Positions 1 to 64,000 of a DNA stretch of 64,000 nt are shown here, one piece after another. The translations under genes were made by a program, and so were the position numbers. Position 1 is the stretch's first letter. Every line of letters starts with the position of its first letter. The notes under the pieces are model-generated. The model was not told where the DNA came from. It saw only the letters and a list, made by a program, of their open reading frames with translations, and searched no databases. This DNA comes from Erythrobacter sp. QSSC1-22B. Its GTDB lineage: Bacteria; Pseudomonadota; Alphaproteobacteria; Sphingomonadales; Sphingomonadaceae. The stretch spans positions 372,001 to 436,000 of the forward strand of contig NZ_LZRP01000001.1 of NCBI RefSeq assembly GCF_001678665.1, in the 5' to 3' direction.

Positions 1-22
1 TTGAGCGAAAGGAGAATTTCTC

Positions 23-427
23 ATGTCGATCAAGGAAATGATCAAGGACCACCCGCAGGTCGGTGGCGACTACAACGAGCAACTGGGCGAGGCGGTCAAG
101 CACACGATGTATGGTGCAGCGATCATGAACAGCTGTGCCGATGCCTGTCTTGCCGAACCAAACGCGGGGGAGCGTGCGCAATGCATTCGTCGCTGCCTCG
201 ACGCTTCGGATGCCTGCACCGCGTTCTACCGCATGGCCAGCCGTCGCACCGGGGGCAATGTCGCGGCGATCAAGGCGATGGGCGAGGCGGTACTGGTGGC
301 AGTCGAAGGCTGCCATGCAGAATGCTCGATGCACGAGGATGCACATTGCAAGCGCTGTGCAACGATGTGCGAAGAAGTGCGCGACGATGTACGCAAGGCG
401 CTCGATGCGATGATCGACGCCAAATGA
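23..427 (+). CDS. Four-helix-bundle copper-storage-like (Csp/DUF326) protein
   Basis: This 134-residue protein has ten cysteines (38, 42, 54, 58, 65, 97, 101, 109, 112, 116), mostly in CxxxC or CxxC spacing on predicted helices. That is the layout of the DUF326/Csp family, which packs Cu(I) inside a four-helix bundle. No signal or Tat peptide is visible, so a cytosolic Csp3-like role is more likely than an exported one. The ATG at 23 is preceded by AAAGGAG at about 8-14. It is convergent with the small membrane gene ending at 449, with a hairpin between them. Copper binding is inferred from family resemblance. Confidence 0.8.
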   Translation: MSIKEMIKDHPQVGGDYNEQLGEAVKHTMYGAAIMNSCADACLAEPNAGERAQCIRRCLDASDACTAFYRMASRRTGGNVAAIKAMGEAVLVAVEGCHAECSMHEDAHCKRCATMCEEVRDDVRKALDAMIDAK

Positions 428-436
428 ACCGGGCGC

Positions 437-466
437 CGCAGGGTCGATCTAGCTATCGGCCCTGCG
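437..466. terminator. Convergent-gene hairpin, possible bidirectional terminator
   Basis: CGCAGGGTCGAT (437-448) pairs with ATCGGCCCTGCG (455-466) over 12 positions, with one G-U wobble and a 6-nt loop. It sits between two convergent genes and overlaps the last codons of the minus-strand one. No T-run follows on either strand, so termination is plausible but not shown. Confidence 0.5.
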
Positions 467-649
467 CTTCGTCACGAGATTGTACAGAAGCCAGAACCCC
501 AGCGTAAAGGCGCTGAAATAGATGGCAAAGCGGATCGCGAGCTGATCGAAGCTGTCGCCGTCGTCGAAATATCGCCAAGTGCACATAACCACCGCAAACA
601 GCAGCCCTGAAATAGCTGCTCGCTGCAGGCTTACGGGCTTGTCGCTCAA
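449..649 (-). CDS. Small two-helix membrane protein
   Basis: The product is 66 residues if translation begins at a TTG (649-647). That codon overlaps the def stop TGA (648-646) in a TTGA arrangement, which suggests translational coupling. Two hydrophobic segments (about residues 11-23 and 41-57) flank a short polar loop, and the tail KRRADS is basic. Longer in-frame starts would run through def antisense to nothing useful and give low-complexity residues, so the short form is preferred. The function is unknown; it may be a small integral membrane protein co-transcribed with def. Confidence 0.6.
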   Translation of the reverse strand: MSDKPVSLQRAAISGLLFAVVMCTWRYFDDGDSFDQLAIRFAIYFSAFTLGFWLLYNLVTKRRADS

Positions 650-1212
650 GCGGCCTCGCGCAGCTTGCGCAGTTTCTTGAGCGCCATGTTGCGCTTGAGC
701 CGGCTGAGGTGGTCGATGAACAGGATCCCCTCGAGATGATCCATCTCGTGCTGAAGGCAGGTCGCCATCAGCCCGTCGAGGCTTTCCTCGTGCCACTGGC
801 CCTCGAGGTCCTGATAGCGCACGCGGCAATGCATCGGGCGATCGACATCGGCGTAGATTTCCGGAACCGAGAGGCAACCTTCCTGGTAGCTCTCGAGCTC
901 GTCGGCCGGGTCGAGGATTTCCGGGTTCACGAAGATCCGGGGTTCCATGCGGGTGGGCTGATGGGTGTGCTGGTGGCCGCCGTGGTTGCAGGCCTCGGGC
1001 TCGGCATCCTCGTCGTCGGGCTGGAGATCGATCACCAGCAGGCGCTTGGGCACCCCGACCTGGATCGCGGCCAGCCCGATCCCGGGCGCATCATACATCG
1101 TCTCGAACATGTCGGCGACGAGCTCTTTGAGCCCCTCGTCGAATTCGGTGACGGGTTCGGACACGAGTTTGAGCCGGGGATCGGGCACTTCGAGGATTTC
1201 ACGGATAGCCAT
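646..1212 (-). CDS. def: Peptide deformylase
   Basis: This 188-residue metalloenzyme removes the formyl group from the N-terminal Met of nascent proteins. All three signature motifs are present: GIGLAAIQ (44-51), EGCLS with ligand Cys113, and HEMDH (155-159) with two His ligands and the catalytic Glu. Between motifs 1 and 2 lies an acidic then His-rich insert (about 66-90, containing HGGHQHTH) that the typical short enzyme lacks. The ATG at 1212 is chosen because MAIREIL is the family's normal start; a TTG 36 bp upstream is in frame. Neither has a clear Shine-Dalgarno sequence. Confidence 0.96.
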   Translation of the reverse strand: MAIREILEVPDPRLKLVSEPVTEFDEGLKELVADMFETMYDAPGIGLAAIQVGVPKRLLVIDLQPDDEDAEPEACNHGGHQHTHQPTRMEPRIFVNPEILDPADELESYQEGCLSVPEIYADVDRPMHCRVRYQDLEGQWHEESLDGLMATCLQHEMDHLEGILFIDHLSRLKRNMALKKLRKLREAA

Positions 1213-1262
1213 AGGAGGCGATTTAGGATGCGATGGCCGTCTTCGCAAGTATCGCCAGCCGG

Positions 1263-1859
1263 TTAACCCACCGGCCGCCGCGCACGCAGCGCCTGTGCCA
1301 GCGTTCCTTCGTCGAGATAGTCGAGCTCGCCGCCCACCGGCAGGCCATGCGCCAGCTGGGTAATGCGGATCGAGAAGCTCTCCAGCCGTTCGGCGAGATA
1401 ATGCGCGGTGGTCTGGCCCTCGAGCGTGGCGTTCATCGCCAGCACCACCTCGTCCACCCCGCCCCGCTCGACCCGCGCCAGCAGGCCCGCAACATCGAGA
1501 TCCTCGGGTCGCACCCCGTCGAGCGCGGACAGCCGCCCGCCGAGCACGTGATAGGTCCCGGTGAACAGCTTAGCGCGGTCGAGCGCCCACAGGTCCGCGA
1601 CATCCTCGACCACGCAGATCGCCTTGGGATCGCGGCGCGGGTCGGCGCAGATGCCGCAGGGGTTGCTGGTGTCGACATTGCCGCAGATCTCGCATTCGAC
1701 CAGCGTCTCGCCGACCTGCGCCAGCGCCTCGATCAGTGCGGGCAGCGCGCTCTCGCGGCGTTTGACCAGCCACAGCACCACCCGGCGCGCGCTGCGCGGG
1801 CCAAGGCCGGGCAGCCGGGACAGCGCCGAAGCGAGGGTTTCGATCTCTTGCGATGCCAT
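1263..1859 (-). CDS. recR: Recombination mediator RecR
   Basis: This 198-residue protein acts with RecF/RecO to load RecA on gapped DNA. An N-terminal helix-hairpin-helix ([14 protein letters not shown], about 13-26) is followed by a Cys4 zinc finger (C56, C59, C68, C71), then a Toprim domain beginning at CVVEDVADL, and a C-terminal ATP-binding-like segment. Length and order match the family. It ends 50 bp from def on the same strand and could share a transcript with it. Divergent fmt begins at 1952; the 92-bp gap must hold both promoters. Confidence 0.97.
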
Positions 1860-1951
1860 GGGGCGACAGATAGGGGCGCAAGCACAGAATTGAAAACCGA
1901 AACTCCTCCTTCGACCCGTGCTCGAAGATCAGCCCCCGCGGAAAGACCATC

Positions 1952-2869
1952 ATGCGCATCATCTTCATGGGAACGCCCGACTTCGCCGTACCGACGCTGC
2001 GCGCAATCCATAAGGCCGCGCATGAGGTGGTTGCGGTCTACACCCAGCCGCCCCGCCCGGCGGGCCGCGGCAAGCAGCTTCAGCCCTCGGCGGTGCAGAA
2101 CGAAGCGGAAGTGCTCGGGCTCGAGGTGCGCAGCCCCGCCTCGCTCAAATCGCCCGAGGAGCAGGCGCGTTTTGCCGCGCTCGAGGCCGATATCGCGGTG
2201 GTCGCCGCCTACGGGCTGATTCTGCCGCAGGCCATCCTCGACGCGCCCACCCATGGCTGCCTCAACGTCCACGCCTCGATCCTGCCACGCTGGCGCGGCG
2301 CGGCGCCGATCCACCGCGCAATCATGACGGGCGATCCCACCACCGGGGTGACGATCATGCAGATGGAGGCGGGGCTCGACACCGGGCCGATGCTGGCGAC
2401 CTTGCGCAAGCCGATCGAACGCCAGACGACGGGCGAGCTGACCGAGGAACTGGCCGAGCTGGGCGCACAGCTGATGGTCGGCACCTTGCGCGAACTGGCG
2501 AACCACCGCCCGGTGAAGCAGAACGATGCCGAGGCGACCTATGCCCCCAAGATCGACAAGTCCGAGGCGCGGATCGACTGGAACGAGGACGCGGAGACGA
2601 TCGAACGGAACATTCGCGCGCTGGCGCCCTTCCCCGGTGCCTGGTTCGAGCTCGAAGGCGAGCGGGTGAAGCTGCTGAGGGCCGAGATCGTCGAACTCGA
2701 GAACGAAACCAAGGCCAGCCCCGGACAGGCGCTCGACAACGATCTCGCCATTGCCTGCGGCAGCGGCGCGATTCGTCCGCTGCGGCTCCAGCGCGCGGGC
2801 AAGCCGGCGATGGATCGCGCCGAATTCCTGCGCGGACGCCTCGTCGCACAGGGGATGCAGCTCGCCTGA
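1952..2869 (+). CDS. fmt: Methionyl-tRNA formyltransferase
   Basis: The 305-residue enzyme transfers formyl from 10-formyl-tetrahydrofolate to Met-tRNAfMet. The N-terminal formyltransferase domain starts [14 protein letters not shown] and carries the catalytic set around N105, H107 (NVHASILP) and D143 (GLDTGPML). The C-terminal OB-like tRNA-binding domain fills about residues 205-305. It has full family length. It lies opposite def, its functional counterpart, separated by recR. truA starts 5 bp after the stop, so the two are almost certainly cotranscribed. Confidence 0.97.
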
Positions 2870-2874
2870 TCCCG

Positions 2875-3618
2875 ATGACCCGTTTCGCGCTCACCCTCGA
2901 ATTCGACGGCGGACCCTTTTTCGGATTCCAGCGGCAGAAGGACGGGCCCAGCATCCAGCGCTCGGTGGAGGCGGCGATCCACGGCGTGACCGGCGAGCGG
3001 GTCGCGCTGCACAGCGCGGGCCGGACCGACGCCGGGGTGCATGCCATCGCGATGCGCTGCCATTGCGATATCCCCACATCACTCGTCCCCTTCCGGCTGA
3101 TGGGAGCGATCAACGCGCATCTGCGCCCCGATCCGATCGCCGTGACGCGGTGCGAAGTGGTCCCCGACGACTGGCACGCGCGCTTTTCCTGCACCGGACG
3201 CCGCTATCTCTACCGCATCGTCAACCGCCGCGCCCCGCTGGCGCTGGATCGAGCCCGGGCCTGGCAGATCGTGCCCGAGGTGGATACCGAAGCCATGCAG
3301 CGCGCGGCGCAGCTGCTGGTCGGACAGCATGATTTCACCACCTTCCGCTCGGCGCATTGCCAGTCCAAGAGCCCGGTCAAGACGCTCGACCGGCTCGAGG
3401 TCGAGACTTCGGGCGAGGAAGTCCGCATCCACGCTGCAGCGCGCAGTTTCCTGCATCATCAGGTGCGTTCGATGGTTGGCTGTCTCGCGCTGGTCGGCAT
3501 GGGTCGGTGGAGCGAGGAAAGGCTTGCCAGCGCGCTCGCAGCGCGCGACCGCCAGCAACTGGGGTTGAATGCACCCCCCCATGGCCTCTACTTCATGGAA
3601 GCCATTTATCCCGATTAG
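2875..3618 (+). CDS. truA: tRNA pseudouridine(38-40) synthase TruA
   Basis: The 247-residue enzyme makes pseudouridine at positions 38-40 of the anticodon arm. The catalytic motif is [11 protein letters not shown] with Asp52. The N-terminal [19 protein letters not shown] and the C-terminal [11 protein letters not shown] are typical of TruA. It starts 5 bp after fmt in the same operon. After the stop comes a 16-bp tandem repeat that leads into the next gene. Confidence 0.97.
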
Positions 3619-3628
3619 GCCAATTCCC

Positions 3629-3682
3629 TACAGGCCAAAAATTCTACAGGCCAAAAATTCTACAGGCCAAAAATTCTACAGG
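3629..3682. repeat. 16-bp tandem repeat (3.4 copies)
   Basis: The unit TACAGGCCAAAAATTC occurs exactly at 3629-3644, 3645-3660 and 3661-3676, followed by TACAGG at 3677-3682. A degenerate half copy precedes it (AGGCCAATTCCC, from 3618). The last partial copy supplies the AGG of the ribosome binding site (AGGAGAGAG) for the gene at 3693. The array is AT-richer than its surroundings. Copy-number change would alter the truA-to-reductase spacing without altering either protein. Confidence 0.97.
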
Positions 3683-3692
3683 AGAGAGACCG

Positions 3693-4805
3693 ATGACCAC
3701 GACAGGCAAGCAGATCTTCACCACGCTCGCGAGCGACGGCACGCTGACCGTCGAAGTGGCCGAAAGCACCTTCCCCGACCCCAAGGGGAATCAGGTTCTG
3801 GTCAAAATGGAAGCCGCACCGATCAATCCCTCGGATCTCGCGCTGCTGACCGGCGCCGCGGATCTCGAAAACGCCGAATATTCCCCCGGCAAGCTCGTCG
3901 CGCGGATGCCCGAGCCGTTCAATTCGGGGGCCAAGGGCCGCCACGACAAGCGCCTGCCCGTCGGCAATGAAGGCGCGGGCACCGTGATCGCGACCGGCGA
4001 TGGCGAGATGGCCAAAGCGCTGATGGGCCAACGGGTCGCCTGCGTCCCCGGTACCGCCTTCTCCGAATACGCGATCGCCGAGGCGACGATGTGCCTGCCG
4101 CTGGGCGATATCTCCGCCGAGGACGGCGCCAGCGCCTTCGTCAACCCGATGACCGCGCTGGGCTTCGTCGAGACCGCCAGGGCCGAAGGGCACAAGGCGA
4201 TCGTCCACTCCGCCGCCGCATCCAATCTGGGCCAGATGCTCAACCGCATCTGCCAGGAAGACGGCATGCAACTGGTGAACATCGTCCGCAAGCGCGAGCA
4301 GGTCGAGTTGCTCAAGTCGCAGGGCGCGCAATATGTCGTCAATTCCTCCGACGAGGATTTCATGGCGCAGCTGCGCAGCGCGATCGACGCGACCGACGCC
4401 TACCTCGGCTTCGATCCGATCGGTGGCGGGAAGACGGTGGACCATTGCCTGAAAGCGATGGAACAGGTCGCGGTGTCCAAGATGACCGAGTTCAACCGCT
4501 ATGGTTCGAACCAAGCCAAGAAGATGTATATCTACGGACGGCTCGACATGGGACCCACGGTACTGACCCCGGCCTATGGTTTCGGCTTTACAGTGTCGGG
4601 CTGGCTGCTGACCCCGTTCCTGCAGCAGGCGGGAATGGAAACCGTGGTGCGGATGCGGCAGCGGGTGCTCGACAATCTCACCACCACCTTCGCCAGCAAG
4701 TACAAGCGCAAGGTCAATCTGGAAGAGATGCTGACCAAGAACGCGGTGCTCGACTATCGCGCCATGAAGACCGGCGAAAAATATCTGGTCGTGCCCAACA
4801 GCTAG
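3693..4805 (+). CDS. Medium-chain reductase/dehydrogenase (quinone oxidoreductase-like)
   Basis: This 370-residue MDR-superfamily protein has an N-terminal GroES-like domain (about 1-150, with VLVKMEAAPINPSDL) and a Rossmann NAD(P)-binding domain. The glycine-rich turn appears as AAASNLGQ rather than the usual AAxGGxG. Zinc ligands of alcohol dehydrogenases are not evident, so a zinc-free oxidoreductase acting on quinones or enoyl substrates is more likely. The ATG at 3693 follows AGGAGAGAG at good spacing; the same frame stays open upstream into truA but has no support. Substrate unknown. Confidence 0.8.
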   Translation: MTTTGKQIFTTLASDGTLTVEVAESTFPDPKGNQVLVKMEAAPINPSDLALLTGAADLENAEYSPGKLVARMPEPFNSGAKGRHDKRLPVGNEGAGTVIATGDGEMAKALMGQRVACVPGTAFSEYAIAEATMCLPLGDISAEDGASAFVNPMTALGFVETARAEGHKAIVHSAAASNLGQMLNRICQEDGMQLVNIVRKREQVELLKSQGAQYVVNSSDEDFMAQLRSAIDATDAYLGFDPIGGGKTVDHCLKAMEQVAVSKMTEFNRYGSNQAKKMYIYGRLDMGPTVLTPAYGFGFTVSGWLLTPFLQQAGMETVVRMRQRVLDNLTTTFASKYKRKVNLEEMLTKNAVLDYRAMKTGEKYLVVPNS

Positions 4806-4816
4806 GCCTGTTGCTG

Positions 4817-4844
4817 CCGGGTCCTCGCCGATGCGGGGACCCGG
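4817..4844. terminator. Hairpin between convergent genes
   Basis: CCGGGTCC (4817-4824) pairs with GGACCCGG (4837-4844) around a 12-nt loop. It fills the 59-bp gap between the reductase stop (4805) and the convergent asparaginase stop (4865), the usual place for a bidirectional terminator. No clear T-run. Confidence 0.5.
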
Positions 4845-4864
4845 TTGTCAGCGTCCCCCGGTTA

Positions 4865-5842
4865 TCAGCGTCCGTCGAAGGCGCGCTGGATCGCCGCGCG
4901 TTCGGTTTCGCCGCTGGCAATCAGCAATTGCAGCAATATCCGCGCTTTGGCCGGATTGAGCGCGCGCGAGGCGACGAAGCCGTTCGCAGCGTCATCGGGC
5001 TCGGCATCGACCAGCCCCTCGTCGGCGCGGCTGGCCCGGACGACCTGCAGGCCTTGGGCGCAGCGTCGCACCAGTTCGCGGCGCGCGGCTTCGGGCATAT
5101 TGCCCTCGCCCACACCGGCCACCACCACGCCGCGCGTATCGGGCCCGATGCAGCGCGCCACCGCCTCGCCGCACAGCCCGGAATAGGCGGCGACGATGAC
5201 GACCTCGGGCAGCGCATCCACCCAGCCGAACCGCGGTTCGCCGACGGCCCGCCACGGCGCGCCGAACCATTCGAGCGACGAAGGCGTGACCAGCCCGACC
5301 GATTCGCGCGGAAAACCGCGGAAGGCTTCGGTCCCGCGGGTGCGGACCTTGCGAACGTCGCGCCCGCCGAAGATGCGGTCGCCCATCACCACCAGCACCC
5401 CGCGCCCGGCGGCCTCGCCATCGCCCGCCACACGCATGGCGTTGGCGAAATTACGCAGGCCGTCATAGCCCACCGCATCGGCGGGCCGCATCGCGCCGAC
5501 CATCACCACCGGCTTGTGAACCGGCAGCGTCAGATCGAGCAGGAAGGCGGTTTCCTCCAGCGTGTCGGTACCATGGGTGATGACGATGCCTTGGCATTCG
5601 GGATCGCCCAGCGCCGCCAGCGTCGCGCGGTGGAGGTCGTTCCAGACCCCTTGGCCGATATCCGCCGAATCGATATTGGCGATCTGCTGCGCGGATAGCT
5701 CCGCCGACAGGCCCAGCCCCGCGACATTTTCGAGATAGTCCTCGATCGCGATCTGGCCGGCGCTGTAATCCTTGGCGGTCGCCGAGCCGGCGATCCCGGC
5801 AATCGTGCCGCCAGTGGCGAGTACGGTGAGCTTTACGGTCAT
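4865..5842 (-). CDS. Asparaginase
   Basis: The 325-residue enzyme hydrolyses asparagine to aspartate and ammonia. Both active-site motifs are intact: ATGGTIAG (nucleophile by alignment Thr13) and HGTDTLEET (Thr92-Asp93). No signal peptide precedes the first strand, MTVKLTVLATGGT, so a cytoplasmic enzyme is expected. The ATG at 5842 places the first beta strand at the N-terminus as in the family; the frame remains open further upstream across the tRNA but is not coding there. It is separated from tRNA-Val by 77 bp. Confidence 0.92.
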   Translation of the reverse strand: MTVKLTVLATGGTIAGIAGSATAKDYSAGQIAIEDYLENVAGLGLSAELSAQQIANIDSADIGQGVWNDLHRATLAALGDPECQGIVITHGTDTLEETAFLLDLTLPVHKPVVMVGAMRPADAVGYDGLRNFANAMRVAGDGEAAGRGVLVVMGDRIFGGRDVRKVRTRGTEAFRGFPRESVGLVTPSSLEWFGAPWRAVGEPRFGWVDALPEVVIVAAYSGLCGEAVARCIGPDTRGVVVAGVGEGNMPEAARRELVRRCAQGLQVVRASRADEGLVDAEPDDAANGFVASRALNPAKARILLQLLIASGETERAAIQRAFDGR

Positions 5843-5919
5843 CGCCGCCGCGCCTAGCGCCGCGACCGGCGCAACGGCAATTGATTTTGAATGATTGCGC
5901 GCTATGTGGACAGCCCGTG

Positions 5920-5995
5920 GGGCGCTTAGCTCAGTTGGTAGAGCATCTCGTTTACACCGAGAGGGTCGGCGGTTCGAGCCCGTCAGCGCCCACCA
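5920..5995 (+). tRNA. tRNA-Val (anticodon TAC)
   Basis: The acceptor stem GGGCGCT (5920-5926) pairs with AGCGCCC (5985-5991), and ACCA follows, so CCA is encoded. The D arm is GCTCAGTTGGTAGAGC. The anticodon stem CTCG/CGAG encloses loop TTTACAC, with TAC at 5953-5955. The T arm contains GGTTCGAGCC. Total 76 nt. Confidence 0.97.
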
Positions 5996-6024
5996 CGGAC
6001 ACCCCGAAGTTGCCTCCGGCGCCG

Positions 6025-6588
6025 CTATTGCGCGGCCAGCGCTTCGTCGATTGCGCCCCGGATTTCCGGGGCCGACCAGTCGAGTTCGCCCGCAACGCGC
6101 CATACCTCGCGGCCCGCGCCATCGTAGAGCACGGTGGTCGGCAGCGCCTGCGCCAGCGCCGTCGAGAGCTGGGTTTCGGGGTCGATCCAGGGTTCGAGAT
6201 GCTCGAGCCCGGTCTCGTCGAAGAAGGGCTTCACCTTCTCTGTCTGGAGGTCCTGACTGGCGGCGATCACCGTCAGTTCGTCGCCATAATCGCCCGCGAG
6301 ATCGTCGAGCAGCGGCATTTCCTTGACGCAAGGGGCGCACCAGGTGGCCCACAGGTTGAGCAGCACCGGCCCGCCCTGCAGCGCACCGAGATTGAGTACG
6401 CGCCCGTCGGGATCGACCAGATTGACCGCGGGCATCAGTTCGCCCGCCTGGCTGCGATCGATCTCGCCCGCCGCGAAGCTACCGGCGCTGGAGGTTTCTT
6501 GCGCCCCCTCGGGCGCTCCCCTATCGCAGCCGGCCAGGCCGAGACCGGCGATGAGGATGGTGGCAAGAGTGAGCGAGACGCGGGACAA
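6025..6588 (-). CDS. TlpA/ResA-like thioredoxin-fold lipoprotein
   Basis: A 187-residue predicted lipoprotein. The signal peptide has an LAGC lipobox with Cys21 as the acylation site, followed by a linker and a thioredoxin fold with WCAPC (Cys84, Cys87) and the cis-Pro region ALPTTVLYD. Family members reduce periplasmic disulfides, for example during cytochrome c maturation. The chosen TTG at 6588 puts the basic-hydrophobic signal exactly at the N-terminus; another TTG at 6600 and more distant ATGs would add residues before it. Its start overlaps or nearly abuts divergent argH, so promoters must lie inside coding sequence. Confidence 0.85.
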
Positions 6589-7981
6589 GCAGGCTTCCAA
6601 TACGATGTGGGGAGGCAGGTTCGCCGAAGGACCTAGCGCGATCATGCGCGAAATCAACGCCTCGATCCCGTTCGACAAGGCGCTGTGGCGGCAGGACATC
6701 GCGGGCAGCCGCGCGCATGTCGCGATGCTGGCGGCGCAAGGTATCGTCAGCCCGGAGGACGCACGGGCGATCGACGAGGGCCTCCAGTCCATCGCCGCTG
6801 AATACGAGCGCGACGGGGTGCCCGAGGACTGGGACCTCGAAGACATCCACATGACCGTGGAATCGCGGCTGGCCGAGCTGGTCGGTCCGGTGGCGGGCCG
6901 GCTGCACACCGCGCGCAGCCGCAATGATCAGGTGGCGACCGATTTCAAACTCTGGATGCGCGAGGCGATGCTGCGCGCCGAGGCCGGAATCGAATCGCTC
7001 CAGCGGGCGCTGGTGATGCGCGCTGAGGAACATGCGGACACGATCATGCCCGGCTTCACCCACCTCCAGACCGCGCAGCCGGTGACGCTGGGGCATCATC
7101 TGCTGGCCTATTACGAGATGACGCGGCGCGACCGCAGCCGGTTTGCCGATGCGCGCGCGCGGATGGACGAATGCCCGCTGGGCAGCGCGGCGCTGGCCGG
7201 GACGGGGTTCCCGATCGACCGCGAGGCGACTGCCAAGGCGCTGGGTTTCGCGCGCCCCACCCGCAATAGCCTCGATGCCGTGTCCGACCGCGATTTCGCG
7301 ATGGATTACCTCGCTGCGGCGAGCCAGTGCGCGATCCATCTCTCGAGGCTGGCGGAGGAGCTGATCATCTGGGCGAGCCAGCCGTTCGGCTTCGTGCGGA
7401 TGCCCGACACGCTTTCTACCGGCAGCTCGATCATGCCGCAAAAGAAGAACCCCGACGCCGCCGAGCTGGTGCGCGGCCATGCCGGGCGGATCATCGGCTG
7501 CGCCACCGCGCTGATGGTGACGATGAAGGGTCTGCCGCTGGCCTATTCCAAGGACATGCAGGACGATAAGCCGCCGGTGTTCGAAGCCGCCGGCCTGCTC
7601 GACCTGTGCCTCGCCGCTGCCGCGGGGATGATCGCCGACAGCCGCTTCGAGGTCACGCGGATGCGACAGGCGGCGGAGCTCGGCTATGCCACCGCGACCG
7701 ATCTTGCCGACTGGCTGGTGCGCGAGGCCGATATTCCCTTCCGCGAGGCGCATCACATTACCGGCGCGGCGGTGCGGCTCGCGGAAAGCCGCGGGGTCGC
7801 GCTCGATGCGCTGTCGCTGGACGAGCTCACCGCTATCGACGCACGCATCGAACAGCGCGTTTTCGCCGCACTGTCCGTCGATGCCTCGGTCGCGGCGCGC
7901 GCCTCCTATGGCGGCACCGCGCCCGATCAGGTAAGGCAGCGCGTGGCCGAAGCGCGCAGCGAATTGGGAATCGACGAATGA
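6569..7981 (+). CDS. argH: Argininosuccinate lyase
   Basis: It cleaves argininosuccinate to arginine and fumarate, the last step of arginine synthesis. The signature [12 protein letters not shown] is present, as are the N-terminal [14 protein letters not shown] block and the substrate-binding SRNDQ segment. With the GTG start at 6569 it is 470 residues; this gives a short polar leader before MWGGRF as in many relatives. An ATG at 6605 would start directly at MWGGRF and would avoid the overlap with the divergent lipoprotein gene. The next gene overlaps its stop by ATGA. argG is elsewhere, at 51847. Confidence 0.95.
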
Positions 7982-8217
7982 CACGCACACTGATCGCGAT
8001 CGGCGCCCTGTTGGCGCTGACCGCCTGCGGACAACAGGCCGAGCTGGAGCCCGCGCCCGGAGCGACGCTGCCCGTCGCTCCCTATGGCAGCACGACCCCG
8101 CCCGATGCCGCAGAACTGCTCGAACTCGCGCCCCAGGCCGCGCCGGAACGCAGCGTCGAGTTGCGCCGCCGGTCGGAAGAGCGTCAGGACGATCCCTTCG
8201 ACCTGCCGCCCGAGTAG
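7978..8217 (+). CDS. Small lipoprotein, LptM-like
   Basis: This 79-residue predicted lipoprotein has a signal peptide ending LTACG (acylated Cys about 17) and a short Pro/Ala/Glu-rich mature part. It sits between argH and lysA and overlaps argH by 4 bp (ATGA). A small lipoprotein at this locus, starting CGxxxxLxxP after the lipobox, is common in proteobacteria. The Escherichia coli relative LptM helps mature the LPS translocon LptDE. Assignment to that family rests on position, size and the lipobox region only. Confidence 0.65.
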
Positions 8218-8295
8218 CTTGCTCCCGCTTAGCTTGGCAGCCGCAAAGCACAGATAACTCGACTTGCGCCCCGCATCGCGGCATGCGGCGCCGCG

Positions 8296-9555
8296 ATGGA
8301 TCATTTCACTCTCCGCAACGGCGTGCTCCACGCCGAAGACGTGCCGCTCCCCGCGATTGCCGAGGCGGTCGGCACCCCCGTTTATGTCTATTCGCGCGCC
8401 ACGATCGAGCGCCACGCCGCGGTGTTCCGCGAGGCGCTGGCGCCGCTCGACAACCCGCACATCGCCTTCGCGGTGAAGTCCAACCCCAACCTCGCGGTGC
8501 TGCGCGTCCTCGCGCGGCAGGGCTATGGCGCCGATGTGGTCTCTGGCGGCGAGCTGATCCGCGCGCTGGCCGCGGGCATGAAGCCTGCGGACATCGTGTT
8601 TTCCGGGGTCGGCAAGACCCATGCCGAGCTCGAGCAGGGGCTGCGCGAGGATATCGGCCAGTTCAACATCGAGAGCGAGGAAGAGGGCTACGAACTTGCC
8701 ATGATCGCACGCCGCGCGGGCAAGCTGGCGCGCTGCGCCCTGCGGGTGAACCCCGATGTCGATGCGCGCACGCATGAGAAGATCTCGACCGGCAAGAGCG
8801 AGAACAAGTTCGGCGTGCCGCTCGACCGCGCGGCGGAAATCTACACCGCGCTGGCGGACGAGGACGGGCTCGATATGCGCGGCATCGCGGTGCATATCGG
8901 CAGCCAGCTCGCCAGCCTCGAACCGCTCGAGACAGCGTTCGGCAAGGTCGGCGCACTGATCGCCGAGCTGCGCGCCGCGGGCTGCAAGGTCACCCATGCC
9001 GATCTCGGCGGCGGGCTCGGTGTCCCCTATCGCGCGGGCGAGGTGCTCCCCGCCCCGGCCGAATACGGCGCCATGGTCGCACGGGTGACGAAGGGCTGGG
9101 ACGTCCGGCTTATGTTCGAACCCGGCCGGGTGATCGCGGGCAATGCCGGCGTGCTGCTGACCCGCGTGGTGCGGGTCAAGCGCGGGCTGACGCATCCCTT
9201 CGTGGTTGTCGATGCGGCGATGAACGATCTCGCGCGCCCCGCGCTCTACGGCGCCTGGCACGATTTCGACGCGGTCGAACCGACCGGCGAGCGCACCACC
9301 GCGCATATCGTCGGGCCGATCTGCGAGACCGGCGACACCTTCGCCATGAACCGCGAATGCGACGCGCTGACCACCGGCGATCTCGCGGTGTTCCGCACCG
9401 CGGGCGCCTATGGCGCAACCATGGCCTCCTCCTACAATTCGCGCGGTTTCGTGGCCGAGGTGCTCGTCGACGGCGACCGCTTCGCCACCGTCGCCGACCG
9501 GATCGCGCCCGCCGCGATCATGGACGCTGAACGCATGCCCGACTGGCTGGCATGA
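8296..9555 (+). CDS. lysA: Diaminopimelate decarboxylase
   Basis: The 419-residue PLP enzyme converts meso-diaminopimelate to lysine. The PLP lysine is in FAVKSNPN (Lys61); the glycine-rich phosphate loop (DLGGGLGVPY) and the CETGDTF active-site cysteine motif of the other subunit are present. Full family length. It lies 78 bp after the small lipoprotein gene, and the next gene overlaps its stop by 4 bp (ATGA). dapA at 36789-37670 belongs to the same pathway but is not linked. Confidence 0.97.
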   Translation: MDHFTLRNGVLHAEDVPLPAIAEAVGTPVYVYSRATIERHAAVFREALAPLDNPHIAFAVKSNPNLAVLRVLARQGYGADVVSGGELIRALAAGMKPADIVFSGVGKTHAELEQGLREDIGQFNIESEEEGYELAMIARRAGKLARCALRVNPDVDARTHEKISTGKSENKFGVPLDRAAEIYTALADEDGLDMRGIAVHIGSQLASLEPLETAFGKVGALIAELRAAGCKVTHADLGGGLGVPYRAGEVLPAPAEYGAMVARVTKGWDVRLMFEPGRVIAGNAGVLLTRVVRVKRGLTHPFVVVDAAMNDLARPALYGAWHDFDAVEPTGERTTAHIVGPICETGDTFAMNRECDALTTGDLAVFRTAGAYGATMASSYNSRGFVAEVLVDGDRFATVADRIAPAAIMDAERMPDWLA

Positions 9556-10322
9556 ACAGCCTGCCGCTCTTCCACCGGATTGCCGGTACGCGGGTCGTGC
9601 TGGTCGGCAGCGGCCCGATGGCCCAGGCCAAGCAGCGACTGGTCGAGCGCGCCGGGGGCGAAATCTGCAGCGAGGCCGAGGCCCACCATGCGCGGCTGGC
9701 TTTCGTAGCGCTGGAGGATGGGCGTGCGGCGGAATCGGCGGCGCTGCGGCTCAAGCGGCTCGGACTGCTGGTCAATGTCGCCGACCGCCCGGAATTGTGC
9801 GATTTCACCCTCCCCAGCGTGCTCGAACGCGAACCGGTTCTGATCGCGGTGGGCACCGGCGGCGCATCGGCGGGGCTGGCCAAGCATCTGCGGCTGCGGC
9901 TCGAGCGGCTGCTGCCGGCCGGGCTCGGCACGCTGGCGAGCGGGCTGTCGGAAGCCAGGGGCCGGATTCGCGCACGCTGGCCCGATGGCGACGACCGCCG
10001 CCGCGCCATCGATGCGGCGCTGTCCGAGCACGGCCCGCTTGATCCGCTCGCAAGCGGAAGCGATGAGCGTGTCGAGAACTGGCTGACGGATGCTGCCGAG
10101 CCTCAGGGCGCGCAAACCATCGAGATAGCGCTCGCCGGCGACGATCCCGACGATCTCACGCTGCGGCAGGCGCGGCTGCTCGGAATGGCCGACACCGTGT
10201 TGCACGATCCCGGCATCCCCGAAGCCATCCTGATCCGCGCCCGCGCCGATGCGCGGCGGATGGCGCTGCCCTGCGATCCGCCCGAGGACGGGCTGACGAT
10301 CGTGTTGCGCAAAACCGTGTGA
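9552..10322 (+). CDS. Precorrin-2 dehydrogenase-like (CysG N-terminal) protein
   Basis: A 256-residue protein with an N-terminal NAD-binding motif (VVLVGSGPMAQAKQRLVERAG) followed by the residues typical of the siroheme synthase N-terminal half, which oxidises precorrin-2 and inserts iron (LVNVADRPELCDFTLPSVLEREPVLIAV region). The methyltransferase half of CysG is missing; the C-terminal 60 residues recall only the start of that domain (LRQARLLGMADTVLHD). It overlaps lysA by 4 bp. A role in siroheme for sulfite or nitrite reduction is inferred. Confidence 0.8.
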   Translation: MNSLPLFHRIAGTRVVLVGSGPMAQAKQRLVERAGGEICSEAEAHHARLAFVALEDGRAAESAALRLKRLGLLVNVADRPELCDFTLPSVLEREPVLIAVGTGGASAGLAKHLRLRLERLLPAGLGTLASGLSEARGRIRARWPDGDDRRRAIDAALSEHGPLDPLASGSDERVENWLTDAAEPQGAQTIEIALAGDDPDDLTLRQARLLGMADTVLHDPGIPEAILIRARADARRMALPCDPPEDGLTIVLRKTV

Positions 10323-10349
10323 ACACCGCGCAAGCTGGGTAGCTTCGCG

Positions 10350-11351
10350 TCAGAGCGGGGCACCGCCTCCGCGGATCCCCTCGAAATAGCGCGCCATCGC
10401 ATCGGCGGTCCGGTCGGTCAGCGCGATAAAGGCGCGGCGCTTGTCCTCCTGGTCCTGCGTGCGTTCGAGCAACCCGCTTTCGACCATCTGCGAAATCCAG
10501 CGCAGCGCGGTGGTCGGTGGAACCCCGGCAGCGATGCACAGCGAGGACACCGACACCCGGCGATGCTCGGCGCGCGCGGCGGTGAGATCGAGCAGGATAT
10601 CCCAGGCCGGATCGGCGAACAGCTCGTCATCGAAATATTTGCTCCGCTGGCGGCGGTCGCGGATAATGCGTTTGACCAGCCGCGGGTCGGGCAGCGGCGG
10701 GCGCGGTCGGCGCAGGAAATCGCGCTCATCCTCCGCTGGGCGAAAAGTCCGGTCCGGGGCGCGCAGCGAACCGGCCTCGGCCCCGGGTACCGGATACTGC
10801 ATCGGGCCCGCGAGCCGATCGAGCTTTTGCGCCATCTGCAAGACCTGCTCGGTCAGCCGCAGCAGCATCACCCGCTCCTCGCTCCCCTCTTCGCGCAAGC
10901 GGCGGCCGGGCAGTTGCGCCAGCGCCGCAGCCAGTGCCACCAGCCCCTCTGCGCGCTGCGCACCGACCAGGATCTGCGGGCGCGAGCGTTCGAGACAACC
11001 GAACACATCGTCGAGCGCTTCCGCGGAGGTCGCCACGATCAGCCTCGCACCCGCGCGCGCCACCCGTTCGTCGAGCCGGATCAGCGCCGCCAGCTTGCCG
11101 CCATCGACCTGCGGGCAATCCGCGACCACCACATCGCCCAGCGCTCCACCCGATCCCCCGCCCGATCCCTCGAGCAGCCATTCGAGCGGCTGCGGCTTGC
11201 CCACCGCCAGCCCGGCGGCGCGCGCATCGTCGGTGAGATGGGAAAGCCTGCGCGGATCATCGCCGAACAGCGAGAGTGTCAATGCCAAAACCGCATCGCC
11301 CTCCATCCGCGCCGGTTCGACACCTTCGTGAAGATAAGCAAGCTGGGCCAT
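10350..11351 (-). CDS. Two-domain winged-helix (MarR-like) regulator with SOS box
   Basis: This 333-residue protein has a C-terminal winged-helix domain (about 235-325) with DPAWDILLDLTAAR, a recognition-helix segment VPPTTALRWISQMVESGLLER, and the wing QEDKRRAFIALT, as in MarR-type DNA-binding proteins. The N-terminal about 150 residues look like an alpha/beta pseudo-receiver with no obvious phosphorylation set. A LexA-type box (11374-11388) and an 8-bp inverted repeat lie immediately upstream, and an AGGAG ribosome site overlaps the repeat. The target genes are unknown. Its placement in the SOS response is inferred from the box. Confidence 0.8.
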   Translation of the reverse strand: MAQLAYLHEGVEPARMEGDAVLALTLSLFGDDPRRLSHLTDDARAAGLAVGKPQPLEWLLEGSGGGSGGALGDVVVADCPQVDGGKLAALIRLDERVARAGARLIVATSAEALDDVFGCLERSRPQILVGAQRAEGLVALAAALAQLPGRRLREEGSEERVMLLRLTEQVLQMAQKLDRLAGPMQYPVPGAEAGSLRAPDRTFRPAEDERDFLRRPRPPLPDPRLVKRIIRDRRQRSKYFDDELFADPAWDILLDLTAARAEHRRVSVSSLCIAAGVPPTTALRWISQMVESGLLERTQDQEDKRRAFIALTDRTADAMARYFEGIRGGGAPL

Positions 11352-11359
11352 GCGAATCG

Positions 11360-11382
11360 CTCCTGTTATGCGTGAACAGGAG
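11360..11382. promoter_or_regulatory. 8-bp inverted repeat, candidate operator
   Basis: CTCCTGTT (11360-11367) and AACAGGAG (11375-11382) form a perfect inverted repeat with 7-bp spacer. It begins 8 bp upstream of the regulator's ATG, carries that gene's ribosome binding site, and overlaps the SOS box. It could be an autoregulatory operator or an mRNA hairpin hiding the ribosome site. Confidence 0.55.
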
Positions 11383-11388
11383 TAGAAC
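11374..11388 (-). promoter_or_regulatory. SOS (LexA) box upstream of winged-helix gene
   Basis: GAACAGGAGTAGAAC fits the alphaproteobacterial LexA site GAAC-N7-GAAC exactly. It differs from the recA box at 32973-32987 (GAACAAGAGTAGAAC) at one position. It lies 22 bp upstream of the minus-strand ATG at 11351. Confidence 0.75.
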
Positions 11389-11430
11389 AGAACGGGAATT
11401 AGTCAAGAATGGGGGCATTAGCCCGCATCG

Positions 11431-11955
11431 TCAGGGCCGAATCTCGATCGGCGTCCCGTCGGGCACCATCTGCCACAGCAGTTCCATCTCCGCGTTGGTC
11501 AGCGCGATGCAGCCATCGGTCCAGTCGCCCGCCATTCGCCGGTCGTCGGGCAGGCCGTTGGGCTGGCCGTGGATGAAGATCTCGCCCCCGGGCGAGCGGC
11601 CCTGCGCTTGCGCAAAGGCGCGGTCGGCGGCGTTGGGGTAGGAGATGTGCAGGCTGAGGAAGAAGCGCGACTGCGGATTGCCATAATCGATCGTGTAGCG
11701 CCCCTCGGGGGTGCGCTCGTCGCCTTCGAATTGCTTGTGGCCCTGCGGCGCATCGCCGAACTGCAGCCCGGTGATGCGGTGGATCACCGCGCCCTGCGAA
11801 TAGACCCACACGGTCCGCTCGGCCTTCTCGATCACCACGAAATCCGCAGTCGGCAGCGTCTCGGCGCGAGCCGGAGGACTGGCGGTCGGTCCGACCGCCA
11901 ATGCGATGCAGGCGATCAGCAGCAGGGCGGACAGGATACGCATCGCCTTTGCCAT
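11431..11955 (-). CDS. L,D-transpeptidase (YkuD) family protein
   Basis: A 174-residue exported protein with a hydrophobic signal peptide (about 6-31, ending PARAE) and a YkuD catalytic domain. The active-site motif is IFIHGQPNG (His129) followed by TDGCIALTN (nucleophile Cys149). Such enzymes form 3-3 peptidoglycan cross-links or attach proteins to the wall. The sequence between the motifs (GLPDDRRMAGDW) resembles the YafK/ErfK short-domain type. The frame ends 79 bp upstream of the winged-helix gene on the same strand. Confidence 0.88.
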   Translation of the reverse strand: MAKAMRILSALLLIACIALAVGPTASPPARAETLPTADFVVIEKAERTVWVYSQGAVIHRITGLQFGDAPQGHKQFEGDERTPEGRYTIDYGNPQSRFFLSLHISYPNAADRAFAQAQGRSPGGEIFIHGQPNGLPDDRRMAGDWTDGCIALTNAEMELLWQMVPDGTPIEIRP

Positions 11956-12015
11956 AACGTCTCCCGCTTAACCGCTGCTCAACCCCGCGCGCATCTGTCC
12001 GGCATCAAACCCCGA

Positions 12016-13305
12016 TCAGTCCTCGAACGGATCGCGCATCAGGATGGTGTCGTCGCGTTCGGGGCTGGTGCTGACCAGCGCCACGGGCGTCTCGATCAGC
12101 TCCTGCACGCGCTGGATATACTTGATCGCGTTGGCGGGCAGCTCGGCATAGCTGCGCGCGCCCGCGGTCGATTCGTGCCAGCCGTCCATTGTCTCGTAGA
12201 TCGGTTCGACCGCGGCCTGGTCCGCGGAATGGCTGGGGAGGTAGTCGTAGACCTTCCCGTGCAGCCGGTAGCCGGTGCAGATCTTCACCTGGTCGAGCCC
12301 GTCGAGCACGTCGATCTTGGTCAGCGCGATCCCGGTGACGCCCGAGATCGAGCAGGTCTGGCGCACCAGCACCGCGTCGAACCAGCCGACCCGGCGCTGG
12401 CGCCCGGTGACGGTGCCGAATTCATGGCCGCGCTCGCCCAGCCGCTGGCCGATCTCGTCGTCGAGCTCGGTCGGGAACGGGCCCGAGCCGACCCTGGTGG
12501 TGTAGGCCTTGACGATACCGAGCACGTAGCCGGTGCTGTTGGGCCCCAGTCCGCTGCCCGCCGCAGCGGTGCCGCTGACGGTGTTGGAGCTGGTGACGAA
12601 CGGATAGGTGCCGTGATCGACGTCGAGCAGCACGCCCTGTGCGCCCTCGAACAGGATGCGCGCACCGGCCTTGCGCACCTTCTTGAGCCGTTTCCACACC
12701 GGCTGCGCGTATTGCAGCACCGAGGGGGCGATTTCGCGCAGTTCGGCAAGCAGCGCGGCCCGGTCGATCGGCGGCTGGTCGAACCCTGCGCGCAGCGCAT
12801 CGTGGTGGGCGCACAGGCGATCCAGTTGCGGTTCGAGATGGTCGAGGTGGGCGAGGTCGCACACGCGGATCGCGCGGCGGCCGACCTTGTCCTCGTAAGC
12901 CGGGCCGATCCCGCGCCCGGTGGTGCCGATCTTGCCCGCGCCCGCCGCCGTTTCGCGCAAGCCGTCGAGGTCGCGGTGGAGCGGCAGGATCAGGGCGCAA
13001 TTGTCGGCGATTGCGAAATTGTCGGGCGTGATCGTTACGCCCTGCCCTTCCAGCTTGGCGATCTCGGCCTTCAGATGCCAGGGATCGAGCACCACGCCGT
13101 TGCCGATGATGCTGAGCGTCCCGGTGACGATGCCGCTGGGCAGCAGGCTGAGCTTGTAGACGGTGTCGCCCACCACCAGCGTGTGGCCGGCGTTGTGCCC
13201 GCCCTGGAAACGGACCACGGCATCGGCGCGGCTGGCGAGCCAGTCGACGATCTTGCCCTTGCCTTCATCGCCCCATTGAGCGCCGATTACGGTAACATTG
13301 GCCAT
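12016..13305 (-). CDS. purA: Adenylosuccinate synthetase
   Basis: The 429-residue enzyme makes adenylosuccinate from IMP, aspartate and [14 protein letters not shown] (8-18) is the GTP-binding motif and GGHNAGHT carries the catalytic His. [13 protein letters not shown] and the C-terminal [16 protein letters not shown] block also fit. The ATG at 13305 gives [18 protein letters not shown], the family start; an upstream extension in frame is not supported. It ends 61 bp from the L,D-transpeptidase start on the same strand. Confidence 0.98.
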
Positions 13306-13426
13306 CTGGCAGAATTCACCCGGTAGAGAACAAACGGTGCGGCAGGTAGGCGCTGGCCACAGGCAGGGCAAGCGGGTTTCGGGAAACTTGACCGCCCTGC
13401 ACCATTGGTAGGGCAAAGGAGAACCC

Positions 13427-14242
13427 ATGACCGATTATCCCACCCTCACACTCAACGATAACCGCCAGATCCCGCAACTGGGCTTCGGCACCTACAAGAT
13501 CGACGATGGCGACGCGCCGGAGGCGGTCCGGACCGCGCTCGATGTCGGCTACTGGCTGGTTGATACCGCCGCGATCTACCAGAACGAGAAGGGTGTCGGC
13601 GAAGGCGTGGGCGACTGGGCCGATATCTTCCTCCAGACCAAGGTCTGGAACGAGAGCCAGGGCTTCGAGCGCGCCAAGAAGGCGGCCGACAAATGCCTCG
13701 AACGGCTGGGCCGCGACCATGTCGACATGCTGCTGATCCACTGGCCGTGCCCCGACAAGGGCGAGTTCGTGGCCACCTGGAAGGCGTTCATCGAGCTGCG
13801 CGGCGCGGGCAAGGCCAAGTCGATCGGCGTATCCAACTTCCGCGAGCAGGATTTGCGCCGCATCATCGAGGAGACCGGGGTGACGCCCGCGGTCAACCAG
13901 ATCGAGCTGCACCCCAGCTTCCAGCAGCGCGAATTGCGCAAGGTCCACGAGGAGCTGGGCATCGTCACGCAGAGCTGGTCGCCGCTCGGCCAGGGCGACG
14001 GGCTGGAAAACCCGGCGATCAAGTCCATCGCCGAGGAGACCGGCCAGCCCGCCAGCGCGGTGATTATCCGCTGGCATATCCAGCACGGCCTCTCGACCAT
14101 CCCCAAGGCCAGCAGTCGCGACCATATCGAGGCCAATTTCAAGGCACTGTCGTTCGAATTGTCCGACGAACAGATGGCGGCGATCGATGCGCTGGACAGT
14201 GCGGAAGGCCGGATGGGTCCGGACCCCAGCGAGTTCTGCTAG
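13427..14242 (+). CDS. Aldo/keto reductase
   Basis: A 271-residue (beta/alpha)8 NADPH-dependent carbonyl reductase of the 2,5-diketo-D-gluconate reductase type. The catalytic tetrad is visible as Asp46, Tyr51 (DTAAIYQNE), Lys72 (QTKVW) and His105 (LLIHWP). The cofactor-binding SIGVSNF and the C-terminal [14 protein letters not shown] are also present. AAAGGAGAA precedes the ATG. It converges with hisZ and the stops overlap by 3 bp. Physiological substrate unknown. Confidence 0.92.
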
Positions 14243-15369
14243 AGCGGGACCGCCGCGCCGTCCTCGAGCCGATGCGTGCAGCCCAGCGCTGCCGCATCGT
14301 CGCCCTCGGTCACCGCCGCGAGCGTGCGCCAGCCCACGCTGCGCAGCGCGGCGGCGGCGTTGCGGTCGTGTGCCAGCGGGAGGAACACCGTCGGGCGGGT
14401 CTCGGCGCTGCCGGAGCCCAGCGCATCCAGCACCGGCTCCACGTATAGCGAGAAACCGGTTGCCGCCTCGTCGCTGCCCTTGATCGAATAGGTCCCGCCG
14501 CGCCCCAGCGCACCACGAGCGCCATCGGCGTAGAGGGTGAAGCCGAACCAGCTCTGGTATTCGAACCCGTGCCGCTCGCTGGGATCGAGCGTTAGCCGGG
14601 CGCGGTCGCCCACCGCCGCGGCGATGCTGCGTAGCCCTGCGATCCGGCTGGCAAGGGCGCCCTTGGCGTCGATCGCCGCCAGCCGCTCCACCGCTTCGTC
14701 GAACGGGCCCGCGGCGTAGAGCAGCGGCAGATAGGCTTCGCCGCCCGGCACCTGCGCCAACCCGCCGGCATCCTTGGTGTCGAGTTCGCGGCGCACCGCC
14801 GCGACTTCGCCGCGCTCCAGCGGGAACGCCGCCTCGGCCAGCGTATCGACCAGATCCGGCAGCGTGAAATCGACCGAGACGCTTGGCACACCCGCCGCTT
14901 CCAGCGCTTCGAGCGCCAGCAGCACGATCTGCACCGCCGCCTCGACGCTGTCGCTGCCGATCAATTCGGCACCCAGCTGCATCCGCTGCCGCGCGGGGTC
15001 GAGATGGTCCGAGCGGATCGTCGCGACCTCGCCGCCATAGCACAGCCGCAGCGGCCGCGGGGCGCCAGCCATCCTGGTCGCCGCGATCCTGCCGACCTGC
15101 ACCGTTATGTCCGAACGCAGGGCCAAGGTGCGCAGGCTGATCGGATCGGTGAAGCGCACCATGCGCCGCGTGTGGACTCCTTCCATCCGCCCGGCGAGCG
15201 ATCTCTCGAACTCGATCAGCGGCGGGCGCACCCGGTCGTAGCCCTGCGCATCCATCGCCGAGAGGATCGCGCGCATCGCCCGCGTCGCCGCGGCGGCCTC
15301 GCGCGGCAGGCGGTCCTCCAGTCCTTCGGGAAGCAGATCGTCGGGCAGGGCCGTATCGGGTCGGGTCAT
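14239..15369 (-). CDS. hisZ: ATP phosphoribosyltransferase regulatory subunit
   Basis: A 376-residue HisRS-like protein without tRNA-binding function. HisZ pairs with short-form HisG to control the first step of histidine synthesis. Class II synthetase motifs are recognisable as FTDPISLRTLALRSDITVQVGRI (motif 2 region) and the C-terminal GGTYSIKG. Length and N-terminal LPEGLEDRLPREA fit HisZ, not HisRS, which would be longer with an anticodon domain. It lies downstream of serA on the same strand. Confidence 0.88.
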   Translation of the reverse strand: MTRPDTALPDDLLPEGLEDRLPREAAAATRAMRAILSAMDAQGYDRVRPPLIEFERSLAGRMEGVHTRRMVRFTDPISLRTLALRSDITVQVGRIAATRMAGAPRPLRLCYGGEVATIRSDHLDPARQRMQLGAELIGSDSVEAAVQIVLLALEALEAAGVPSVSVDFTLPDLVDTLAEAAFPLERGEVAAVRRELDTKDAGGLAQVPGGEAYLPLLYAAGPFDEAVERLAAIDAKGALASRIAGLRSIAAAVGDRARLTLDPSERHGFEYQSWFGFTLYADGARGALGRGGTYSIKGSDEAATGFSLYVEPVLDALGSGSAETRPTVFLPLAHDRNAAAALRSVGWRTLAAVTEGDDAAALGCTHRLEDGAAVPL

Positions 15370-15487
15370 GGATACTCACTCGCTTCGCCCCGAGCGTGCC
15401 GGGGACCGTTTATCGAACGCGCTGCCGCGCTAGAAGAGAAAGCGGTGCCTAGACAAGCTCGGGACGAGTGGTTTCCTGATCCGCAGC

Positions 15488-17071
15488 TCAGAACGCCAGC
15501 GGGATCGCCAGCTTCACGCCCTGAAGCGCGCAAGCCTGCTTGACCACCTCGGCGGGGATTGGCGCATCGACGCTGAGCAGCAGCGTTGCTTCCTTGCCCG
15601 CCTCGCGACGACCGAGATGGAAGGTGCCGATGTTGATGCCCTGCTCGCCCAGCAGCGTCCCGATCCGGCCGATGAAGCCCGGCGCGTCCTCGTTGACGAT
15701 ATAGAGCATATGGCCCTCGAGCGCGGCCTCGATGCCGACCCCGAAGATCTCTACCAGCCGCGGCGAATCGGTCCCGAAGAGCGTTCCCGCCACCGAGCGG
15801 TCGCCCTGCTCGGTCGCCACGGTAACGCGCAGCAGCGTCTGGTAGATGCCCTCGCGCTCGTGACGGACATCGCTGACCTCGAGCCCGCGCTCCTTGGCGA
15901 GATAGGGCGCGTTGACCATGTTCACGCTTTCCGAATAGCGGCGCATGAAGCCCGCCAGCACCGCACCGGTGATCGGCTTGCCGTTGAGTTCGGCAGCCGC
16001 GCCTTCGCGCTCGATGCTGATCTTGGTCAGATTGCCATGCGCGAGTTGCCCCACCAGGCTCCCCAGCTTCTCGGCCAGCGCCATGTAGGGGCGCAGCTTG
16101 GGCGCTTCCTCGGCGCTGAGGCTGGGCATGTTGAGCGCATTGCTCACCCCGCCATCGACCAGATAATCGGCCATCTGCTCGGCCACCTGCAGCGCCACAT
16201 TGACCTGCGCCTCGGTGGTCGAGGCGCCCAGATGCGGGGTACAGATGAAATTGGGCTGGCCGAACAATGGGCTTTCCTTGGCCGGTTCGGTGGCGAAGAC
16301 ATCGAGCGCGGCGCCGGCGATATGGCCACTTGCGAGCTGTTCGGCGAGCGCCGCCTCGTCGATCAGCCCGCCGCGCGCGCAATTGACGATCCGAACGCCC
16401 TGCTTGGTCTTGGCGAGATTTTCGGCCGAGAGGATGTTGCGGGTCTCGTCGGTCAGCGGGGTGTGCAGCGTGATGAAATCGGCGCGTGCCAACAGCGTCT
16501 CGAGATCGACCTTCTCGACCCCGATCTCGATCGCGCGATCTGGGGTGAGGAAAGGATCGAAGGCGATGACTTTCATCCGCAGCCCCTGCGCCCGCGAAGC
16601 GACGATCGAGCCGATATTGCCCGCGCCGATTAGTCCCAGCGTCTTGCCGGTGACTTCCACGCCCATAAACGCGCTCTTGGGCCACTCACCGGCCTGCGTG
16701 CGCGCATTGGCTTCGGGGATTTGCCGGGCAAGCGCCATGATCATGGCGATCGCGTGCTCGGCAGTGGTGATCGAATTGCCGAATGGCGTGTTCATCACCA
16801 CCACGCCATGCGCGCTGGCCGTGGGAATATCGACATTGTCGACCCCGATGCCGGCGCGCCCGATCACCTTGAGCCGGGTCGCGGCAGCGAGGATCGCGGG
16901 CGTCACCACGGTCGAGGACCGGATCGCGAGGCCTTCGTATTCGCCGATGCAGGCTTCGAGCTCTTCCGGGGTCATCCCCGGCTTTACATCCACCTCGCAA
17001 CCGCGTTCGGCAAAGATGCGCGCGGCGTTGGGGTCCATCTTGTCCGAAATCAGGACTTTGGGCTTGGTCAT
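15488..17071 (-). CDS. serA: D-3-phosphoglycerate dehydrogenase
   Basis: The 527-residue first enzyme of serine synthesis. The substrate and NAD domains occupy about 1-315, with LGLIGAGNIGSIVASRA as the dinucleotide loop and the HxPLTDET and TPHLGAST catalytic regions. The extra ASB domain and C-terminal ACT domain (IGTLLGEQGINIGTFHLGR) make it the long form with regulatory domains. It starts 100 bp after serC on the same strand, so serC-serA probably form one unit. Confidence 0.97.
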   Translation of the reverse strand: MTKPKVLISDKMDPNAARIFAERGCEVDVKPGMTPEELEACIGEYEGLAIRSSTVVTPAILAAATRLKVIGRAGIGVDNVDIPTASAHGVVVMNTPFGNSITTAEHAIAMIMALARQIPEANARTQAGEWPKSAFMGVEVTGKTLGLIGAGNIGSIVASRAQGLRMKVIAFDPFLTPDRAIEIGVEKVDLETLLARADFITLHTPLTDETRNILSAENLAKTKQGVRIVNCARGGLIDEAALAEQLASGHIAGAALDVFATEPAKESPLFGQPNFICTPHLGASTTEAQVNVALQVAEQMADYLVDGGVSNALNMPSLSAEEAPKLRPYMALAEKLGSLVGQLAHGNLTKISIEREGAAAELNGKPITGAVLAGFMRRYSESVNMVNAPYLAKERGLEVSDVRHEREGIYQTLLRVTVATEQGDRSVAGTLFGTDSPRLVEIFGVGIEAALEGHMLYIVNEDAPGFIGRIGTLLGEQGINIGTFHLGRREAGKEATLLLSVDAPIPAEVVKQACALQGVKLAIPLAF

Positions 17072-17171
17072 GGTCTACCTCGTCGTCCCGGCACGATGCG
17101 GGATCTTTCTGGGGAATGTCGCAACAATGGAGGTGCGATCCGGGCATTCGCCGGAGCGCAGTGAGCGTGGC

Positions 17172-18332
17172 TCAGCTCTGCAGCCGAGCGTAGGCCCATT
17201 CGATCCATGGCAGCAGGCGTTTGAGATCCTCCTGCTCGACCGTTCCGCCGCACCAGATGCGCAGGCTCGGGGGGGCGTCGCGATAGCCATTGAAGTCATA
17301 GCCGACATCGCGCTCCTCGAGCATCTTGGCGATGCGCGAGGGGACCTTGGCCTGTTCCTCTTCGGAAAGGCTCTCGTAGTAATCGCCCTGGAAGACGAAG
17401 CAGACGCCGGTGTTGGTGCGCTGCGCGGGGTCGGGGACCATGTTGCGCAGCCACGGCGTCGCCTCGATCCAGTCGGTGACGATCTTGGCATTGGCATCGG
17501 CACGCTCGAACATCGCCTTGCGCCCGCCGATCGACTGCGCCCATTCGAGCGCGAGGATATAGTCCTCGGTCGCGAGCATGCTGGGGGTGTTGATCGTCGC
17601 GCCTTCGAAGATGGCGCGGTTGAGCTTATCGCCCTTCTTGAGGCGGAACAGCTTGGGCAGCGGCCATTGCGGATCGGTCTCCTCGATCCGCTCGACTGCC
17701 TTGGGGCTCAGGATCAGCATGCCATGCTGCGCCTCGGACCCCATCACCTTCTGCCAGCTGTAGGTGGTGGCATCGAGCTTGGGCCAGTCCATCTCCATCG
17801 CGAAGACGGCGCTGGTGGCATCGTTGATCGTCACCCCTTCGCGGCCCGGCGCCAGCCAGTCGGTGTTCGGGATCTTGGCGCCCGAGGTGGTGCCGTTCCA
17901 GGTGAAGACGACATCGTCGCCCTGCGGGATCGAGGCGAGATCGGGGATTTCGCCGTAATCGGCGTCGAGCGTCGTTAGCTTTGGCAGCTTCAACTGCTTG
18001 ACCGCGTCCTGGATCCACACGTTACCGAAGCTTTCCCAGGCCGCGACGGTCGCCGGGCGATCAGGGTGGAGCATGGTCCACATCGCACATTCCAGCGCGC
18101 CGGTGTCGGAGCCGGGCATGATCCCGACCAGATAGTCCTCGGGGATGCCGAGCAGTTCCTTGGACAGGTCGATGGCGTGTTTCAGCCGAGCTTTGCCAAT
18201 GCTCGAGCGGTGCGAGCGACCCAGCGATTCGATCTGGAATTTGGAAAATGCCCAGCCCGGAGGCTTGGCGGTTGGTCCCGACGAAAAATAGGGACGCTCC
18301 GGCTTCAGTGCCGGTTCGGTATTGTCAGTCAT
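17172..18332 (-). CDS. serC: Phosphoserine aminotransferase
   Basis: The 386-residue PLP enzyme makes phosphoserine from 3-phosphohydroxypyruvate. Start block YFSSGPTAKPPGW, binding segments SDTGALECAMW and WNGTTSGAKIP, and TTYSWQKVMGSEAQHG with the PLP lysine are characteristic of the alphaproteobacterial form. The ATG at 18332 is preceded by GAGGAGAG; an in-frame extension upstream would read through the leader. Followed by serA. The leader contains hairpins described separately. Confidence 0.96.
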   Translation of the reverse strand: MTDNTEPALKPERPYFSSGPTAKPPGWAFSKFQIESLGRSHRSSIGKARLKHAIDLSKELLGIPEDYLVGIMPGSDTGALECAMWTMLHPDRPATVAAWESFGNVWIQDAVKQLKLPKLTTLDADYGEIPDLASIPQGDDVVFTWNGTTSGAKIPNTDWLAPGREGVTINDATSAVFAMEMDWPKLDATTYSWQKVMGSEAQHGMLILSPKAVERIEETDPQWPLPKLFRLKKGDKLNRAIFEGATINTPSMLATEDYILALEWAQSIGGRKAMFERADANAKIVTDWIEATPWLRNMVPDPAQRTNTGVCFVFQGDYYESLSEEEQAKVPSRIAKMLEERDVGYDFNGYRDAPPSLRIWCGGTVEQEDLKRLLPWIEWAYARLQS

Positions 18333-18410
18333 GTATTCTCTCCTCGCAGAGAGCTCGCGCGGCGTTGGGACCGCGTGGCCCGGCGCCGGACCTAATGTTG
18401 CGCCGCAACA
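18333..18410 (-). promoter_or_regulatory. Structured serC 5' leader
   Basis: On the minus strand, TGTTGCG-G-CGCAACA (18410-18396) forms an inverted repeat. Next comes a CCGGCGCCGG palindrome. CTCTC pairs with GAGAG (18353-18349 with 18342-18338), which places the serC ribosome binding site in a stem next to the ATG at 18332. A serC leader RNA motif has been reported in Alphaproteobacteria. Whether this matches its covariance model cannot be settled by eye. Confidence 0.45.
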
Positions 18411-18546
18411 AGTCAATGCGAAACAGGATTGCATCGACAGGGCGGTTTCGGGACACGGTGAGCGCATGCCACCGGTTTCACCCGCCGCACACCCGCCAAG
18501 TGCCATCTCGCCAAAGTGTGTCGGCTCGCCTAAAGGCGCGCCCAGC

Positions 18547-19698
18547 ATGGCTGTTACCGATCTTCGCATCGCCCTCTTCAGCGGCAATTACAACTACACC
18601 CGCGACGGCGCGAATCAGGCGCTGAACCGGCTCGTGGGCTATCTGCTGGCGCAGGGTGCGGCGGTTCGGGTCTATGCGCCGACCGTGCCGGAGCCCGATT
18701 TCGAACCCATCGGCGACCTCGTCGGGCTCCCCAATATCCGCATGCCCGTGAAGGGTCGCGGCGAATACCGCATGGCAACCGGGATCGATGCCGCAGTCAA
18801 GCGCGATCTGGCCGAGTTCGCGCCCAACATGATGCACATTTCCTCTCCCGATCCCGGCGGGCGCGCGGCGCTCAACTGGGCGCGGCAGCAGGGCATTCCC
18901 GCGCTGGCCTCGGTCCACACGCGCTTCGAGACCTATCCGCGCTATTACGGGCTCGGATTTCTCGAACCCTTGATCGAAGGCTATCTGCGCCGGTTCTACA
19001 ACCGCTGCGACGCGCTGGTCGCGCCTTCGGAAAGCCAGATCGCCGAGTTGAAAGCGCAGCGGATGCACCACGACATTACGATCTGGTCGCGCGGAGTGGA
19101 TCGTGCGATCTTCGACCCCTCGCGCCGCGACATGGAATGGCGGCGCGCGCAGGGGATCGCGGATGGAGAGGTCGCGATCGCCTTCCTCGGCCGACTGGTC
19201 ATGGAAAAGGGGCTAGACACCTTCGCCGCGGCGATCGCCGAATTGCGGCGGCTGGAAGTCGCGCACAAGGTGCTCGTGATCGGCGACGGACCGGCGCGCG
19301 ATTGGTTCGAGGAATCGTTGCAGGGCGCGAGCTTCGTCGGCTTCCAGACCGGGCGCGATCTCGGGCGGGCGCTGGCGAGCGCGGATGTGTTCTTCAACCC
19401 CTCGGTCACCGAGACCTTCGGCAATGTCACGCTGGAAGCCATGGCGAGCGGGTTGCCCGTCGTCGCTGCAGGCGCGACCGGCGCCGCCAGCCTGGTGGTC
19501 GATGGCGAAACCGGCGCGCTGGTGCCGCCGGGCGATGCCGCCGCCTTCGCCCGCGCGCTGGCGCCCTATTGCACCGACCCGGCGCTGCTGCGCGCGCATG
19601 GCGAGGCGGGCGAACGCCGCGCCCGCGCCTATTCCTGGGATGCTATCAACCAGGCGGTGGTCGACACCTATCTGCGCCTGCGGGCGCGGCGCGACTGA
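18547..19698 (+). CDS. GT4-family glycosyltransferase
   Basis: A 383-residue GT-B fold enzyme. N-terminal acceptor domain with FSGNYNYTRDGANQAL and HTRFETYPRYY; C-terminal sugar-nucleotide domain with FLGRLVMEKGLDTFAAAI and the EX7E-type motif NPSVTETFGNVTLEAMASGLPVVA. It is close in style to MgtA/PimB alpha-mannosyl or glucosyl transferases that build glycolipids. The ATG at 18547 is the first Met giving a proper first strand. Divergent from serC; no operon partner, since rarA starts 91 bp later. Donor and acceptor unknown. Confidence 0.85.
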   Translation: MAVTDLRIALFSGNYNYTRDGANQALNRLVGYLLAQGAAVRVYAPTVPEPDFEPIGDLVGLPNIRMPVKGRGEYRMATGIDAAVKRDLAEFAPNMMHISSPDPGGRAALNWARQQGIPALASVHTRFETYPRYYGLGFLEPLIEGYLRRFYNRCDALVAPSESQIAELKAQRMHHDITIWSRGVDRAIFDPSRRDMEWRRAQGIADGEVAIAFLGRLVMEKGLDTFAAAIAELRRLEVAHKVLVIGDGPARDWFEESLQGASFVGFQTGRDLGRALASADVFFNPSVTETFGNVTLEAMASGLPVVAAGATGAASLVVDGETGALVPPGDAAAFARALAPYCTDPALLRAHGEAGERRARAYSWDAINQAVVDTYLRLRARRD

Positions 19699-19789
19699 CG
19701 CAGGCGGCGCAGGCTCAGCGCGGCCTCTGCCGTCCCGTCGCTCCGCCCCCGGCGATGGATTCTCCCAGAGGAAGTCCTACATAGCCGCC

Positions 19790-21103
19790 ATGACCGATCT
19801 CTTCCCCGACACCGTGTCAGATGTGTCAGCCCCCCCCGCCCACACCGACGCCCCGCTCGCCGACCGTCTGCGCCCCGCCGCGCTCGGCGAAGTCATCGGC
19901 CAGGACCATCTCACCGGGCCCGAAGGCCCGATCGGCCGCATGGTCGCGGCGGGTCGGCTGTCCTCGATGATCCTGTGGGGCCCGCCCGGCACCGGCAAGA
20001 CCACCATCGCCCGTCTGCTCGCCGCAAGCGTGGGCATGCGCTTCGAGAGCGTCAGCGCGGTCTTCTCAGGGGTCGCCGATCTCAAGAAGGCCTTCGCCGC
20101 TGCCGACCGCGCCGCCGAGGCGGGCCAGCGAACCTTGTTGTTCGTTGACGAAATCCACCGCTTCAACCGCGCGCAGCAGGACGGCTTCCTCCCCTTCGTC
20201 GAGCGCGGCACGGTGACCCTCGTGGGCGCGACCACCGAGAACCCCAGCTTCGCGCTCAACGCCGCGCTGCTCAGCCGCGCGCAGGTGCTCATCCTCCACC
20301 GCCTCGGCGCCGAGGCGCTGGGGCAATTGCTCGACCGCGCCGTGGCGCTCGAGGGGCCGCTCCCGCTGACCGATCCGGCGCGCAATGCGCTGGTCGCCAG
20401 CGCCGATGGCGATGGGCGGTTCCTGCTCAACCAGGCCGAGACGCTCTACCACGCGGCGCTCGAGCAGCCGCTCGGCCCCGCCGAGCTCGGCCAGTTCCTC
20501 CAGCGCCGGGTCGCGGTCTACGACAAGGATCGCGACGGGCATTACAATCTCATTTCCGCGCTCCACAAGGCGGTGCGCGGCTCGGACCCGCAGGCCGCGC
20601 TCTACTATCTCGCGCGCATGCTCACCGCGGGCGAGGAACCGCGCTTCCTCGCCCGGCGACTGGTGCGGATGGCGGTCGAGGATATCGGTCTCGCCGACCC
20701 GCAGGCGCTGACCCAGTGCATGGCCGCGCGCGACGCCTACGAGTTTCTCGGCAGCCCCGAAGGCGAACTGGCACTGGCGCAGGCCTGCCTCTATCTCGCC
20801 ACCGCGCCCAAATCGAACGCGGTCTACAAGGCGCAAAAGGCCGCGTGGAAGAGCGCCAAGGAAACCGGCAGCCTGATGCCGCCGCCCAACATCCTCAACG
20901 CTCCGACCAAGCTCATGAAAGACATCGGCTATGGCGCGGGCTACAGCTACGATCACAATGCCGAAGAAGGCTTTTCGGGCGACGACTACTGGCCCGAGGA
21001 GATGGAACCGCAGAGCTACTACGAACCGGTCGAGCGCGGCTTCGAGCGCGAGATCGCCAAGCGGATGGACTATTGGGACAAGCTGCGGCGCGAGCGCGGG
21101 TGA
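19790..21103 (+). CDS. rarA: Replication-associated recombination protein RarA (MgsA)
   Basis: A 437-residue clamp-loader-like AAA+ ATPase acting at stalled forks. Walker A GPPGTGKTT and Walker B LLFVDEIHRFN are intact. The sensor segment GATTENPSFALNAALLSRAQ and the C-terminal tetramerisation region LYYLARMLTAGEEPRFLARR are typical of RarA. The next gene overlaps its stop as GTGA, so the two are translationally coupled. Confidence 0.96.
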   Translation: MTDLFPDTVSDVSAPPAHTDAPLADRLRPAALGEVIGQDHLTGPEGPIGRMVAAGRLSSMILWGPPGTGKTTIARLLAASVGMRFESVSAVFSGVADLKKAFAAADRAAEAGQRTLLFVDEIHRFNRAQQDGFLPFVERGTVTLVGATTENPSFALNAALLSRAQVLILHRLGAEALGQLLDRAVALEGPLPLTDPARNALVASADGDGRFLLNQAETLYHAALEQPLGPAELGQFLQRRVAVYDKDRDGHYNLISALHKAVRGSDPQAALYYLARMLTAGEEPRFLARRLVRMAVEDIGLADPQALTQCMAARDAYEFLGSPEGELALAQACLYLATAPKSNAVYKAQKAAWKSAKETGSLMPPPNILNAPTKLMKDIGYGAGYSYDHNAEEGFSGDDYWPEEMEPQSYYEPVERGFEREIAKRMDYWDKLRRERG

Positions 21104-21978
21104 GCCGCTTCTCGCATTATCTCGCCATCGACTGGTCGGGCGCCAAGGGCGAGCGCCATAAGGGCATCGCGCTGGCACTGGCAGATGCCCGCGGTGGGCC
21201 GCCGGTGCTGGTCGAGGGCAAGCGGGGCTGGAGCCGCGCCGAGGTACTCGCCATCCTGCGCGACGACCTCCCGCCGGACACGCTCGTGGGTCTCGACCTC
21301 GGCATTGCACTGCCCAGCGTGGATTGCGGTGCCTATTTCCCCGGCTGGACGGGCACGCCGCCCGATGCGACCGCACTCTGGGCGCTGGTCGATGCGCTCG
21401 CCACGGGCGAACCGCATCTCGCCGCCAACAGCGTGGTCGCGCATCCCGCGATCCGCCCCTATTTCCGCGATGGCAGCGACACCGGTGCGCGCTTTGCGTG
21501 CGATGACGCCGCGCACGGCCGCGGGCGCTTCCGGGTGACCGAACACGCGCAGGCGGCGATGGGCTGCAAACCCTATTCGAATTTCAATCTCGTCGGCGCG
21601 GCGCAGGTGGGCAAATCCTCGCTCACGGGCATGCGGATGCTGCATAGGTTGCGCGGCCACCTGCCGGTCTGGCCTGTCGACGCATTGACCGACGCCGGTT
21701 CCGTAATCGTCGAAATCTACACCTCGCTTGCCGCATGCGAGGCGGGACGCAGTGCCAGCCGTGCCAAGATGCGCAGCTATGAAGCGTTGAACGAGGCTCT
21801 GGCGGCGCTCGACTCGCCCGAAGTCGACGGTGCAGGCCCGATCGACGATCACGCCACCGATGCGCTGCTCAGCGCCGCCTGGCTGCGCAAAGTCGCCGAC
21901 GATCCCCGCCGCTGGAAACCTCCCTTACTCACCCCTGCAATCGCGCGCACCGAAGGCTGGACTTTTGGAGCGGTTTGA
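21100..21978 (+). CDS. Conserved hypothetical protein with a possible RNase H-like fold
   Basis: A 292-residue product from a GTG (21100) that overlaps the rarA stop (GTGA). The N-terminus HYLAIDWSGAKGERHKGIALAL has a strand-turn-strand with an Asp, like the first motif of RNase H/actin-fold proteins. Later acidic positions (LVGLDLGIALP and DDHATDALLSA) resemble further conserved carboxylates; DUF429-type proteins look similar. No membrane or signal segments. Coupling to rarA hints at DNA maintenance, which is inference. Family not confirmed. Confidence 0.7.
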   Translation: MSRFSHYLAIDWSGAKGERHKGIALALADARGGPPVLVEGKRGWSRAEVLAILRDDLPPDTLVGLDLGIALPSVDCGAYFPGWTGTPPDATALWALVDALATGEPHLAANSVVAHPAIRPYFRDGSDTGARFACDDAAHGRGRFRVTEHAQAAMGCKPYSNFNLVGAAQVGKSSLTGMRMLHRLRGHLPVWPVDALTDAGSVIVEIYTSLAACEAGRSASRAKMRSYEALNEALAALDSPEVDGAGPIDDHATDALLSAAWLRKVADDPRRWKPPLLTPAIARTEGWTFGAV

Positions 21979-21997
21979 CCGAAAGGCGCAATCGAAG

Positions 21998-22073
<76 letters not shown>

Positions 22074-22182
22074 AACTTCCAACTCCTCTGCGCGCGATGA
22101 AGTCGTCTCCGGGATAGCTTCCACAGCACCGGTCAGCCGTCTGCCAGCAGCACCCCCAATGAACTTGAAGGCATCGCTCCCA

Positions 22183-22521
22183 TTACCGCTGCTTTTTTGT
22201 GGTCGTTGCGGTGAAATCGGGGTCCTTCTTCGCCACCCAATCAACGAATTTACGCACGTTGGGATTGGCCAGAAGGGCGTCCACATCCATCGCATGCCGT
22301 TGCAGTTCGGAATTGGTGAAGTTAGCGATCAGTGCCTGTTGGCAGATAGGATGCATGGGCACGACATCGCGACCGCCGCGACTTTTGGGCACTGGATGAT
22401 GCCAGACGATGGTCTTGCCGGTGGGGCGTCGACAGAGCCAGCAAGGCTCGGCCACGGCTGGGGCCTCGTCCTGATGGACGTCGTCCTCGTAGTGACCGTG
22501 TTTTGAGTATTTGCGCGCCAT
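22183..22521 (-). CDS. HNH-type domain protein
   Basis: A 112-residue protein with CWLCRRPTGKTIVWHHPVPKSRGG and HPICQQALIANFTNSEL. The CxxC, HH and HxxC positions match a small zinc-bound HNH (beta-beta-alpha metal) nuclease-like domain common in alphaproteobacteria. The termini are polar and charged. No ribosome site is clear upstream. It is in a lower-GC patch just downstream of tRNA-Thr. Nuclease activity is not certain for this subfamily. Confidence 0.75.
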   Translation of the reverse strand: MARKYSKHGHYEDDVHQDEAPAVAEPCWLCRRPTGKTIVWHHPVPKSRGGRDVVPMHPICQQALIANFTNSELQRHAMDVDALLANPNVRKFVDWVAKKDPDFTATTTKKQR

Positions 22522-22544
22522 TTAATGTACCTGGATTGACTGGT

Positions 22545-22567
22545 TTCGTTGGCTTCGAGCCAACGAG
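22545..22567. terminator. Hairpin between DUF2061 and HNH genes
   Basis: CGTTGGCT (22547-22554) and AGCCAACG (22558-22565) pair perfectly around a 3-nt loop, extendable by one A-T and one wobble pair. It lies after the minus-strand DUF2061 stop and upstream of the HNH start. No T-run, so terminator or leader hairpin remain possible. Confidence 0.4.
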
Positions 22568-22582
22568 GGCCGCACTATCAGA

Positions 22583-22840
22583 TCAGGATCGGAATGGCAG
22601 GCTTTGTTGGCTACTGGCGCCAAAGCGAATCGCAGCTCTCTTCTGCAGAGCACCCGCGGCCCCGGCTTCCTGACTCCAGATCTTCTCGTGAAAGAAAAAT
22701 ACGAAGGCATTCACGACCGGCTCGATCAAGGCGATGCCACTGGCAAGAGCAATCGACCCGGTGAAGGCATAGGCTACCGAAAACCCGACGATCAAATGGA
22801 GGACGAGGAAGGAGAGAGTTTTGGAAATATCTCGTTTCAT
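22583..22840 (-). CDS. DUF2061 membrane protein
   Basis: An 85-residue protein with two hydrophobic segments separated by a short turn (LSFLVLHLIVGFSVAYAFTG and a second ending NAFVFFFHEKIW). The pattern KRDISKTLSF then EPVVNAFVFFFHEKIWS matches DUF2061 proteins, which are small two-helix inner-membrane proteins of unknown role. The ATG at 22840 is used because it starts at the conserved MKRDISK. The C-terminal tail after KIWSQ is longer and less conserved. Confidence 0.75.
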   Translation of the reverse strand: MKRDISKTLSFLVLHLIVGFSVAYAFTGSIALASGIALIEPVVNAFVFFFHEKIWSQEAGAAGALQKRAAIRFGASSQQSLPFRS

Positions 22841-22896
22841 AACCGCCGGTATAGATGCGAAGTTTGGACGCAACTAACGATCAAAAGCCGTCTGAC

Positions 22897-22915
22897 TGAT
22901 CGGTTTGGCCGATCA
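22897..22915. promoter_or_regulatory. 7-bp inverted repeat upstream of icd
   Basis: TGATCGG (22897-22903) and CCGATCA (22909-22915) form a perfect inverted repeat with a 5-bp spacer. It lies in the 276-bp gap between the divergent DUF2061 and icd genes, about 200 bp before the icd ATG. It could be an operator or just a hairpin. No other structure in that gap is convincing. Confidence 0.3.
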
Positions 22916-23116
22916 AAGGCCAGGCAAGGTCACTCTTGGCTGGTACCATCGCAATTGCAGCCTGAGCTTGGCCTGGCTTTCGTTTTCGCTCCCATGGCAC
23001 TGAGATCGCGCTCGGTATCCGAACTGTCTGCCCCCTCGCCTTGCGCCCTCCCCTCGCTCTGCTAAAGCGCGCGGGACTCACCAATCCGACAGACATTCCA
23101 GAGAAGCAGGGCACTC

Positions 23117-24337
23117 ATGCAAAAAATTCAGGTCAAGAACCCGGTTGTCGAACTCGACGGCGACGAAATGACGAAGATCATCTGGGAGTGGATCCGCGAG
23201 CGGTTGATCCTCCCCTATCTCGACATCGACCTGAAATACTACGACCTCTCGATCGAGAAGCGCGACGAGACCGACGACCAGATCACCATCGACGCCGCCA
23301 ATGCGATCAAGGAGCATGGCGTCGGCGTCAAATGCGCCACGATCACGCCGGACGAGCAGCGGGTCGAGGAATTCGGGCTCAAGAAGATGTGGGTCAGCCC
23401 CAATGGCACGATCCGCAACATTCTGGGCGGCGTGGTGTTCCGCGAGCCGATCGTGATCGACAACGTGCCCCGCCTGGTGCCGGGCTGGACCGACCCGATC
23501 GTGGTCGGCCGCCATGCCTTCGGCGACCAGTACCGCGCCAAGGACACGCTGATCCCCGGCAAGGGCAAGCTGCGGATGGTGTTCGAGGGCGAGGACGGCA
23601 AGAACATCGATATCGACGTGTTCGACTTCCCGAGCCCGGGCGTCGCGCTGACGATGTACAATCTCGACGATTCGATCCGCGATTTCGCGCGCGCCAGCTT
23701 CGCCTACGGGCTCGACCGCAAATGGCCGGTCTATCTCTCGACCAAGAACACCATCCTCAAGAAATACGACGGCCGCTTCAAGGACCTGTTCGAGGAAATC
23801 TTCGACGCCGAGTTCAAGGCCGATTTCGCCAAGGCCGGGATCACCTACGAGCACCGCCTGATCGACGACATGGTCGCCTCCGCTCTCAAGTGGAGCGGCA
23901 AGTTCGTCTGGGCCTGCAAGAACTACGACGGCGACGTCCAGTCGGACATCGTGGCGCAGGGCTTCGGCTCGCTCGGGCTGATGACCAGCGTGCTGATGAC
24001 CCCCGATGGCAAGACCGTCGAAGCCGAGGCCGCGCATGGCACCGTCACCCGCCACTATCGCCAGCACCAGCAGGGCAAGGCGACCAGCACCAACCCGATC
24101 GCCAGCATCTTCGCCTGGACCCGCGGGCTGATGTATCGCGGCAAGTTCGACGACACCCCCGATGTGGTCCGTTTCGCCGAGACGCTCGAGAAGGTCTGCA
24201 TCAAGACCGTCGAGAACGGCCAGATGACCAAGGATCTGGCGCTGCTGATCGGTCCGCAGCAGAACTGGCTCACCACCGAGCAGTTCTTCCAGGCGATCGT
24301 CGACAATCTCGAAACGGAGATGGCGAACTGGAGCTGA
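23117..24337 (+). CDS. icd: NADP-dependent isocitrate dehydrogenase (eukaryote-like type)
   Basis: A 406-residue dimeric TCA-cycle enzyme oxidising isocitrate to 2-oxoglutarate. The start [14 protein letters not shown], the substrate-binding [19 protein letters not shown], and the C-terminal [30 protein letters not shown] region identify the eukaryotic/alphaproteobacterial subfamily rather than the E. coli type. Full length. The GNAT-nitrilase gene follows after 34 bp. Confidence 0.97.
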
Positions 24338-24371
24338 GGCTCCGGTTCCACCTTCCAGGGAGCTGAACACC

Positions 24372-26024
24372 ATGGCCAAGGCTCCGAAAAAGCGCCCTTC
24401 CGCGCGCGTCAGCGGCGAGAAGGTCGGCAAGGCGCGGCTGCTCGTGCGGCAGGCGATGATCAAGGACATCCGCGGCATCGCCGCGCTGGTGCGCCGCGCC
24501 TATGACGATCTGCCCGCCTACAAGCAGAGCGAGATCCGCGGGCAGATCAACAACTTCCCCGAGGGCTGCTTCGTCGCGCTGCTCGACGAGGAAGTGGTCG
24601 GCTATTGCGCCTCGATGCAATTGCCCGAGCCGGTGGTGTTCGCGCCGCACGACTGGGACGAGATCTCGGGCAATGGCTATGGCAGCCGCCACGATCCGAC
24701 CGGCGACTGGCTTTATGGCTACGAAATGTGCGTCGACCCCAAGGTGCGCGGCGTGCGCATCGGGCGACGGCTCTACGAGGAACGCCGTGCGCTCGCCGAG
24801 GAACGCGAGCTGACCGGGATCGTGTTCGGCGGCCGGATGCCCAACTACCGCCGCCACCAGCGCAAGGTCGAAGGCCCGCAGGATTATCTCGATCAGGTGA
24901 TCGCGGGCAAGATCCACGATCCGGTGCTGCGCTTCCAGCTCGCCAACGGTTTCGAGGCGGTCGGGATTCTCGAAGGCTATCTGCCCGAGGACAAGCGTTC
25001 GGCGGGCAATGCGGTCAAGATGGTCTGGCGCAACCCCTACATCGAGCGCGACACGCCCGTGAAAATGCGCATCCCGCGCGGGGTCGAATCGGTCCGCGTC
25101 GCCACCTGCCAGCTGCAGGCGCGCGCGGTGAAGGATTACGACGAATTCCTGCGCGCAATCCGTTATTTCATCGATGTCGCCAGCGATTACGAAGCCGATT
25201 TCATCGTCTTCCCCGAGCTGTTCACGCTGATGCTGCTGAGCTTCGAGGAGAAGGAGCTTTCGCCGATGGAGGCGATCGAGCGGCTCTCGGAATACACCCC
25301 GCGATTGAAGACCGACATTTCGGACTTCGCGATGCGCTACAACATCAACATCATCGCCGGCTCGCATCCCACCCGGATGGATGACGGCGACATCCACAAC
25401 GTCGCCTATATCTGCCTGCGCGATGGCTCGGTCCACGAGCAGGAGAAGATCCACCCGACCCCCAACGAGCGCTACTGGTGGAACATCCGCGGCGGCGACA
25501 AGATCAACGTGATCCAGACCGACTGCGGCCCTATCGGCGTCCAGATCTGCTACGATTCCGAATTCCCCGAACTGTCGCGCAAGCTGGCCGACGAAGGCGC
25601 GCGGATCATCTTCGTGCCGTTCTGCACCGACAGCCGCCAGGGCTATCTCCGGGTGCGCTATTGCTCCCAGGCCCGTGCGATCGAGAACCAGTGCTTCGTG
25701 GTGCTGAGCGGCAATGTCGGCAATTTGCCCAATGTGGCCAACATGGACATCCAGTATGCGCAAAGCTGCATCCTGACTCCCTGCGACTTCCCCTTCGCGC
25801 GCGACGGGATCGCCGCCGAGGCGACCGAGAATGTCGAGACGCTGACCATCAGCGACGTCAATCTCGCCGACCTCTCCTGGGCCCGCGCCGAAGGCACCGT
25901 GCGCAATCTCGCCGACCGCCGCTTCGATCTCTACCGGATCGAGTGGGACGAGGATGGCGACCACGCCGGCAAACCGCGCCCGCGCACCGAACCGCTCGGA
26001 CCCCACTCCGTCGGCGGCGGGTGA
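24372..26024 (+). CDS. GNAT acetyltransferase-nitrilase superfamily fusion
   Basis: A 550-residue two-domain protein. The N-terminal GNAT domain (about 20-215) has the acetyl-CoA loop VRGVRIGRRLYEERR. The C-terminal carbon-nitrogen hydrolase domain (about 230-510) has the Glu-Lys-Cys triad in FPELFT (about 281), QEKIHPTP (about 358) and VQICYDSEFPE (about 393). Such fusions are known and annotated as bifunctional, without a defined substrate. An amide might be made or remodelled on a small amine. It is 34 bp from icd. A polar basic leader precedes the GNAT domain. Confidence 0.92.
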   Translation: MAKAPKKRPSARVSGEKVGKARLLVRQAMIKDIRGIAALVRRAYDDLPAYKQSEIRGQINNFPEGCFVALLDEEVVGYCASMQLPEPVVFAPHDWDEISGNGYGSRHDPTGDWLYGYEMCVDPKVRGVRIGRRLYEERRALAEERELTGIVFGGRMPNYRRHQRKVEGPQDYLDQVIAGKIHDPVLRFQLANGFEAVGILEGYLPEDKRSAGNAVKMVWRNPYIERDTPVKMRIPRGVESVRVATCQLQARAVKDYDEFLRAIRYFIDVASDYEADFIVFPELFTLMLLSFEEKELSPMEAIERLSEYTPRLKTDISDFAMRYNINIIAGSHPTRMDDGDIHNVAYICLRDGSVHEQEKIHPTPNERYWWNIRGGDKINVIQTDCGPIGVQICYDSEFPELSRKLADEGARIIFVPFCTDSRQGYLRVRYCSQARAIENQCFVVLSGNVGNLPNVANMDIQYAQSCILTPCDFPFARDGIAAEATENVETLTISDVNLADLSWARAEGTVRNLADRRFDLYRIEWDEDGDHAGKPRPRTEPLGPHSVGGG

Positions 26025-26103
26025 TCCGTTCGCACGGCGCGTTCGCAGCCGATGACGACCTGCGCCTGATGACAGGGCCCCGCGTCCCGGCTAGTCGCTA
26101 GTC

Positions 26104-27864
26104 ATGGCTGGCGAAATCGAAGCAACCCCAATGTTGTCCGACGCTCTGGTGATCCTCGGCGCGGCGGGGCTCGTCATCCCGATCTTTACCCGGTTTCGGA
26201 TCACCCCGGTGATCGGTTTCATCCTGATCGGCATCCTGGTCGGCCCCTTCGGGCTCGGCAAACTGGTATTCGAATACCCCTGGCTCACCCATGTCACCAT
26301 CACCGACCCCGAAGCGCTCGAGCCCTTTGCCGAGCTAGGCATCATCCTGCTGCTGTTTACGATCGGGCTGGAACTCAGCTTCAACCGATTGTGGCAGATG
26401 CGCCGGCTCGTGTTCGGGCTCGGGGCGCTCGAACTTGTGATCATCGGCACCTTGCTGGCGATATTTCTCGGCATGATGGGGCAATACTGGACCGGCGCGC
26501 TGGCACTGGGTCTGGCGTTGGCCTTTTCCTCCACTGCAATCGTGCTGCCGATCTCGGGCACCAACAGTCCTGTCGGGCGCGCGGCGCTGTCGATGCTGCT
26601 GTTCGAGGACATCATGATCGTGCCGATCATCTTCGTGCTGGGCGCCATGGGTCCGACCGCGCAGGCCGAGGGCTGGGAGGGATTGCTCGACACGCTTCTG
26701 TTCGGGGCGGCGGTCATCACCGTGCTGCTGGTCGCAGGCCGGATCCTGCTGCCGCGCCTGTTCGCGCAGGCCGCGCGCACCAAGAGCCCCGAACTGTTTC
26801 TCGCCGCGAGCCTGCTGGTGGTGATCGGCGCCAGCCTCGCCACGGCGCTCGCCGGGCTCTCGCCGATCGTCGGCGCGCTGATCGCCGGGCTGCTGATCGC
26901 CGAGACGGAATATCACACCGAGGTCGAAGGGATCATCGAGCCCTTCAAGGGCCTCGCGCTCGGCATCTTCCTCATCACCGTGGGGATGAGCATCGACCTG
27001 TCCACGATCTGGGACCACATCGGCGCGGTCGCCGCTGCGGTGGTCGGCGTACTGGTGTTCAAGGCGCTGGTGACGGGCATGTTGCTGCGGCTGATGGGCG
27101 CGCGGCGCTCGACCGCCGCCGAGACCGGCATTTTGATGGCGAGCCCTTCGGAAACCACGCTGATCGTGCTCGCTGCCGCGGGTTCGGCTTTGCTCATCCA
27201 GCCCGGCACGGCGCAATTCTGGCAGATCGTCACCGCCATCGGGCTGACGGTCACACCGCTGCTGGCGCGGCTGGGACGCGTCATCGGCCGCCGGGTCGAA
27301 GCCGTCCCCGAGCTGCCGCCCGAGGACGAGGGCGAGCCGCGCGTTGTCATTATCGGTGCGGGGCGTGTCGGACGCCTCGTCGCCCGAATGCTGGAAAAGC
27401 ATGGCAAGCCCTATGTCGCGATTGATTCCAACTCCGACCTTATCGCCAGCGCCAAACGCGCGGGTATTCGCGCTACCTTTGGAGATGCTGCTCGCGGTGC
27501 CGCGTTGAGCAAGCTCGGGGTCGAACACGCATTGGCGGTGGTGCTGACCATGGACGAGCCCGTGCTCGCGCAACGGCTGGTGGCCAAGCTGCGTAAGGAA
27601 TATCCCGATCTCCTGATCGTCGCGCGCGCGCGCGACACGCGCCACGCGGCCGAGCTCTACCGCGCGGGCGCCAGCCATGCGGTGCCCGAAGCGCTCGAAG
27701 CCTCGCTCCAGCTCAGCGAGGCAGTGCTGGTCGATATCGGCGTCGCCATGGGTCCGGTGATCGCCTCGATCCACGAGAAGCGGGACGAATACCGTTTACA
27801 GATCGAGGAAGAAGGCGCGCTGGCTTACAAGCCCAAGCTACGCACCAGCACCGCAGAAAGCTGA
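26104..27864 (+). CDS. CPA2-family cation:proton antiporter with TrkA-N domain
   Basis: A 586-residue inner-membrane protein. About 12 hydrophobic helices fill residues 10-390, with the family segments GFILIGILVGP, AFSSTAIVLP and GALIAGLLIAETEYH. A cytosolic Rossmann domain (about 410-530) begins VVIIGAGRVGRLVARML, as in KefB/KefC/YbaL, for nucleotide gating of K+/H+ or Na+/H+ exchange. No KefG/KefF ancillary gene is adjacent. The exact ion is unknown. Confidence 0.92.
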   Translation: MAGEIEATPMLSDALVILGAAGLVIPIFTRFRITPVIGFILIGILVGPFGLGKLVFEYPWLTHVTITDPEALEPFAELGIILLLFTIGLELSFNRLWQMRRLVFGLGALELVIIGTLLAIFLGMMGQYWTGALALGLALAFSSTAIVLPISGTNSPVGRAALSMLLFEDIMIVPIIFVLGAMGPTAQAEGWEGLLDTLLFGAAVITVLLVAGRILLPRLFAQAARTKSPELFLAASLLVVIGASLATALAGLSPIVGALIAGLLIAETEYHTEVEGIIEPFKGLALGIFLITVGMSIDLSTIWDHIGAVAAAVVGVLVFKALVTGMLLRLMGARRSTAAETGILMASPSETTLIVLAAAGSALLIQPGTAQFWQIVTAIGLTVTPLLARLGRVIGRRVEAVPELPPEDEGEPRVVIIGAGRVGRLVARMLEKHGKPYVAIDSNSDLIASAKRAGIRATFGDAARGAALSKLGVEHALAVVLTMDEPVLAQRLVAKLRKEYPDLLIVARARDTRHAAELYRAGASHAVPEALEASLQLSEAVLVDIGVAMGPVIASIHEKRDEYRLQIEEEGALAYKPKLRTSTAES

Positions 27865-27941
27865 CCGACCCAGCCAATCGGTGAACTCTCCGCCACTCCA
27901 TGCGTTGGGCCTATATAACGGACGACAAAGGAGAATTAGAG

Positions 27942-28115
27942 ATGGCCGACAACGACCCAACAAAGCCGACCCCGAACAAGGAAAAGTTCAAGCCGCAGAA
28001 TGTTCAGGATCCGGTCCGGAACGGTAGCGGCGACCGCGGGAAGCCGGGCGACACCGGCGGGCTGGATGTCGAACAGGGCAGCAGCGGCGTCACCAAGCAG
28101 ACCCCGAGCCGCTAG
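27942..28115 (+). CDS. Small hydrophilic protein
   Basis: A 57-residue polar, Pro/Gly/Lys-rich protein with no hydrophobic segment, probably disordered. The ATG at 27942 is preceded by a very good AAAGGAGAA ribosome site, which supports real translation. An in-frame start at 27900 would add 14 residues but has no such site. It follows the antiporter by 77 bp and converges with alaS. Function unknown; similar short proteins occur in related genomes as unannotated entries (from memory, not checked). Confidence 0.6.
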   Translation: MADNDPTKPTPNKEKFKPQNVQDPVRNGSGDRGKPGDTGGLDVEQGSSGVTKQTPSR

Positions 28116-28174
28116 GACATGTCGGGGCGGCCACCGCCACCCCGGCGCCCGGACACGGTGAGAGCGCTGGCCTT

Positions 28175-28197
28175 GCCGGTCGGCTAGGCCGACTGGC
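28175..28197. terminator. Hairpin over the alaS stop codon
   Basis: GCCGGTCGGC (28175-28184) pairs with GCCGACTGGC (28188-28197), with one wobble pair and a 3-nt loop. It sits between the convergent small gene (ends 28115) and alaS (ends 28184) and includes the alaS stop. No T-run. Confidence 0.4.
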
Positions 28198-30853
28198 TCG
28201 CCAGCGCCTCCCGCACCGCAGCGATCGCTTCCGCCGCCTTGGCGCCATCGGGCCCTCCGCCCTGCGCCATGTCGGGGCGACCACCGCCGCCCTTGCCGCC
28301 AAGCGCCGCAACGCCTGCGCGGACCAGCACCACGGCGTCGATTCGCTCGATGAGGTCCTGAGTGACCGCGACCGCGAAGGCGCCCTTGCCCTCGTTGACC
28401 GCGCAGATCGCCGCGACCCCTGATCCCATCCGCTGTTTCGCCTCGTCGAGCAGCGGGCGCAGATCCTTGGGGTCGAGCCCCTCGATCACCTTGGCCGAAA
28501 AAGTCACGCCGCCGATGTTCTCATCTTCGGGCGGAGCGGTGTTACCGCCTGCGCCATCACCCGAGAGCGCCAGCGCGCGGCGCGCTTCGGCCAGTTCCTT
28601 GTCGAGCTTCTTGCGCTCCTCGACCAGCGCCTCGACCCGCGCCGCCGCCTCGTCGGGCGAGGTCCGCAGAGTGGACGCGATTGCCTGGAGCGCCTGATCG
28701 CGCGCGGCGAACCATTGCCGGGCCGCCTCGCCGGTCATCGCCTCGATACGGCGCACCCCAGAACTGACCGCGGACTCCGAAACGATCTTGAACAGGCCGA
28801 TATCGCCGGTCGCGTGGACATGGATCCCGCCGCACAGTTCGACCGAATAGTTCCGGCCCCCATCGCGCCTGGTGCCCATCGAGAGCACGCGGACCTCGTC
28901 GCCGTATTTTTCGCCGAACAGCGCCAGCGCGCCCGCCGCGACCGCGTCGTCGGGCGTCATCAGCCGTGTCTGGACTGACTCGTTGGCGCGGATCTCGGCG
29001 TTGACCTCGGCCTCGACCGCGGCGAGTTGCGCAGGCGTGAGCGGCTTGGGATGCGAGAAATCAAAGCGGAAGCGGTCGTCCGAAACCAGCGAGCCCTTCT
29101 GGGTGACGTGATCGCCCAGCTGGTCGCGCAAGGCCGCGTGGAGCAGATGGGTCGAGGAATGATTAGCGCGGACCCGATCGCGCCGCGTGGCGTCGACCGC
29201 CAAATGGACGGCATCGCCGCGTTTGACGCTGCCCTTGATGACCCGCCCGACATGGGTGTGCAGCCGCCCGAGCGGCTTGTTGGTGGTCTCGACCGCGATC
29301 TCGAGCCCCTCGGGGGTCCATATCCGCCCGGCATCGCCGGTCTGGCCGCCGCTTTCGCCGTAGAAGGGGGTCTGGTTGGTGAGCAGGATCACGCTCTCGC
29401 CCTCACCCGCAGATTCGACCTCGGCGCCGTCCCGGACGAGCGCGACCACCGCGCCCTCGCCCGTGGTCGAGCTGTAGCCGGTGAACTCGGTCGAGCCCTC
29501 GCGATCGGCGATGTCGAACCACACTTCCTCGCTCGCGGATTGGCCCGAACCCTTCCAGGCGGCGCGCGCTGCGGCCTTCTGCTGCGCCATCGCGGCGTCG
29601 AAGCCGGCGCGCTCGACCGCGATGCCGCGGCTGCGCAAGGCATCCTCGGTGAGGTCGTAGGGAAAGCCAAAGGTGTCATACAGCTTGAACGCGGTCTCGC
29701 CGTCGAGCGTGCCGCCCTCGGTCATCGTGCCAGTGGCTTCATCGAGCAGCCGCAGGCCCTTGTCGAGCGTACGGCGGAACTGGGTCTCCTCGCGCTCGAG
29801 CACTTCCTCGATCAGCGCCTGGCCGCGTTGCAGCTCGGGGAAGGCCTGGCCCATCTCGGTGACCAGCGCGGGCACGAGGCGATGCATCAGCGGCTCGGCG
29901 GTGCCGAGCAGATGCGCATGGCGCATGGCGCGGCGCATGATCCGCCGCAGCACATAGCCGCGGCCCTCGCTCGAGGGCAGCACGCCATCGGCCAGCAGGA
30001 AGCTGGTCGAACGCAGATGATCGGCGATCACGCGGTGGCTGGCGGTGTTGTCGCCCTCGGCGGCCACCCCGGTCAGGCTTTCGCCCGCCGCGATCAGCGC
30101 CTTGAAGGTGTCGGTGTCGTAATTGTCGTGGACGCCCTGCAGGACCGCGGCGATGCGTTCCAGCCCCATGCCGGTGTCGATCGAGGGCTTGGGCAGCGCT
30201 TCGCGGCTGCCATCGGCCTGCTGCTCGAACTGCATGAAGACCAGGTTCCAGATTTCGACGAAGCGGTCGCCATCCTCCTCGGGCGAACCCGGAGGACCTC
30301 CCCAGATGTGATCGCCGTGGTCGTAGAAGATTTCCGAGCACGGGCCGCAGGGGCCGGTGTCGCCCATCGACCAGAAATTGTCGGCGGTGGCGATGCGGAT
30401 GATCCGCTCCTCGGGCAGGCCGGCGATCTTGCGCCACAGATCGAAAGCTTCGTCGTCCGTGTGATAGACCGTCGCGGTGAGCCGGTCGGCGGGCAGGCCC
30501 CATTCCTTGGTGAGCAGCGTCCAGGCGTGGTGGATCGCCTGTTCCTTGAAATAATCGCCGAAGCTGAAATTCCCCAGCATCTCGAAGAAGGTGTGGTGCC
30601 GCGCGGTGTAGCCGACATTGTCGAGGTCGTTGTGCTTGCCCCCGGCGCGGACGCATTTCTGGCTGCTGGTCGCGCGCGGGCTAGGCGGGGTCTCGAGCCC
30701 GGTGAAGGCGTTCTTGAATGGCACCATCCCGGCGTTGACGAACATAAGCGTCGGATCGCTGAACGGCACGAGCGGCGCGGACGCCACCTCGGCGTGACCG
30801 GCGGCGGCGAAATAGTCGAGGAAGGACCGGCGGATGTCGTTGGTCGAAGTCAT
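28184..30853 (-). CDS. alaS: Alanyl-tRNA synthetase
   Basis: The 889-residue class II synthetase charges tRNA-Ala. Catalytic N-terminal domain starts [14 protein letters not shown] with motif 2 region [18 protein letters not shown]. The editing domain has [11 protein letters not shown] (HxxxH) and the later CGGIH. The C-terminal DHHA1/C-Ala domain contains [16 protein letters not shown]. All parts are present at normal length. GST follows in the opposite direction of reading by position but on the same strand upstream. Confidence 0.98.
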
Positions 30854-30947
30854 GACGGGCAGTTAGGCAATCGGCGCCCGAGCGACAAGCGCGGAAAGCC
30901 GGTTATGGTGATCGCGGCTTGTGGCTGGGGGCGCGGCTCCGCCTCGT

Positions 30948-31574
30948 CTACCAGACGAAATAGGGCCCGCCGCGCTCGCGGGCGCGCTGCCAGGCGGGGC
31001 GGGCGTGGACCGCCTCGACGAAGCGCGCCAGCTTCGGCGCGCGCTCGGCATAGCCTTGCATCACGGCAATCTCGGCGGGGAAGCTCATCAGCACATCGGC
31101 CGCGGACCAGTCGTCGCCGACGAAGTGCAGGCTTTCGCCCAGCTGCCGTTCGGCAAACAGGACATGCGCCTCGAGCTGCTCGTCGATCCGCGGCATCAGG
31201 GGCGCCGCGGCGTCGCCGAGCCGGGCGCTGTAGAGCTTGAGCATGACGGGGACGAAGAAACTGCTCTCGCCGAACTGCATCCATTCGAGGAATTCGACCC
31301 ATTGGTCGCTGTCGCGCGGCGGCAGCCAGCTCTCGCCGCCGTGGCGTTCGCACAGATACTGGATGATCGCTGCGCTTTCCGAGACCATCCGGCCCTGGTC
31401 CTCGATCACCGGCGATTTGCCCAGCGGATGCGCCTGCCGTAGCTCGGACGGCGCGAGATTGGTGGTCGCATCGCGCTGGTAGGAGACGATCTCGTAATCT
31501 GCGCCGAGTTCTTCCAGCAGCCACAGCACGCGCTGCGACCGGCTGTTGTTGAGATGATGGACGGTGATGGTCAT
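30948..31574 (-). CDS. Glutathione S-transferase family protein
   Basis: A 208-residue soluble protein. The N-terminal thioredoxin-like domain (HHLNNSRSQRVLWLLEELG; cis-Pro and ES in SPVIEDQGRMVSESAAIIQYL) binds glutathione. The all-helical C-terminal domain has SAADVLMSFPAEIA with the conserved Asp N-cap. The Asn/Ser near the first helix suggests a Ser- or Asn-type GST, not a Tyr type. It probably conjugates or reduces small electrophiles; substrate unknown. Lies between alaS and recA. Confidence 0.9.
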   Translation of the reverse strand: MTITVHHLNNSRSQRVLWLLEELGADYEIVSYQRDATTNLAPSELRQAHPLGKSPVIEDQGRMVSESAAIIQYLCERHGGESWLPPRDSDQWVEFLEWMQFGESSFFVPVMLKLYSARLGDAAAPLMPRIDEQLEAHVLFAERQLGESLHFVGDDWSAADVLMSFPAEIAVMQGYAERAPKLARFVEAVHARPAWQRARERGGPYFVW

Positions 31575-31834
31575 GGCGGAATTCCTCGAATGGTTCGGTG
31601 CGATCCTAAGCCATCGTGACGGCTGCGGCCATCGTCATTCTAGGCCCATTCCCGAGAGTATTTCCGCAAGACCGCCGCAGGAAAACGGCGCATCGCCGCC
31701 ACACAGCGAAAAGCCGCCGTGGCAAGGGGTCCCTAGGGGACTGCCCTCGCGCACGCCGGCTTTCCGCGTGTCCGGGTGCCGCTTATGGGGACAGCCGAGG
31801 GGTACGGCTGCGGCTCCCGCTTGAGAAAATGCGA
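31575..31834. other. 260-bp intergenic region downstream of recA
   Basis: No convincing gene. CAGCCG (31792-31797) pairs with CGGCTG (31805-31810) around a 7-nt loop, 25 bp after the recA stop on the minus strand; this could end the recA transcript but lacks a T-run. The rest must contain the promoter for the GST gene, which I cannot place. Confidence 0.4.
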
Positions 31835-32896
31835 TCAGTCCTCCGCGTCAGGACCGGTCATCATCTTCTCGGCGACCTCGTCGGTGCGGCCGCGAATTGC
31901 GGCTTCCAACCGGTCGCAAACTTCGGGATTTTCCTTCAGATAGGTCTTGGCGTTCTCGCGCCCCTGACCAATGCGAATGCTGTCGTAGCTGAACCAGGAA
32001 CCCGACTTCTCGACGATCCCGGCCTTGACGCCGAGATCGAGGATTTCGCCGATCTTGGAAATGCCTTCGCCATACATGATGTCGAATTCAACCTGCTTGA
32101 AAGGCGGTGCGACCTTGTTCTTGACCACTTTGACCCGGGTCGAATTGCCGACGATATCGTCGCGATCCTTGATCTGGCCGGTGCGACGGATGTCGAGCCG
32201 GACCGAGGCGTAGAACTTCAGCGCATTGCCACCGGTGGTCGTCTCGGGATTGCCGTACATGACACCGATCTTCATGCGCAGCTGGTTGATGAAGATAACC
32301 ATGCATTTGGAGCGGCTGATCGAGCCGGTCAGCTTGCGCAAGGACTGGCTCATCAGGCGTGCCTGCAGACCGACATGGCTGTCGCCCATCTCGCCCTCGA
32401 TCTCGGCGCGTGGCACCAGAGCGGCGACCGAATCGATCACCAGCACATCGATCGCGTTCGAGCGGACCAAAGTGTCGACGATCTCGAGCGCCTGCTCACC
32501 GGTATCGGGCTGCGAAACGATCAGCTCGTCGATATCGACGCCCAGCTTCCTGGCATAGACAGGATCGAGCGCATGCTCGGCATCGACGAAGGCGGCAGTG
32601 CCCCCGCCTTTCTGCGCCTCGGCGATGACATGCAGCGCGAGCGTGGTCTTGCCCGAACTTTCCGGGCCGTAGATTTCGATAACCCGGCCCTTGGGCAGGC
32701 CGCCCACACCGAGAGCGATGTCGAGCCCGAGCGATCCCGTCGAGATCGACTCGATGTTCATCGCTTCCTTCTGGCCCAGCTTCATCGCCGAGCCTTTGCC
32801 GAATGCGCGATCGATCTGCGCGAGTGCGGCATCGAGTGCCTTTTGACGGTCCACGTCGACTTCCTTGTCTTTTACGAGTTTCAGACTTGCCGCCAT
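31835..32896 (-). CDS. recA: Recombinase RecA
   Basis: The 353-residue strand-exchange protein and SOS coprotease. Walker A is [12 protein letters not shown], Walker B region [21 protein letters not shown], and the DNA-binding loop 2 region [28 protein letters not shown] is intact. The acidic C-terminal tail (MTGPDAED) is short. The ATG is preceded by AGGAGAG. An exact LexA box is 76 bp upstream, so induction by DNA damage is expected. Confidence 0.99.
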
Positions 32897-32972
32897 GACA
32901 TTCTCTCCTGCGCTTGACCAGAGCCGCTACCGACTCGTTGACCCCACAGGATGTACCGCGTTTGTTCCAATA

Positions 32973-32987
32973 GAACAAGAGTAGAAC
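32973..32987 (-). promoter_or_regulatory. SOS (LexA) box of recA
   Basis: GAACAAGAGTAGAAC (minus strand GTTCTACTCTTGTTC) is an exact GAAC-N7-GAAC site. Its distal half, CTTGTTC, overlaps a possible -35 (TTGTTC) with TACATC 17 bp downstream, so LexA would block the promoter. Confidence 0.88.
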
Positions 32988-33012
32988 GAAATAACTTCGC
33001 AGAAAACGTGTT

Positions 33013-35496
33013 TCAGCCCTTGTTTTTGCCCTGTTCGCTCAGCACTTCCGCCACTTTCGCGCTGATCTCCTGGACGCTGAAGGGCTTTGGAATGAAGTGC
33101 ATGTTCTCGATGTCGATATCGTTGCGCAACTGCTCCTCGGCATAGCCGGACATGAACAGGATCGGGATGTTCGGTTTCACCCGGCGAACCGCGCGCGCCA
33201 TCGCCGGGCCATCCATCGCCGGCATGACCACATCGGAAACGATGAGGTCGAACTCGACCCCGCCATTCGCCACCGCCGCGAGTCCGGCCTCGCCATCGGC
33301 GGCGGAGGTAACAGCATAGCCGGCGCGGGTCAGCGCGCGCTCGGCCACGGCGCGAACCATGTCCTCGTCTTCGACCAGCAGCAGATTGCCACCCCCCGAC
33401 CAGTCGCTCGCCTTGGTCTCTTCGAGTTCCTCGCGCCGCCGCGGAGCAGGCATCTCGCCCTTGTGGACCGGGAGATAGACCGTGAAGCGCGCGCCCGCTG
33501 GCGATCCATCGGGCCCCGGGACATTGTCGGCAAAGATGAAGCCGTTGGATTGCTTGACGATGCCATAGACCGTCGAGAGCCCGAGCCCTGTGCCCTTTCC
33601 CAGCTCCTTGGTCGTGAAAAAGGGCTCGAAGATCTTGTTGATGACATTCTCGGGGATGCCCCCGCCGGTGTCCTGCACGATGAGCACGGTGTAGTCGTTG
33701 GCGGGCATGATATCGATGCCCATCTTGCGCACGTCGCGTGCGGAGACGTGGCGCGTGGCCAGCGTCAGCCGGCCCTTGAGATCGGGCTGACCCTTTCGTT
33801 CCGCATAGGCCTGCATGGCATCGCGCGCGTTGACCGCCAGATTGATGATGACCTGTTCCAGCTGCTGCGGGTCGGCGCGCACGGGGCCCAGTTCTCGGTC
33901 GTGGCGGACCGAAAATTCGACCTTGCCGCCCATCAGCCGCTTGAGCAGTTGGCTGACCTCGCTGACCACATCGGGCATCTGCAGGACCACGGGGCGCAAC
34001 GTCTGCTGGCGGCTGAAGGCCAGCAATTGGCGCGTGAGCGATGCGGCGCGGTTGGAGTTGGCCCTGATCTGCTGGATGTCGTCGTAGTCGCTGTCGCCGG
34101 GCGTATGGCGCAGCAACATGAGGTCGCAATAGCCTATGATCGCAGTGAGCACATTGTTGAAGTCATGCGCGACGCCGCCAGCCAGTTGGCCCACAGCCTG
34201 CATCTTGGTAGCCTGCGCGACCTGGCGCCGGAGGCGTTTTTCCTCGGTCGAGTCCGACAGCGACAAAAGCACCGCGGCATCGCCCAGCCCGCGCACTCCC
34301 GCCAGCCCGATGCTGACCGGCTCCTCCTTGTCGCCACTCAACCGCACCGCCATGTCGCCGCTCGCGGCAACACCTTTGGCGAAGCGTCGTACGGTGTCCG
34401 ACATCGCTGCCTTGTCATCGGCCACAACCAGATCGGACGGGAATTGCGGCAAGCCTGATTTTTCGCGCTCGATGGCACGCAGGAATGCCTTGTTGGCGAA
34501 CAGGAACCGGCCGTCGCGATCGGTCAGCGCCAATCCCAGCGGCAGCGCCGAGAGCAGCGCTTCGAGCTGGGGTACCGCTGCGCGCCCGCTGCCCTCCCAA
34601 GATCCGCCGACCCCAACGCTGCTGTCGACCAGCAGCATCAGCGAGGGCGCCTCGTCGGCACCGCTGACCTGCTTCGCACCCGGCTCATCGAGCGGGATAT
34701 GGACCAACGTCTGCGGCGAACCCTGCTGGCCTTCGCGCGCAAAATAGATTCGGTCGCGATCGTCGGAACGCAGCAACTGGACGAAATCCTCACCCGAAAG
34801 CGATTTTTCCGCCTGTCCGGTCGTTCGCTCGGCAAGCCCGGGCGTGTGGTCGATGACCACGCCATCGGGCGCCACCAGCGCGACTTCGAGCCCGGCGCGC
34901 GACATCATCGCGCCGAAGGGTCCTGAAATCCGCTCCGCGACGCCATCGTAGCTGCGGTGCTCGATGATCTCCGAGAATCGCCAGATCAGGTAGTTTTCGC
35001 CCCGCCCGCTTCGCTCCACCGCCAGACGGAAAGTCCGCTCACCCTGAGCCAGCCGGAGGAGGTCAACCGCACCCCGGCCGTCGCGCCATGCCGCGCGCGC
35101 CGCGCCGCTTGTGGCTTCGCGGCCATGATCGTCCAATGCCAGCACCTGCGGCTCGGCGTCGATGCCGAACCAGTCGCGATAGGTGGAATTCGCGCAAGCT
35201 AGCCGATTCGCGCGATCCGTAATCGCGATCGCGTGGCGCTTGTTTTCAATCGCCGCATGAGTCACCGACCAGTCGGGAGGAGCGAGGTCGGAAACGGCTA
35301 GCGGAGACCTCAGCCGGGTCATCAACAGCAGACCCAACAGGATCGTGAGCAGCCCTCCGGCATAGGCCGCCGCGATCAGACCGCTCGACCCGAGCAACCA
35401 GACCGTTCCGACCGACATGGCGGAGGCGACCAGCAGGCCAATGATCAGCGGAACCGGGGGCAGGCGCAACAGGCCGTCCTCGCTCGCATCCATCAT
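33013..35496 (-). CDS. cckA: Hybrid histidine kinase CckA
   Basis: An 827-residue membrane sensor. Two N-terminal hydrophobic helices (about 14-57) are followed by PAS-like regions (about 85-195 and 320-420), an H-box with GGVAHDFNNVLTAIIGYCDLM (His about 444), an HATPase domain with NLAVNARDAM and GKGTGLGLSTVYGI, and a C-terminal receiver with VSDVVMPAMDG (Asp about 756). This is the domain order of CckA, which feeds ChpT and CtrA. The ATG at 35496 overlaps the upstream stop (ATGA); a second ATG follows directly. Confidence 0.93.
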   Translation of the reverse strand: MMDASEDGLLRLPPVPLIIGLLVASAMSVGTVWLLGSSGLIAAAYAGGLLTILLGLLLMTRLRSPLAVSDLAPPDWSVTHAAIENKRHAIAITDRANRLACANSTYRDWFGIDAEPQVLALDDHGREATSGAARAAWRDGRGAVDLLRLAQGERTFRLAVERSGRGENYLIWRFSEIIEHRSYDGVAERISGPFGAMMSRAGLEVALVAPDGVVIDHTPGLAERTTGQAEKSLSGEDFVQLLRSDDRDRIYFAREGQQGSPQTLVHIPLDEPGAKQVSGADEAPSLMLLVDSSVGVGGSWEGSGRAAVPQLEALLSALPLGLALTDRDGRFLFANKAFLRAIEREKSGLPQFPSDLVVADDKAAMSDTVRRFAKGVAASGDMAVRLSGDKEEPVSIGLAGVRGLGDAAVLLSLSDSTEEKRLRRQVAQATKMQAVGQLAGGVAHDFNNVLTAIIGYCDLMLLRHTPGDSDYDDIQQIRANSNRAASLTRQLLAFSRQQTLRPVVLQMPDVVSEVSQLLKRLMGGKVEFSVRHDRELGPVRADPQQLEQVIINLAVNARDAMQAYAERKGQPDLKGRLTLATRHVSARDVRKMGIDIMPANDYTVLIVQDTGGGIPENVINKIFEPFFTTKELGKGTGLGLSTVYGIVKQSNGFIFADNVPGPDGSPAGARFTVYLPVHKGEMPAPRRREELEETKASDWSGGGNLLLVEDEDMVRAVAERALTRAGYAVTSAADGEAGLAAVANGGVEFDLIVSDVVMPAMDGPAMARAVRRVKPNIPILFMSGYAEEQLRNDIDIENMHFIPKPFSVQEISAKVAEVLSEQGKNKG

Positions 35497-36053
35497 GCCT
35501 CGTCCGCCATGGCATCGAGCCGTTGCTTGCGACGGCGGATAACCAGATTTCGCCAAACGAAGCTAGAGATCAGGTAGCCAACCGAAGCACTGACCACTGC
35601 GAGGACGACAAAGCCAAATGCGGTCAAACCCGCCATTTCGAAGAAATTGGCCAGCGGTCCGCGATCGTCGACGAACTCTGCCGCTGCTCCCGCGCCCACG
35701 GCCGCATCGATATTGAGCACGGTCGCACCGACCTTATTCGCCACCAGCAGCCAAAACGGGAAGGTGAATGGGTTGGTGACGAAGGTTGCCCCTGCGGCCA
35801 GCGGGACATTGGCCCGAGCCGGCAGCGCAAGAAATGCGGCGAGAAAAATCTGACCCAGCGGCACAATGAAGGCGGCGAACAGGCCAAGCGCCACGCCGCG
35901 CGGGACCGAGCGGCGGGTAAACCGCCACAGTTCCGGGCTTAGGAACCGATGCCCGATCGGACGCAGATATTTGCTGCGCGCCATCTTCTCGCGCGTCGGC
36001 ATATGCTTGCGGAACCAGTCCGACAGAAAGGTCTTGGATCGCAGGTCGCTCAT
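35493..36053 (-). CDS. DUF2062 membrane protein
   Basis: A 186-residue protein with a basic N-terminus, then hydrophobic segments (about 53-76, 86-108 and 143-166). PRGVALGLFAAFIVPLGQ and NPFTFPFWL are the typical DUF2062 motifs. The function is unknown; members sit in the inner membrane. It overlaps cckA by 4 bp, so the two are cotranscribed. The ATG at 36053 is preferred over a GTG 6 bp upstream. Confidence 0.85.
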   Translation of the reverse strand: MSDLRSKTFLSDWFRKHMPTREKMARSKYLRPIGHRFLSPELWRFTRRSVPRGVALGLFAAFIVPLGQIFLAAFLALPARANVPLAAGATFVTNPFTFPFWLLVANKVGATVLNIDAAVGAGAAAEFVDDRGPLANFFEMAGLTAFGFVVLAVVSASVGYLISSFVWRNLVIRRRKQRLDAMADEA

Positions 36054-36207
36054 CGCCACGGCGCAACATTGTGCCGCCAGGTGGCACGTCGCAAGGGATG
36101 TGAACGGGTTGGCGACATGTGGAGCATTCCGAGCTTGCGCGACTACCGGCGAGTGCCTGTCGGGCGCGTGAATTCAGTCTAGCGATTGCGCGTGCAATCC
36201 GAGGTCG

Positions 36208-36690
36208 TCAGCCCCGGTCGCGCATTACGCGCGCCTTGTCCCGCTGCCAATCACGATCCTTGATCGTCTGGCGCTTGTCATGCGCCTGCTTGCCCTTGGC
36301 GAGCGCCAGCTCGACCTTGGCGCGGCCGGTCGAATTGAAATAGACCGACAGCGGCACCAGCGTCATGCCCTTGCGCTCGATCGCGCCGAGCAGGCGTTCG
36401 ATCTCGCGCTCGTGGAGCAACAGCTTGCGCGGGCGTTTGGGTTCGTGGTTCTCGCGGTTGCCGTTTGCGTATTCGGGGATATTGGCGTTGACGAGCCAGA
36501 CCTGCCCGCCGCGGACCTCGGCGTAGCTTTCCTTGATCGAGGCCTGACCGCCGCGCAGCGCCTTGACCTCTGTGCCGTGCAACGCCAGCCCGGCCTCGAG
36601 CGTATCCTCGACATGATAATCGAACCGCACCCGCCGGTTGTCGGCGACGGTCTTCTGCTTGTCGAAAGTGGCGGGCTTGGGACGGGCCAT
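36208..36690 (-). CDS. smpB: SsrA-binding protein
   Basis: A 160-residue OB-fold protein that brings tmRNA to stalled ribosomes. Motifs [54 protein letters not shown], and the basic tail [19 protein letters not shown] that enters the empty mRNA channel are intact. The ATG at 36690 starts at [11 protein letters not shown]. No tmRNA gene was recognised nearby. dapA lies 98 bp upstream on the same strand. Confidence 0.97.
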
Positions 36691-36788
36691 GATCTCCGCC
36701 ACTTAGGAAGGCGCACGCCAAAGGGAAAGGGGAGACTGCGACCCGATCGCGGTTTGCGCGAGCGGTCGCAGCCGCAGCAAGCGGGGCG

Positions 36789-37670
36789 TCAGACCAGCCC
36801 GGCACCCTCCAGCGCGGCATCGACGGCCTTGCGCGCCTCGGGGCTGCAGGCGCAAAGCGGCAGCCGCACCTCGTCGGTCAGCCAGTCGTGCACCCGCGAC
36901 AGCGCGTATTTAACCGGCGCGGGCGAGCTGTCCTCGAACATCGCGTAATGCAGCGGGTAGAGCCGGTCGTTGAGCTGGCGCGCCTTGACCAGATCATTGT
37001 CGGCGCAGGCCTGCTGGAATTCCGCGCACAGCGCGGGCGCCACATTAGCGGTGACCGAGATGCAGCCCTTGCCGCCGGCGGCGTTGAACGGCAGCGCCAG
37101 CTCGTCATTGCCCGACAGCTGACAGAATTCCTTGCCGATCCCCATGCGGTGGTCCGCCACCCGACTCAGATCCTCGCTGGCATCCTTGATGGCGATGATC
37201 TGGTCGGGATATTTGTTGGCCAACTCGATCGTGGTTTCGGGCGCGATATCGGTCACCGTGCGCGCGGGCACATTGTAGAGCACGATCGGCAGGTCGCAAT
37301 GTTCGGCAAGATAGCTGAAATGCGCGATCAGACCCGCCTGGCTGGGGCGGTTGTAATAGGGCGCGACGCACAGCGCCGCCGCCGCGCCGGCCTTCTTCGA
37401 GAAATGCATGTGGAGGAGCGCGTTCTGCGTGTCGTTGCTCCCACAGCCCGCAATAACGGGGACGCGCCCTGCCGCCTGCTCGATGCAGATCTCGACCACG
37501 CGGTGGTGCTCGGCGTTGGATAGCGTCGAGGCCTCGCCGGTCGTGCCGCAGGGCACGAGGGCGGAACTGCCGTTCTCGATCTGCCAGTCGACCAGCCGCC
37601 GGAAAGCGGCCTCGTCGAACGTTCCGTCGCGAAAAGGAGTCACTAGGGCCGGAATCGAGCCAGAGAACAT
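36789..37670 (-). CDS. dapA: 4-hydroxy-tetrahydrodipicolinate synthase
   Basis: A 293-residue aldolase that condenses pyruvate with aspartate semialdehyde in lysine and peptidoglycan synthesis. The motifs are GSIPALVTPF at the start, the TTGE loop (CGTTGEAST), APYYNRPSQAGL with the catalytic Tyr, and IAIKDASEDL with the Schiff-base lysine. Full length. It is divergent from the lytic transglycosylase gene, with 92 bp between starts. Cotranscription with smpB is likely. Confidence 0.97.
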   Translation of the reverse strand: MFSGSIPALVTPFRDGTFDEAAFRRLVDWQIENGSSALVPCGTTGEASTLSNAEHHRVVEICIEQAAGRVPVIAGCGSNDTQNALLHMHFSKKAGAAAALCVAPYYNRPSQAGLIAHFSYLAEHCDLPIVLYNVPARTVTDIAPETTIELANKYPDQIIAIKDASEDLSRVADHRMGIGKEFCQLSGNDELALPFNAAGGKGCISVTANVAPALCAEFQQACADNDLVKARQLNDRLYPLHYAMFEDSSPAPVKYALSRVHDWLTDEVRLPLCACSPEARKAVDAALEGAGLV

Positions 37671-37762
37671 TTACGTAGATCCTGCGTTGGTCCCATGCAC
37701 AATGAATTCTCGCGCGCTGGGAGGAATATCGTTCAGCGCCTGATAAGGAGCCGAGAGGCATA

Positions 37763-39715
37763 ATGTCCAGCATGGGTCATAAATCACTAACACTGTTCGC
37801 TCTTCTCGCCGGCACCGCGCTGGCTCCCCCGCTTGCCGCGCAGTCGATGGGCAGCGCGCCCGACACGCGCTCCAACATGGTTGCGATGCAGCCCGCCCGG
37901 ATGGGCGAGGCGGTCGAACGCTGGGATTATCTTCGCGGACAGCAGAACCTGCCGTTCGCGACCTATGCCAATTTCATTAGCGCCTACCCGGGCTTCCCGA
38001 TGCAGGATACGCTCCAGCGCCGCGCCGAAGCAGCGCTCGACAGCGATCCGGTCGATGCCCAAACGCTGGTCGCCTTCTTCGATCGCCTCCCACCTCTGAC
38101 CAACCCCGCCAAGGCGCGCTATGCGCTGGCGCTGGCGACACAGAACCGCGCCGAAGCCTTTGTAGTCGCGCAGGACGCCTGGCGTGGCGGCACGATGAGC
38201 GGCACCGCCGAAGCCTATCTCCAGGGTCTTTACGGGTCCCGCCTCACCGCCGAGGATCACGATGCGCGGATGAACGCGCTGTTGTGGCAGGGCGACAGCG
38301 AAGGTGCTGCACGCCATGTGACGCGGGTCTCGTCATCGCAGCGCGATCTCGGCATGGCGCGGCTGGCGCTGCTGCAAGGCACCGCGCCGGAATCTGCGGG
38401 CCTCACCATCCCCGGCGATGCACGATCCGACCCCGGCTATGTCTACAATCAGATCCGCCACTATCGTACCAGCAACCAGATCGCGCAGGCAGTCGCTCTG
38501 CTGACCAGCCGGCCGACCTTCACCCGCCCCGTCTTCGATGGCGAGGCGATGATTGGCGAGATGCTGCGCGTCGCGCGCGGGACGAGTTCGGATCAGGCGG
38601 TGCGCATCGCTGCGTCGGTCGACGATCTGTTCGCCCCCGGATACGATGTCAGCGACGGCAGCTATCGCCTGCGCGACGACTACACTTCGCTGATGTGGCT
38701 GGGTGGCACAGCCGCGCTCTGGAACATGGGCGACGGCGCTCGCGCCGCGCCGCTGTTCTATCGTTATGGCGCAGCCGCCAAGACTCCGCAGACCCGCTCG
38801 AAGGGGTTCTATTGGGCCGGCCTCGCCGCTGCGCGCGCGGGAATGGCGCAGGAAGCCGAGCGCTATTACAATCTCGCCGCGCAATATCCCGACCGCTTCT
38901 ACGGTCAGCTCGCGCTCGAAGAAATGGGACGCCCGGTGCCCGCGCTCCAGCAAGTCGCGGTGGCAACGCCAACCGATGAGCAGCGCCGCGAATTCGCCAG
39001 TTCGCCGCTGGTGGCGGCTACCCGCCATGTGGCGCAAGGCGCTCCGTGGAGCACCGGGATCCAGTTCTACCGCGAACTGGCGCAATCCGCCGACACTCCC
39101 GAAGAGCACGCGCTGGTCGCTGAACTGGCGGCCGAAATCGGCCGCCGCGACCTTGCGGTCAACGTCACCGAGGCGGCTGCCGCGGATGGAATCGACGGCT
39201 TCGTAGCGCAGGGTTTCCCCACTCTTCCCCTCCCTCCGGGTGCGAATTTCACGCTCGTCCATGCGATCACACGGCAGGAAAGCCAGTTCGCGCAAAACGC
39301 CGTCAGCCATGCCGGTGCCCGCGGTCTGATGCAGCTCATGCCGCCAACTGCCCGCGAGGAAGCCGATCGAGCGGGTATGAACTACATGACCGCCAGCCTG
39401 ATCGACGATGCGAATTACAATATCCGGCTGGGCAGCAATCACATCGATCGGCTGGTATCGCGCTACGACGGCAGCTACCCGCTGGCCTTCGCCGCCTACA
39501 ACGCCGGGCCTGGCAATGTGAACAAATGGCTGCGCGCTAATGGCGATCCGCGCACTGGGGCGATCGGCTGGCTCGAATGGATCGAGAAGATCCCGTTCTT
39601 CGAAACCAAGAACTATCTCCATCGCGTGATCGAGAACGCGGCGGTCTACGAACAGCTCCATCCTGATCGCACGCCCTATGGACAGGCGCGCAAGGTGAGC
39701 GACTTCCTGCGCTAG
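37763..39715 (+). CDS. Soluble lytic murein transglycosylase (Slt-like)
   Basis: A 650-residue exported protein. A signal peptide (about 8-26, ending LAAQ) is followed by a long helical superhelix (about 45-470) and a C-terminal SLT domain. The SLT domain has the catalytic Glu in ITRQESQF (about 508), then GARGLMQLMPPTA, then AFAAYNAGPGNV. It cleaves glycan strands to anhydromuropeptides. The second Met at 37772 is equally possible as the start. Divergent from dapA. Confidence 0.93.
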   Translation: MSSMGHKSLTLFALLAGTALAPPLAAQSMGSAPDTRSNMVAMQPARMGEAVERWDYLRGQQNLPFATYANFISAYPGFPMQDTLQRRAEAALDSDPVDAQTLVAFFDRLPPLTNPAKARYALALATQNRAEAFVVAQDAWRGGTMSGTAEAYLQGLYGSRLTAEDHDARMNALLWQGDSEGAARHVTRVSSSQRDLGMARLALLQGTAPESAGLTIPGDARSDPGYVYNQIRHYRTSNQIAQAVALLTSRPTFTRPVFDGEAMIGEMLRVARGTSSDQAVRIAASVDDLFAPGYDVSDGSYRLRDDYTSLMWLGGTAALWNMGDGARAAPLFYRYGAAAKTPQTRSKGFYWAGLAAARAGMAQEAERYYNLAAQYPDRFYGQLALEEMGRPVPALQQVAVATPTDEQRREFASSPLVAATRHVAQGAPWSTGIQFYRELAQSADTPEEHALVAELAAEIGRRDLAVNVTEAAAADGIDGFVAQGFPTLPLPPGANFTLVHAITRQESQFAQNAVSHAGARGLMQLMPPTAREEADRAGMNYMTASLIDDANYNIRLGSNHIDRLVSRYDGSYPLAFAAYNAGPGNVNKWLRANGDPRTGAIGWLEWIEKIPFFETKNYLHRVIENAAVYEQLHPDRTPYGQARKVSDFLR

Positions 39716-39752
39716 ATTGCGCCTGCCCGAGATTGCGATACACGAGCGCATC

Positions 39753-40262
39753 ATGACCGCGCCCAGCAATCCGATCACGCCTGCCGGCTATGCCGCGCTC
39801 AAATCGCGCTACGACCATCTGCTCGGGACCGAACGTCCGGCGATCGTCGAGATCGTGAGCTGGGCGGCGGGCAATGGCGATCGCAGCGAGAACGGCGATT
39901 ACATCTATGGCCGTAAACGGATGCGCGAGATCGACCGCGAACTCGCGCATCTGGCGCGCCGGCTCAAATCCGCGCGGGTGATCGATCCCGACGACCAGCC
40001 CGACAGGCACCGGGTGTTTTTCGGCGCCACGGTGACGCTCGCCGACGAGGACGATGCCGAGCGCAGCGTGACGTTGGTCGGCGACGACGAACAGGATGCC
40101 GGCTTGGGGCGGATCGGCTGGTCCTCGCCGATGGCGCGCGCCTTGAAGGGCGCCTCGCTGGGCGATGTCCGCGCGGTCGCCCTGCCTGGTGGGACCAAGG
40201 AATGGGAGGTGATCGCCATCGCCTATAACGTGAGCGCCGATAGCGGGATTACAGATGGCTAG
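39753..40262 (+). CDS. greB: Transcription elongation factor GreB
   Basis: A 169-residue RNA polymerase secondary-channel factor. The N-terminal coiled coil carries the acidic tip (NGDRSENGDYIYGRKRMREIDRELAHL), and the C-terminal FKBP-like domain follows (RVFFGATVTLADEDDAE, IGWSSPMARALKGASLGD). Asp-Glu residues at the tip coordinate Mg for transcript cleavage. The YIYGRKRMREID pattern is GreB rather than GreA. The next gene overlaps its 3' end by 8 bp. Confidence 0.93.
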   Translation: MTAPSNPITPAGYAALKSRYDHLLGTERPAIVEIVSWAAGNGDRSENGDYIYGRKRMREIDRELAHLARRLKSARVIDPDDQPDRHRVFFGATVTLADEDDAERSVTLVGDDEQDAGLGRIGWSSPMARALKGASLGDVRAVALPGGTKEWEVIAIAYNVSADSGITDG

Positions 40263-40758
40263 ATCGCCCTTCGCCCTGCTTTCCGGCCTGCTCGTGCTGA
40301 CCGCGCTTGCAGCGCCTGCGGCGGCCAGGGAAAGCCTTGGCGTCTTCGATGGCTGGGGCGCCTTTCGCGACGAGGCCGGACCTCGCTGCTATGCCATCGC
40401 GCTGCCTCGCACTGCCAGAGAGTCCGACGAGCAGCAGGCCTTCGCGAGCATCGCCACGTGGCCGCAGCGCAACCTTCGCGGCCAGATTCATTTTCGCCTG
40501 TCTCGCGCGACGCGGCCAGGCAGCCCACTTTCGCTGCAGATCGGGGGCGAACGCTTTGCGCTCACCGGGGGCGGCGTGAATGCTTGGGGCGCCGACCGGC
40601 GTACCGATGCCGCCATCGCCGCCGCGCTGCGTTCCGCCAATCGCATGAGTGTGAGCGCGATCGATTCCCGCGGGCGACGCTTTTCCGACAGCTATGCGCT
40701 GGCCGGAGTCGCTTCGGCGATGGACGCGGCGACCGTCGCCTGCGCGCGCCGCCGCTAG
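40255..40758 (+). CDS. Exported hypothetical protein, weakly IalB-like
   Basis: A 167-residue protein with a signal peptide (hydrophobic 6-22, AAPAAARES cleavage region). The mature part has two cysteines (GPRCYAIAL and ATVACARRR) and pattern elements that recall invasion-associated locus B proteins (WGAF...[17 protein letters not shown]). Overlap of 8 bp with greB suggests one transcript. Likely periplasmic; function unknown. The IalB resemblance is faint. Confidence 0.6.
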
Positions 40759-40783
40759 GCCAACACTTCGCTGGATACGAAAA

Positions 40784-40814
40784 GGCGGGCCGCAGCACGA
40801 AGCCGCGACCCGCC
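40784..40814 (-). terminator. Intrinsic terminator for the outer-membrane barrel gene
   Basis: GGCGGG-C-CGC (40784-40793) pairs with GCG-A-CCCGCC (40805-40814), one mismatch. On the minus strand the stem is followed by TTTT (RC of 40780-40783), which suits termination of the gene ending at 40835. It may also stop read-through from the plus strand. Confidence 0.7.
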
Positions 40815-40834
40815 CATCATGGAACGTCGTTCGA

Positions 40835-41503
40835 TTAGAAGCGGAAGCCGACGCCCGCTACGACCTGGTGACGATCGGTATCGATGTCGAAATTCGCCGT
40901 ATCGGGCGCATCGCCCTGAAAATCGATCTCGGCGTTGCTGTAGTTCGAATAGCGATATTCGAGCTTCACGAAGCTCTGTTCGGTCATCGCATATTCGACA
41001 CCCGCGCCGACCCGGTAGCCATCGGTATCGATGTCCTGATCGAGGTTCCGCGTGCCCGAAGCCGAGCGGATGTTGTACTTGGCGTTGGTGTAGCCGCCCT
41101 TGGCGTAGACCAGCAGATCGGGCTGCGCCAAAACGCCGACGCGCGCACCGACATAGAGATCGCGGCCGGTCTCGACATTGCCGAGGCCGAAGCCTTCGAA
41201 ATCGCCATCGTTGAATTCGACGTCGGCGGTCGAACCGGTGTATTCGCCTTCGACACCGAGAACGACGCCGCCGGCATTGAAGTCGTAACCCAGAGCGCCG
41301 CCATAGACGACGCCTTCGATCGACTGGTCGTTGTCGATGCTGGCATCGTCATCGATCCTGCTGCCTGCGGTGCTGCTGTCATAGCCGGCGATAATCTCGG
41401 CGCGCGGACCGGTGAAGGTGCCGTCGACGGCATCCTGAGCGAGAACCGGTGCAGAAATCGAAAGTGCCGAACCTGCGACCAGAAGGGCTTTTGCGTATTT
41501 CAT
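40835..41503 (-). CDS. Outer-membrane beta-barrel protein (OmpA-like barrel/porin family)
   Basis: A 222-residue exported protein with signal peptide ([22 protein letters not shown]). The mature part is alternating aromatic/polar strands: [76 protein letters not shown] and, at the C-terminus, [11 protein letters not shown], ending in Phe as outer-membrane barrels do. About eight strands are expected. Acidic loops. Followed by an intrinsic terminator. Role unknown. Confidence 0.88.
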
Positions 41504-41728
41504 TGCGTATACTCCGTTTTCGTAAATCCGCGGACTTGTGCCGCGTGGACCTACTCAACGGCGCACTGCAGGGCGCAGTTTCATGAACCTCAAACAACAA
41601 CAATATGTGGCAGTTCGGTAACATTCCTGCGCCAGCCCGTGGGGAAATATCGACCAAAATCCGGAACCGCTGTGCCGGATCGCGGTTCGCATGCCCGCAG
41701 CCTTTCGCAAGTCCCGGAAGAGGCCTAT

Positions 41729-42997
41729 ATGCAGGCCGCAATGCCCGACACCACTCTCATGACCATTCCCGGACAGGTCGATCCCGTCCCGGCCCCGCGC
41801 GACATCACTCCACGAGAGGATGGCCGCGTCGATCTGCTGGGCCTGCCTCGCCCGCGCATCCGCGCTCTGCTCGAGGAAGCCGGGCTCGACGCCAAACAGG
41901 CCAAGCTGCGCGCCAAGCAATTGTTCCACTGGCTCTATCATCGCGGCGTCACCGATTTTGACGCAATGAGCGATATCGCCAAGACGATGCGCCCATGGCT
42001 GGCCGAGCGCTTCGTCATCGGCCGTCCCGACATCGTGGAGGCGCAGCATTCGAGCGACGGCACGCGCAAATGGTTGCTGCGCACCAGCGACGGGCACGAG
42101 TTCGAGATGGTCTTCATCCCCGACGCCGACCGCGGGACGCTGTGCGTCTCCAGCCAGATCGGCTGCACGCTCAACTGCACCTTCTGCCACACCGGGACGA
42201 TGCGGCTGGTGCGCAATCTGACCCCGGGCGAGATCGTCGGCCAGGTCATGCTGGCGCGCGATTCGCTGGGCGAATGGCCCAAAGGGAAGATGGATTTCGC
42301 CGCGGAGGAATCCGAGGTCGAATACCGCGCCGACGGACGGCTGCTGACCAATATCGTGATGATGGGAATGGGCGAGCCGCTCTACAATTTCGACAATGTC
42401 CGCGACGCGCTGCAGCTGGTGATGGATGGCGAAGGGCTGGCGCTGTCCAAGCGCCGGATCACCCTTTCCACCAGCGGCGTGGTGCCGATGATGGCGCGCT
42501 GCGGCGAGGAGATCGGGGTCAATCTCGCGGTCTCGCTCCATGCGGTGACCAAGGAAGTGCGCGACGAGATCGTCCCGATCAACCGCAAATACGGCATCGA
42601 GGAACTGCTCCAGGCCTGCGCCGACTATCCCAGCGCCAACAACGCCCGGCGGATCACCTTCGAATATGTGATGCTCAAGGACAAGAACGACACCGACGCG
42701 GATGCGCGCGAACTCGTCCGCCTGCTGCGGCAATACGACCTCCCCGCGAAGGTCAATCTGATCCCGTTCAACCCTTGGCCCGGCTCGGCCCATGAATGCT
42801 CGACCCCCGAGCGGATCCGCTCCTTCAGCGCCATCGTGTTCGATGCCGGGATTTCCGCCCCGGTGCGCACCCCGCGTGGCCGCGACATCGACGCCGCCTG
42901 CGGCCAGCTCAAGACCTCGGCCGAGAAGAAGAGCCGCGCCCAGCGCGACCGCGAGGCCGCCGAAACCGCCGAGACCGCCGAGACCGCAGCCGCCTGA
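41729..42997 (+). CDS. rlmN: 23S rRNA (adenine2503-C2)/tRNA methyltransferase RlmN
   Basis: A 422-residue radical-SAM enzyme methylating A2503 of 23S rRNA. The 4Fe-4S motif is CTLNCTFC (about 148-155), and the second catalytic Cys lies near the C-terminus ([14 protein letters not shown]). The GMGEPL and [10 protein letters not shown] segments are typical. The C-terminal tail is a run of Ala/Glu/Thr repeats ([12 protein letters not shown]). ATG at 41729 after GGAAGAGG; the frame is open far upstream without support. The next gene overlaps by 1 bp (TGATG). Confidence 0.96.
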
Positions 42998-43587
42998 TGG
43001 CCGACGCCGCGACCCTCGCTTTCTACCAGGAGCAGGCGCCGCACTACACGATGAGCTTCGGACAGGCGCCCAGCCGGCACCTCGACCGCTTTCTCGGCCA
43101 TCTGCAATCCGGCGCGCCGATTCTCGAACTGGGCTGCGGCGGCGGACGGGATTCGGCACGGATGCGCGAGCACGGTTTCGATCTCGACGCCACCGATGGC
43201 ACGCCGGCGATGGTCAGGAAGGCCAATGAACGGTTCGATCTCGACGCACGGGTGATGCGGTTCGAAGAACTCGACGCGGAAGATGCCTATGACGCGGTCT
43301 GGGCCCATGCCTGCCTGCTGCATGTCGAGCGCACCCAACTGCCGGCCGTCCTTTCGGCTATCTGCCGCGCGTTAAAGCCCGGCGGGTGGCATTATGCGAA
43401 TTACAAGCTCGGCGACGGCGAAGGGCGCGACCGCCACGGCCGGCTGCACAATTTCCCTTCCGCCGATTGGCTTGAGACGCGATATTGCGAAGCCGGTTTC
43501 ACGATCGAGGATGGGGTGATTTATGACGGCGAGGGAGCGGACGGCGTGGTGCGCGAATGGATCGCATTGACGGTGCGCCGGCGATGA
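42997..43587 (+). CDS. Class I SAM-dependent methyltransferase
   Basis: A 196-residue protein with the SAM-binding motif ILELGCGGGRDSARM, the acidic ribose-binding Asp (LDATDGTPAMV) and the HACLLHV post-II segment. KPGGWHYANYKLGDG follows. The substrate is unknown; tellurite-resistance TehB-like and small-molecule methylases look similar. It is translationally coupled to rlmN and to the MOSC gene (ATGA). Confidence 0.85.
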   Translation: MADAATLAFYQEQAPHYTMSFGQAPSRHLDRFLGHLQSGAPILELGCGGGRDSARMREHGFDLDATDGTPAMVRKANERFDLDARVMRFEELDAEDAYDAVWAHACLLHVERTQLPAVLSAICRALKPGGWHYANYKLGDGEGRDRHGRLHNFPSADWLETRYCEAGFTIEDGVIYDGEGADGVVREWIALTVRRR

Positions 43588-44237
43588 ACGGCGAAGCGAA
43601 CGTCCTCGCGCTGTGCATCGGCCAGCCCCGCCCGTTCAACGGCGCGGAACTGAGCGCGATCGACAAGCGCGCAGTCGATGGACCCATAGCCATCCGCAGC
43701 TTCGGGCTGGAAGGCGATATGGTCGCGGATACGAAGCACCATGGCGGACCAGACATGGCGGTCCATCACTATCCCCACGAGCATTATGTGGCATGGAGTG
43801 AATGGCTGGGTGGCCACGATCTGCTTGGCTGCGACGCGCCATTCGGCGAGAACATCAGCACCACCGGCATGTCCGAGGTCGACGTCCATATCGGAGACCG
43901 CTTCCGGCTGGGATCGGCGCTGCTCGAGATCAGCCAACCGCGGCAGCCCTGCTGGAAGATCGAGCATCGCTTCGGTCGCAAGGGGATGGTCAAACGCATT
44001 CTCGGCGAACACGATTGCGGATGGTATTACCGCGTGATCGAGGAGGGCGTGGCCGAGGCGGGGGATAGCATCGAGCGTATCGAGACCGGGTACGAGGACT
44101 GGAGCGTCGCGCGGCTCTTTGCCAGTCTCTACGATCCGACGTGCCATGCGAGCCCATCAGAACTGTGCGAGATCGCCGCGCTCGATCGACTTTGCGACGA
44201 GTGGCGAGAGAAGGCCGGCAAGGCGGCTACCCGTTAG
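43584..44237 (+). CDS. MOSC-domain protein (YiiM-like)
   Basis: A 217-residue beta-barrel protein. MOSC signature: DTKHHGGPDMAVHHYPHEHY, GENISTTGM, and PRQPCWKIEHRFG with the sulfur-carrying Cys. It resembles YiiM, which helps Mo-cofactor enzymes such as N-hydroxylated-base reductases. The ATG at 43584 overlaps the methyltransferase stop (ATGA). A molybdopterin oxidoreductase gene lies 1.6 kb downstream, which may be coincidence. Confidence 0.88.
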   Translation: MNGEANVLALCIGQPRPFNGAELSAIDKRAVDGPIAIRSFGLEGDMVADTKHHGGPDMAVHHYPHEHYVAWSEWLGGHDLLGCDAPFGENISTTGMSEVDVHIGDRFRLGSALLEISQPRQPCWKIEHRFGRKGMVKRILGEHDCGWYYRVIEEGVAEAGDSIERIETGYEDWSVARLFASLYDPTCHASPSELCEIAALDRLCDEWREKAGKAATR

Positions 44238-44260
44238 GCTCGCCCGGTAGGCTCGCCCGG
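44235..44260. repeat. 13-bp direct repeat (2 copies)
   Basis: TAGGCTCGCCCGG occurs at 44235-44247 and 44248-44260. The first copy contains the MOSC stop codon TAG, so the duplication begins exactly at the gene end. Confidence 0.9.
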
Positions 44261-44276
44261 GAGATTGGCCCGGGCG
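44254..44276. terminator. GC-rich hairpin after the MOSC gene
   Basis: CGCCCGGG (44254-44261) pairs perfectly with CCCGGGCG (44269-44276) around a 7-nt loop. Located in the 120-bp gap before the SDR gene. No T-run, so termination is only suggested. Confidence 0.4.
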
Positions 44277-44357
44277 GTTGGCGCCGCTACCTCGCCTGGG
44301 ACAAACCATCCGAGAAACCCCTTTGCTTGATCGGTCGATGATGGTTGAAGGGCTTTG

Positions 44358-45155
44358 ATGCATTCATCCGGCCTACCCACGACGCGCCCTGCGGTCCTCA
44401 TTACCGGCGGAGCGCGGCGCATCGGCGCTGCGATCGCTCGCGCCTTCGGCAAGGAGGGATGGCATGTTGTCATTCACTACGGAAGTTCGCGCGAGGAAGC
44501 GGAAGCGCTGGCCGACAGCCTGCCAAGCGCCGAAATCGCCAACTGCGATCTGGCCGACGGGGATGCATCCGTAGCGCTCATCGAGCGGTTGGCCTCACGG
44601 TTGGACGACTGGCAGGTGCTGATCAATTGCGCCGGTGTCTTCGAACCGGATGCGCCGGAGGCACTCGATCCGCAAACCAATCGCCTGGCAATGGCTGTCA
44701 ACGCCGCGACCCCCGTGCGCATGGCGCAGGCCTTTCTCACTGGCGCGCGAACGACCCGCGGGCGACGCGTAATCCAGATAACCGACCAGAAGATCCGAAA
44801 CCCCAACCCCGATTTCTTCAGCTACACCATGAGCAAGCACGCGCTGCACGCCACCGTGTCGATGCTCAGCAAGGCGCGCGAGCGGGCCGAGGACCGGGTC
44901 TACGGGCTAGCGCCGGGCGCCATTCTCGCCAGCCACGATCAGGCGGAAGCGGAGACCGAGATCTCGCACCGACTAAACCTGCTGAAACGCAAGACCGCGC
45001 CCGAGGAGATCGCGAGCGCCGCGCTGTTCCTGGCACAAGGCTGGATGGCGAGCGGGCAGACGCTGTTCGTCGACAGCGGCCAGCACCTGCTCGATCAGGA
45101 CCGCGACGTGATCTATCTGGCGCGCGAGCTTGTCCGTAACGGAGCGACACCATGA
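44358..45155 (+). CDS. Short-chain dehydrogenase, pteridine-reductase-like
   Basis: A 265-residue SDR. NADPH motif TGGARRIGAAIARAF with Arg after the glycines, as in FolM/PTR1 pteridine reductases (TGxxxRxG). INCAGVF and YTMSKHAL (YxxxK) complete the active site, and the C-terminal SGQTLFVDSGQHL closes the fold. A dihydropteridine reductase role would suit a gene next to a molybdopterin enzyme but is inference. The start ATG at 44358 follows TTG; the frame allows either. The next gene overlaps by 4 bp. Confidence 0.85.
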   Translation: MHSSGLPTTRPAVLITGGARRIGAAIARAFGKEGWHVVIHYGSSREEAEALADSLPSAEIANCDLADGDASVALIERLASRLDDWQVLINCAGVFEPDAPEALDPQTNRLAMAVNAATPVRMAQAFLTGARTTRGRRVIQITDQKIRNPNPDFFSYTMSKHALHATVSMLSKARERAEDRVYGLAPGAILASHDQAEAETEISHRLNLLKRKTAPEEIASAALFLAQGWMASGQTLFVDSGQHLLDQDRDVIYLARELVRNGATP

Positions 45156-45838
45156 AGCGCCATGCGCTGACGACCCGCCTGTGGCACTGGCTCAACCTCG
45201 TGTTCGTGGTGATCCTGTTCATGTCGGGCCTGACGATCTCCAACGCTCACCCGCGGCTCTACTGGGGTGACTGGGGCTTCGCCCCCGAGCAGGCCTGGCT
45301 GATCCTGCCGCGCTTTCCCGACTGGATGACGATCCCGGGCTATTACAGCCTCGCGGTCGCGCGCGACTGGCATATCCTGGCGGCCTGGCCGTTTGCGCTG
45401 CTGCTGCTGGGGATGTGGGTGGCGATGCTCGCCAACCGCCATTTCAAGCGCGACATCGCGACCGACCGCAAGGAATGGCGCCCCGCCAGCATCCGCCGCG
45501 ATTTGGTGGCGCATCTTCGGCTGCGGTTCGACCACGGATCGGGCAAATACAACTTTCTTCAGAAGCTGGCCTACGGGCTGGTGCTCGGGGTCATCCTGCC
45601 GATGATGATCTTTAGCGGGATCGCAATCAGCCCGGGGATGGAACCAACCTTCGGCTGGCTGGTCGAAGGTCTGGGCGGACGACAATCCGCACGCAGCCTG
45701 CATTTCATTTTCGCCTTTGCGCTGCTGGGGTTCTTTATCGTCCATGTGCTGCTGGTGATCCTGTCCGGTCCGATCCGGCAGCTGAGCGACATGCTGACCG
45801 GCGGACACCATGAGGAAGGTCCCGGCGATGCGGCGTAG
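45152..45838 (+). CDS. Cytochrome b561/Ni-Fe-hydrogenase-type cytochrome b
   Basis: A 228-residue membrane protein with four helices (about 13-33, 73-93, 145-170, 184-208). Candidate haem-ligand histidines lie in TTRLWHWLN, RDWHILAAWP and RSLHFIFAFALLGFFIVHV. The family moves electrons between the quinone pool and a periplasmic enzyme. ATGA overlap with the SDR gene; the Mo oxidoreductase gene overlaps its 3' end by 11 bp. It is most likely the membrane anchor and electron partner of that enzyme. Confidence 0.85.
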   Translation: MKRHALTTRLWHWLNLVFVVILFMSGLTISNAHPRLYWGDWGFAPEQAWLILPRFPDWMTIPGYYSLAVARDWHILAAWPFALLLLGMWVAMLANRHFKRDIATDRKEWRPASIRRDLVAHLRLRFDHGSGKYNFLQKLAYGLVLGVILPMMIFSGIAISPGMEPTFGWLVEGLGGRQSARSLHFIFAFALLGFFIVHVLLVILSGPIRQLSDMLTGGHHEEGPGDAA

Positions 45839-46565
45839 GAATTTTCTCGTCGCCGCCGGTGCCGCAGTGCTGGCGGGTTGCAACAAGGTCGCCGAAAGCG
45901 CGCCCGGTGCGCGGCTGCTGTCCGCCGCCGAGCGCTGGCACAAGGGCGCGCACCGGCTGCTGACCAATCGCGAAGCGCTCGCGCCGGAATATCCACGAAG
46001 CGCGGTCTCGCCCTATTTTCGCGGCAATGGCACCACCGATCCGCAGGAGCCCGCGTACCAGCAACACGCGGCGGAAAGCTTCGCCAACTGGCGGCTCGAG
46101 GTCGGCGGGCTGGTCGAGACGCCGATGTCGCTCACGCTCGACAATCTGCGCCGGCTGCCCCAGCGCACTCAGGTGACGCGGCACGATTGCGTCGAGGGCT
46201 GGAGCGCGATCGGCGAATGGACCGGGCCGCAGCTCTCGCTGTTGCTCGAGGCGGCGGGATTGCGCGAAGAGGCGAACTACATCGTGTTCCGCTGCGCCGA
46301 CACGCTCAACGGTGCAGTCTATTACGAGAGCGTCGACCGGATCGACGCCTTCCACCCGCAGACCATCGTCGCGCACAGTCTCAACGGCGAGCCGCTGCCG
46401 ATCCGCAACGGCGCGCCGCTGCGGATGCGGATCGAACGCCAGCTCGGCTACAAGCACGCCAAATACCTGACCGCGATCGAGGCGGTGGCGAGCCTCGAGG
46501 ATATCGGCGGGGGCGAAGGCGGCTATTGGGAGGATCGCGGCTACCAGTGGTACGCGGGTATCTGA
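45828..46565 (+). CDS. Tat-exported molybdopterin-dependent oxidoreductase (sulfite-oxidase fold)
   Basis: A 245-residue protein. N-terminal twin-arginine signal MRRRNFLVAAGAAVLAGC, which could also be lipidated at the Cys. The sulfite-oxidase-fold Mo-binding domain follows, with the cofactor Cys in RHDCVEGWSAIGEW and GYKHAKYLTAIE near the end. Related enzymes include MsrP (YedY), which reduces oxidised methionines in the envelope. The ATG at 45828 has GAGGAAGG upstream and starts just before the Arg pair; the ATG at 45810 would add six residues. Confidence 0.88.
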   Translation: MRRRNFLVAAGAAVLAGCNKVAESAPGARLLSAAERWHKGAHRLLTNREALAPEYPRSAVSPYFRGNGTTDPQEPAYQQHAAESFANWRLEVGGLVETPMSLTLDNLRRLPQRTQVTRHDCVEGWSAIGEWTGPQLSLLLEAAGLREEANYIVFRCADTLNGAVYYESVDRIDAFHPQTIVAHSLNGEPLPIRNGAPLRMRIERQLGYKHAKYLTAIEAVASLEDIGGGEGGYWEDRGYQWYAGI

Positions 46566-46672
46566 GGCGGCAGGCATTCCGCGCCGCGTCGGCGCGACCC
46601 CCTCGTTGACTTGCGCGACCAGAATGGCACACCGGACTGCGTCGCGCGTTCTTGGGGAGTGGGTGCCGGGTT

Positions 46673-47956
46673 ATGTGGTTGCTGGATAAGATGCTGAGGT
46701 CCGTCATCCGAAACGGGCACATGTTGGTCACCGATCACGACGGCAAGGTCTACCAATACGGCGCAGCCGACGATACCAGCGCGCCGCTGCACCTGCGGCT
46801 CACCCACCCAAAGGCCGCGGCGCATATCGCCCGCCATCCCCAGCTCGGCGCGGGCGAGGCCTTCATGTGGGGCTGGCTCGAGATCGTCGCTCCGCACGAT
46901 GTGCGCGATCTGGTGCTGTTCTTCACGATGAATTCCAAGGCGATCGGCGACAAGGCGATCCAGGCGCAGGGTCCCGTCCAGAAGCTCGCCGAACGCGCGC
47001 TGGCGGCGCTCGACAGCATCAACCCGCGCGGCAAGGCGCGCCGGAACGCCGAGCACACCTACAATCTCACCCGCCGCCTGTACGAGCTGTTCCTCGACGA
47101 GGACCGGCAATACACCATGGGCTATTACCGCGATCCCACCGCCAGTCTCGAGCAGGCGCAGCTCGACAAGAAAGCGCAGATCGCGGCCAAGATGTATATC
47201 AAGCCGGGGATGCGGATCCTCGACATCGGCTGCGGCTGGGGCGGGTTCGCGCTCTATCTGGCGAAGCATTACGATGTCGAGGTGACCGGGGTCGCGCTCG
47301 CCCCCGACCAGATCGCCTTCTGCAAGGAGCGCGCCGAGCAAGCGGGAGTCGCCGACCGGGTGACCTTCGCGCTCACCGATTACCGCGACGTCCAGGGCCG
47401 CTTCGACCGGATCAGCTCGGTCGGGCTGCTCGAACATGTCGGCACCCCGCATTACCCGGAGTTCTTCAAGTATACCAACCGATTGCTGGTCGACGATGGG
47501 GTGATGTTCAGCCATTGCTGCGGCCGCGCGGGCCCTCCGGGCCATACCGATGCCTGGACTCGCAAGTACATCTTCCCCGGCGGCTACATCCCCGCGCTCA
47601 GCGAGCTGGTCACCCAAAGCGAGAAGCTGGGCTGGCAGGTGATGGATGTCGAGGCGATGCGGTTCCACTACAGCCACACGCTGGAGGAATGGTACAAGCG
47701 TACCGTGCTCCACCGCGATGAGATCGTCGAGCTCTACGACGAGAAATTCTACCGCATGTGGCTGTTCTATCTCGCGGGCGCAGAGCAGAGCTTCCGCCAT
47801 GGCGGCATGGTCAACTGGCAGCTGCTCTACGTGAAGGACCGCGCCGCGATCCCGATGACGCGCGACTATATCGAGATCGAGGCGGCGAGGCTGCGCGCAG
47901 CGGATGTCGCCCCGCAGTGGAGCCTCGATCCCGGCGTGCGCGAGGCGGCCGAGTAG
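46673..47956 (+). CDS. Cyclopropane-fatty-acyl-phospholipid synthase family methyltransferase
   Basis: A 427-residue SAM-dependent enzyme modifying lipid double bonds. N-terminal lipid-binding domain, then the SAM core ILDIGCGWGGFALYLA, SSVGLLEHVGTPHY with the active-site Glu, and FPGGYIPALSEL. It is longer at the N-terminus than the core synthase and fits the CFA synthase family well. The ATG at 46673 starts at MWLLDKML. It stands alone between the Mo-enzyme operon and the zinc-finger gene. Confidence 0.9.
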   Translation: MWLLDKMLRSVIRNGHMLVTDHDGKVYQYGAADDTSAPLHLRLTHPKAAAHIARHPQLGAGEAFMWGWLEIVAPHDVRDLVLFFTMNSKAIGDKAIQAQGPVQKLAERALAALDSINPRGKARRNAEHTYNLTRRLYELFLDEDRQYTMGYYRDPTASLEQAQLDKKAQIAAKMYIKPGMRILDIGCGWGGFALYLAKHYDVEVTGVALAPDQIAFCKERAEQAGVADRVTFALTDYRDVQGRFDRISSVGLLEHVGTPHYPEFFKYTNRLLVDDGVMFSHCCGRAGPPGHTDAWTRKYIFPGGYIPALSELVTQSEKLGWQVMDVEAMRFHYSHTLEEWYKRTVLHRDEIVELYDEKFYRMWLFYLAGAEQSFRHGGMVNWQLLYVKDRAAIPMTRDYIEIEAARLRAADVAPQWSLDPGVREAAE

Positions 47957-48042
47957 CCCCTCCCCTGCGGGCGAAGCTCTTGATTTTCCAAGCCCGCGCC
48001 ACCACATTCTGTCCTCCAGGATAGCGAGCAGGACTAAGCAAC

Positions 48043-48306
48043 ATGGCCGGTGGTTGGGCGCGCGACGGCGCCGTTCAGGATCAGATCGACGACACCATCT
48101 CCGACGCGGTCAAGGCCGCGCGCGAGGGAATGCCGGTCGGCGAAAGCGAGCAATGGTGCGTCGAATGCGGCGAGGAAATCCCCGAGCGGCGGCGCGAAGC
48201 CCTGCCCGGGGTAAAACGCTGCGTCGCTTGCCAGTCCGGAGTGGATTCCAGCGCCCGCGCCTCGGGGATCAACCGCCGCGGCAGCAAGGACAGCCAGCTG
48301 CGCTGA
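48043..48306 (+). CDS. DksA/TraR-family zinc finger protein
   Basis: An 87-residue protein with a C4 zinc finger (C39, C42, C60, C63) in CVECGEEIPERRREALPGVKRCVACQ, the DksA/TraR signature. The N-terminal coiled coil is very short, so it resembles YbiI/TraR rather than full DksA. It probably binds the RNA polymerase secondary channel. Converges with ligD; only 6 bp between stops. Confidence 0.9.
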   Translation: MAGGWARDGAVQDQIDDTISDAVKAAREGMPVGESEQWCVECGEEIPERRREALPGVKRCVACQSGVDSSARASGINRRGSKDSQLR

Positions 48307-48312
48307 GGCGCC

Positions 48313-50832
48313 TTACAGGTCGGGCAATTTCTGGCTCGCGAAGCCCCAGCCGCCGAGCGATTTGCTCGCCGCGCGATCCACCAGTTTTTTCGCATCGCCG
48401 ATCGTGAACAGCCTGGCATCCTCGATGGTCTTGAGCTCGTTCCAGGCGATCGGCGCCGCCACCGGCGCGCCGCTGCGCGCGCGCGCCGAATAGGGCAGCA
48501 CCGCGGTGCTGCCGCGCTGGTTGCGCAGCCAGTCGATGAAGATTTTGCCCTTTCGTTTGGCCTTGCTCATCGTCGCGGTGAAACGGTCGGGTTCGGCGAG
48601 GCTCAATGCCTCGGCGAAGCGGCGCGAGAAATCCTTGTGCGCGGCCCAACCGTGTCCCGGCGTCAGCGGCACCACCACATGGATACCCTTGCCGCCCGAA
48701 AGCATTGCAAAGCTTACCAGCCCGAGATCGGCGAGCCGATCGCGAATATCGGTCGCGGCGCTCTTCACATTGCCAAAATCGAGCCCCTCGTCGGGGTCGA
48801 GATCGAACACCATCCGGTCGGGCAGCTCGACCGCAGTGCTGCGCGAACCCCAGCCGTGGAACTCGATCGTCCCCATCTGGACGCATTGCAGCAGCCCGCG
48901 CGCGTCCTCGACAAACAAGTAATCCTCGCTGCCGCCGTCCTTCTCGGTGATCGCCACGGCATGCACCGCATCGCCCAGAGCGCCGCTGTCGTGTTTCTGG
49001 AAAAAGCACTTCTTCGCCCGCCCCTGCGGACAGCGCACCAGGCTGATCGGGCGCTCGCCCGCGAACGGCAGCATGACCGGCGCGATCGCCTCGTAATAAT
49101 CGGCCAGTTCTCCCTTGGTCTGGCCGCTGTCGGGGAAGATGACCCGCTCGCGGCTGCTGATCGCGACCACGGCTGCAGGCTGCGGCGCCGCTTCGGCGAT
49201 CTCGGGCGTCACTGCCTCGGCGGGCCTGTCGCCGCGCAGGCCGAGGAAGCTGCCGTGGCGGATGTTCCCTCCGGCAGTGAATTCGGCAAAGCCGATCTCG
49301 GCCACAAGGTTGGGGGTAACCCAGGTCACCTTGCGGCTCGAGACCTTGTCGACCTCGGCGGGCGGGGTCTTGCGCTCCAGCCGCTTCAGTCTGGCCGCCA
49401 GTTCCGCCATGTCGTCCTGCGAGAACCCGGTTCCGACATTGCCCTTGTAGACCAGTTCCCCCTCCTTGTGCTGCGCCAGCAGCAGCGAAGCAAAGGGGCG
49501 CGCCTTGGCGGCGGAGGCCTTCCAGCCGATCACCACGAATTCCTGCCGCCGCGTGCATTTGACCTTCACCCAGGCCTTGGACCGGCGCGAGGCGTAGCGG
49601 CCATCGATAGTCTTGGAGATGATCCCTTCCTGGCTCGCGCCGCACATCGCGCGGTAGAGCTTCTCGCCCGCGCCGATGACATGATCGGCGACATGCAGCG
49701 GCGGCGGCGCATCGCCGAGCAGCGCCTCGAGCCGTTCCTTGCGCTCCACATTGGGCAGGTCGGTCAGATCCTCGCCATCGAGCTCAAGCAGGTCGAATGC
49801 GTGAAAGATCAGTGCATCGTCTTTGCCCTGCTCGCCCTGCCCACGCTTCAGCACCGCTTGCAGCGCGGAGAAATCGGGATTGCCCGCAGCATCGTTGGCG
49901 ACGATCTCGCCGTCGATCAGGCAGCTGGGCAGATCGAGCGCAGCGACAGCTTCGACCAGCGGGCCGAACTTGTCGGTCCAGTCCTTGCCGTTGCGGGTGT
50001 AGACCCGCACCTCCTCGCCCCGCGCCGCGATAAGCGCGCGATAGCCGTCGAACTTGATCTCGTGCATCCAGCGATTGCCAGCCGGCACCGCATCCACCAA
50101 CGTCGCAAGTTGCGGCTTGCGGAATTTGGGCAGTGCGGCGGGCTTGCCCCTCTTGCGCTTTGGCTTGGTCCTGGCGGAATTGCGCGAAGAGGCCTTTTCC
50201 ATCTGCGCGAGGAAGGCTTCGTCCTTCTTGCCTGCGAGCTTGTATTCGCCCTTTGAGTCAGCCGCGATCTCCGCCATTGCCCGCCCGGTCAGCACGCTGG
50301 TCAGCTCGCGCTGCACCAGCGCATCGCCCTCCTGCGCGTGATCGTCCTGAAGCTTGCGCAACAGCCAGTTCTCGCGCTTCTCGCCGGGCTTCTTCTTCAA
50401 CCGGATCAGCAGCCATTCGCCGCGCATCCGCTCGCCCTCGAGACAGAAGTGGAGATGGCCCTTGTCAATATCAGAGGCGCTCTTGCCTGCGATCGGCGCC
50501 CAGGTTCCGCGATCCCACAGCATCACCGTCCCGCCGCCATATTCGCCCTTCGGGATCGTCCCCTCGAACTCGGCATAGGACATCGGGTGATCCTCGGTCC
50601 GCACCGCCAGCCGCTTGATGTCGGGGTCGGGCGATGGCCCCTTGGTCACCGCCCAGCTCTTGAGCACCCCGTCGATCTCGAGCCGCAGATCCCAGTGCAA
50701 CCGCGTCGCATCGTGCTTCTGGACGATGAACAGATCGCCGCCCGCGCTCGGCTCGGGTTCGCCCGACGGTTCGGCGGTCTTCGCGAAATCGCGCTTGGCA
50801 TTGTAGCTGGCAAGGGGATCGGGGGGCGCCAT
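48313..50832 (-). CDS. ligD: Multifunctional DNA ligase D
   Basis: An 839-residue end-joining enzyme. Domain order: 3'-phosphoesterase (about 1-165; DLFIVQKHDATRLHWDLRLE), ATP-dependent ligase (about 225-530; EIKFDGYR with the adenylated Lys about 259), and primase-polymerase (about 550-835; VIFPDSGQTKGELADYYE, FDLDPDEGLDF with metal-binding Asp). This PE-Lig-Pol order is that of Pseudomonas LigD. Ku starts 5 bp upstream; the two form a complete bacterial non-homologous end-joining operon. No SOS box seen upstream. Confidence 0.97.
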   Translation of the reverse strand: MAPPDPLASYNAKRDFAKTAEPSGEPEPSAGGDLFIVQKHDATRLHWDLRLEIDGVLKSWAVTKGPSPDPDIKRLAVRTEDHPMSYAEFEGTIPKGEYGGGTVMLWDRGTWAPIAGKSASDIDKGHLHFCLEGERMRGEWLLIRLKKKPGEKRENWLLRKLQDDHAQEGDALVQRELTSVLTGRAMAEIAADSKGEYKLAGKKDEAFLAQMEKASSRNSARTKPKRKRGKPAALPKFRKPQLATLVDAVPAGNRWMHEIKFDGYRALIAARGEEVRVYTRNGKDWTDKFGPLVEAVAALDLPSCLIDGEIVANDAAGNPDFSALQAVLKRGQGEQGKDDALIFHAFDLLELDGEDLTDLPNVERKERLEALLGDAPPPLHVADHVIGAGEKLYRAMCGASQEGIISKTIDGRYASRRSKAWVKVKCTRRQEFVVIGWKASAAKARPFASLLLAQHKEGELVYKGNVGTGFSQDDMAELAARLKRLERKTPPAEVDKVSSRKVTWVTPNLVAEIGFAEFTAGGNIRHGSFLGLRGDRPAEAVTPEIAEAAPQPAAVVAISSRERVIFPDSGQTKGELADYYEAIAPVMLPFAGERPISLVRCPQGRAKKCFFQKHDSGALGDAVHAVAITEKDGGSEDYLFVEDARGLLQCVQMGTIEFHGWGSRSTAVELPDRMVFDLDPDEGLDFGNVKSAATDIRDRLADLGLVSFAMLSGGKGIHVVVPLTPGHGWAAHKDFSRRFAEALSLAEPDRFTATMSKAKRKGKIFIDWLRNQRGSTAVLPYSARARSGAPVAAPIAWNELKTIEDARLFTIGDAKKLVDRAASKSLGGWGFASQKLPDL

Positions 50833-50836
50833 CGGA

Positions 50837-51688
50837 TCAGGCGGTTTTCTTGTTCCCGGCGGCTGGCTTGGCGGTCTTGGATTTCGCCGAACCCTTTTCG
50901 TCCGCGACCGATTTCTTCAGCGCCGCCATCAGATCGATGACATTGCCGCCGGCGCCACTGGCGGGCTCGTCGACCTCTTCGAGGATGCGCTTGCCGTCCT
51001 TGGCCTTGGCCTTCTTGTCGATCAGCTTGCGCAATGCCTGCGCATAGCGATCCTCGAACTCGCCAGCGTCGAAGGGCGCGGTCTTCTTGTCGATCAGGCT
51101 GGTCGCGAGATCGAGCAGGTCCTCGTCTGGCTCGTCGTCGCCGATCTCGCCAAAGAAGGCCTGCCCTTTGCGGACCTCGTCGGCATAGCGCAGCGTCTCG
51201 AGGAGCAGCCCCTTGCCGCAGGGCTTTAGCGCGACCAGCTTCTCCGCGCCGCGGACCGACAATTGTCCGAGCCCGACCTTGCCCGCCTTGCGCAGCGCAT
51301 CGCGCAGCACGATGAAAGCTTCCTCGGCAAGCTCGTCCCTGGGGACGACATAATAGGGCTTTTCGTAATAGAGCGCGTCGATCTCGTGAGCATCGACGAA
51401 CTGGACCAGTTCCAGCGTCCGCTTGCTCTCGACCTTGACCGCCTCGATCTCGTCGTCCTCGAGCAAAACGTAATTGCCTTTCGACAATTCGTAACCCTTG
51501 ACGATCTCGTCGCGGTCTACCGGTCCGACGCCGGCCACGACCTTGTCGTAGGCGATCCGCTTGCCCGAGGGCTCGTGGATCTGGCGGAAGCTTATCTTGG
51601 CTCCCGACTTGGTGGCGGAATAAAGCTCGACCGGGATCGAGACCAGCGCCAGACGGATCTGGCCTTGCCAATAGGCGCGTGCTGCCAT
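50837..51688 (-). CDS. ku: Ku protein for non-homologous end joining
   Basis: A 283-residue protein. The N-terminus AYWQGQIRLALVSIPVELYSATKSG and the core SFRQIHEPSGKRIAYDKVV, EIDALYYEKPYY form the Ku core that rings DNA ends and recruits LigD. The Lys/Ala-rich C-terminal tail (about 250-283) is typical of bacterial Ku. ligD follows after 4 bp. Confidence 0.97.
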   Translation of the reverse strand: MAARAYWQGQIRLALVSIPVELYSATKSGAKISFRQIHEPSGKRIAYDKVVAGVGPVDRDEIVKGYELSKGNYVLLEDDEIEAVKVESKRTLELVQFVDAHEIDALYYEKPYYVVPRDELAEEAFIVLRDALRKAGKVGLGQLSVRGAEKLVALKPCGKGLLLETLRYADEVRKGQAFFGEIGDDEPDEDLLDLATSLIDKKTAPFDAGEFEDRYAQALRKLIDKKAKAKDGKRILEEVDEPASGAGGNVIDLMAALKKSVADEKGSAKSKTAKPAAGNKKTA

Positions 51689-51846
51689 GCTGTGGTTCCT
51701 TTCGAGATATAGCAGCGCTTGAACCGCGCAAATGTTTCGCAGGCCATCGACGCTCCGCGTGGATTGCCGGTCGCGCCGCGCGCTGGTAACGGGTCGCGCG
51801 CACCCCGGGCCTCGCTTGCAGGCCGGTATTTCAGGAATTGCCTCTC

Positions 51847-53079
<1,233 letters not shown>

Positions 53080-53147
53080 TCCAGCAAACTCTGCAAGAAT
53101 GTTTCAAGTTCGGTGCAGCCAAGGTTGGTTGTGCGACGAACCGTTGA

Positions 53148-53192
53148 CTTATCCACTCGCGTCCACAGCGAAAACGGGGCGCGGTGGATAAG
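53148..53192. promoter_or_regulatory. Inverted pair of DnaA-box-like sites
   Basis: CTTATCCAC (53148-53156) and GTGGATAAG (53184-53192) form a perfect 9-bp inverted repeat 27 bp apart. Each is one base from the DnaA box TTATCCACA (TTATCCACT and TTATCCACC). They may bind DnaA or form the base of an RNA hairpin. TTGACT at 53144-53149 could be a -35 element, but no -10 fits. Confidence 0.4.
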
Positions 53193-53723
53193 CCGGGCCT
53201 GGAACGCTTGCTGAAACGTCCGCCCGAGCGCAGGTTCAAGACATCGGAACGGGGCGGAAACGCCGAGAGATGAAGGGCCGAAAGGTCTGAAATCGCTCGA
53301 CAAATCCAAGCCGGAAAGACGTGGCGAAACCTGTCCACGCGTGTCCCGAGATGGTCGAGTGCAAGGACTTCTGTCTGCAGCCTCGGCAGTCGATGACAGA
53401 TGCGCGCAAGTTGTTTCACCATGGGCCGGGCCGACCGGTCGGATGCCCGCGGAGGCATTGCGGAGGATCCCTGATCCGAAGCGAGGCCGATGTTCAAGGC
53501 TCCGACCATGCGGGAAGTCCGGTTGCGGAGATGCCTGTCGAGGGTTTTCCCGCAGGGTGTGTGAAGGAGTTCGCTCCGGAACGGCCAGGCGAGATGACAG
53601 GAGGGTGTTTCCGGATGCCGGTGCGAGCGCCGGCGACGGACCTGACCGCGCGCTTCGGTGCGCGACCGGGAAACCGCCGGATGCCAAGCGCCCGTTTCGA
53701 CGGGACCACGCATCGGTGAGAGT

Positions 53724-53756
53724 GGGGTCGGCAGCAATGCCGGCCCCATTTTGTTT
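53724..53756 (+). terminator. Strong intrinsic terminator
   Basis: GGGGTCGGC (53724-53732) pairs with GCCGGCCCC (53739-53747) around AGCAAT, one G-U pair, followed by ATTTTGTTT. It is 645 bp after the argG stop, so something other than argG alone is probably being ended here. Confidence 0.85.
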
Positions 53757-54022
53757 GGTGCCTGCCGATCGCACGGTGAAGCCATTCACCCGATCCCCGC
53801 CGGGTACCCGTCCTCATGCCATTCGATTGCGCGGGCCAGCGAATCGGTCTCCCTTCATGCCGGCTGGGCCGGCCGCAGGAAAACGAAAACCGCGCTGCGC
53901 AGCGTTGCGCGCGTGCCAAAGCACGACGAACTGTGGCGGCAATGGGGCAGTTGCCGCCGGGGCTCCGGCACAGGCACGCACAATGGGCTAGAGAGTTCCC
54001 GCAACAATTGGAGGGAACGCTT
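53757..54022. other. Gap between terminator and rlpA
   Basis: No gene is seen. It contains the rlpA promoter, not identified, and the rlpA ribosome site GGAGGGA at 54010-54016. Confidence 0.5.
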
Positions 54023-54499
54023 TTGTCCCATCGCAGTTTCAAGCTCTTCTTTCTGGCCGCCGCCATCGCGGTTCCGGCCAGCGCCGCCACTCCGGTCGAT
54101 CACACCGTCGAGGGGCCGGCAGCGCCGATCCGTTTCGAATCCAGCCCCGTGGTGCAGGCCGTGCCGCCCGCTCCCGAACCGACCGTCGAAGCCGAAGACG
54201 ACACGCAGTCGCTGGGCAGCGGCGTCGCCTCCTATTACGGCGCCAAGTTCCACGGCCGCCGCACCGCCAGCGGCGAGCGTTTCGACATGCACGCGCTCAC
54301 CGCGGCGCATCGCACCCTGCCGTTCGGCAGCGAGGTCCGCGTGACCGATCCGCGCAGCGGCAAGGCAGTCACGGTGCGGATCAACGACCGCGGCCCGTTC
54401 TCGCGCAACCGCACGATCGACCTCTCGCGCGCCGCCGCGCAGCAGATCGGGCTGGTCAACCGCGGGCACGGCACCGTCGAGCTCGAACTGGTGAGCTGA
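54023..54499 (+). CDS. rlpA: Septal-ring lytic transglycosylase RlpA family protein
   Basis: A 158-residue exported protein with a double-psi beta-barrel. Signal peptide about 6-22 (SFKLFFLAAAIAVPASA), linker, then GVASYYGAKFHGRRTASGERFDM, LPFGSEVRVTDPRSGKAV and INDRGPFSRNRTIDLSRAAA, the RlpA signature with the catalytic Glu and Asp. It cleaves denuded glycan at the septum. The start is TTG at 54023, set by the strong GGAGGGA 6 bp upstream and the correct signal length. No C-terminal SPOR domain. Its last 265 bp are overlapped antisense by the next gene. Confidence 0.9.
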   Translation: MSHRSFKLFFLAAAIAVPASAATPVDHTVEGPAAPIRFESSPVVQAVPPAPEPTVEAEDDTQSLGSGVASYYGAKFHGRRTASGERFDMHALTAAHRTLPFGSEVRVTDPRSGKAVTVRINDRGPFSRNRTIDLSRAAAQQIGLVNRGHGTVELELVS

Positions 54500-55782
54500 T
54501 CGCCCACCCGGGCTGACACATCTGACACTCCCCCGGAATCGCGATCGGACTCCCGGGCCCCGCTGGCGAAACCCAGCGCCATGCTCTTGTATTCCATAGG
54601 CATTTCCTCTGCGTCCGCGTCGCCCTGCGCGCCCCTGGCTGCCTCCAAGCCCTCCTCCACGGGCCCCACCCCGCCCCCGGCCAGCACAAGGTCGACCAGC
54701 GCGTGCCCCTCGGCCTGCCACTGCTCGAGCTGCGCCAGCGCCTTCGCGGTCGCGCGGTCCACGGCCTGGACATCGGCGCGGTTGCGCGCTTCGGGGTCCT
54801 CGTATGCGGTCTTTCCGGCCGCCACCGCGGCATCCAGCGCCTCGAGCGCCTGCATGCAGGCGAGCGCGTAGACCGCCGTCCCGGTCGGCGGCAGATCCGC
54901 GCAATGCGGCACTGCGGGCGCATCGTCGGCCCGACTGCCATTCTCGCAATCCTCCGCCGCCATCTCGGCGTCGATCTCGCAAGCGGGGGCGAATTCCTCG
55001 GGCATCGCATGCCCGGCAAGCACCGCGAGCAGCTCGTCGAACCGCCCCGCCCGTGCCTCGGCCTCGGCGCGGCCCCGCACCTCCTGCTCCGCGACCCCGC
55101 CCGCACCGAGCCGCCGGTCGAGCCGCGCGAGGTGGCCCAGCAGGTAGCGCGGATCGTGGCGCCGCCAGGTGGCGACATGCTCGCCGCGGACGAACACCGG
55201 GGTCGCCACCCCGTCGAAGGCGCGGCTCGCCAGCTCGGCCTCGCCCGCGGCGCGGGCATGGACCAGCGCCGCGTCCCACAGATTGGCGAAGCGGGGCTCG
55301 CGGCGGCGGATGCGATAGACGGTGTCGCGGCTGACCCCGACCCGCGCCGCCGCGGCACGGACATTGCCGTGGAGGCTCAGCGCATCGAGAAACCGCACCT
55401 GCTGCGCAGGCCCGAATGTCGCGGGATCGGCCAGCGAGCCGAACGGGCCATCCGCACCGGGACCGGCATCGAGCACGATGACGCGCGGCGGATCGCCGGG
55501 CTGCCAGCCCGCGGGCCAGTGCGCTTGCGTCGAGCTGCCCCCGCGAATCTGGTCCACCCGCTGCGCCTGCAGCGCGGCGCTGGTGGGGTAAGGATCGCCG
55601 GCATGATCACCGGCAGCCGCGCCGGACCGCGCCGCCTCCCACCCCCGCCCGGCGCGGTGCCTGAGCCCGCGCGACAACCAGTCCTGCGTGGGGACGCCGT
55701 AATCTGGGCCGGAATCTGGGCCGGAATCGGGGATCTCGCCCGGCATGGAGAATTGGTCGAAGCTGTCGGGGGTGTCGGTCAT
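54235..55782 (-). CDS. Helix-turn-helix protein overlapping rlpA antisense
   Basis: A 515-residue frame from ATG 55782. A helix-turn-helix (about 134-161: LSLHGNVRAAAARVGVSRDTVYRIRRR) followed by FANLWDAALVHARAAG recalls terminase-small-subunit-like and homeodomain-like DNA binders common in sphingomonads. An Asp/Gly/Pro-rich N-terminus (two copies of PDSG) precedes it. The last about 88 residues are antisense to rlpA and read as low-information Arg/Ser/Pro; the frame simply has no stop before 54235. The true C-terminus may be nearer 54500 in relatives. Function unknown. Confidence 0.65.
   Translation of the reverse strand: MTDTPDSFDQFSMPGEIPDSGPDSGPDYGVPTQDWLSRGLRHRAGRGWEAARSGAAAGDHAGDPYPTSAALQAQRVDQIRGGSSTQAHWPAGWQPGDPPRVIVLDAGPGADGPFGSLADPATFGPAQQVRFLDALSLHGNVRAAAARVGVSRDTVYRIRRREPRFANLWDAALVHARAAGEAELASRAFDGVATPVFVRGEHVATWRRHDPRYLLGHLARLDRRLGAGGVAEQEVRGRAEAEARAGRFDELLAVLAGHAMPEEFAPACEIDAEMAAEDCENGSRADDAPAVPHCADLPPTGTAVYALACMQALEALDAAVAAGKTAYEDPEARNRADVQAVDRATAKALAQLEQWQAEGHALVDLVLAGGGVGPVEEGLEAARGAQGDADAEEMPMEYKSMALGFASGARESDRDSGGVSDVSARVGDQLTSSSSTVPCPRLTSPICCAAARERSIVRLRENGPRSLIRTVTALPLRGSVTRTSLPNGRVRCAAVSACMSKRSPLAVRRPWNLAP
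55702..55725. repeat. 12-bp tandem duplication within the HTH gene
   Basis: ATCTGGGCCGGA occurs at 55702-55713 and 55714-55725. On the minus strand it encodes repeated PDSG residues near the protein's N-terminus. In-frame, so copy change would not shift the reading frame. Confidence 0.9.
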
Positions 55783-55946
55783 GCCACCCCTCCCGTGCCA
55801 ATGAGAGGCAGACCGCCAGTGGAGAGCGCAAGTCCGAGCCCGCAGGGCTCGCAAGCGCGACCGCGCGCCGGCCGGCTAGGCCGCCAGCCAAGTGCGCGGA
55901 TGCGCACGCCGGCGCCTGAGGCGAAAACAAAAGGATGGTCTGCCAT
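55779..55946 (-). CDS. Possible 55-residue ORF coupled to the HTH gene
   Basis: Starts MADHPFVFASGAGVRIRA at ATG 55946 and stops with TGA overlapping the HTH gene ATG (ATGA at 55782-55779). A weak GGAG lies upstream. The C-terminal half is Gly/Leu/Cys-rich and uninformative. The overlap suggests a leader ORF or a coupled small protein; it may also be chance in GC-rich DNA. Confidence 0.25.
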   Translation of the reverse strand: MADHPFVFASGAGVRIRALGWRPSRPARGRACEPCGLGLALSTGGLPLIGTGGVA

Positions 55947-56119
55947 GATCCGTCTCCGTGGGGATGAACGAATCGAACCATTTATGGCATGTGGGGGTCT
56001 GTAGGAAAGGCAAATCAGCAGAGGCATGCACGCTACGAACCAACACGAATCAAGGGTTCCGAGTGACTGGCACAGTCGAGAATTTCTGCTATTTGACGGG
56101 TTGGTTGGAGGCGCATTTT
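55947..56119. other. Left edge of the AT-rich island
   Basis: Base composition falls from GC-rich to AT-rich around 55980-56040. No tRNA remnant, integrase or clear repeat matching the right edge (58329-58487) was found. A GGAGG at about 56106 serves the dGTPase start. The dGTPase frame stays open to 55958 but without ribosome-site support. Confidence 0.5.
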
Positions 56120-57547
56120 ATGGGCAGTTTGTGGTCAGAATATCGAATTGGAAAAAGTGCGAATCTAAAAGATGACCGCCTCGCGCATTCAGGTTCAACG
56201 GACCGGAAGGAGCATCGCTCGGCCTTCCAACGGGACTTCGATCGCTTATTGTTCTCATCACCCGTACGGCGCTTAGCTGATAAGACCCAAGTGTTTCCCC
56301 TCGAACCGAACGACTCGGTTCGAACCCGACTTACGCACTCTCACGAAGTAGCGAACCTTGCCCGCTCAATCGGCGCTCGCCTTCACCATCAAAAGCATCG
56401 TTTTAACGTACAAGGTTCAGACGTCTCGATTACTGAGGTGCTCGCGATCTTGCAGAGTATCGGTCTTGCACACGATTTGGGCAATCCTCCATTTGGGCAC
56501 CAAGGTGAAAAAGCGATTGCGAACTGGTTCAATGCAAGAAAGAGCATTTTAGATCAAATTCCAATTCGATTACATAACGAATTTATCAAATTTGAAGGAA
56601 ACGCACAGACCTTCCGAATACTCACTCGTCTCCAGCAAGGAGTGGGAAATGCTGGATTAGATCTGACGTGCGGAACTTTAGCGGCTCTTATAAAGTATCC
56701 CGTTCCTTGCGACAGAACCGGATCTATGCCTGAAAATAAAAAATATGGATTTTTTGAATCGGAAATCGATTCAATGAACCTTATCTGGAAAAATACGGGC
56801 CTTACTGAAGGTCAGAGGCATCCCCTTGCATGGATAATGGAAGCCGCAGACGATATTGCTTATTCTGTTCTAGATGTCGAAGACGCTATTAAAAAGGGGA
56901 TTATATCTCCAGACGACGTGCGCTTTATTCTTAAGAGTGATGTTCGGGAATATTCTGGTGACGTTTGTGCGCTTTTAAAGGCCGACTTTGGGCATGTGGA
57001 CGAACGCAAGCCTGTCTCAGTCTCAGAATCTCGTGAAATTAAGACGAGTTATCTGAGAACAAGACTAATTGATCAGTTAATAGATGAGGCAGTGAAGTCA
57101 TACCAGAGTCAAGAAGTTCAAATAAAATCGTGCGATGGGGCGTTAGGCCTGCTGGATGATTCTAAGCTGTGCAAGCGACTTAAGAAAATAGCACGAGAGC
57201 ACGCATTCTCTAGCGTAGAGGTTACTCGCGTTGAAGCGAATGGTGCAGGCGCTATTTCCGAGCTTATGTCATTTTTTTGGCACGCTATCAAAAGCCGAGA
57301 AGATGAAAACATACTTGATAGCCGACGCTCGGAAAAAGCAGCCTACGGTTGGTCCCTTCTGAGCGAAAATTATAAAGAGGTTGGTTCAAAAGCTTTTGAT
57401 AACGCAACACCTGGAATGCGGACATACTACGAATGCAGGCTGCTTACCGACATGCTCGCCGGTATGACCGACAGCTTCACCATGAATCTTCATCAAACTT
57501 TAAATTCCGAAGGAAATTTGCGCGGGCTTGAACATGAAAATGCGTAG
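56120..57547 (+). CDS. dGTPase (Dgt-type HD-domain triphosphohydrolase), island-borne
   Basis: A 475-residue protein of full Dgt length. Signatures: RRLADKTQVFP (50-60), RTRLTHSHEV with a metal His about 73, IGLAHDLGNPPFGHQGE (His118-Asp119), FEGNAQTFRIL (158-168), CGTLAALIKYP, and MEAADDIAYSVLDVEDA with metal Asp about 244. All HD metal ligands are present, so activity is expected: dGTP to deoxyguanosine plus triphosphate. The gene is AT-rich (60-base samples 37-48% G+C against 73% at 58561-58620) and uses codons rare in the neighbours, a sign of transfer. ATG 56120 follows GGAGG. It overlaps the next gene by 14 bp. dGTPases are known anti-phage effectors. Confidence 0.92.
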   Translation: MGSLWSEYRIGKSANLKDDRLAHSGSTDRKEHRSAFQRDFDRLLFSSPVRRLADKTQVFPLEPNDSVRTRLTHSHEVANLARSIGARLHHQKHRFNVQGSDVSITEVLAILQSIGLAHDLGNPPFGHQGEKAIANWFNARKSILDQIPIRLHNEFIKFEGNAQTFRILTRLQQGVGNAGLDLTCGTLAALIKYPVPCDRTGSMPENKKYGFFESEIDSMNLIWKNTGLTEGQRHPLAWIMEAADDIAYSVLDVEDAIKKGIISPDDVRFILKSDVREYSGDVCALLKADFGHVDERKPVSVSESREIKTSYLRTRLIDQLIDEAVKSYQSQEVQIKSCDGALGLLDDSKLCKRLKKIAREHAFSSVEVTRVEANGAGAISELMSFFWHAIKSREDENILDSRRSEKAAYGWSLLSENYKEVGSKAFDNATPGMRTYYECRLLTDMLAGMTDSFTMNLHQTLNSEGNLRGLEHENA

Positions 57548-58328
57548 CGTGGGGCGAACCCGTACAACCACCCAAAGAAAAAGTGATATTTCAAAACGCT
57601 TAAAGAGATTTATTGCGACCGATACTCCTGCGATGCGCGAATTGCGAAAGCAGATATTAAACCCTCTTGAGGAGGTCGGTGAAGTTGCGATCATAGGAGG
57701 TCTTGTACGGGACATTATCCGATATGGAGTGGATAAGCGGCCTATATCGGACATGGATCTTGTCATCCAAGGTTCGCCGAGCGCCGTTGCTGCGGTTGCA
57801 AAAAAGCTTAGCGCCAAAGAAAATCGCTTTGGTGGATTTGGATTAAAAACTGATCACTACAAAGTCGATTTTTGGGCACTATCCACAACGTGGGCTAGAA
57901 CACACGCCAATGTGCCGGTTTCATCTATCAAAGACTTGCCGAATAGCACGTTCTTTAACTGGGATGCAGTTGTTTACTCGACGAAAGATAGCAAAACATA
58001 CTTCAAAGAGAATTATTTAGAAGATATCGCCCGAGGATTTTTAGAAGTCAATGTTGCTGAAACTGCTTCCCATCAAGGCAATTTAATTCGCGCATTGCGG
58101 AGGCTTTTCGCTTGGGAGGCGTATCCGGGACCTAAGCTCATTCAATTTTTAAAATCAGCCGCGCCTCAGTACGAGTGGGATGATCTGGTCCGCCAAGAGA
58201 AAGCTGCTTTCTATACCACCTATTTAGATCATTTCTCAGGGTATAATGAATATTTTCGGCGTCTAGAAGATAGCAGCAGCCGGTTTTTACCAGTCCAACT
58301 CTCCCTATTTGCTGACGAACGATACTGA
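57534..58328 (+). CDS. Pol-beta/CCA-adding-like nucleotidyltransferase with clamp-binding tail
   Basis: A 264-residue protein. Residues 50-80 (AIIGGLVRDIIRYG then ISDMDLVIQGS) match the poly(A)-polymerase/CCA-adding enzyme head: GG about 55-56, RD 59-60, catalytic D73 and D75. A third carboxylate is D112 (YKVDFWAL), and FFNWDAVVYS (141-150) stands where such enzymes have RDFTINALAY. The RNA-binding neck and tail of a CCA enzyme are absent. The C-terminus carries QLSLF (255-259), the canonical beta-clamp motif. AT-rich like its partner and overlapping it, so coexpressed. Start ATG 57534 or 57540. Substrate unknown. Confidence 0.82.
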   Translation: MKMRSVGRTRTTTQRKSDISKRLKRFIATDTPAMRELRKQILNPLEEVGEVAIIGGLVRDIIRYGVDKRPISDMDLVIQGSPSAVAAVAKKLSAKENRFGGFGLKTDHYKVDFWALSTTWARTHANVPVSSIKDLPNSTFFNWDAVVYSTKDSKTYFKENYLEDIARGFLEVNVAETASHQGNLIRALRRLFAWEAYPGPKLIQFLKSAAPQYEWDDLVRQEKAAFYTTYLDHFSGYNEYFRRLEDSSSRFLPVQLSLFADERY

Positions 58329-58487
58329 TTGGTTTCGCCCACTACTAATCGAATTTCCTGAATCCGTAGCTCGCAGCGCATGGGTCAACAGGCAACTGCG
58401 AACAAGTCTATCAGGCAAGCGGTCAGGCAGAAGGTTAAGAAGGAAAGTCGGCTCAGGGCGACGAAAGGTAAGCCCCCCCCACCTAAA

Positions 58488-61397
58488 CTACCGCGCCAGC
58501 ATCGGCGCCAGATAATGCCCGGTGACGCTGCGCTTCTCCTTCGCCACCTTCTCGGGCGTCCCTTCCGCGACCACCTCGCCGCCGCGCACGCCGCCATCCG
58601 GCCCTAGATCGAGGATCCAGTCGGCGGTCTTGATGACATCGAGATTGTGCTCGATCACCACCACCGAATTGCCCTGGTCGACCAGCCGGTGGAGCACTTC
58701 CAAGAGCTTGCGGACATCCTCGAAATGCAGCCCGGTGGTCGGCTCGTCGAGGATATAGAGCGTCTGCCCGGTGGAGCGGCGCGCGAGCTCCTTGGCGAGC
58801 TTGACGCGCTGCGCCTCGCCGCCGCTGAGCGTCGTCGCCTGCTGGCCGACCTTGACATAGCCCAAGCCCACCTCGCCCAGCATCCGCATCTTCTCGCGGA
58901 TCGGCGGGACCGCCTTGAAGAATTCCTCGGCATCCTCGATCGTCATGTCGAGCACATCGGCAATGGAGAGGCCCTTGAACTTCACCTCGAGCGTCTCGCG
59001 GTTGTAGCGGCGGCCCGAGCATTGCTCGCAGGTGACGTAGACGTCGGGGAGGAAGTGCATCTCGATCTTGATCAGCCCGTCGCCGTGGCACGCCTCGCAG
59101 CGGCCGCCCTTGACGTTGAAGCTGAAGCGCCCGGGCTTGTAGCCGCGCGCGAGGCTCTCGGGGAGGCCGGCGAACCAGTCGCGGATCTGGGTGAAGGCGC
59201 CGGTGTATGTCGCAGGGTTGCTCCGCGGCGTGCGGCCGATCGGCGACTGGTCGATCTCGATCACCTTGTCGCAATGTTCGAGCCCGGTGACCTTGTCGTG
59301 TTCGCCCGCGATGATCCGCGCGCCGTTGAGCTGGCGCGCGGCGGCGGCATAGAGCGTGTCGATGGTGAAGGAGGACTTGCCGCTGCCCGAGACCCCGGTG
59401 ACGCAGGCGAAGGTGCCCAGCGGGAGCGAGGCGGTGACGTTCTGGAGGTTGTTGGCGCGCGCGCCGTGGACGGTGAGCTTCTTGCCATTGCCCTTGCGGC
59501 GCTTGGGCGGCACCTCGATCTTGCGGCGCCCGGTGAGATAGTCGGCGGTGAGCGAGTTCTTGGCTTTCAGCACCTGCTTGAGCGTGCCCTGCGCGACGAT
59601 CTCGCCGCCGCGCACGCCCGCGCCGGGGCCGAGATCGACGACATGATCGGCCTGGCGGATCGCATCTTCGTCATGCTCGACGACGATGACGGTGTTGCCG
59701 AGATCGCGGAGCCGCTTGAGGGTTTCGAGCAGCCGGTCGTTGTCGCGCTGGTGGAGGCCGATGCTGGGCTCGTCGAGGACGTAGAGCACGCCCGAGAGGC
59801 CCGAGCCGATCTGGCTGGCGAGGCGGATCCGCTGGCTCTCGCCGCCGCTCAGGGTACCTGAAGTTCGGTCGAGGTTTAGATAATCCAGCCCGACATTGTC
59901 GAGGAAGCCCAGCCGCTCGTTGATTTCCTTGAGGATCGCGCGGGCGATCTGGCTGTGGGTGGGGGTGAGATGCGCGTCGAGCCCGAGGAACCACGCCTTG
60001 GCATCGGCGACGCTCATCCTGGTGGGGGTGGCGATATCGGTGGGGCCATCCAGCCCCGCGATCTTCACCGCCAGCGCCTTGTCGTTGAGCCGCTTGCCAC
60101 CGCAGGCCTCGCAGGGCTGCGCGGTCTGGAACTTGGCCAGCTCCTCGCGCATCCACGCGCTTTCGGTCTGGAGCAGGCGGCGGTTGAGATTGCCGATCAC
60201 CCCCTCGAAGGCCTTGTTGACGGTGTATTGCTTGCGCCCGTCCTTGAAGGTCAGCGGCACCCGCGCACCGTTGGTGCCGTGGAGGATGATCTCCCGGTGT
60301 TCGGGGGCGAGGTCCTGCCACGCGGTGGTGAGGTCGAAGCCGTACTCCTTGGCGAGGCTGGCGAGGACCTGGAGATAATAGGGCGATGGCGGGTTGGACT
60401 TGGCCCACGGCATCACCGCGCCCTTCTTGAGGCTCAGCGCTTCGTTGGGGACCACCAGCCGGGGGTCGAACAATTGCTTCTCGCCCAGCCCGTCGCAGGT
60501 CGAGCAGGCGCCCTGGGGGGCGTTGAAGGAGAACAGGCGCGGCTCGATCTCCTCGATGGTGAAGCCGCTGACCGGGCAGGCGAATTTCTCCGAGAAGACG
60601 ATGCGGTTGGCGGCCAGCCCGGCGCCCTTCATCGCGCCGCCGCTCTCGGCTTCGTCTTCGCGACCGGGGACCACGCCATCGGCCAGATCGACATAGGCGA
60701 GCCCGTCGGCGAGCTTGAGCGCCTGTTCGAGACTGTCCGCCAGCCGGGTCTCGAGCCCGGTCTTCACCGCCAGCCGGTCGACCACCACCTCGATGTCGTG
60801 CTTGAGCTTCTTGTCGAGCGCGGGCGCCTCGCCGATCTCGTAGATCTCGCCGTCGATCCGCACGCGGGTGAAGCCCGCCTTCTGCCATTCGGCCAGCTCC
60901 TTGCGGTACTCGCCCTTGCGCCCGCGCACCGCCGGCGCGAGCAGGTAGAGCCGCGTGCCCTCGGGCAGCGCCATCACCCGGTCGACCATGTTGGAGACGG
61001 TCTGTGCCTCGATCGGCAGACCGGTCGCGGGCGAATAGGGGGTGCCGACGCGCGCCCACAGCAGCCGCATGTAATCGTAGATCTCGGTGACGGTCGCCAC
61101 GGTCGAGCGCGGGTTGCGCGAGGTCGTCTTCTGCTCGATCGAGATCGCGGGGCTGAGCCCGTCGATATGTTCGACATCGGGCTTCTGCATCATCTCGAGG
61201 AACTGGCGCGCATAGGCGCTCAGGCTCTCGACGTAGCGCCGCTGCCCCTCGGCATAGATGGTGTCGAAGGCGAGGCTCGACTTGCCCGAGCCGCTGAGCC
61301 CGGTGATCACGATCAGTGCATCGCGCGGCAAATCGATGTCGATGCCCTTGAGATTGTGTTCGCGCGCGCCGCGCACTGAAATCTTGGTGAGTGCCAT
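58488..61397 (-). CDS. uvrA: Excinuclease ABC subunit A
   Basis: A 969-residue damage-recognition ATPase of nucleotide excision repair. Two ABC modules with Walker [15 protein letters not shown] and [17 protein letters not shown] signatures LSGGESQRI and LSGGEAQRV, and zinc-binding CxxC elements ([30 protein letters not shown]). The ATG at 61397 begins [16 protein letters not shown]. An exact LexA box is just upstream, so damage induction is expected. The island ends 160 bp beyond its stop. Confidence 0.98.
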
Positions 61398-61406
61398 GGG
61401 GCGCGT

Positions 61407-61421
61407 GTTCCTGTTGTGTTC
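61407..61421 (-). promoter_or_regulatory. SOS (LexA) box of uvrA
   Basis: GTTCCTGTTGTGTTC (minus strand GAACACAACAGGAAC) is an exact GAAC-N7-GAAC site 9 bp before the ATG. A TTGACA on the minus strand lies just upstream and would be a consensus -35, so the box sits between -35 and the start. Confidence 0.85.
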
Positions 61422-61511
61422 GATGTTGTCAAGCGCGAGAGCCGCCCGGTTCCCCGGTGAGATGGGGACGCGCGGCGCGGCGCGCAACAGCGCGCCCGAC
61501 GCTGCTACGGG

Positions 61512-61625
61512 TCAGCCGAAGCGCGGTTCCGCGGCGTGGCAACTGAAGTACGCGCCGCAACTCGGGCCGCAACTTTGGCCGCAATTTTGGCCGCAGCCTG
61601 AATCGTAGCTCCGCGCCTTCAGCAT
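61512..61625 (-). CDS. Possible 37-residue Cys-repeat peptide
   Basis: The frame encodes MLKARSYDSG followed by cysteines at 11, 15, 19, 23 and 29, the first four spaced exactly four residues apart as CGQN/CGQS/CGPS/CGAY. The DNA beneath is a 12-bp tandem repeat. No clear ribosome site precedes the ATG at 61625. It could be a metal-binding mini-protein, a modified-peptide precursor, or chance reading of a repeat. Confidence 0.35.
   Translation of the reverse strand: MLKARSYDSGCGQNCGQSCGPSCGAYFSCHAAEPRFG
61555..61595. repeat. Degenerate 12-bp tandem repeat
   Basis: CCGCAACTCGGG (61555-61566), CCGCAACTTTGG (61567-61578), CCGCAATTTTGG (61579-61590), then CCGCA. In frame with the Cys-repeat ORF on the minus strand. 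Confidence 0.85.
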
Positions 61626-61759
61626 CGCGTCGGGACCGATGCGCGATCCGAACCGTTCTAGAGACAACCACGGGGGCTTTTTCGCCTGACTAACCCGCAG
61701 CTTGCGGGGGTTGGACGCCAGAGCCGCCACACGCAGAAACGCCGGAGCACACGCCACCG

Positions 61760-62692
61760 ATGTCCAGTTCAACCCATACGAGCGTCTCGGACGCCGATTC
61801 CACTACCCAACGACACCCTTCCGCGCAGCCTGGTGCTGCAAGGACATCCATCGACGCCCGCGACCGGGTGCGGCGGATGCTGCAGGATCTCGACACCCCA
61901 CTCGACGGAACGAGCGATCGGGATACCTCGGGCCGCGATAACGTCGCGAGCACCTCGACAGGGAAACCCCGCGAGACCGCCGATCTGCGCCGCGCGCGCC
62001 GGGCTGCGCGCAAGGTGTTCAGGGTCAATCCCTCGCGCTCGGCGCGGCAGCGGGCAACCGCCATGCTGACCGCGGGCGCGGTCGGGCTGGCGGCCTTTAC
62101 CGGACCCTCGTCGGTGCGGTTCGGATCCGACAACAGCGAGAACAGCCTCGTGATGGGGTCCGACGATCCCACCCAGAACCGCATCCACGCCAGCCGGATT
62201 TCCACCAGCGCGCAGTTCAAGACCGCGCTGATCCAAGAAGAGGGCGTGCGGCAGGTGGTCTATCGCGATGTCGCCGGTTACCCCACCGTGGGCGTCGGCC
62301 ATCTGATTGAGCCACAGGACAATCTGCGCGTCGGCGACCGCGTGACGAAGGCACAGGTGCTGCGCTTCCTCGACGGCGATATCGCCGAGGCCGAGGGCCA
62401 TGTGCGCGATCTGATCGGCGATCTGCCGCTGTTCCAGCACGAATTCGATGCGCTGGTCGACCTCGTTTACAATGTCGGGCGCGGCAATGTCTCGGCATCG
62501 CAAAGCCCGCGCCTCAACGCCGCGATCGATGCCGGCGATTACGAGCGGATTGCCTCGGAACTCGACTACACCCACGCCGCGGGCCGGGTGGCGCGCGGGC
62601 TGGAATTTCGCAGCGAACGGCGTGCCTCGATCTTTCTCGACGCCGCCTACGAGGATCCGCGCGAAGCGGGCTCGTCGCGTTCCGATGTATGA
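61760..62692 (+). CDS. GH24 (T4-lysozyme-type) muramidase with N-terminal extension
   Basis: A 310-residue protein. The C-terminal half is a GH24 lysozyme: EEGVRQVVYRDVAGYPTVGVGH gives Glu161, Asp170 and Thr176, the exact spacing of T4 lysozyme E11-D20-T26. The N-terminal about 95 residues are polar and disordered, followed by one hydrophobic segment (about 100-115, ATAMLTAGAVGLAAF) that may anchor or export it. No holin or phage genes are adjacent, so it is probably a chromosomal wall hydrolase or a domesticated endolysin. Confidence 0.85.
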   Translation: MSSSTHTSVSDADSTTQRHPSAQPGAARTSIDARDRVRRMLQDLDTPLDGTSDRDTSGRDNVASTSTGKPRETADLRRARRAARKVFRVNPSRSARQRATAMLTAGAVGLAAFTGPSSVRFGSDNSENSLVMGSDDPTQNRIHASRISTSAQFKTALIQEEGVRQVVYRDVAGYPTVGVGHLIEPQDNLRVGDRVTKAQVLRFLDGDIAEAEGHVRDLIGDLPLFQHEFDALVDLVYNVGRGNVSASQSPRLNAAIDAGDYERIASELDYTHAAGRVARGLEFRSERRASIFLDAAYEDPREAGSSRSDV

Positions 62693-62704
62693 TAGGATGT
62701 CGCG

Positions 62705-63241
62705 ATGGGGCCACGTTTCTTCATCGCCATCCGTCCGCCGGGAGATATTCGCGATCAGATGATCGACAGGATGGAGGCGCTGGATGGCGCGCGCTGGCAG
62801 GACGACGACCAGTTGCATCTCACGCTGCGCTTCCTCGGCGAGGCCGATCCGCGGCAGGTGGACGATCTGATGGCGGCGCTGCAATCGGTCTCGGCCCCGC
62901 CGTTCGCGCTGGCGCTGGACGGCGTGGGCCATTTCGAGCGCAAGGGCGTGCCACACACTCTTTGGGCAGGCGTTACGCGATCCGAACCACTGATGGTGCT
63001 GCGCAACCGGGTCGAGCGCGCCTGCCGCAGGGCGGGTTTTCCCGCCGAGACGCGCAAGTTTGCGCCGCATATCACCATTGCCCGGCTCAACCGCGCGACC
63101 GCTCCGCTCGAGGGCTGGTTGGCGCAAAACGCCGATTGCCACTCGAACCCTTGGCCGGTCGATTCCTTCCTTTTGTATGAAAGCCGGCTCGATCCGGGAG
63201 GATCGATCTATGAACCCGTAATGCGCTACAGATTTGCCTGA
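62705..63241 (+). CDS. thpR: RNA 2',3'-cyclic phosphodiesterase ThpR
   Basis: A 178-residue 2H phosphoesterase. The two HxTx motifs are HLTL (38-41) and HITI (122-125). The N-terminus RFFIAIRPPGDIRDQM and the LDGVGHF segment fit the ThpR/LigT family, which opens 2',3'-cyclic ends of RNA or joins tRNA halves in vitro. 12 bp after the lysozyme gene; the lipoprotein gene starts 1 bp after its stop. Confidence 0.92.
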   Translation: MGPRFFIAIRPPGDIRDQMIDRMEALDGARWQDDDQLHLTLRFLGEADPRQVDDLMAALQSVSAPPFALALDGVGHFERKGVPHTLWAGVTRSEPLMVLRNRVERACRRAGFPAETRKFAPHITIARLNRATAPLEGWLAQNADCHSNPWPVDSFLLYESRLDPGGSIYEPVMRYRFA

Positions 63242-63242
63242 G

Positions 63243-63866
63243 ATGATCCGCCCCACACTCCTTCCCTCCCTGCTCGCGCTTGCCTGCTGCGCCTGTTCGC
63301 CTGCGGGTGAGCCTGCGCCCGAGCGCGTGGAGGCGATGGCGGCCACCACCAAAGCGACACCGAAGGATTGCCTGCTGATGGTGTGGTCGAACCAGAAGCA
63401 GCGCGACATCACCTTCGACCGCGCGCATGATCTGGTCGATGGTGGCGCGATTTCCTGCGCCACCGGAACCAGCCCGAGCCAGTTCCAGGCCGCGCTCGAA
63501 GCGCTGCGCGAGGCCGCGCGCTCGGGCGACAGCCGCCGCGTGCTCGACGAGGTCGGCATCCCGCTGCTCTATATCGACCGCGCGGGCAATCGCGTGGAGC
63601 TCGACGAGGCGCGCGCCGAGGCGCTGGCCGAGGAGGTGTTCGACGCCGAGTTGATGCGCACGCTCGAACGGCTCGATCTGAAGGACATGACCGTGGTCCC
63701 CGAACGCGGCGGGTTCTTCGAACTGGGCTCGCTGTGGCTGGTGGTGGACCAGCAGGGCGGGCGCCCGCGGCTGGTCACGGTCAACCGTCAGGCGCTCGCC
63801 GAGGCCGCCGACGCGGCAAGGAGCGCGGCGCAGGGCCGGCAGGGCGAGGTGGTCCCCGAAGGCTGA
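63243..63866 (+). CDS. Predicted lipoprotein of unknown function
   Basis: A 207-residue protein with a signal peptide and lipobox-like LACCAC (acylated Cys about 16-19). The mature part has two further cysteines (KDCLLMVW and ISCATG) and is mostly helical, with a C-terminal RLVTVNRQALAEAAD. It starts 1 bp after thpR, so cotranscription is clear. No family recognised. The 134 bp after it contain only small hairpins (GGCTGG/CCAGCC at 63878-63902; CGTGGG/CCCACG at 63959-63974). Confidence 0.65.
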   Translation: MIRPTLLPSLLALACCACSPAGEPAPERVEAMAATTKATPKDCLLMVWSNQKQRDITFDRAHDLVDGGAISCATGTSPSQFQAALEALREAARSGDSRRVLDEVGIPLLYIDRAGNRVELDEARAEALAEEVFDAELMRTLERLDLKDMTVVPERGGFFELGSLWLVVDQQGGRPRLVTVNRQALAEAADAARSAAQGRQGEVVPEG

Positions 63867-64000
63867 CGTTTCGCGGCGGCTGGCGGGCGAACGGGGCCAG
63901 CCCCTTGCATTCGCTGGCAATCCCCTGTTCAAGCGCGCCAGTCTAAACGTTTTTGATCCGTGGGCGCACCCACGTCCCGAAATACGACCCAATGTGAATT

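Follow-up and report, generated by a model that had tools for sequence, protein, structure and literature searches.

A probable Clover anti-phage operon of Erythrobacter with a changed CloA inhibitor pocket and a clamp-like CloB tail

Introduction

Anti-phage dGTPases that stand alone were reportedly described by Tal et al. in 2022. A system that pairs a dGTPase with a nucleotidyltransferase (NT), termed Clover, was posted in July 2025 (PMC12265719; bioRxiv 2025.07.09.663793). According to the accessible text of that report, its effector CloA is a dGTPase activated by dTTP, and its NT, CloB, makes the inhibitor p3diT; inactive CloB leads to toxicity, and the Clover operons of Salmonella and E. 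coli H5 block T5-like phages. p3diT has been isolated from CloA as a free dinucleotide and is also bound in the CloA structure, where Q311 recognises the first thymine, with N181 and R34 binding the 5ʹ phosphates (PMC12265719). At the dTTP contact Y452, the substitution Y452A abolishes activity, and an octamer is among the published traits. The signal has been identified for the Salmonella and Xanthomonas CloB products only. The same report names Hailong and Panoptes/MISS as systems with inhibitory nucleotide signals. As in Clover, the NT product restrains the effector; by their description, these systems differ from Clover in their NT and effector families and in their signals.

The cloAB genes

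The window analysed here, a whole stretch of 64,000 nucleotides from Erythrobacter sp. QSSC1-22B, carries two overlapping genes on its forward (+) strand. The first, cloA (positions 56120 to 57547), encodes a dGTPase effector of 475 aa and reads from an ATG at 56120 to a TAG ending at 57547, preceded by the sequence GGAGG (56107-56111); an extended reading frame of the same gene starts from a GTG at 55958. The second, cloB (57534 to 58328), encodes a class-II NT of 264 aa and reads from an ATG at 57534 to a TGA ending at 58328, with an in-frame TTG at 57528. Both genes are intact and overlap by 14 bp (57534-57547), as an earlier, sequence-only reading of this DNA had described, and the low G+C content noted there is borne out as well (45.7% in cloAB versus 65.8% in the remaining window).

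CloA is assigned as a dGTPase by TIGR01353 (319 bits; cut-off 152), by the PADLOC dGTPase model (5.7e-81) and by its place in the tree described below. It shares its effector chemistry with the stand-alone anti-phage dGTPases, but unlike them has an NT partner; its score against the NCBIfam antiphage_dGTPase model (219 bits) lies below the cut-off of 400. The HD motif (H118, D119) and the HE dyad (H127, E130), encoded at 56471 to 56509 (+ strand), correspond to Salmonella H117, D118, H126 and E129 and are present in 42 of 42 aligned CloA rows.

The assignment of CloB rests on its similarity to E. coli H5 CloB and on a structure model (mean pLDDT 89.9, pTM 0.86; confident over approximately residues 11-249) whose Foldseek matches are CCA-adding enzymes, the best being 5hc9 (E 1.6e-8). 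Pfam PolyA_pol aligns with the head only and scores 17.1 bits, where 23 is the cut-off. The active-site pattern [D/E]h[D/E]..h[D/E]h is present as D73, D75 and D112 (57750 to 57869, + strand), carboxylates that are invariant in 38 alignment rows. Judging from the model, CloB shares the head and neck fold of class-II CCA-adding enzymes. However, at 264 aa it is shorter than the 45 best solved matches (342-517 aa), it lacks the body and tail domains with which those enzymes hold tRNA, and its partner is a dGTPase. The earlier description of an NT without an RNA-binding tail stands, the protein being a class-II (CCA/poly(A)-like) NT.

Membership in the Clover family

The window shares with the Clover systems of Salmonella enterica SA20044414 and E. 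coli H5 (PMC12265719) the gene order, dGTPase and then NT, together with the HD/HE and DhD..hDh motifs, the dTTP-site residues and most p3diT contacts. The CloA family profile (six dGTPases) matches structures 9p8s-9p8v at 518-527 bits, with the next family at 276 bits, and Salmonella CloA is its top solved match (527 bits). These entries are taken to be the CloA of PMC12265719 because the residue numbers published there fit them; the only misfit is residue 377, a Q in that report and an E in the chain taken as Salmonella CloA, and the identifiers printed in the report read 8P9S-8P9V rather than 9p8s-9p8v. The family set also includes E. coli H5, whose operon is named in the report (locus L132, retrieved with Geobacter-type cloAB DNA), and Methylobacterium symbioticum SB0023/3, which is named in a figure legend (locus L036). 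Window CloB is 28.3% identical to its E. coli H5 counterpart (8e-31).

Membership is also evident from the residues of CloA. R29, D37, R38, F41, R47, R314, S418 and N420 are, like HD and HE, kept in all 42 rows of the alignment, from which rows under 440 aa were dropped. At the dTTP site, window CloA keeps R47, D61, Q172, K256, S418, N420 and T449; the dTTP contact Y452 is F453 here, and F in 33 of the 42 rows. The dTTP-site signature Q172/K256/S418/N420 is found in 44/46 Clover rows and in none of seven dGTPases without an NT neighbour. Moreover, the Clover CloAs group as a single clade (support 100/99) in a rooted tree, apart from six other dGTPases; Enterobacter Dgt was left out of this tree, and L035, L036, L037 and L051 are absent from it and from the clade counts below.

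The window pair is thus a member of the Clover family with intact active sites, and it is very probably a Clover anti-phage system that would work in the published manner. Points against this are F453 in place of Y452, the PolyA_pol and antiphage_dGTPase scores below cut-off, the lack of significance of the pocket change when set beside every conserved column, and the housekeeping flanks. The sequence-only reading knew of no described system with this pairing; that was wrong, as Clover was described in 2025 (PMC12265719), and a new system was rejected for the same reason. Activation of the effector in the manner of CBASS was likewise rejected, since the published Clover NT product inhibits. 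The suggestion that the NT regulates its partner, on the other hand, agrees with Clover, whose NT makes a diffusible inhibitory dinucleotide (PMC12265719). The system itself is already known; the new elements are a branch whose inhibitor pocket is altered and a CloB tail that resembles a clamp-binding motif.

Following the scheme reported from Salmonella and E. coli, CloA would be kept inactive by a small deoxynucleotide from CloB. When dTTP rises during phage replication, it would bind the neighbouring CloA site and overcome the inhibitor, and the freed CloA would destroy dGTP and so stop phage DNA synthesis. The dTTP-dependent and catalytic part of this scheme should hold for window CloA because the conserved dTTP-site and catalytic residues are kept.

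The inhibitor pocket of clade I

In comparison with Salmonella CloA, three of the ten listed p3diT contacts are changed in the window (T25 to R29, N181 to D181 and Q311 to S310), and seven are kept (R29, R34, D37, R38, F41, N75 and R314). These changes follow a split in the CloA tree. Clade I (support 100/99) consists of the window plus 11 further members, or 14 rows once two later genomes are added; clade II, which includes Salmonella and Methylobacterium, has a support of 99/97. The residue that aligns with the phosphate contact N181, encoded in the window at 56660 to 56662 (+ strand), is D in 12/12 members of clade I, and the residue that aligns with the base contact Q311, encoded at 57047 to 57049 (+ strand), is S or G in 11/12. 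R34 is Q or H in 10/12, with R in the window and in L014. In clade II (n=27), R34 and Q311 are kept in 27/27 and N181 in 26/27. The two later clade I genomes have the same pocket changes.

The clade nevertheless retains D37 and N75, which contact the second thymine, and also R29, R38, F41 and R314, and none of its 19 conserved dTTP/catalytic contacts is changed. The pocket change does not reach significance when compared with all conserved columns (3/9 versus 25/146, P 0.18); compared with the 19 dTTP/catalytic contacts, P is 0.026 in a one-sided calculation made by hand with a self-chosen cut-off. As three p3diT contacts are changed and the dTTP/catalytic contacts are not, the restraining nucleotide of clade I may differ from p3diT, a reading that has roughly even chances. 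Since most p3diT contacts are kept and three are changed, window CloB probably still makes a dinucleotide with dT as its second unit; its first unit or its 5ʹ phosphate state perhaps differs from p3diT. The pocket change of clade I appears to go unmentioned in the accessible text of PMC12265719. With its activator site kept and its inhibitor site changed, the window branch offers a way to learn if Clover employs several restraining nucleotides.

The retained contacts also bear on a toxin-antitoxin-like reading of the pair, in which CloB silences CloA by covalent nucleotidylation and no diffusible nucleotide is involved. CloB is indeed a Pol-beta-type NT in a tight operon, and covalent modification of this kind exists in HEPN/MNT, where MntA acts on HepT (PMC7641770). 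However, the homologues yielded p3diT as a free dinucleotide and hold it in their structure (PMC12265719), and most of its contacts are kept in window CloA, both of which argue against covalent silencing and make it very unlikely.

The C-terminal tail of CloB

Window CloB ends in RFLPVQLSLFADERY. Residues 250-264 have a pLDDT near 45 in the model and form a predicted disordered tail, within which residues 255-259 (58296 to 58310, + strand) read QLSLF and resemble a beta-clamp-binding motif. The consensus given in the accessible text of PMC13254535 is QL[S/D]LF, or Q-phi-x-[LM]-[FL] or Q-phi-x-[LM]-x-[FL]; QLSLF fits the canonical form, and QLNLEF of E. coli H5 CloB can be compared with QVELEF, the Pol III clamp motif given there. 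The CloB of L014, 61% identical to that of the window, keeps RFLPVQLSLF and is divergent after it.

QL[S/D]LF lies in the last 30 residues in 3/22 CloB clusters (one sequence each), whereas shuffled tails average 0.0065 with a maximum of 1 and control ORFs give 0/690. A relaxed tail pattern, composed after the tails had been inspected, occurs in 11/22 clusters, against 0.68 in shuffles and 9/690 control ORFs. Three clusters that were left out (those with L056/L043, L038 and L003) are without the motif, so the full counts are 3/25 and 11/25. The published consensus is matched by 10/47 CloB tails, the 10 including close relatives, and by 0/43 CloA tails; its occurrences in CloB number 10 in 1,410 tail residues versus 2 in 11,368 body residues. 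Among five intact CloBs fetched later, 1/5 fits, namely E. coli H5 with QLNLEF; of the remainder, two carry QLELPGF followed by a last two or three residues and one ends in QLHFQF. No clamp-like motif is present in the Methylobacterium and rhizobial CloB tails. A second E. coli Clover type was observed in strain SCU-301 (L133:3165-5394), between flhB and cheZ, and its CloB, the last of these five, is also without the motif.

From its sequence, the QLSLF tail is probably a docking site for a partner, of which the replication clamp is the likeliest. There is an even chance, though, that the tail is unrelated to the sliding clamp and instead binds CloA or persists as a neutral remnant. This accords with the shortness of the motif, with its absence from Methylobacterium, rhizobial and E. 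coli SCU-301 CloBs, and with the many CloB tails (QLELPGF, QLQLPY) that fall outside the published consensus. Against it stand QLSLF itself, which is the canonical clamp motif, the QLNLEF in the CloB of the tested E. coli H5 operon, and the concentration of the motif in tail over body residues.

If the tail does dock onto the clamp, CloB could be hooked to the host sliding clamp and make the restraining nucleotide where and while the host replisome runs. A phage that dismantles or hijacks the fork would then cause the brake to be lost as dTTP rises, and CloA would fire; in clade I, the brake might be another dinucleotide ending in dT. This extended scheme is tentative and, taken as a whole, rather unlikely. 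If true, Clover would act as a guard with two inputs, watching over both the replisome and the nucleotide pool, and the clamp-like tail, also present in the E. coli H5 enzyme that was tested, would reveal what couples the CloB brake to cellular state. The main text of PMC12265719 mentions neither clamp nor DnaN, p3diT appeared in one relevant paper among those searched, and a literature search on the clamp and anti-phage defence, and on dGTPase/nucleotidyltransferase operons and the sliding clamp, gave no title linking them among the matches listed.

Pairing and distribution

The two families occur together elsewhere, more often than chance would allow. Among 47 non-redundant NTs (counting the window's), a complete or partial dGTPase gene stands immediately upstream in 45, and this pairing is not built into the result because the search used the NT alone. 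L013, L020, L053 and the identical L036 and L037 had been dropped beforehand from this set. The unpaired NTs are a truncated one (L056) and a cyanobacterial one followed by a patatin gene (L003). The latter locus, on plasmid pA of Kovacikia minuta (L003:4818-7609), combines a CloB-like NT (a weak match, 5e-13) with a patatin and inactive-HKD gene; this single case hints at other effectors for CloB-type NTs, and no second NT-patatin locus emerged from a search with this NT.

The pair is rare and patchily distributed. The NT is found in 5/196 related genomes, the window's own included, and more widely in 4/396 genomes of the order, 1/385 of the class and 3/398 of the phylum (one with internal stops), on which counts a conserved core locus was rejected. 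In the other four related genomes and on a conjugative Phaeobacter plasmid, a dGTPase gene 41-48% identical to that of the window lies directly upstream. Scanning with the NT returned 43 loci in genome contigs and one in viral contigs; a phage gene was rejected, as the NT had no match in 50,697 phage records (E 0.01) and only that one viral contig. Salmonella CloA as query found no viral contig. No E. coli locus was recovered with Phaeobacter cloAB DNA as query; Geobacter-type cloAB DNA did retrieve matches there. One pair, L061 (G245), is degraded: its cloB is interrupted by stops and its cloA is fragmented.

dGTPases are common, and housekeeping genes flank the window's cloAB with no defence island in the immediate surroundings, both of which would suit a housekeeping or regulatory control of dGTP with no role in defence. 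This reading is very unlikely. The genome already has another dGTPase gene, cloAB is patchy and AT-rich, and homologous operons block phages (PMC12265719), all of which count against it. The preferred reading, a transferred module that would likely act in defence, had been put forward from the sequence alone; it is sound, and neither of the refuting conditions set there applies: the homologues do co-occur in other genomes, and the pair is no core locus.

Insertion site and neighbouring genes

Downstream of cloAB lies uvrA (58488 to 61487, - strand), a flanking gene outside the system whose 3ʹ end borders the insertion site. cloAB adjoins the uvrA 3ʹ end in five loci (the window, L010, L014, L015 and L016), and all five pairs are AT-rich versus their surroundings. 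The UvrA proteins of L014 and L010 are about equally close to that of the window (86.7% and 87.7% identity), whereas their CloAs are not (69.6% and 48.2%); therefore, the pairs have not simply descended with the site. The interval from the RlpA/HTH gene to the uvrA 3ʹ end (window approximately 55900-58488) is variable in the genus, being empty or holding cloAB, an 842-aa STAND-like gene or two AT-rich genes. In the same-genus genome L121, RlpA and uvrA are approximately 40 bp apart and the site is empty; in L124 and L123 the site is occupied by other AT-rich genes, one of which resembles NB-ARC/nSTAND at a score below the cut-off. L010, L066 and L078 have a second uvrA 3ʹ end, in pieces, at the insertion site. 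No clear repeats were found framing the window insert.

Across the Clover family, 148/335 neighbour ORFs were kept by length and distance and 8 were dropped for size (four uvrA, L010:3125-5470, L014:1607-3931, L050:510-905 and L052:10142-12925), which left 140; the controls, from other genomes, were 132/209. PADLOC family matches number 149 in the 140 neighbour ORFs versus 9 in the 132 control ORFs, these being counts of families, several per gene. Five of the 140 neighbours match a resolvase and five a phage integrase, and 7/140 match DUF5131 and the PADLOC candidates PDC-M30/M41. Directly upstream of cloA, L002 (4460-6478), L038, L042, L045, L046 and L047 carry a DUF5131 (Gp37/Gp68) gene together with another gene, annotated as TcmP in L002.

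QueC-like and 8-oxoguanine-glycosylase-like genes lie near cloAB in E. coli H5 (L132:863-3475) and in five alphaproteobacterial or betaproteobacterial loci (L018, L026, L036, L043 and L048); this recurrent companion module possibly acts on modified guanine. Furthermore, one genome (G068) carries cloAB twice (L009 and L013), with the same serine recombinase neighbour and different outer flanks, and these copies are a recently duplicated element.
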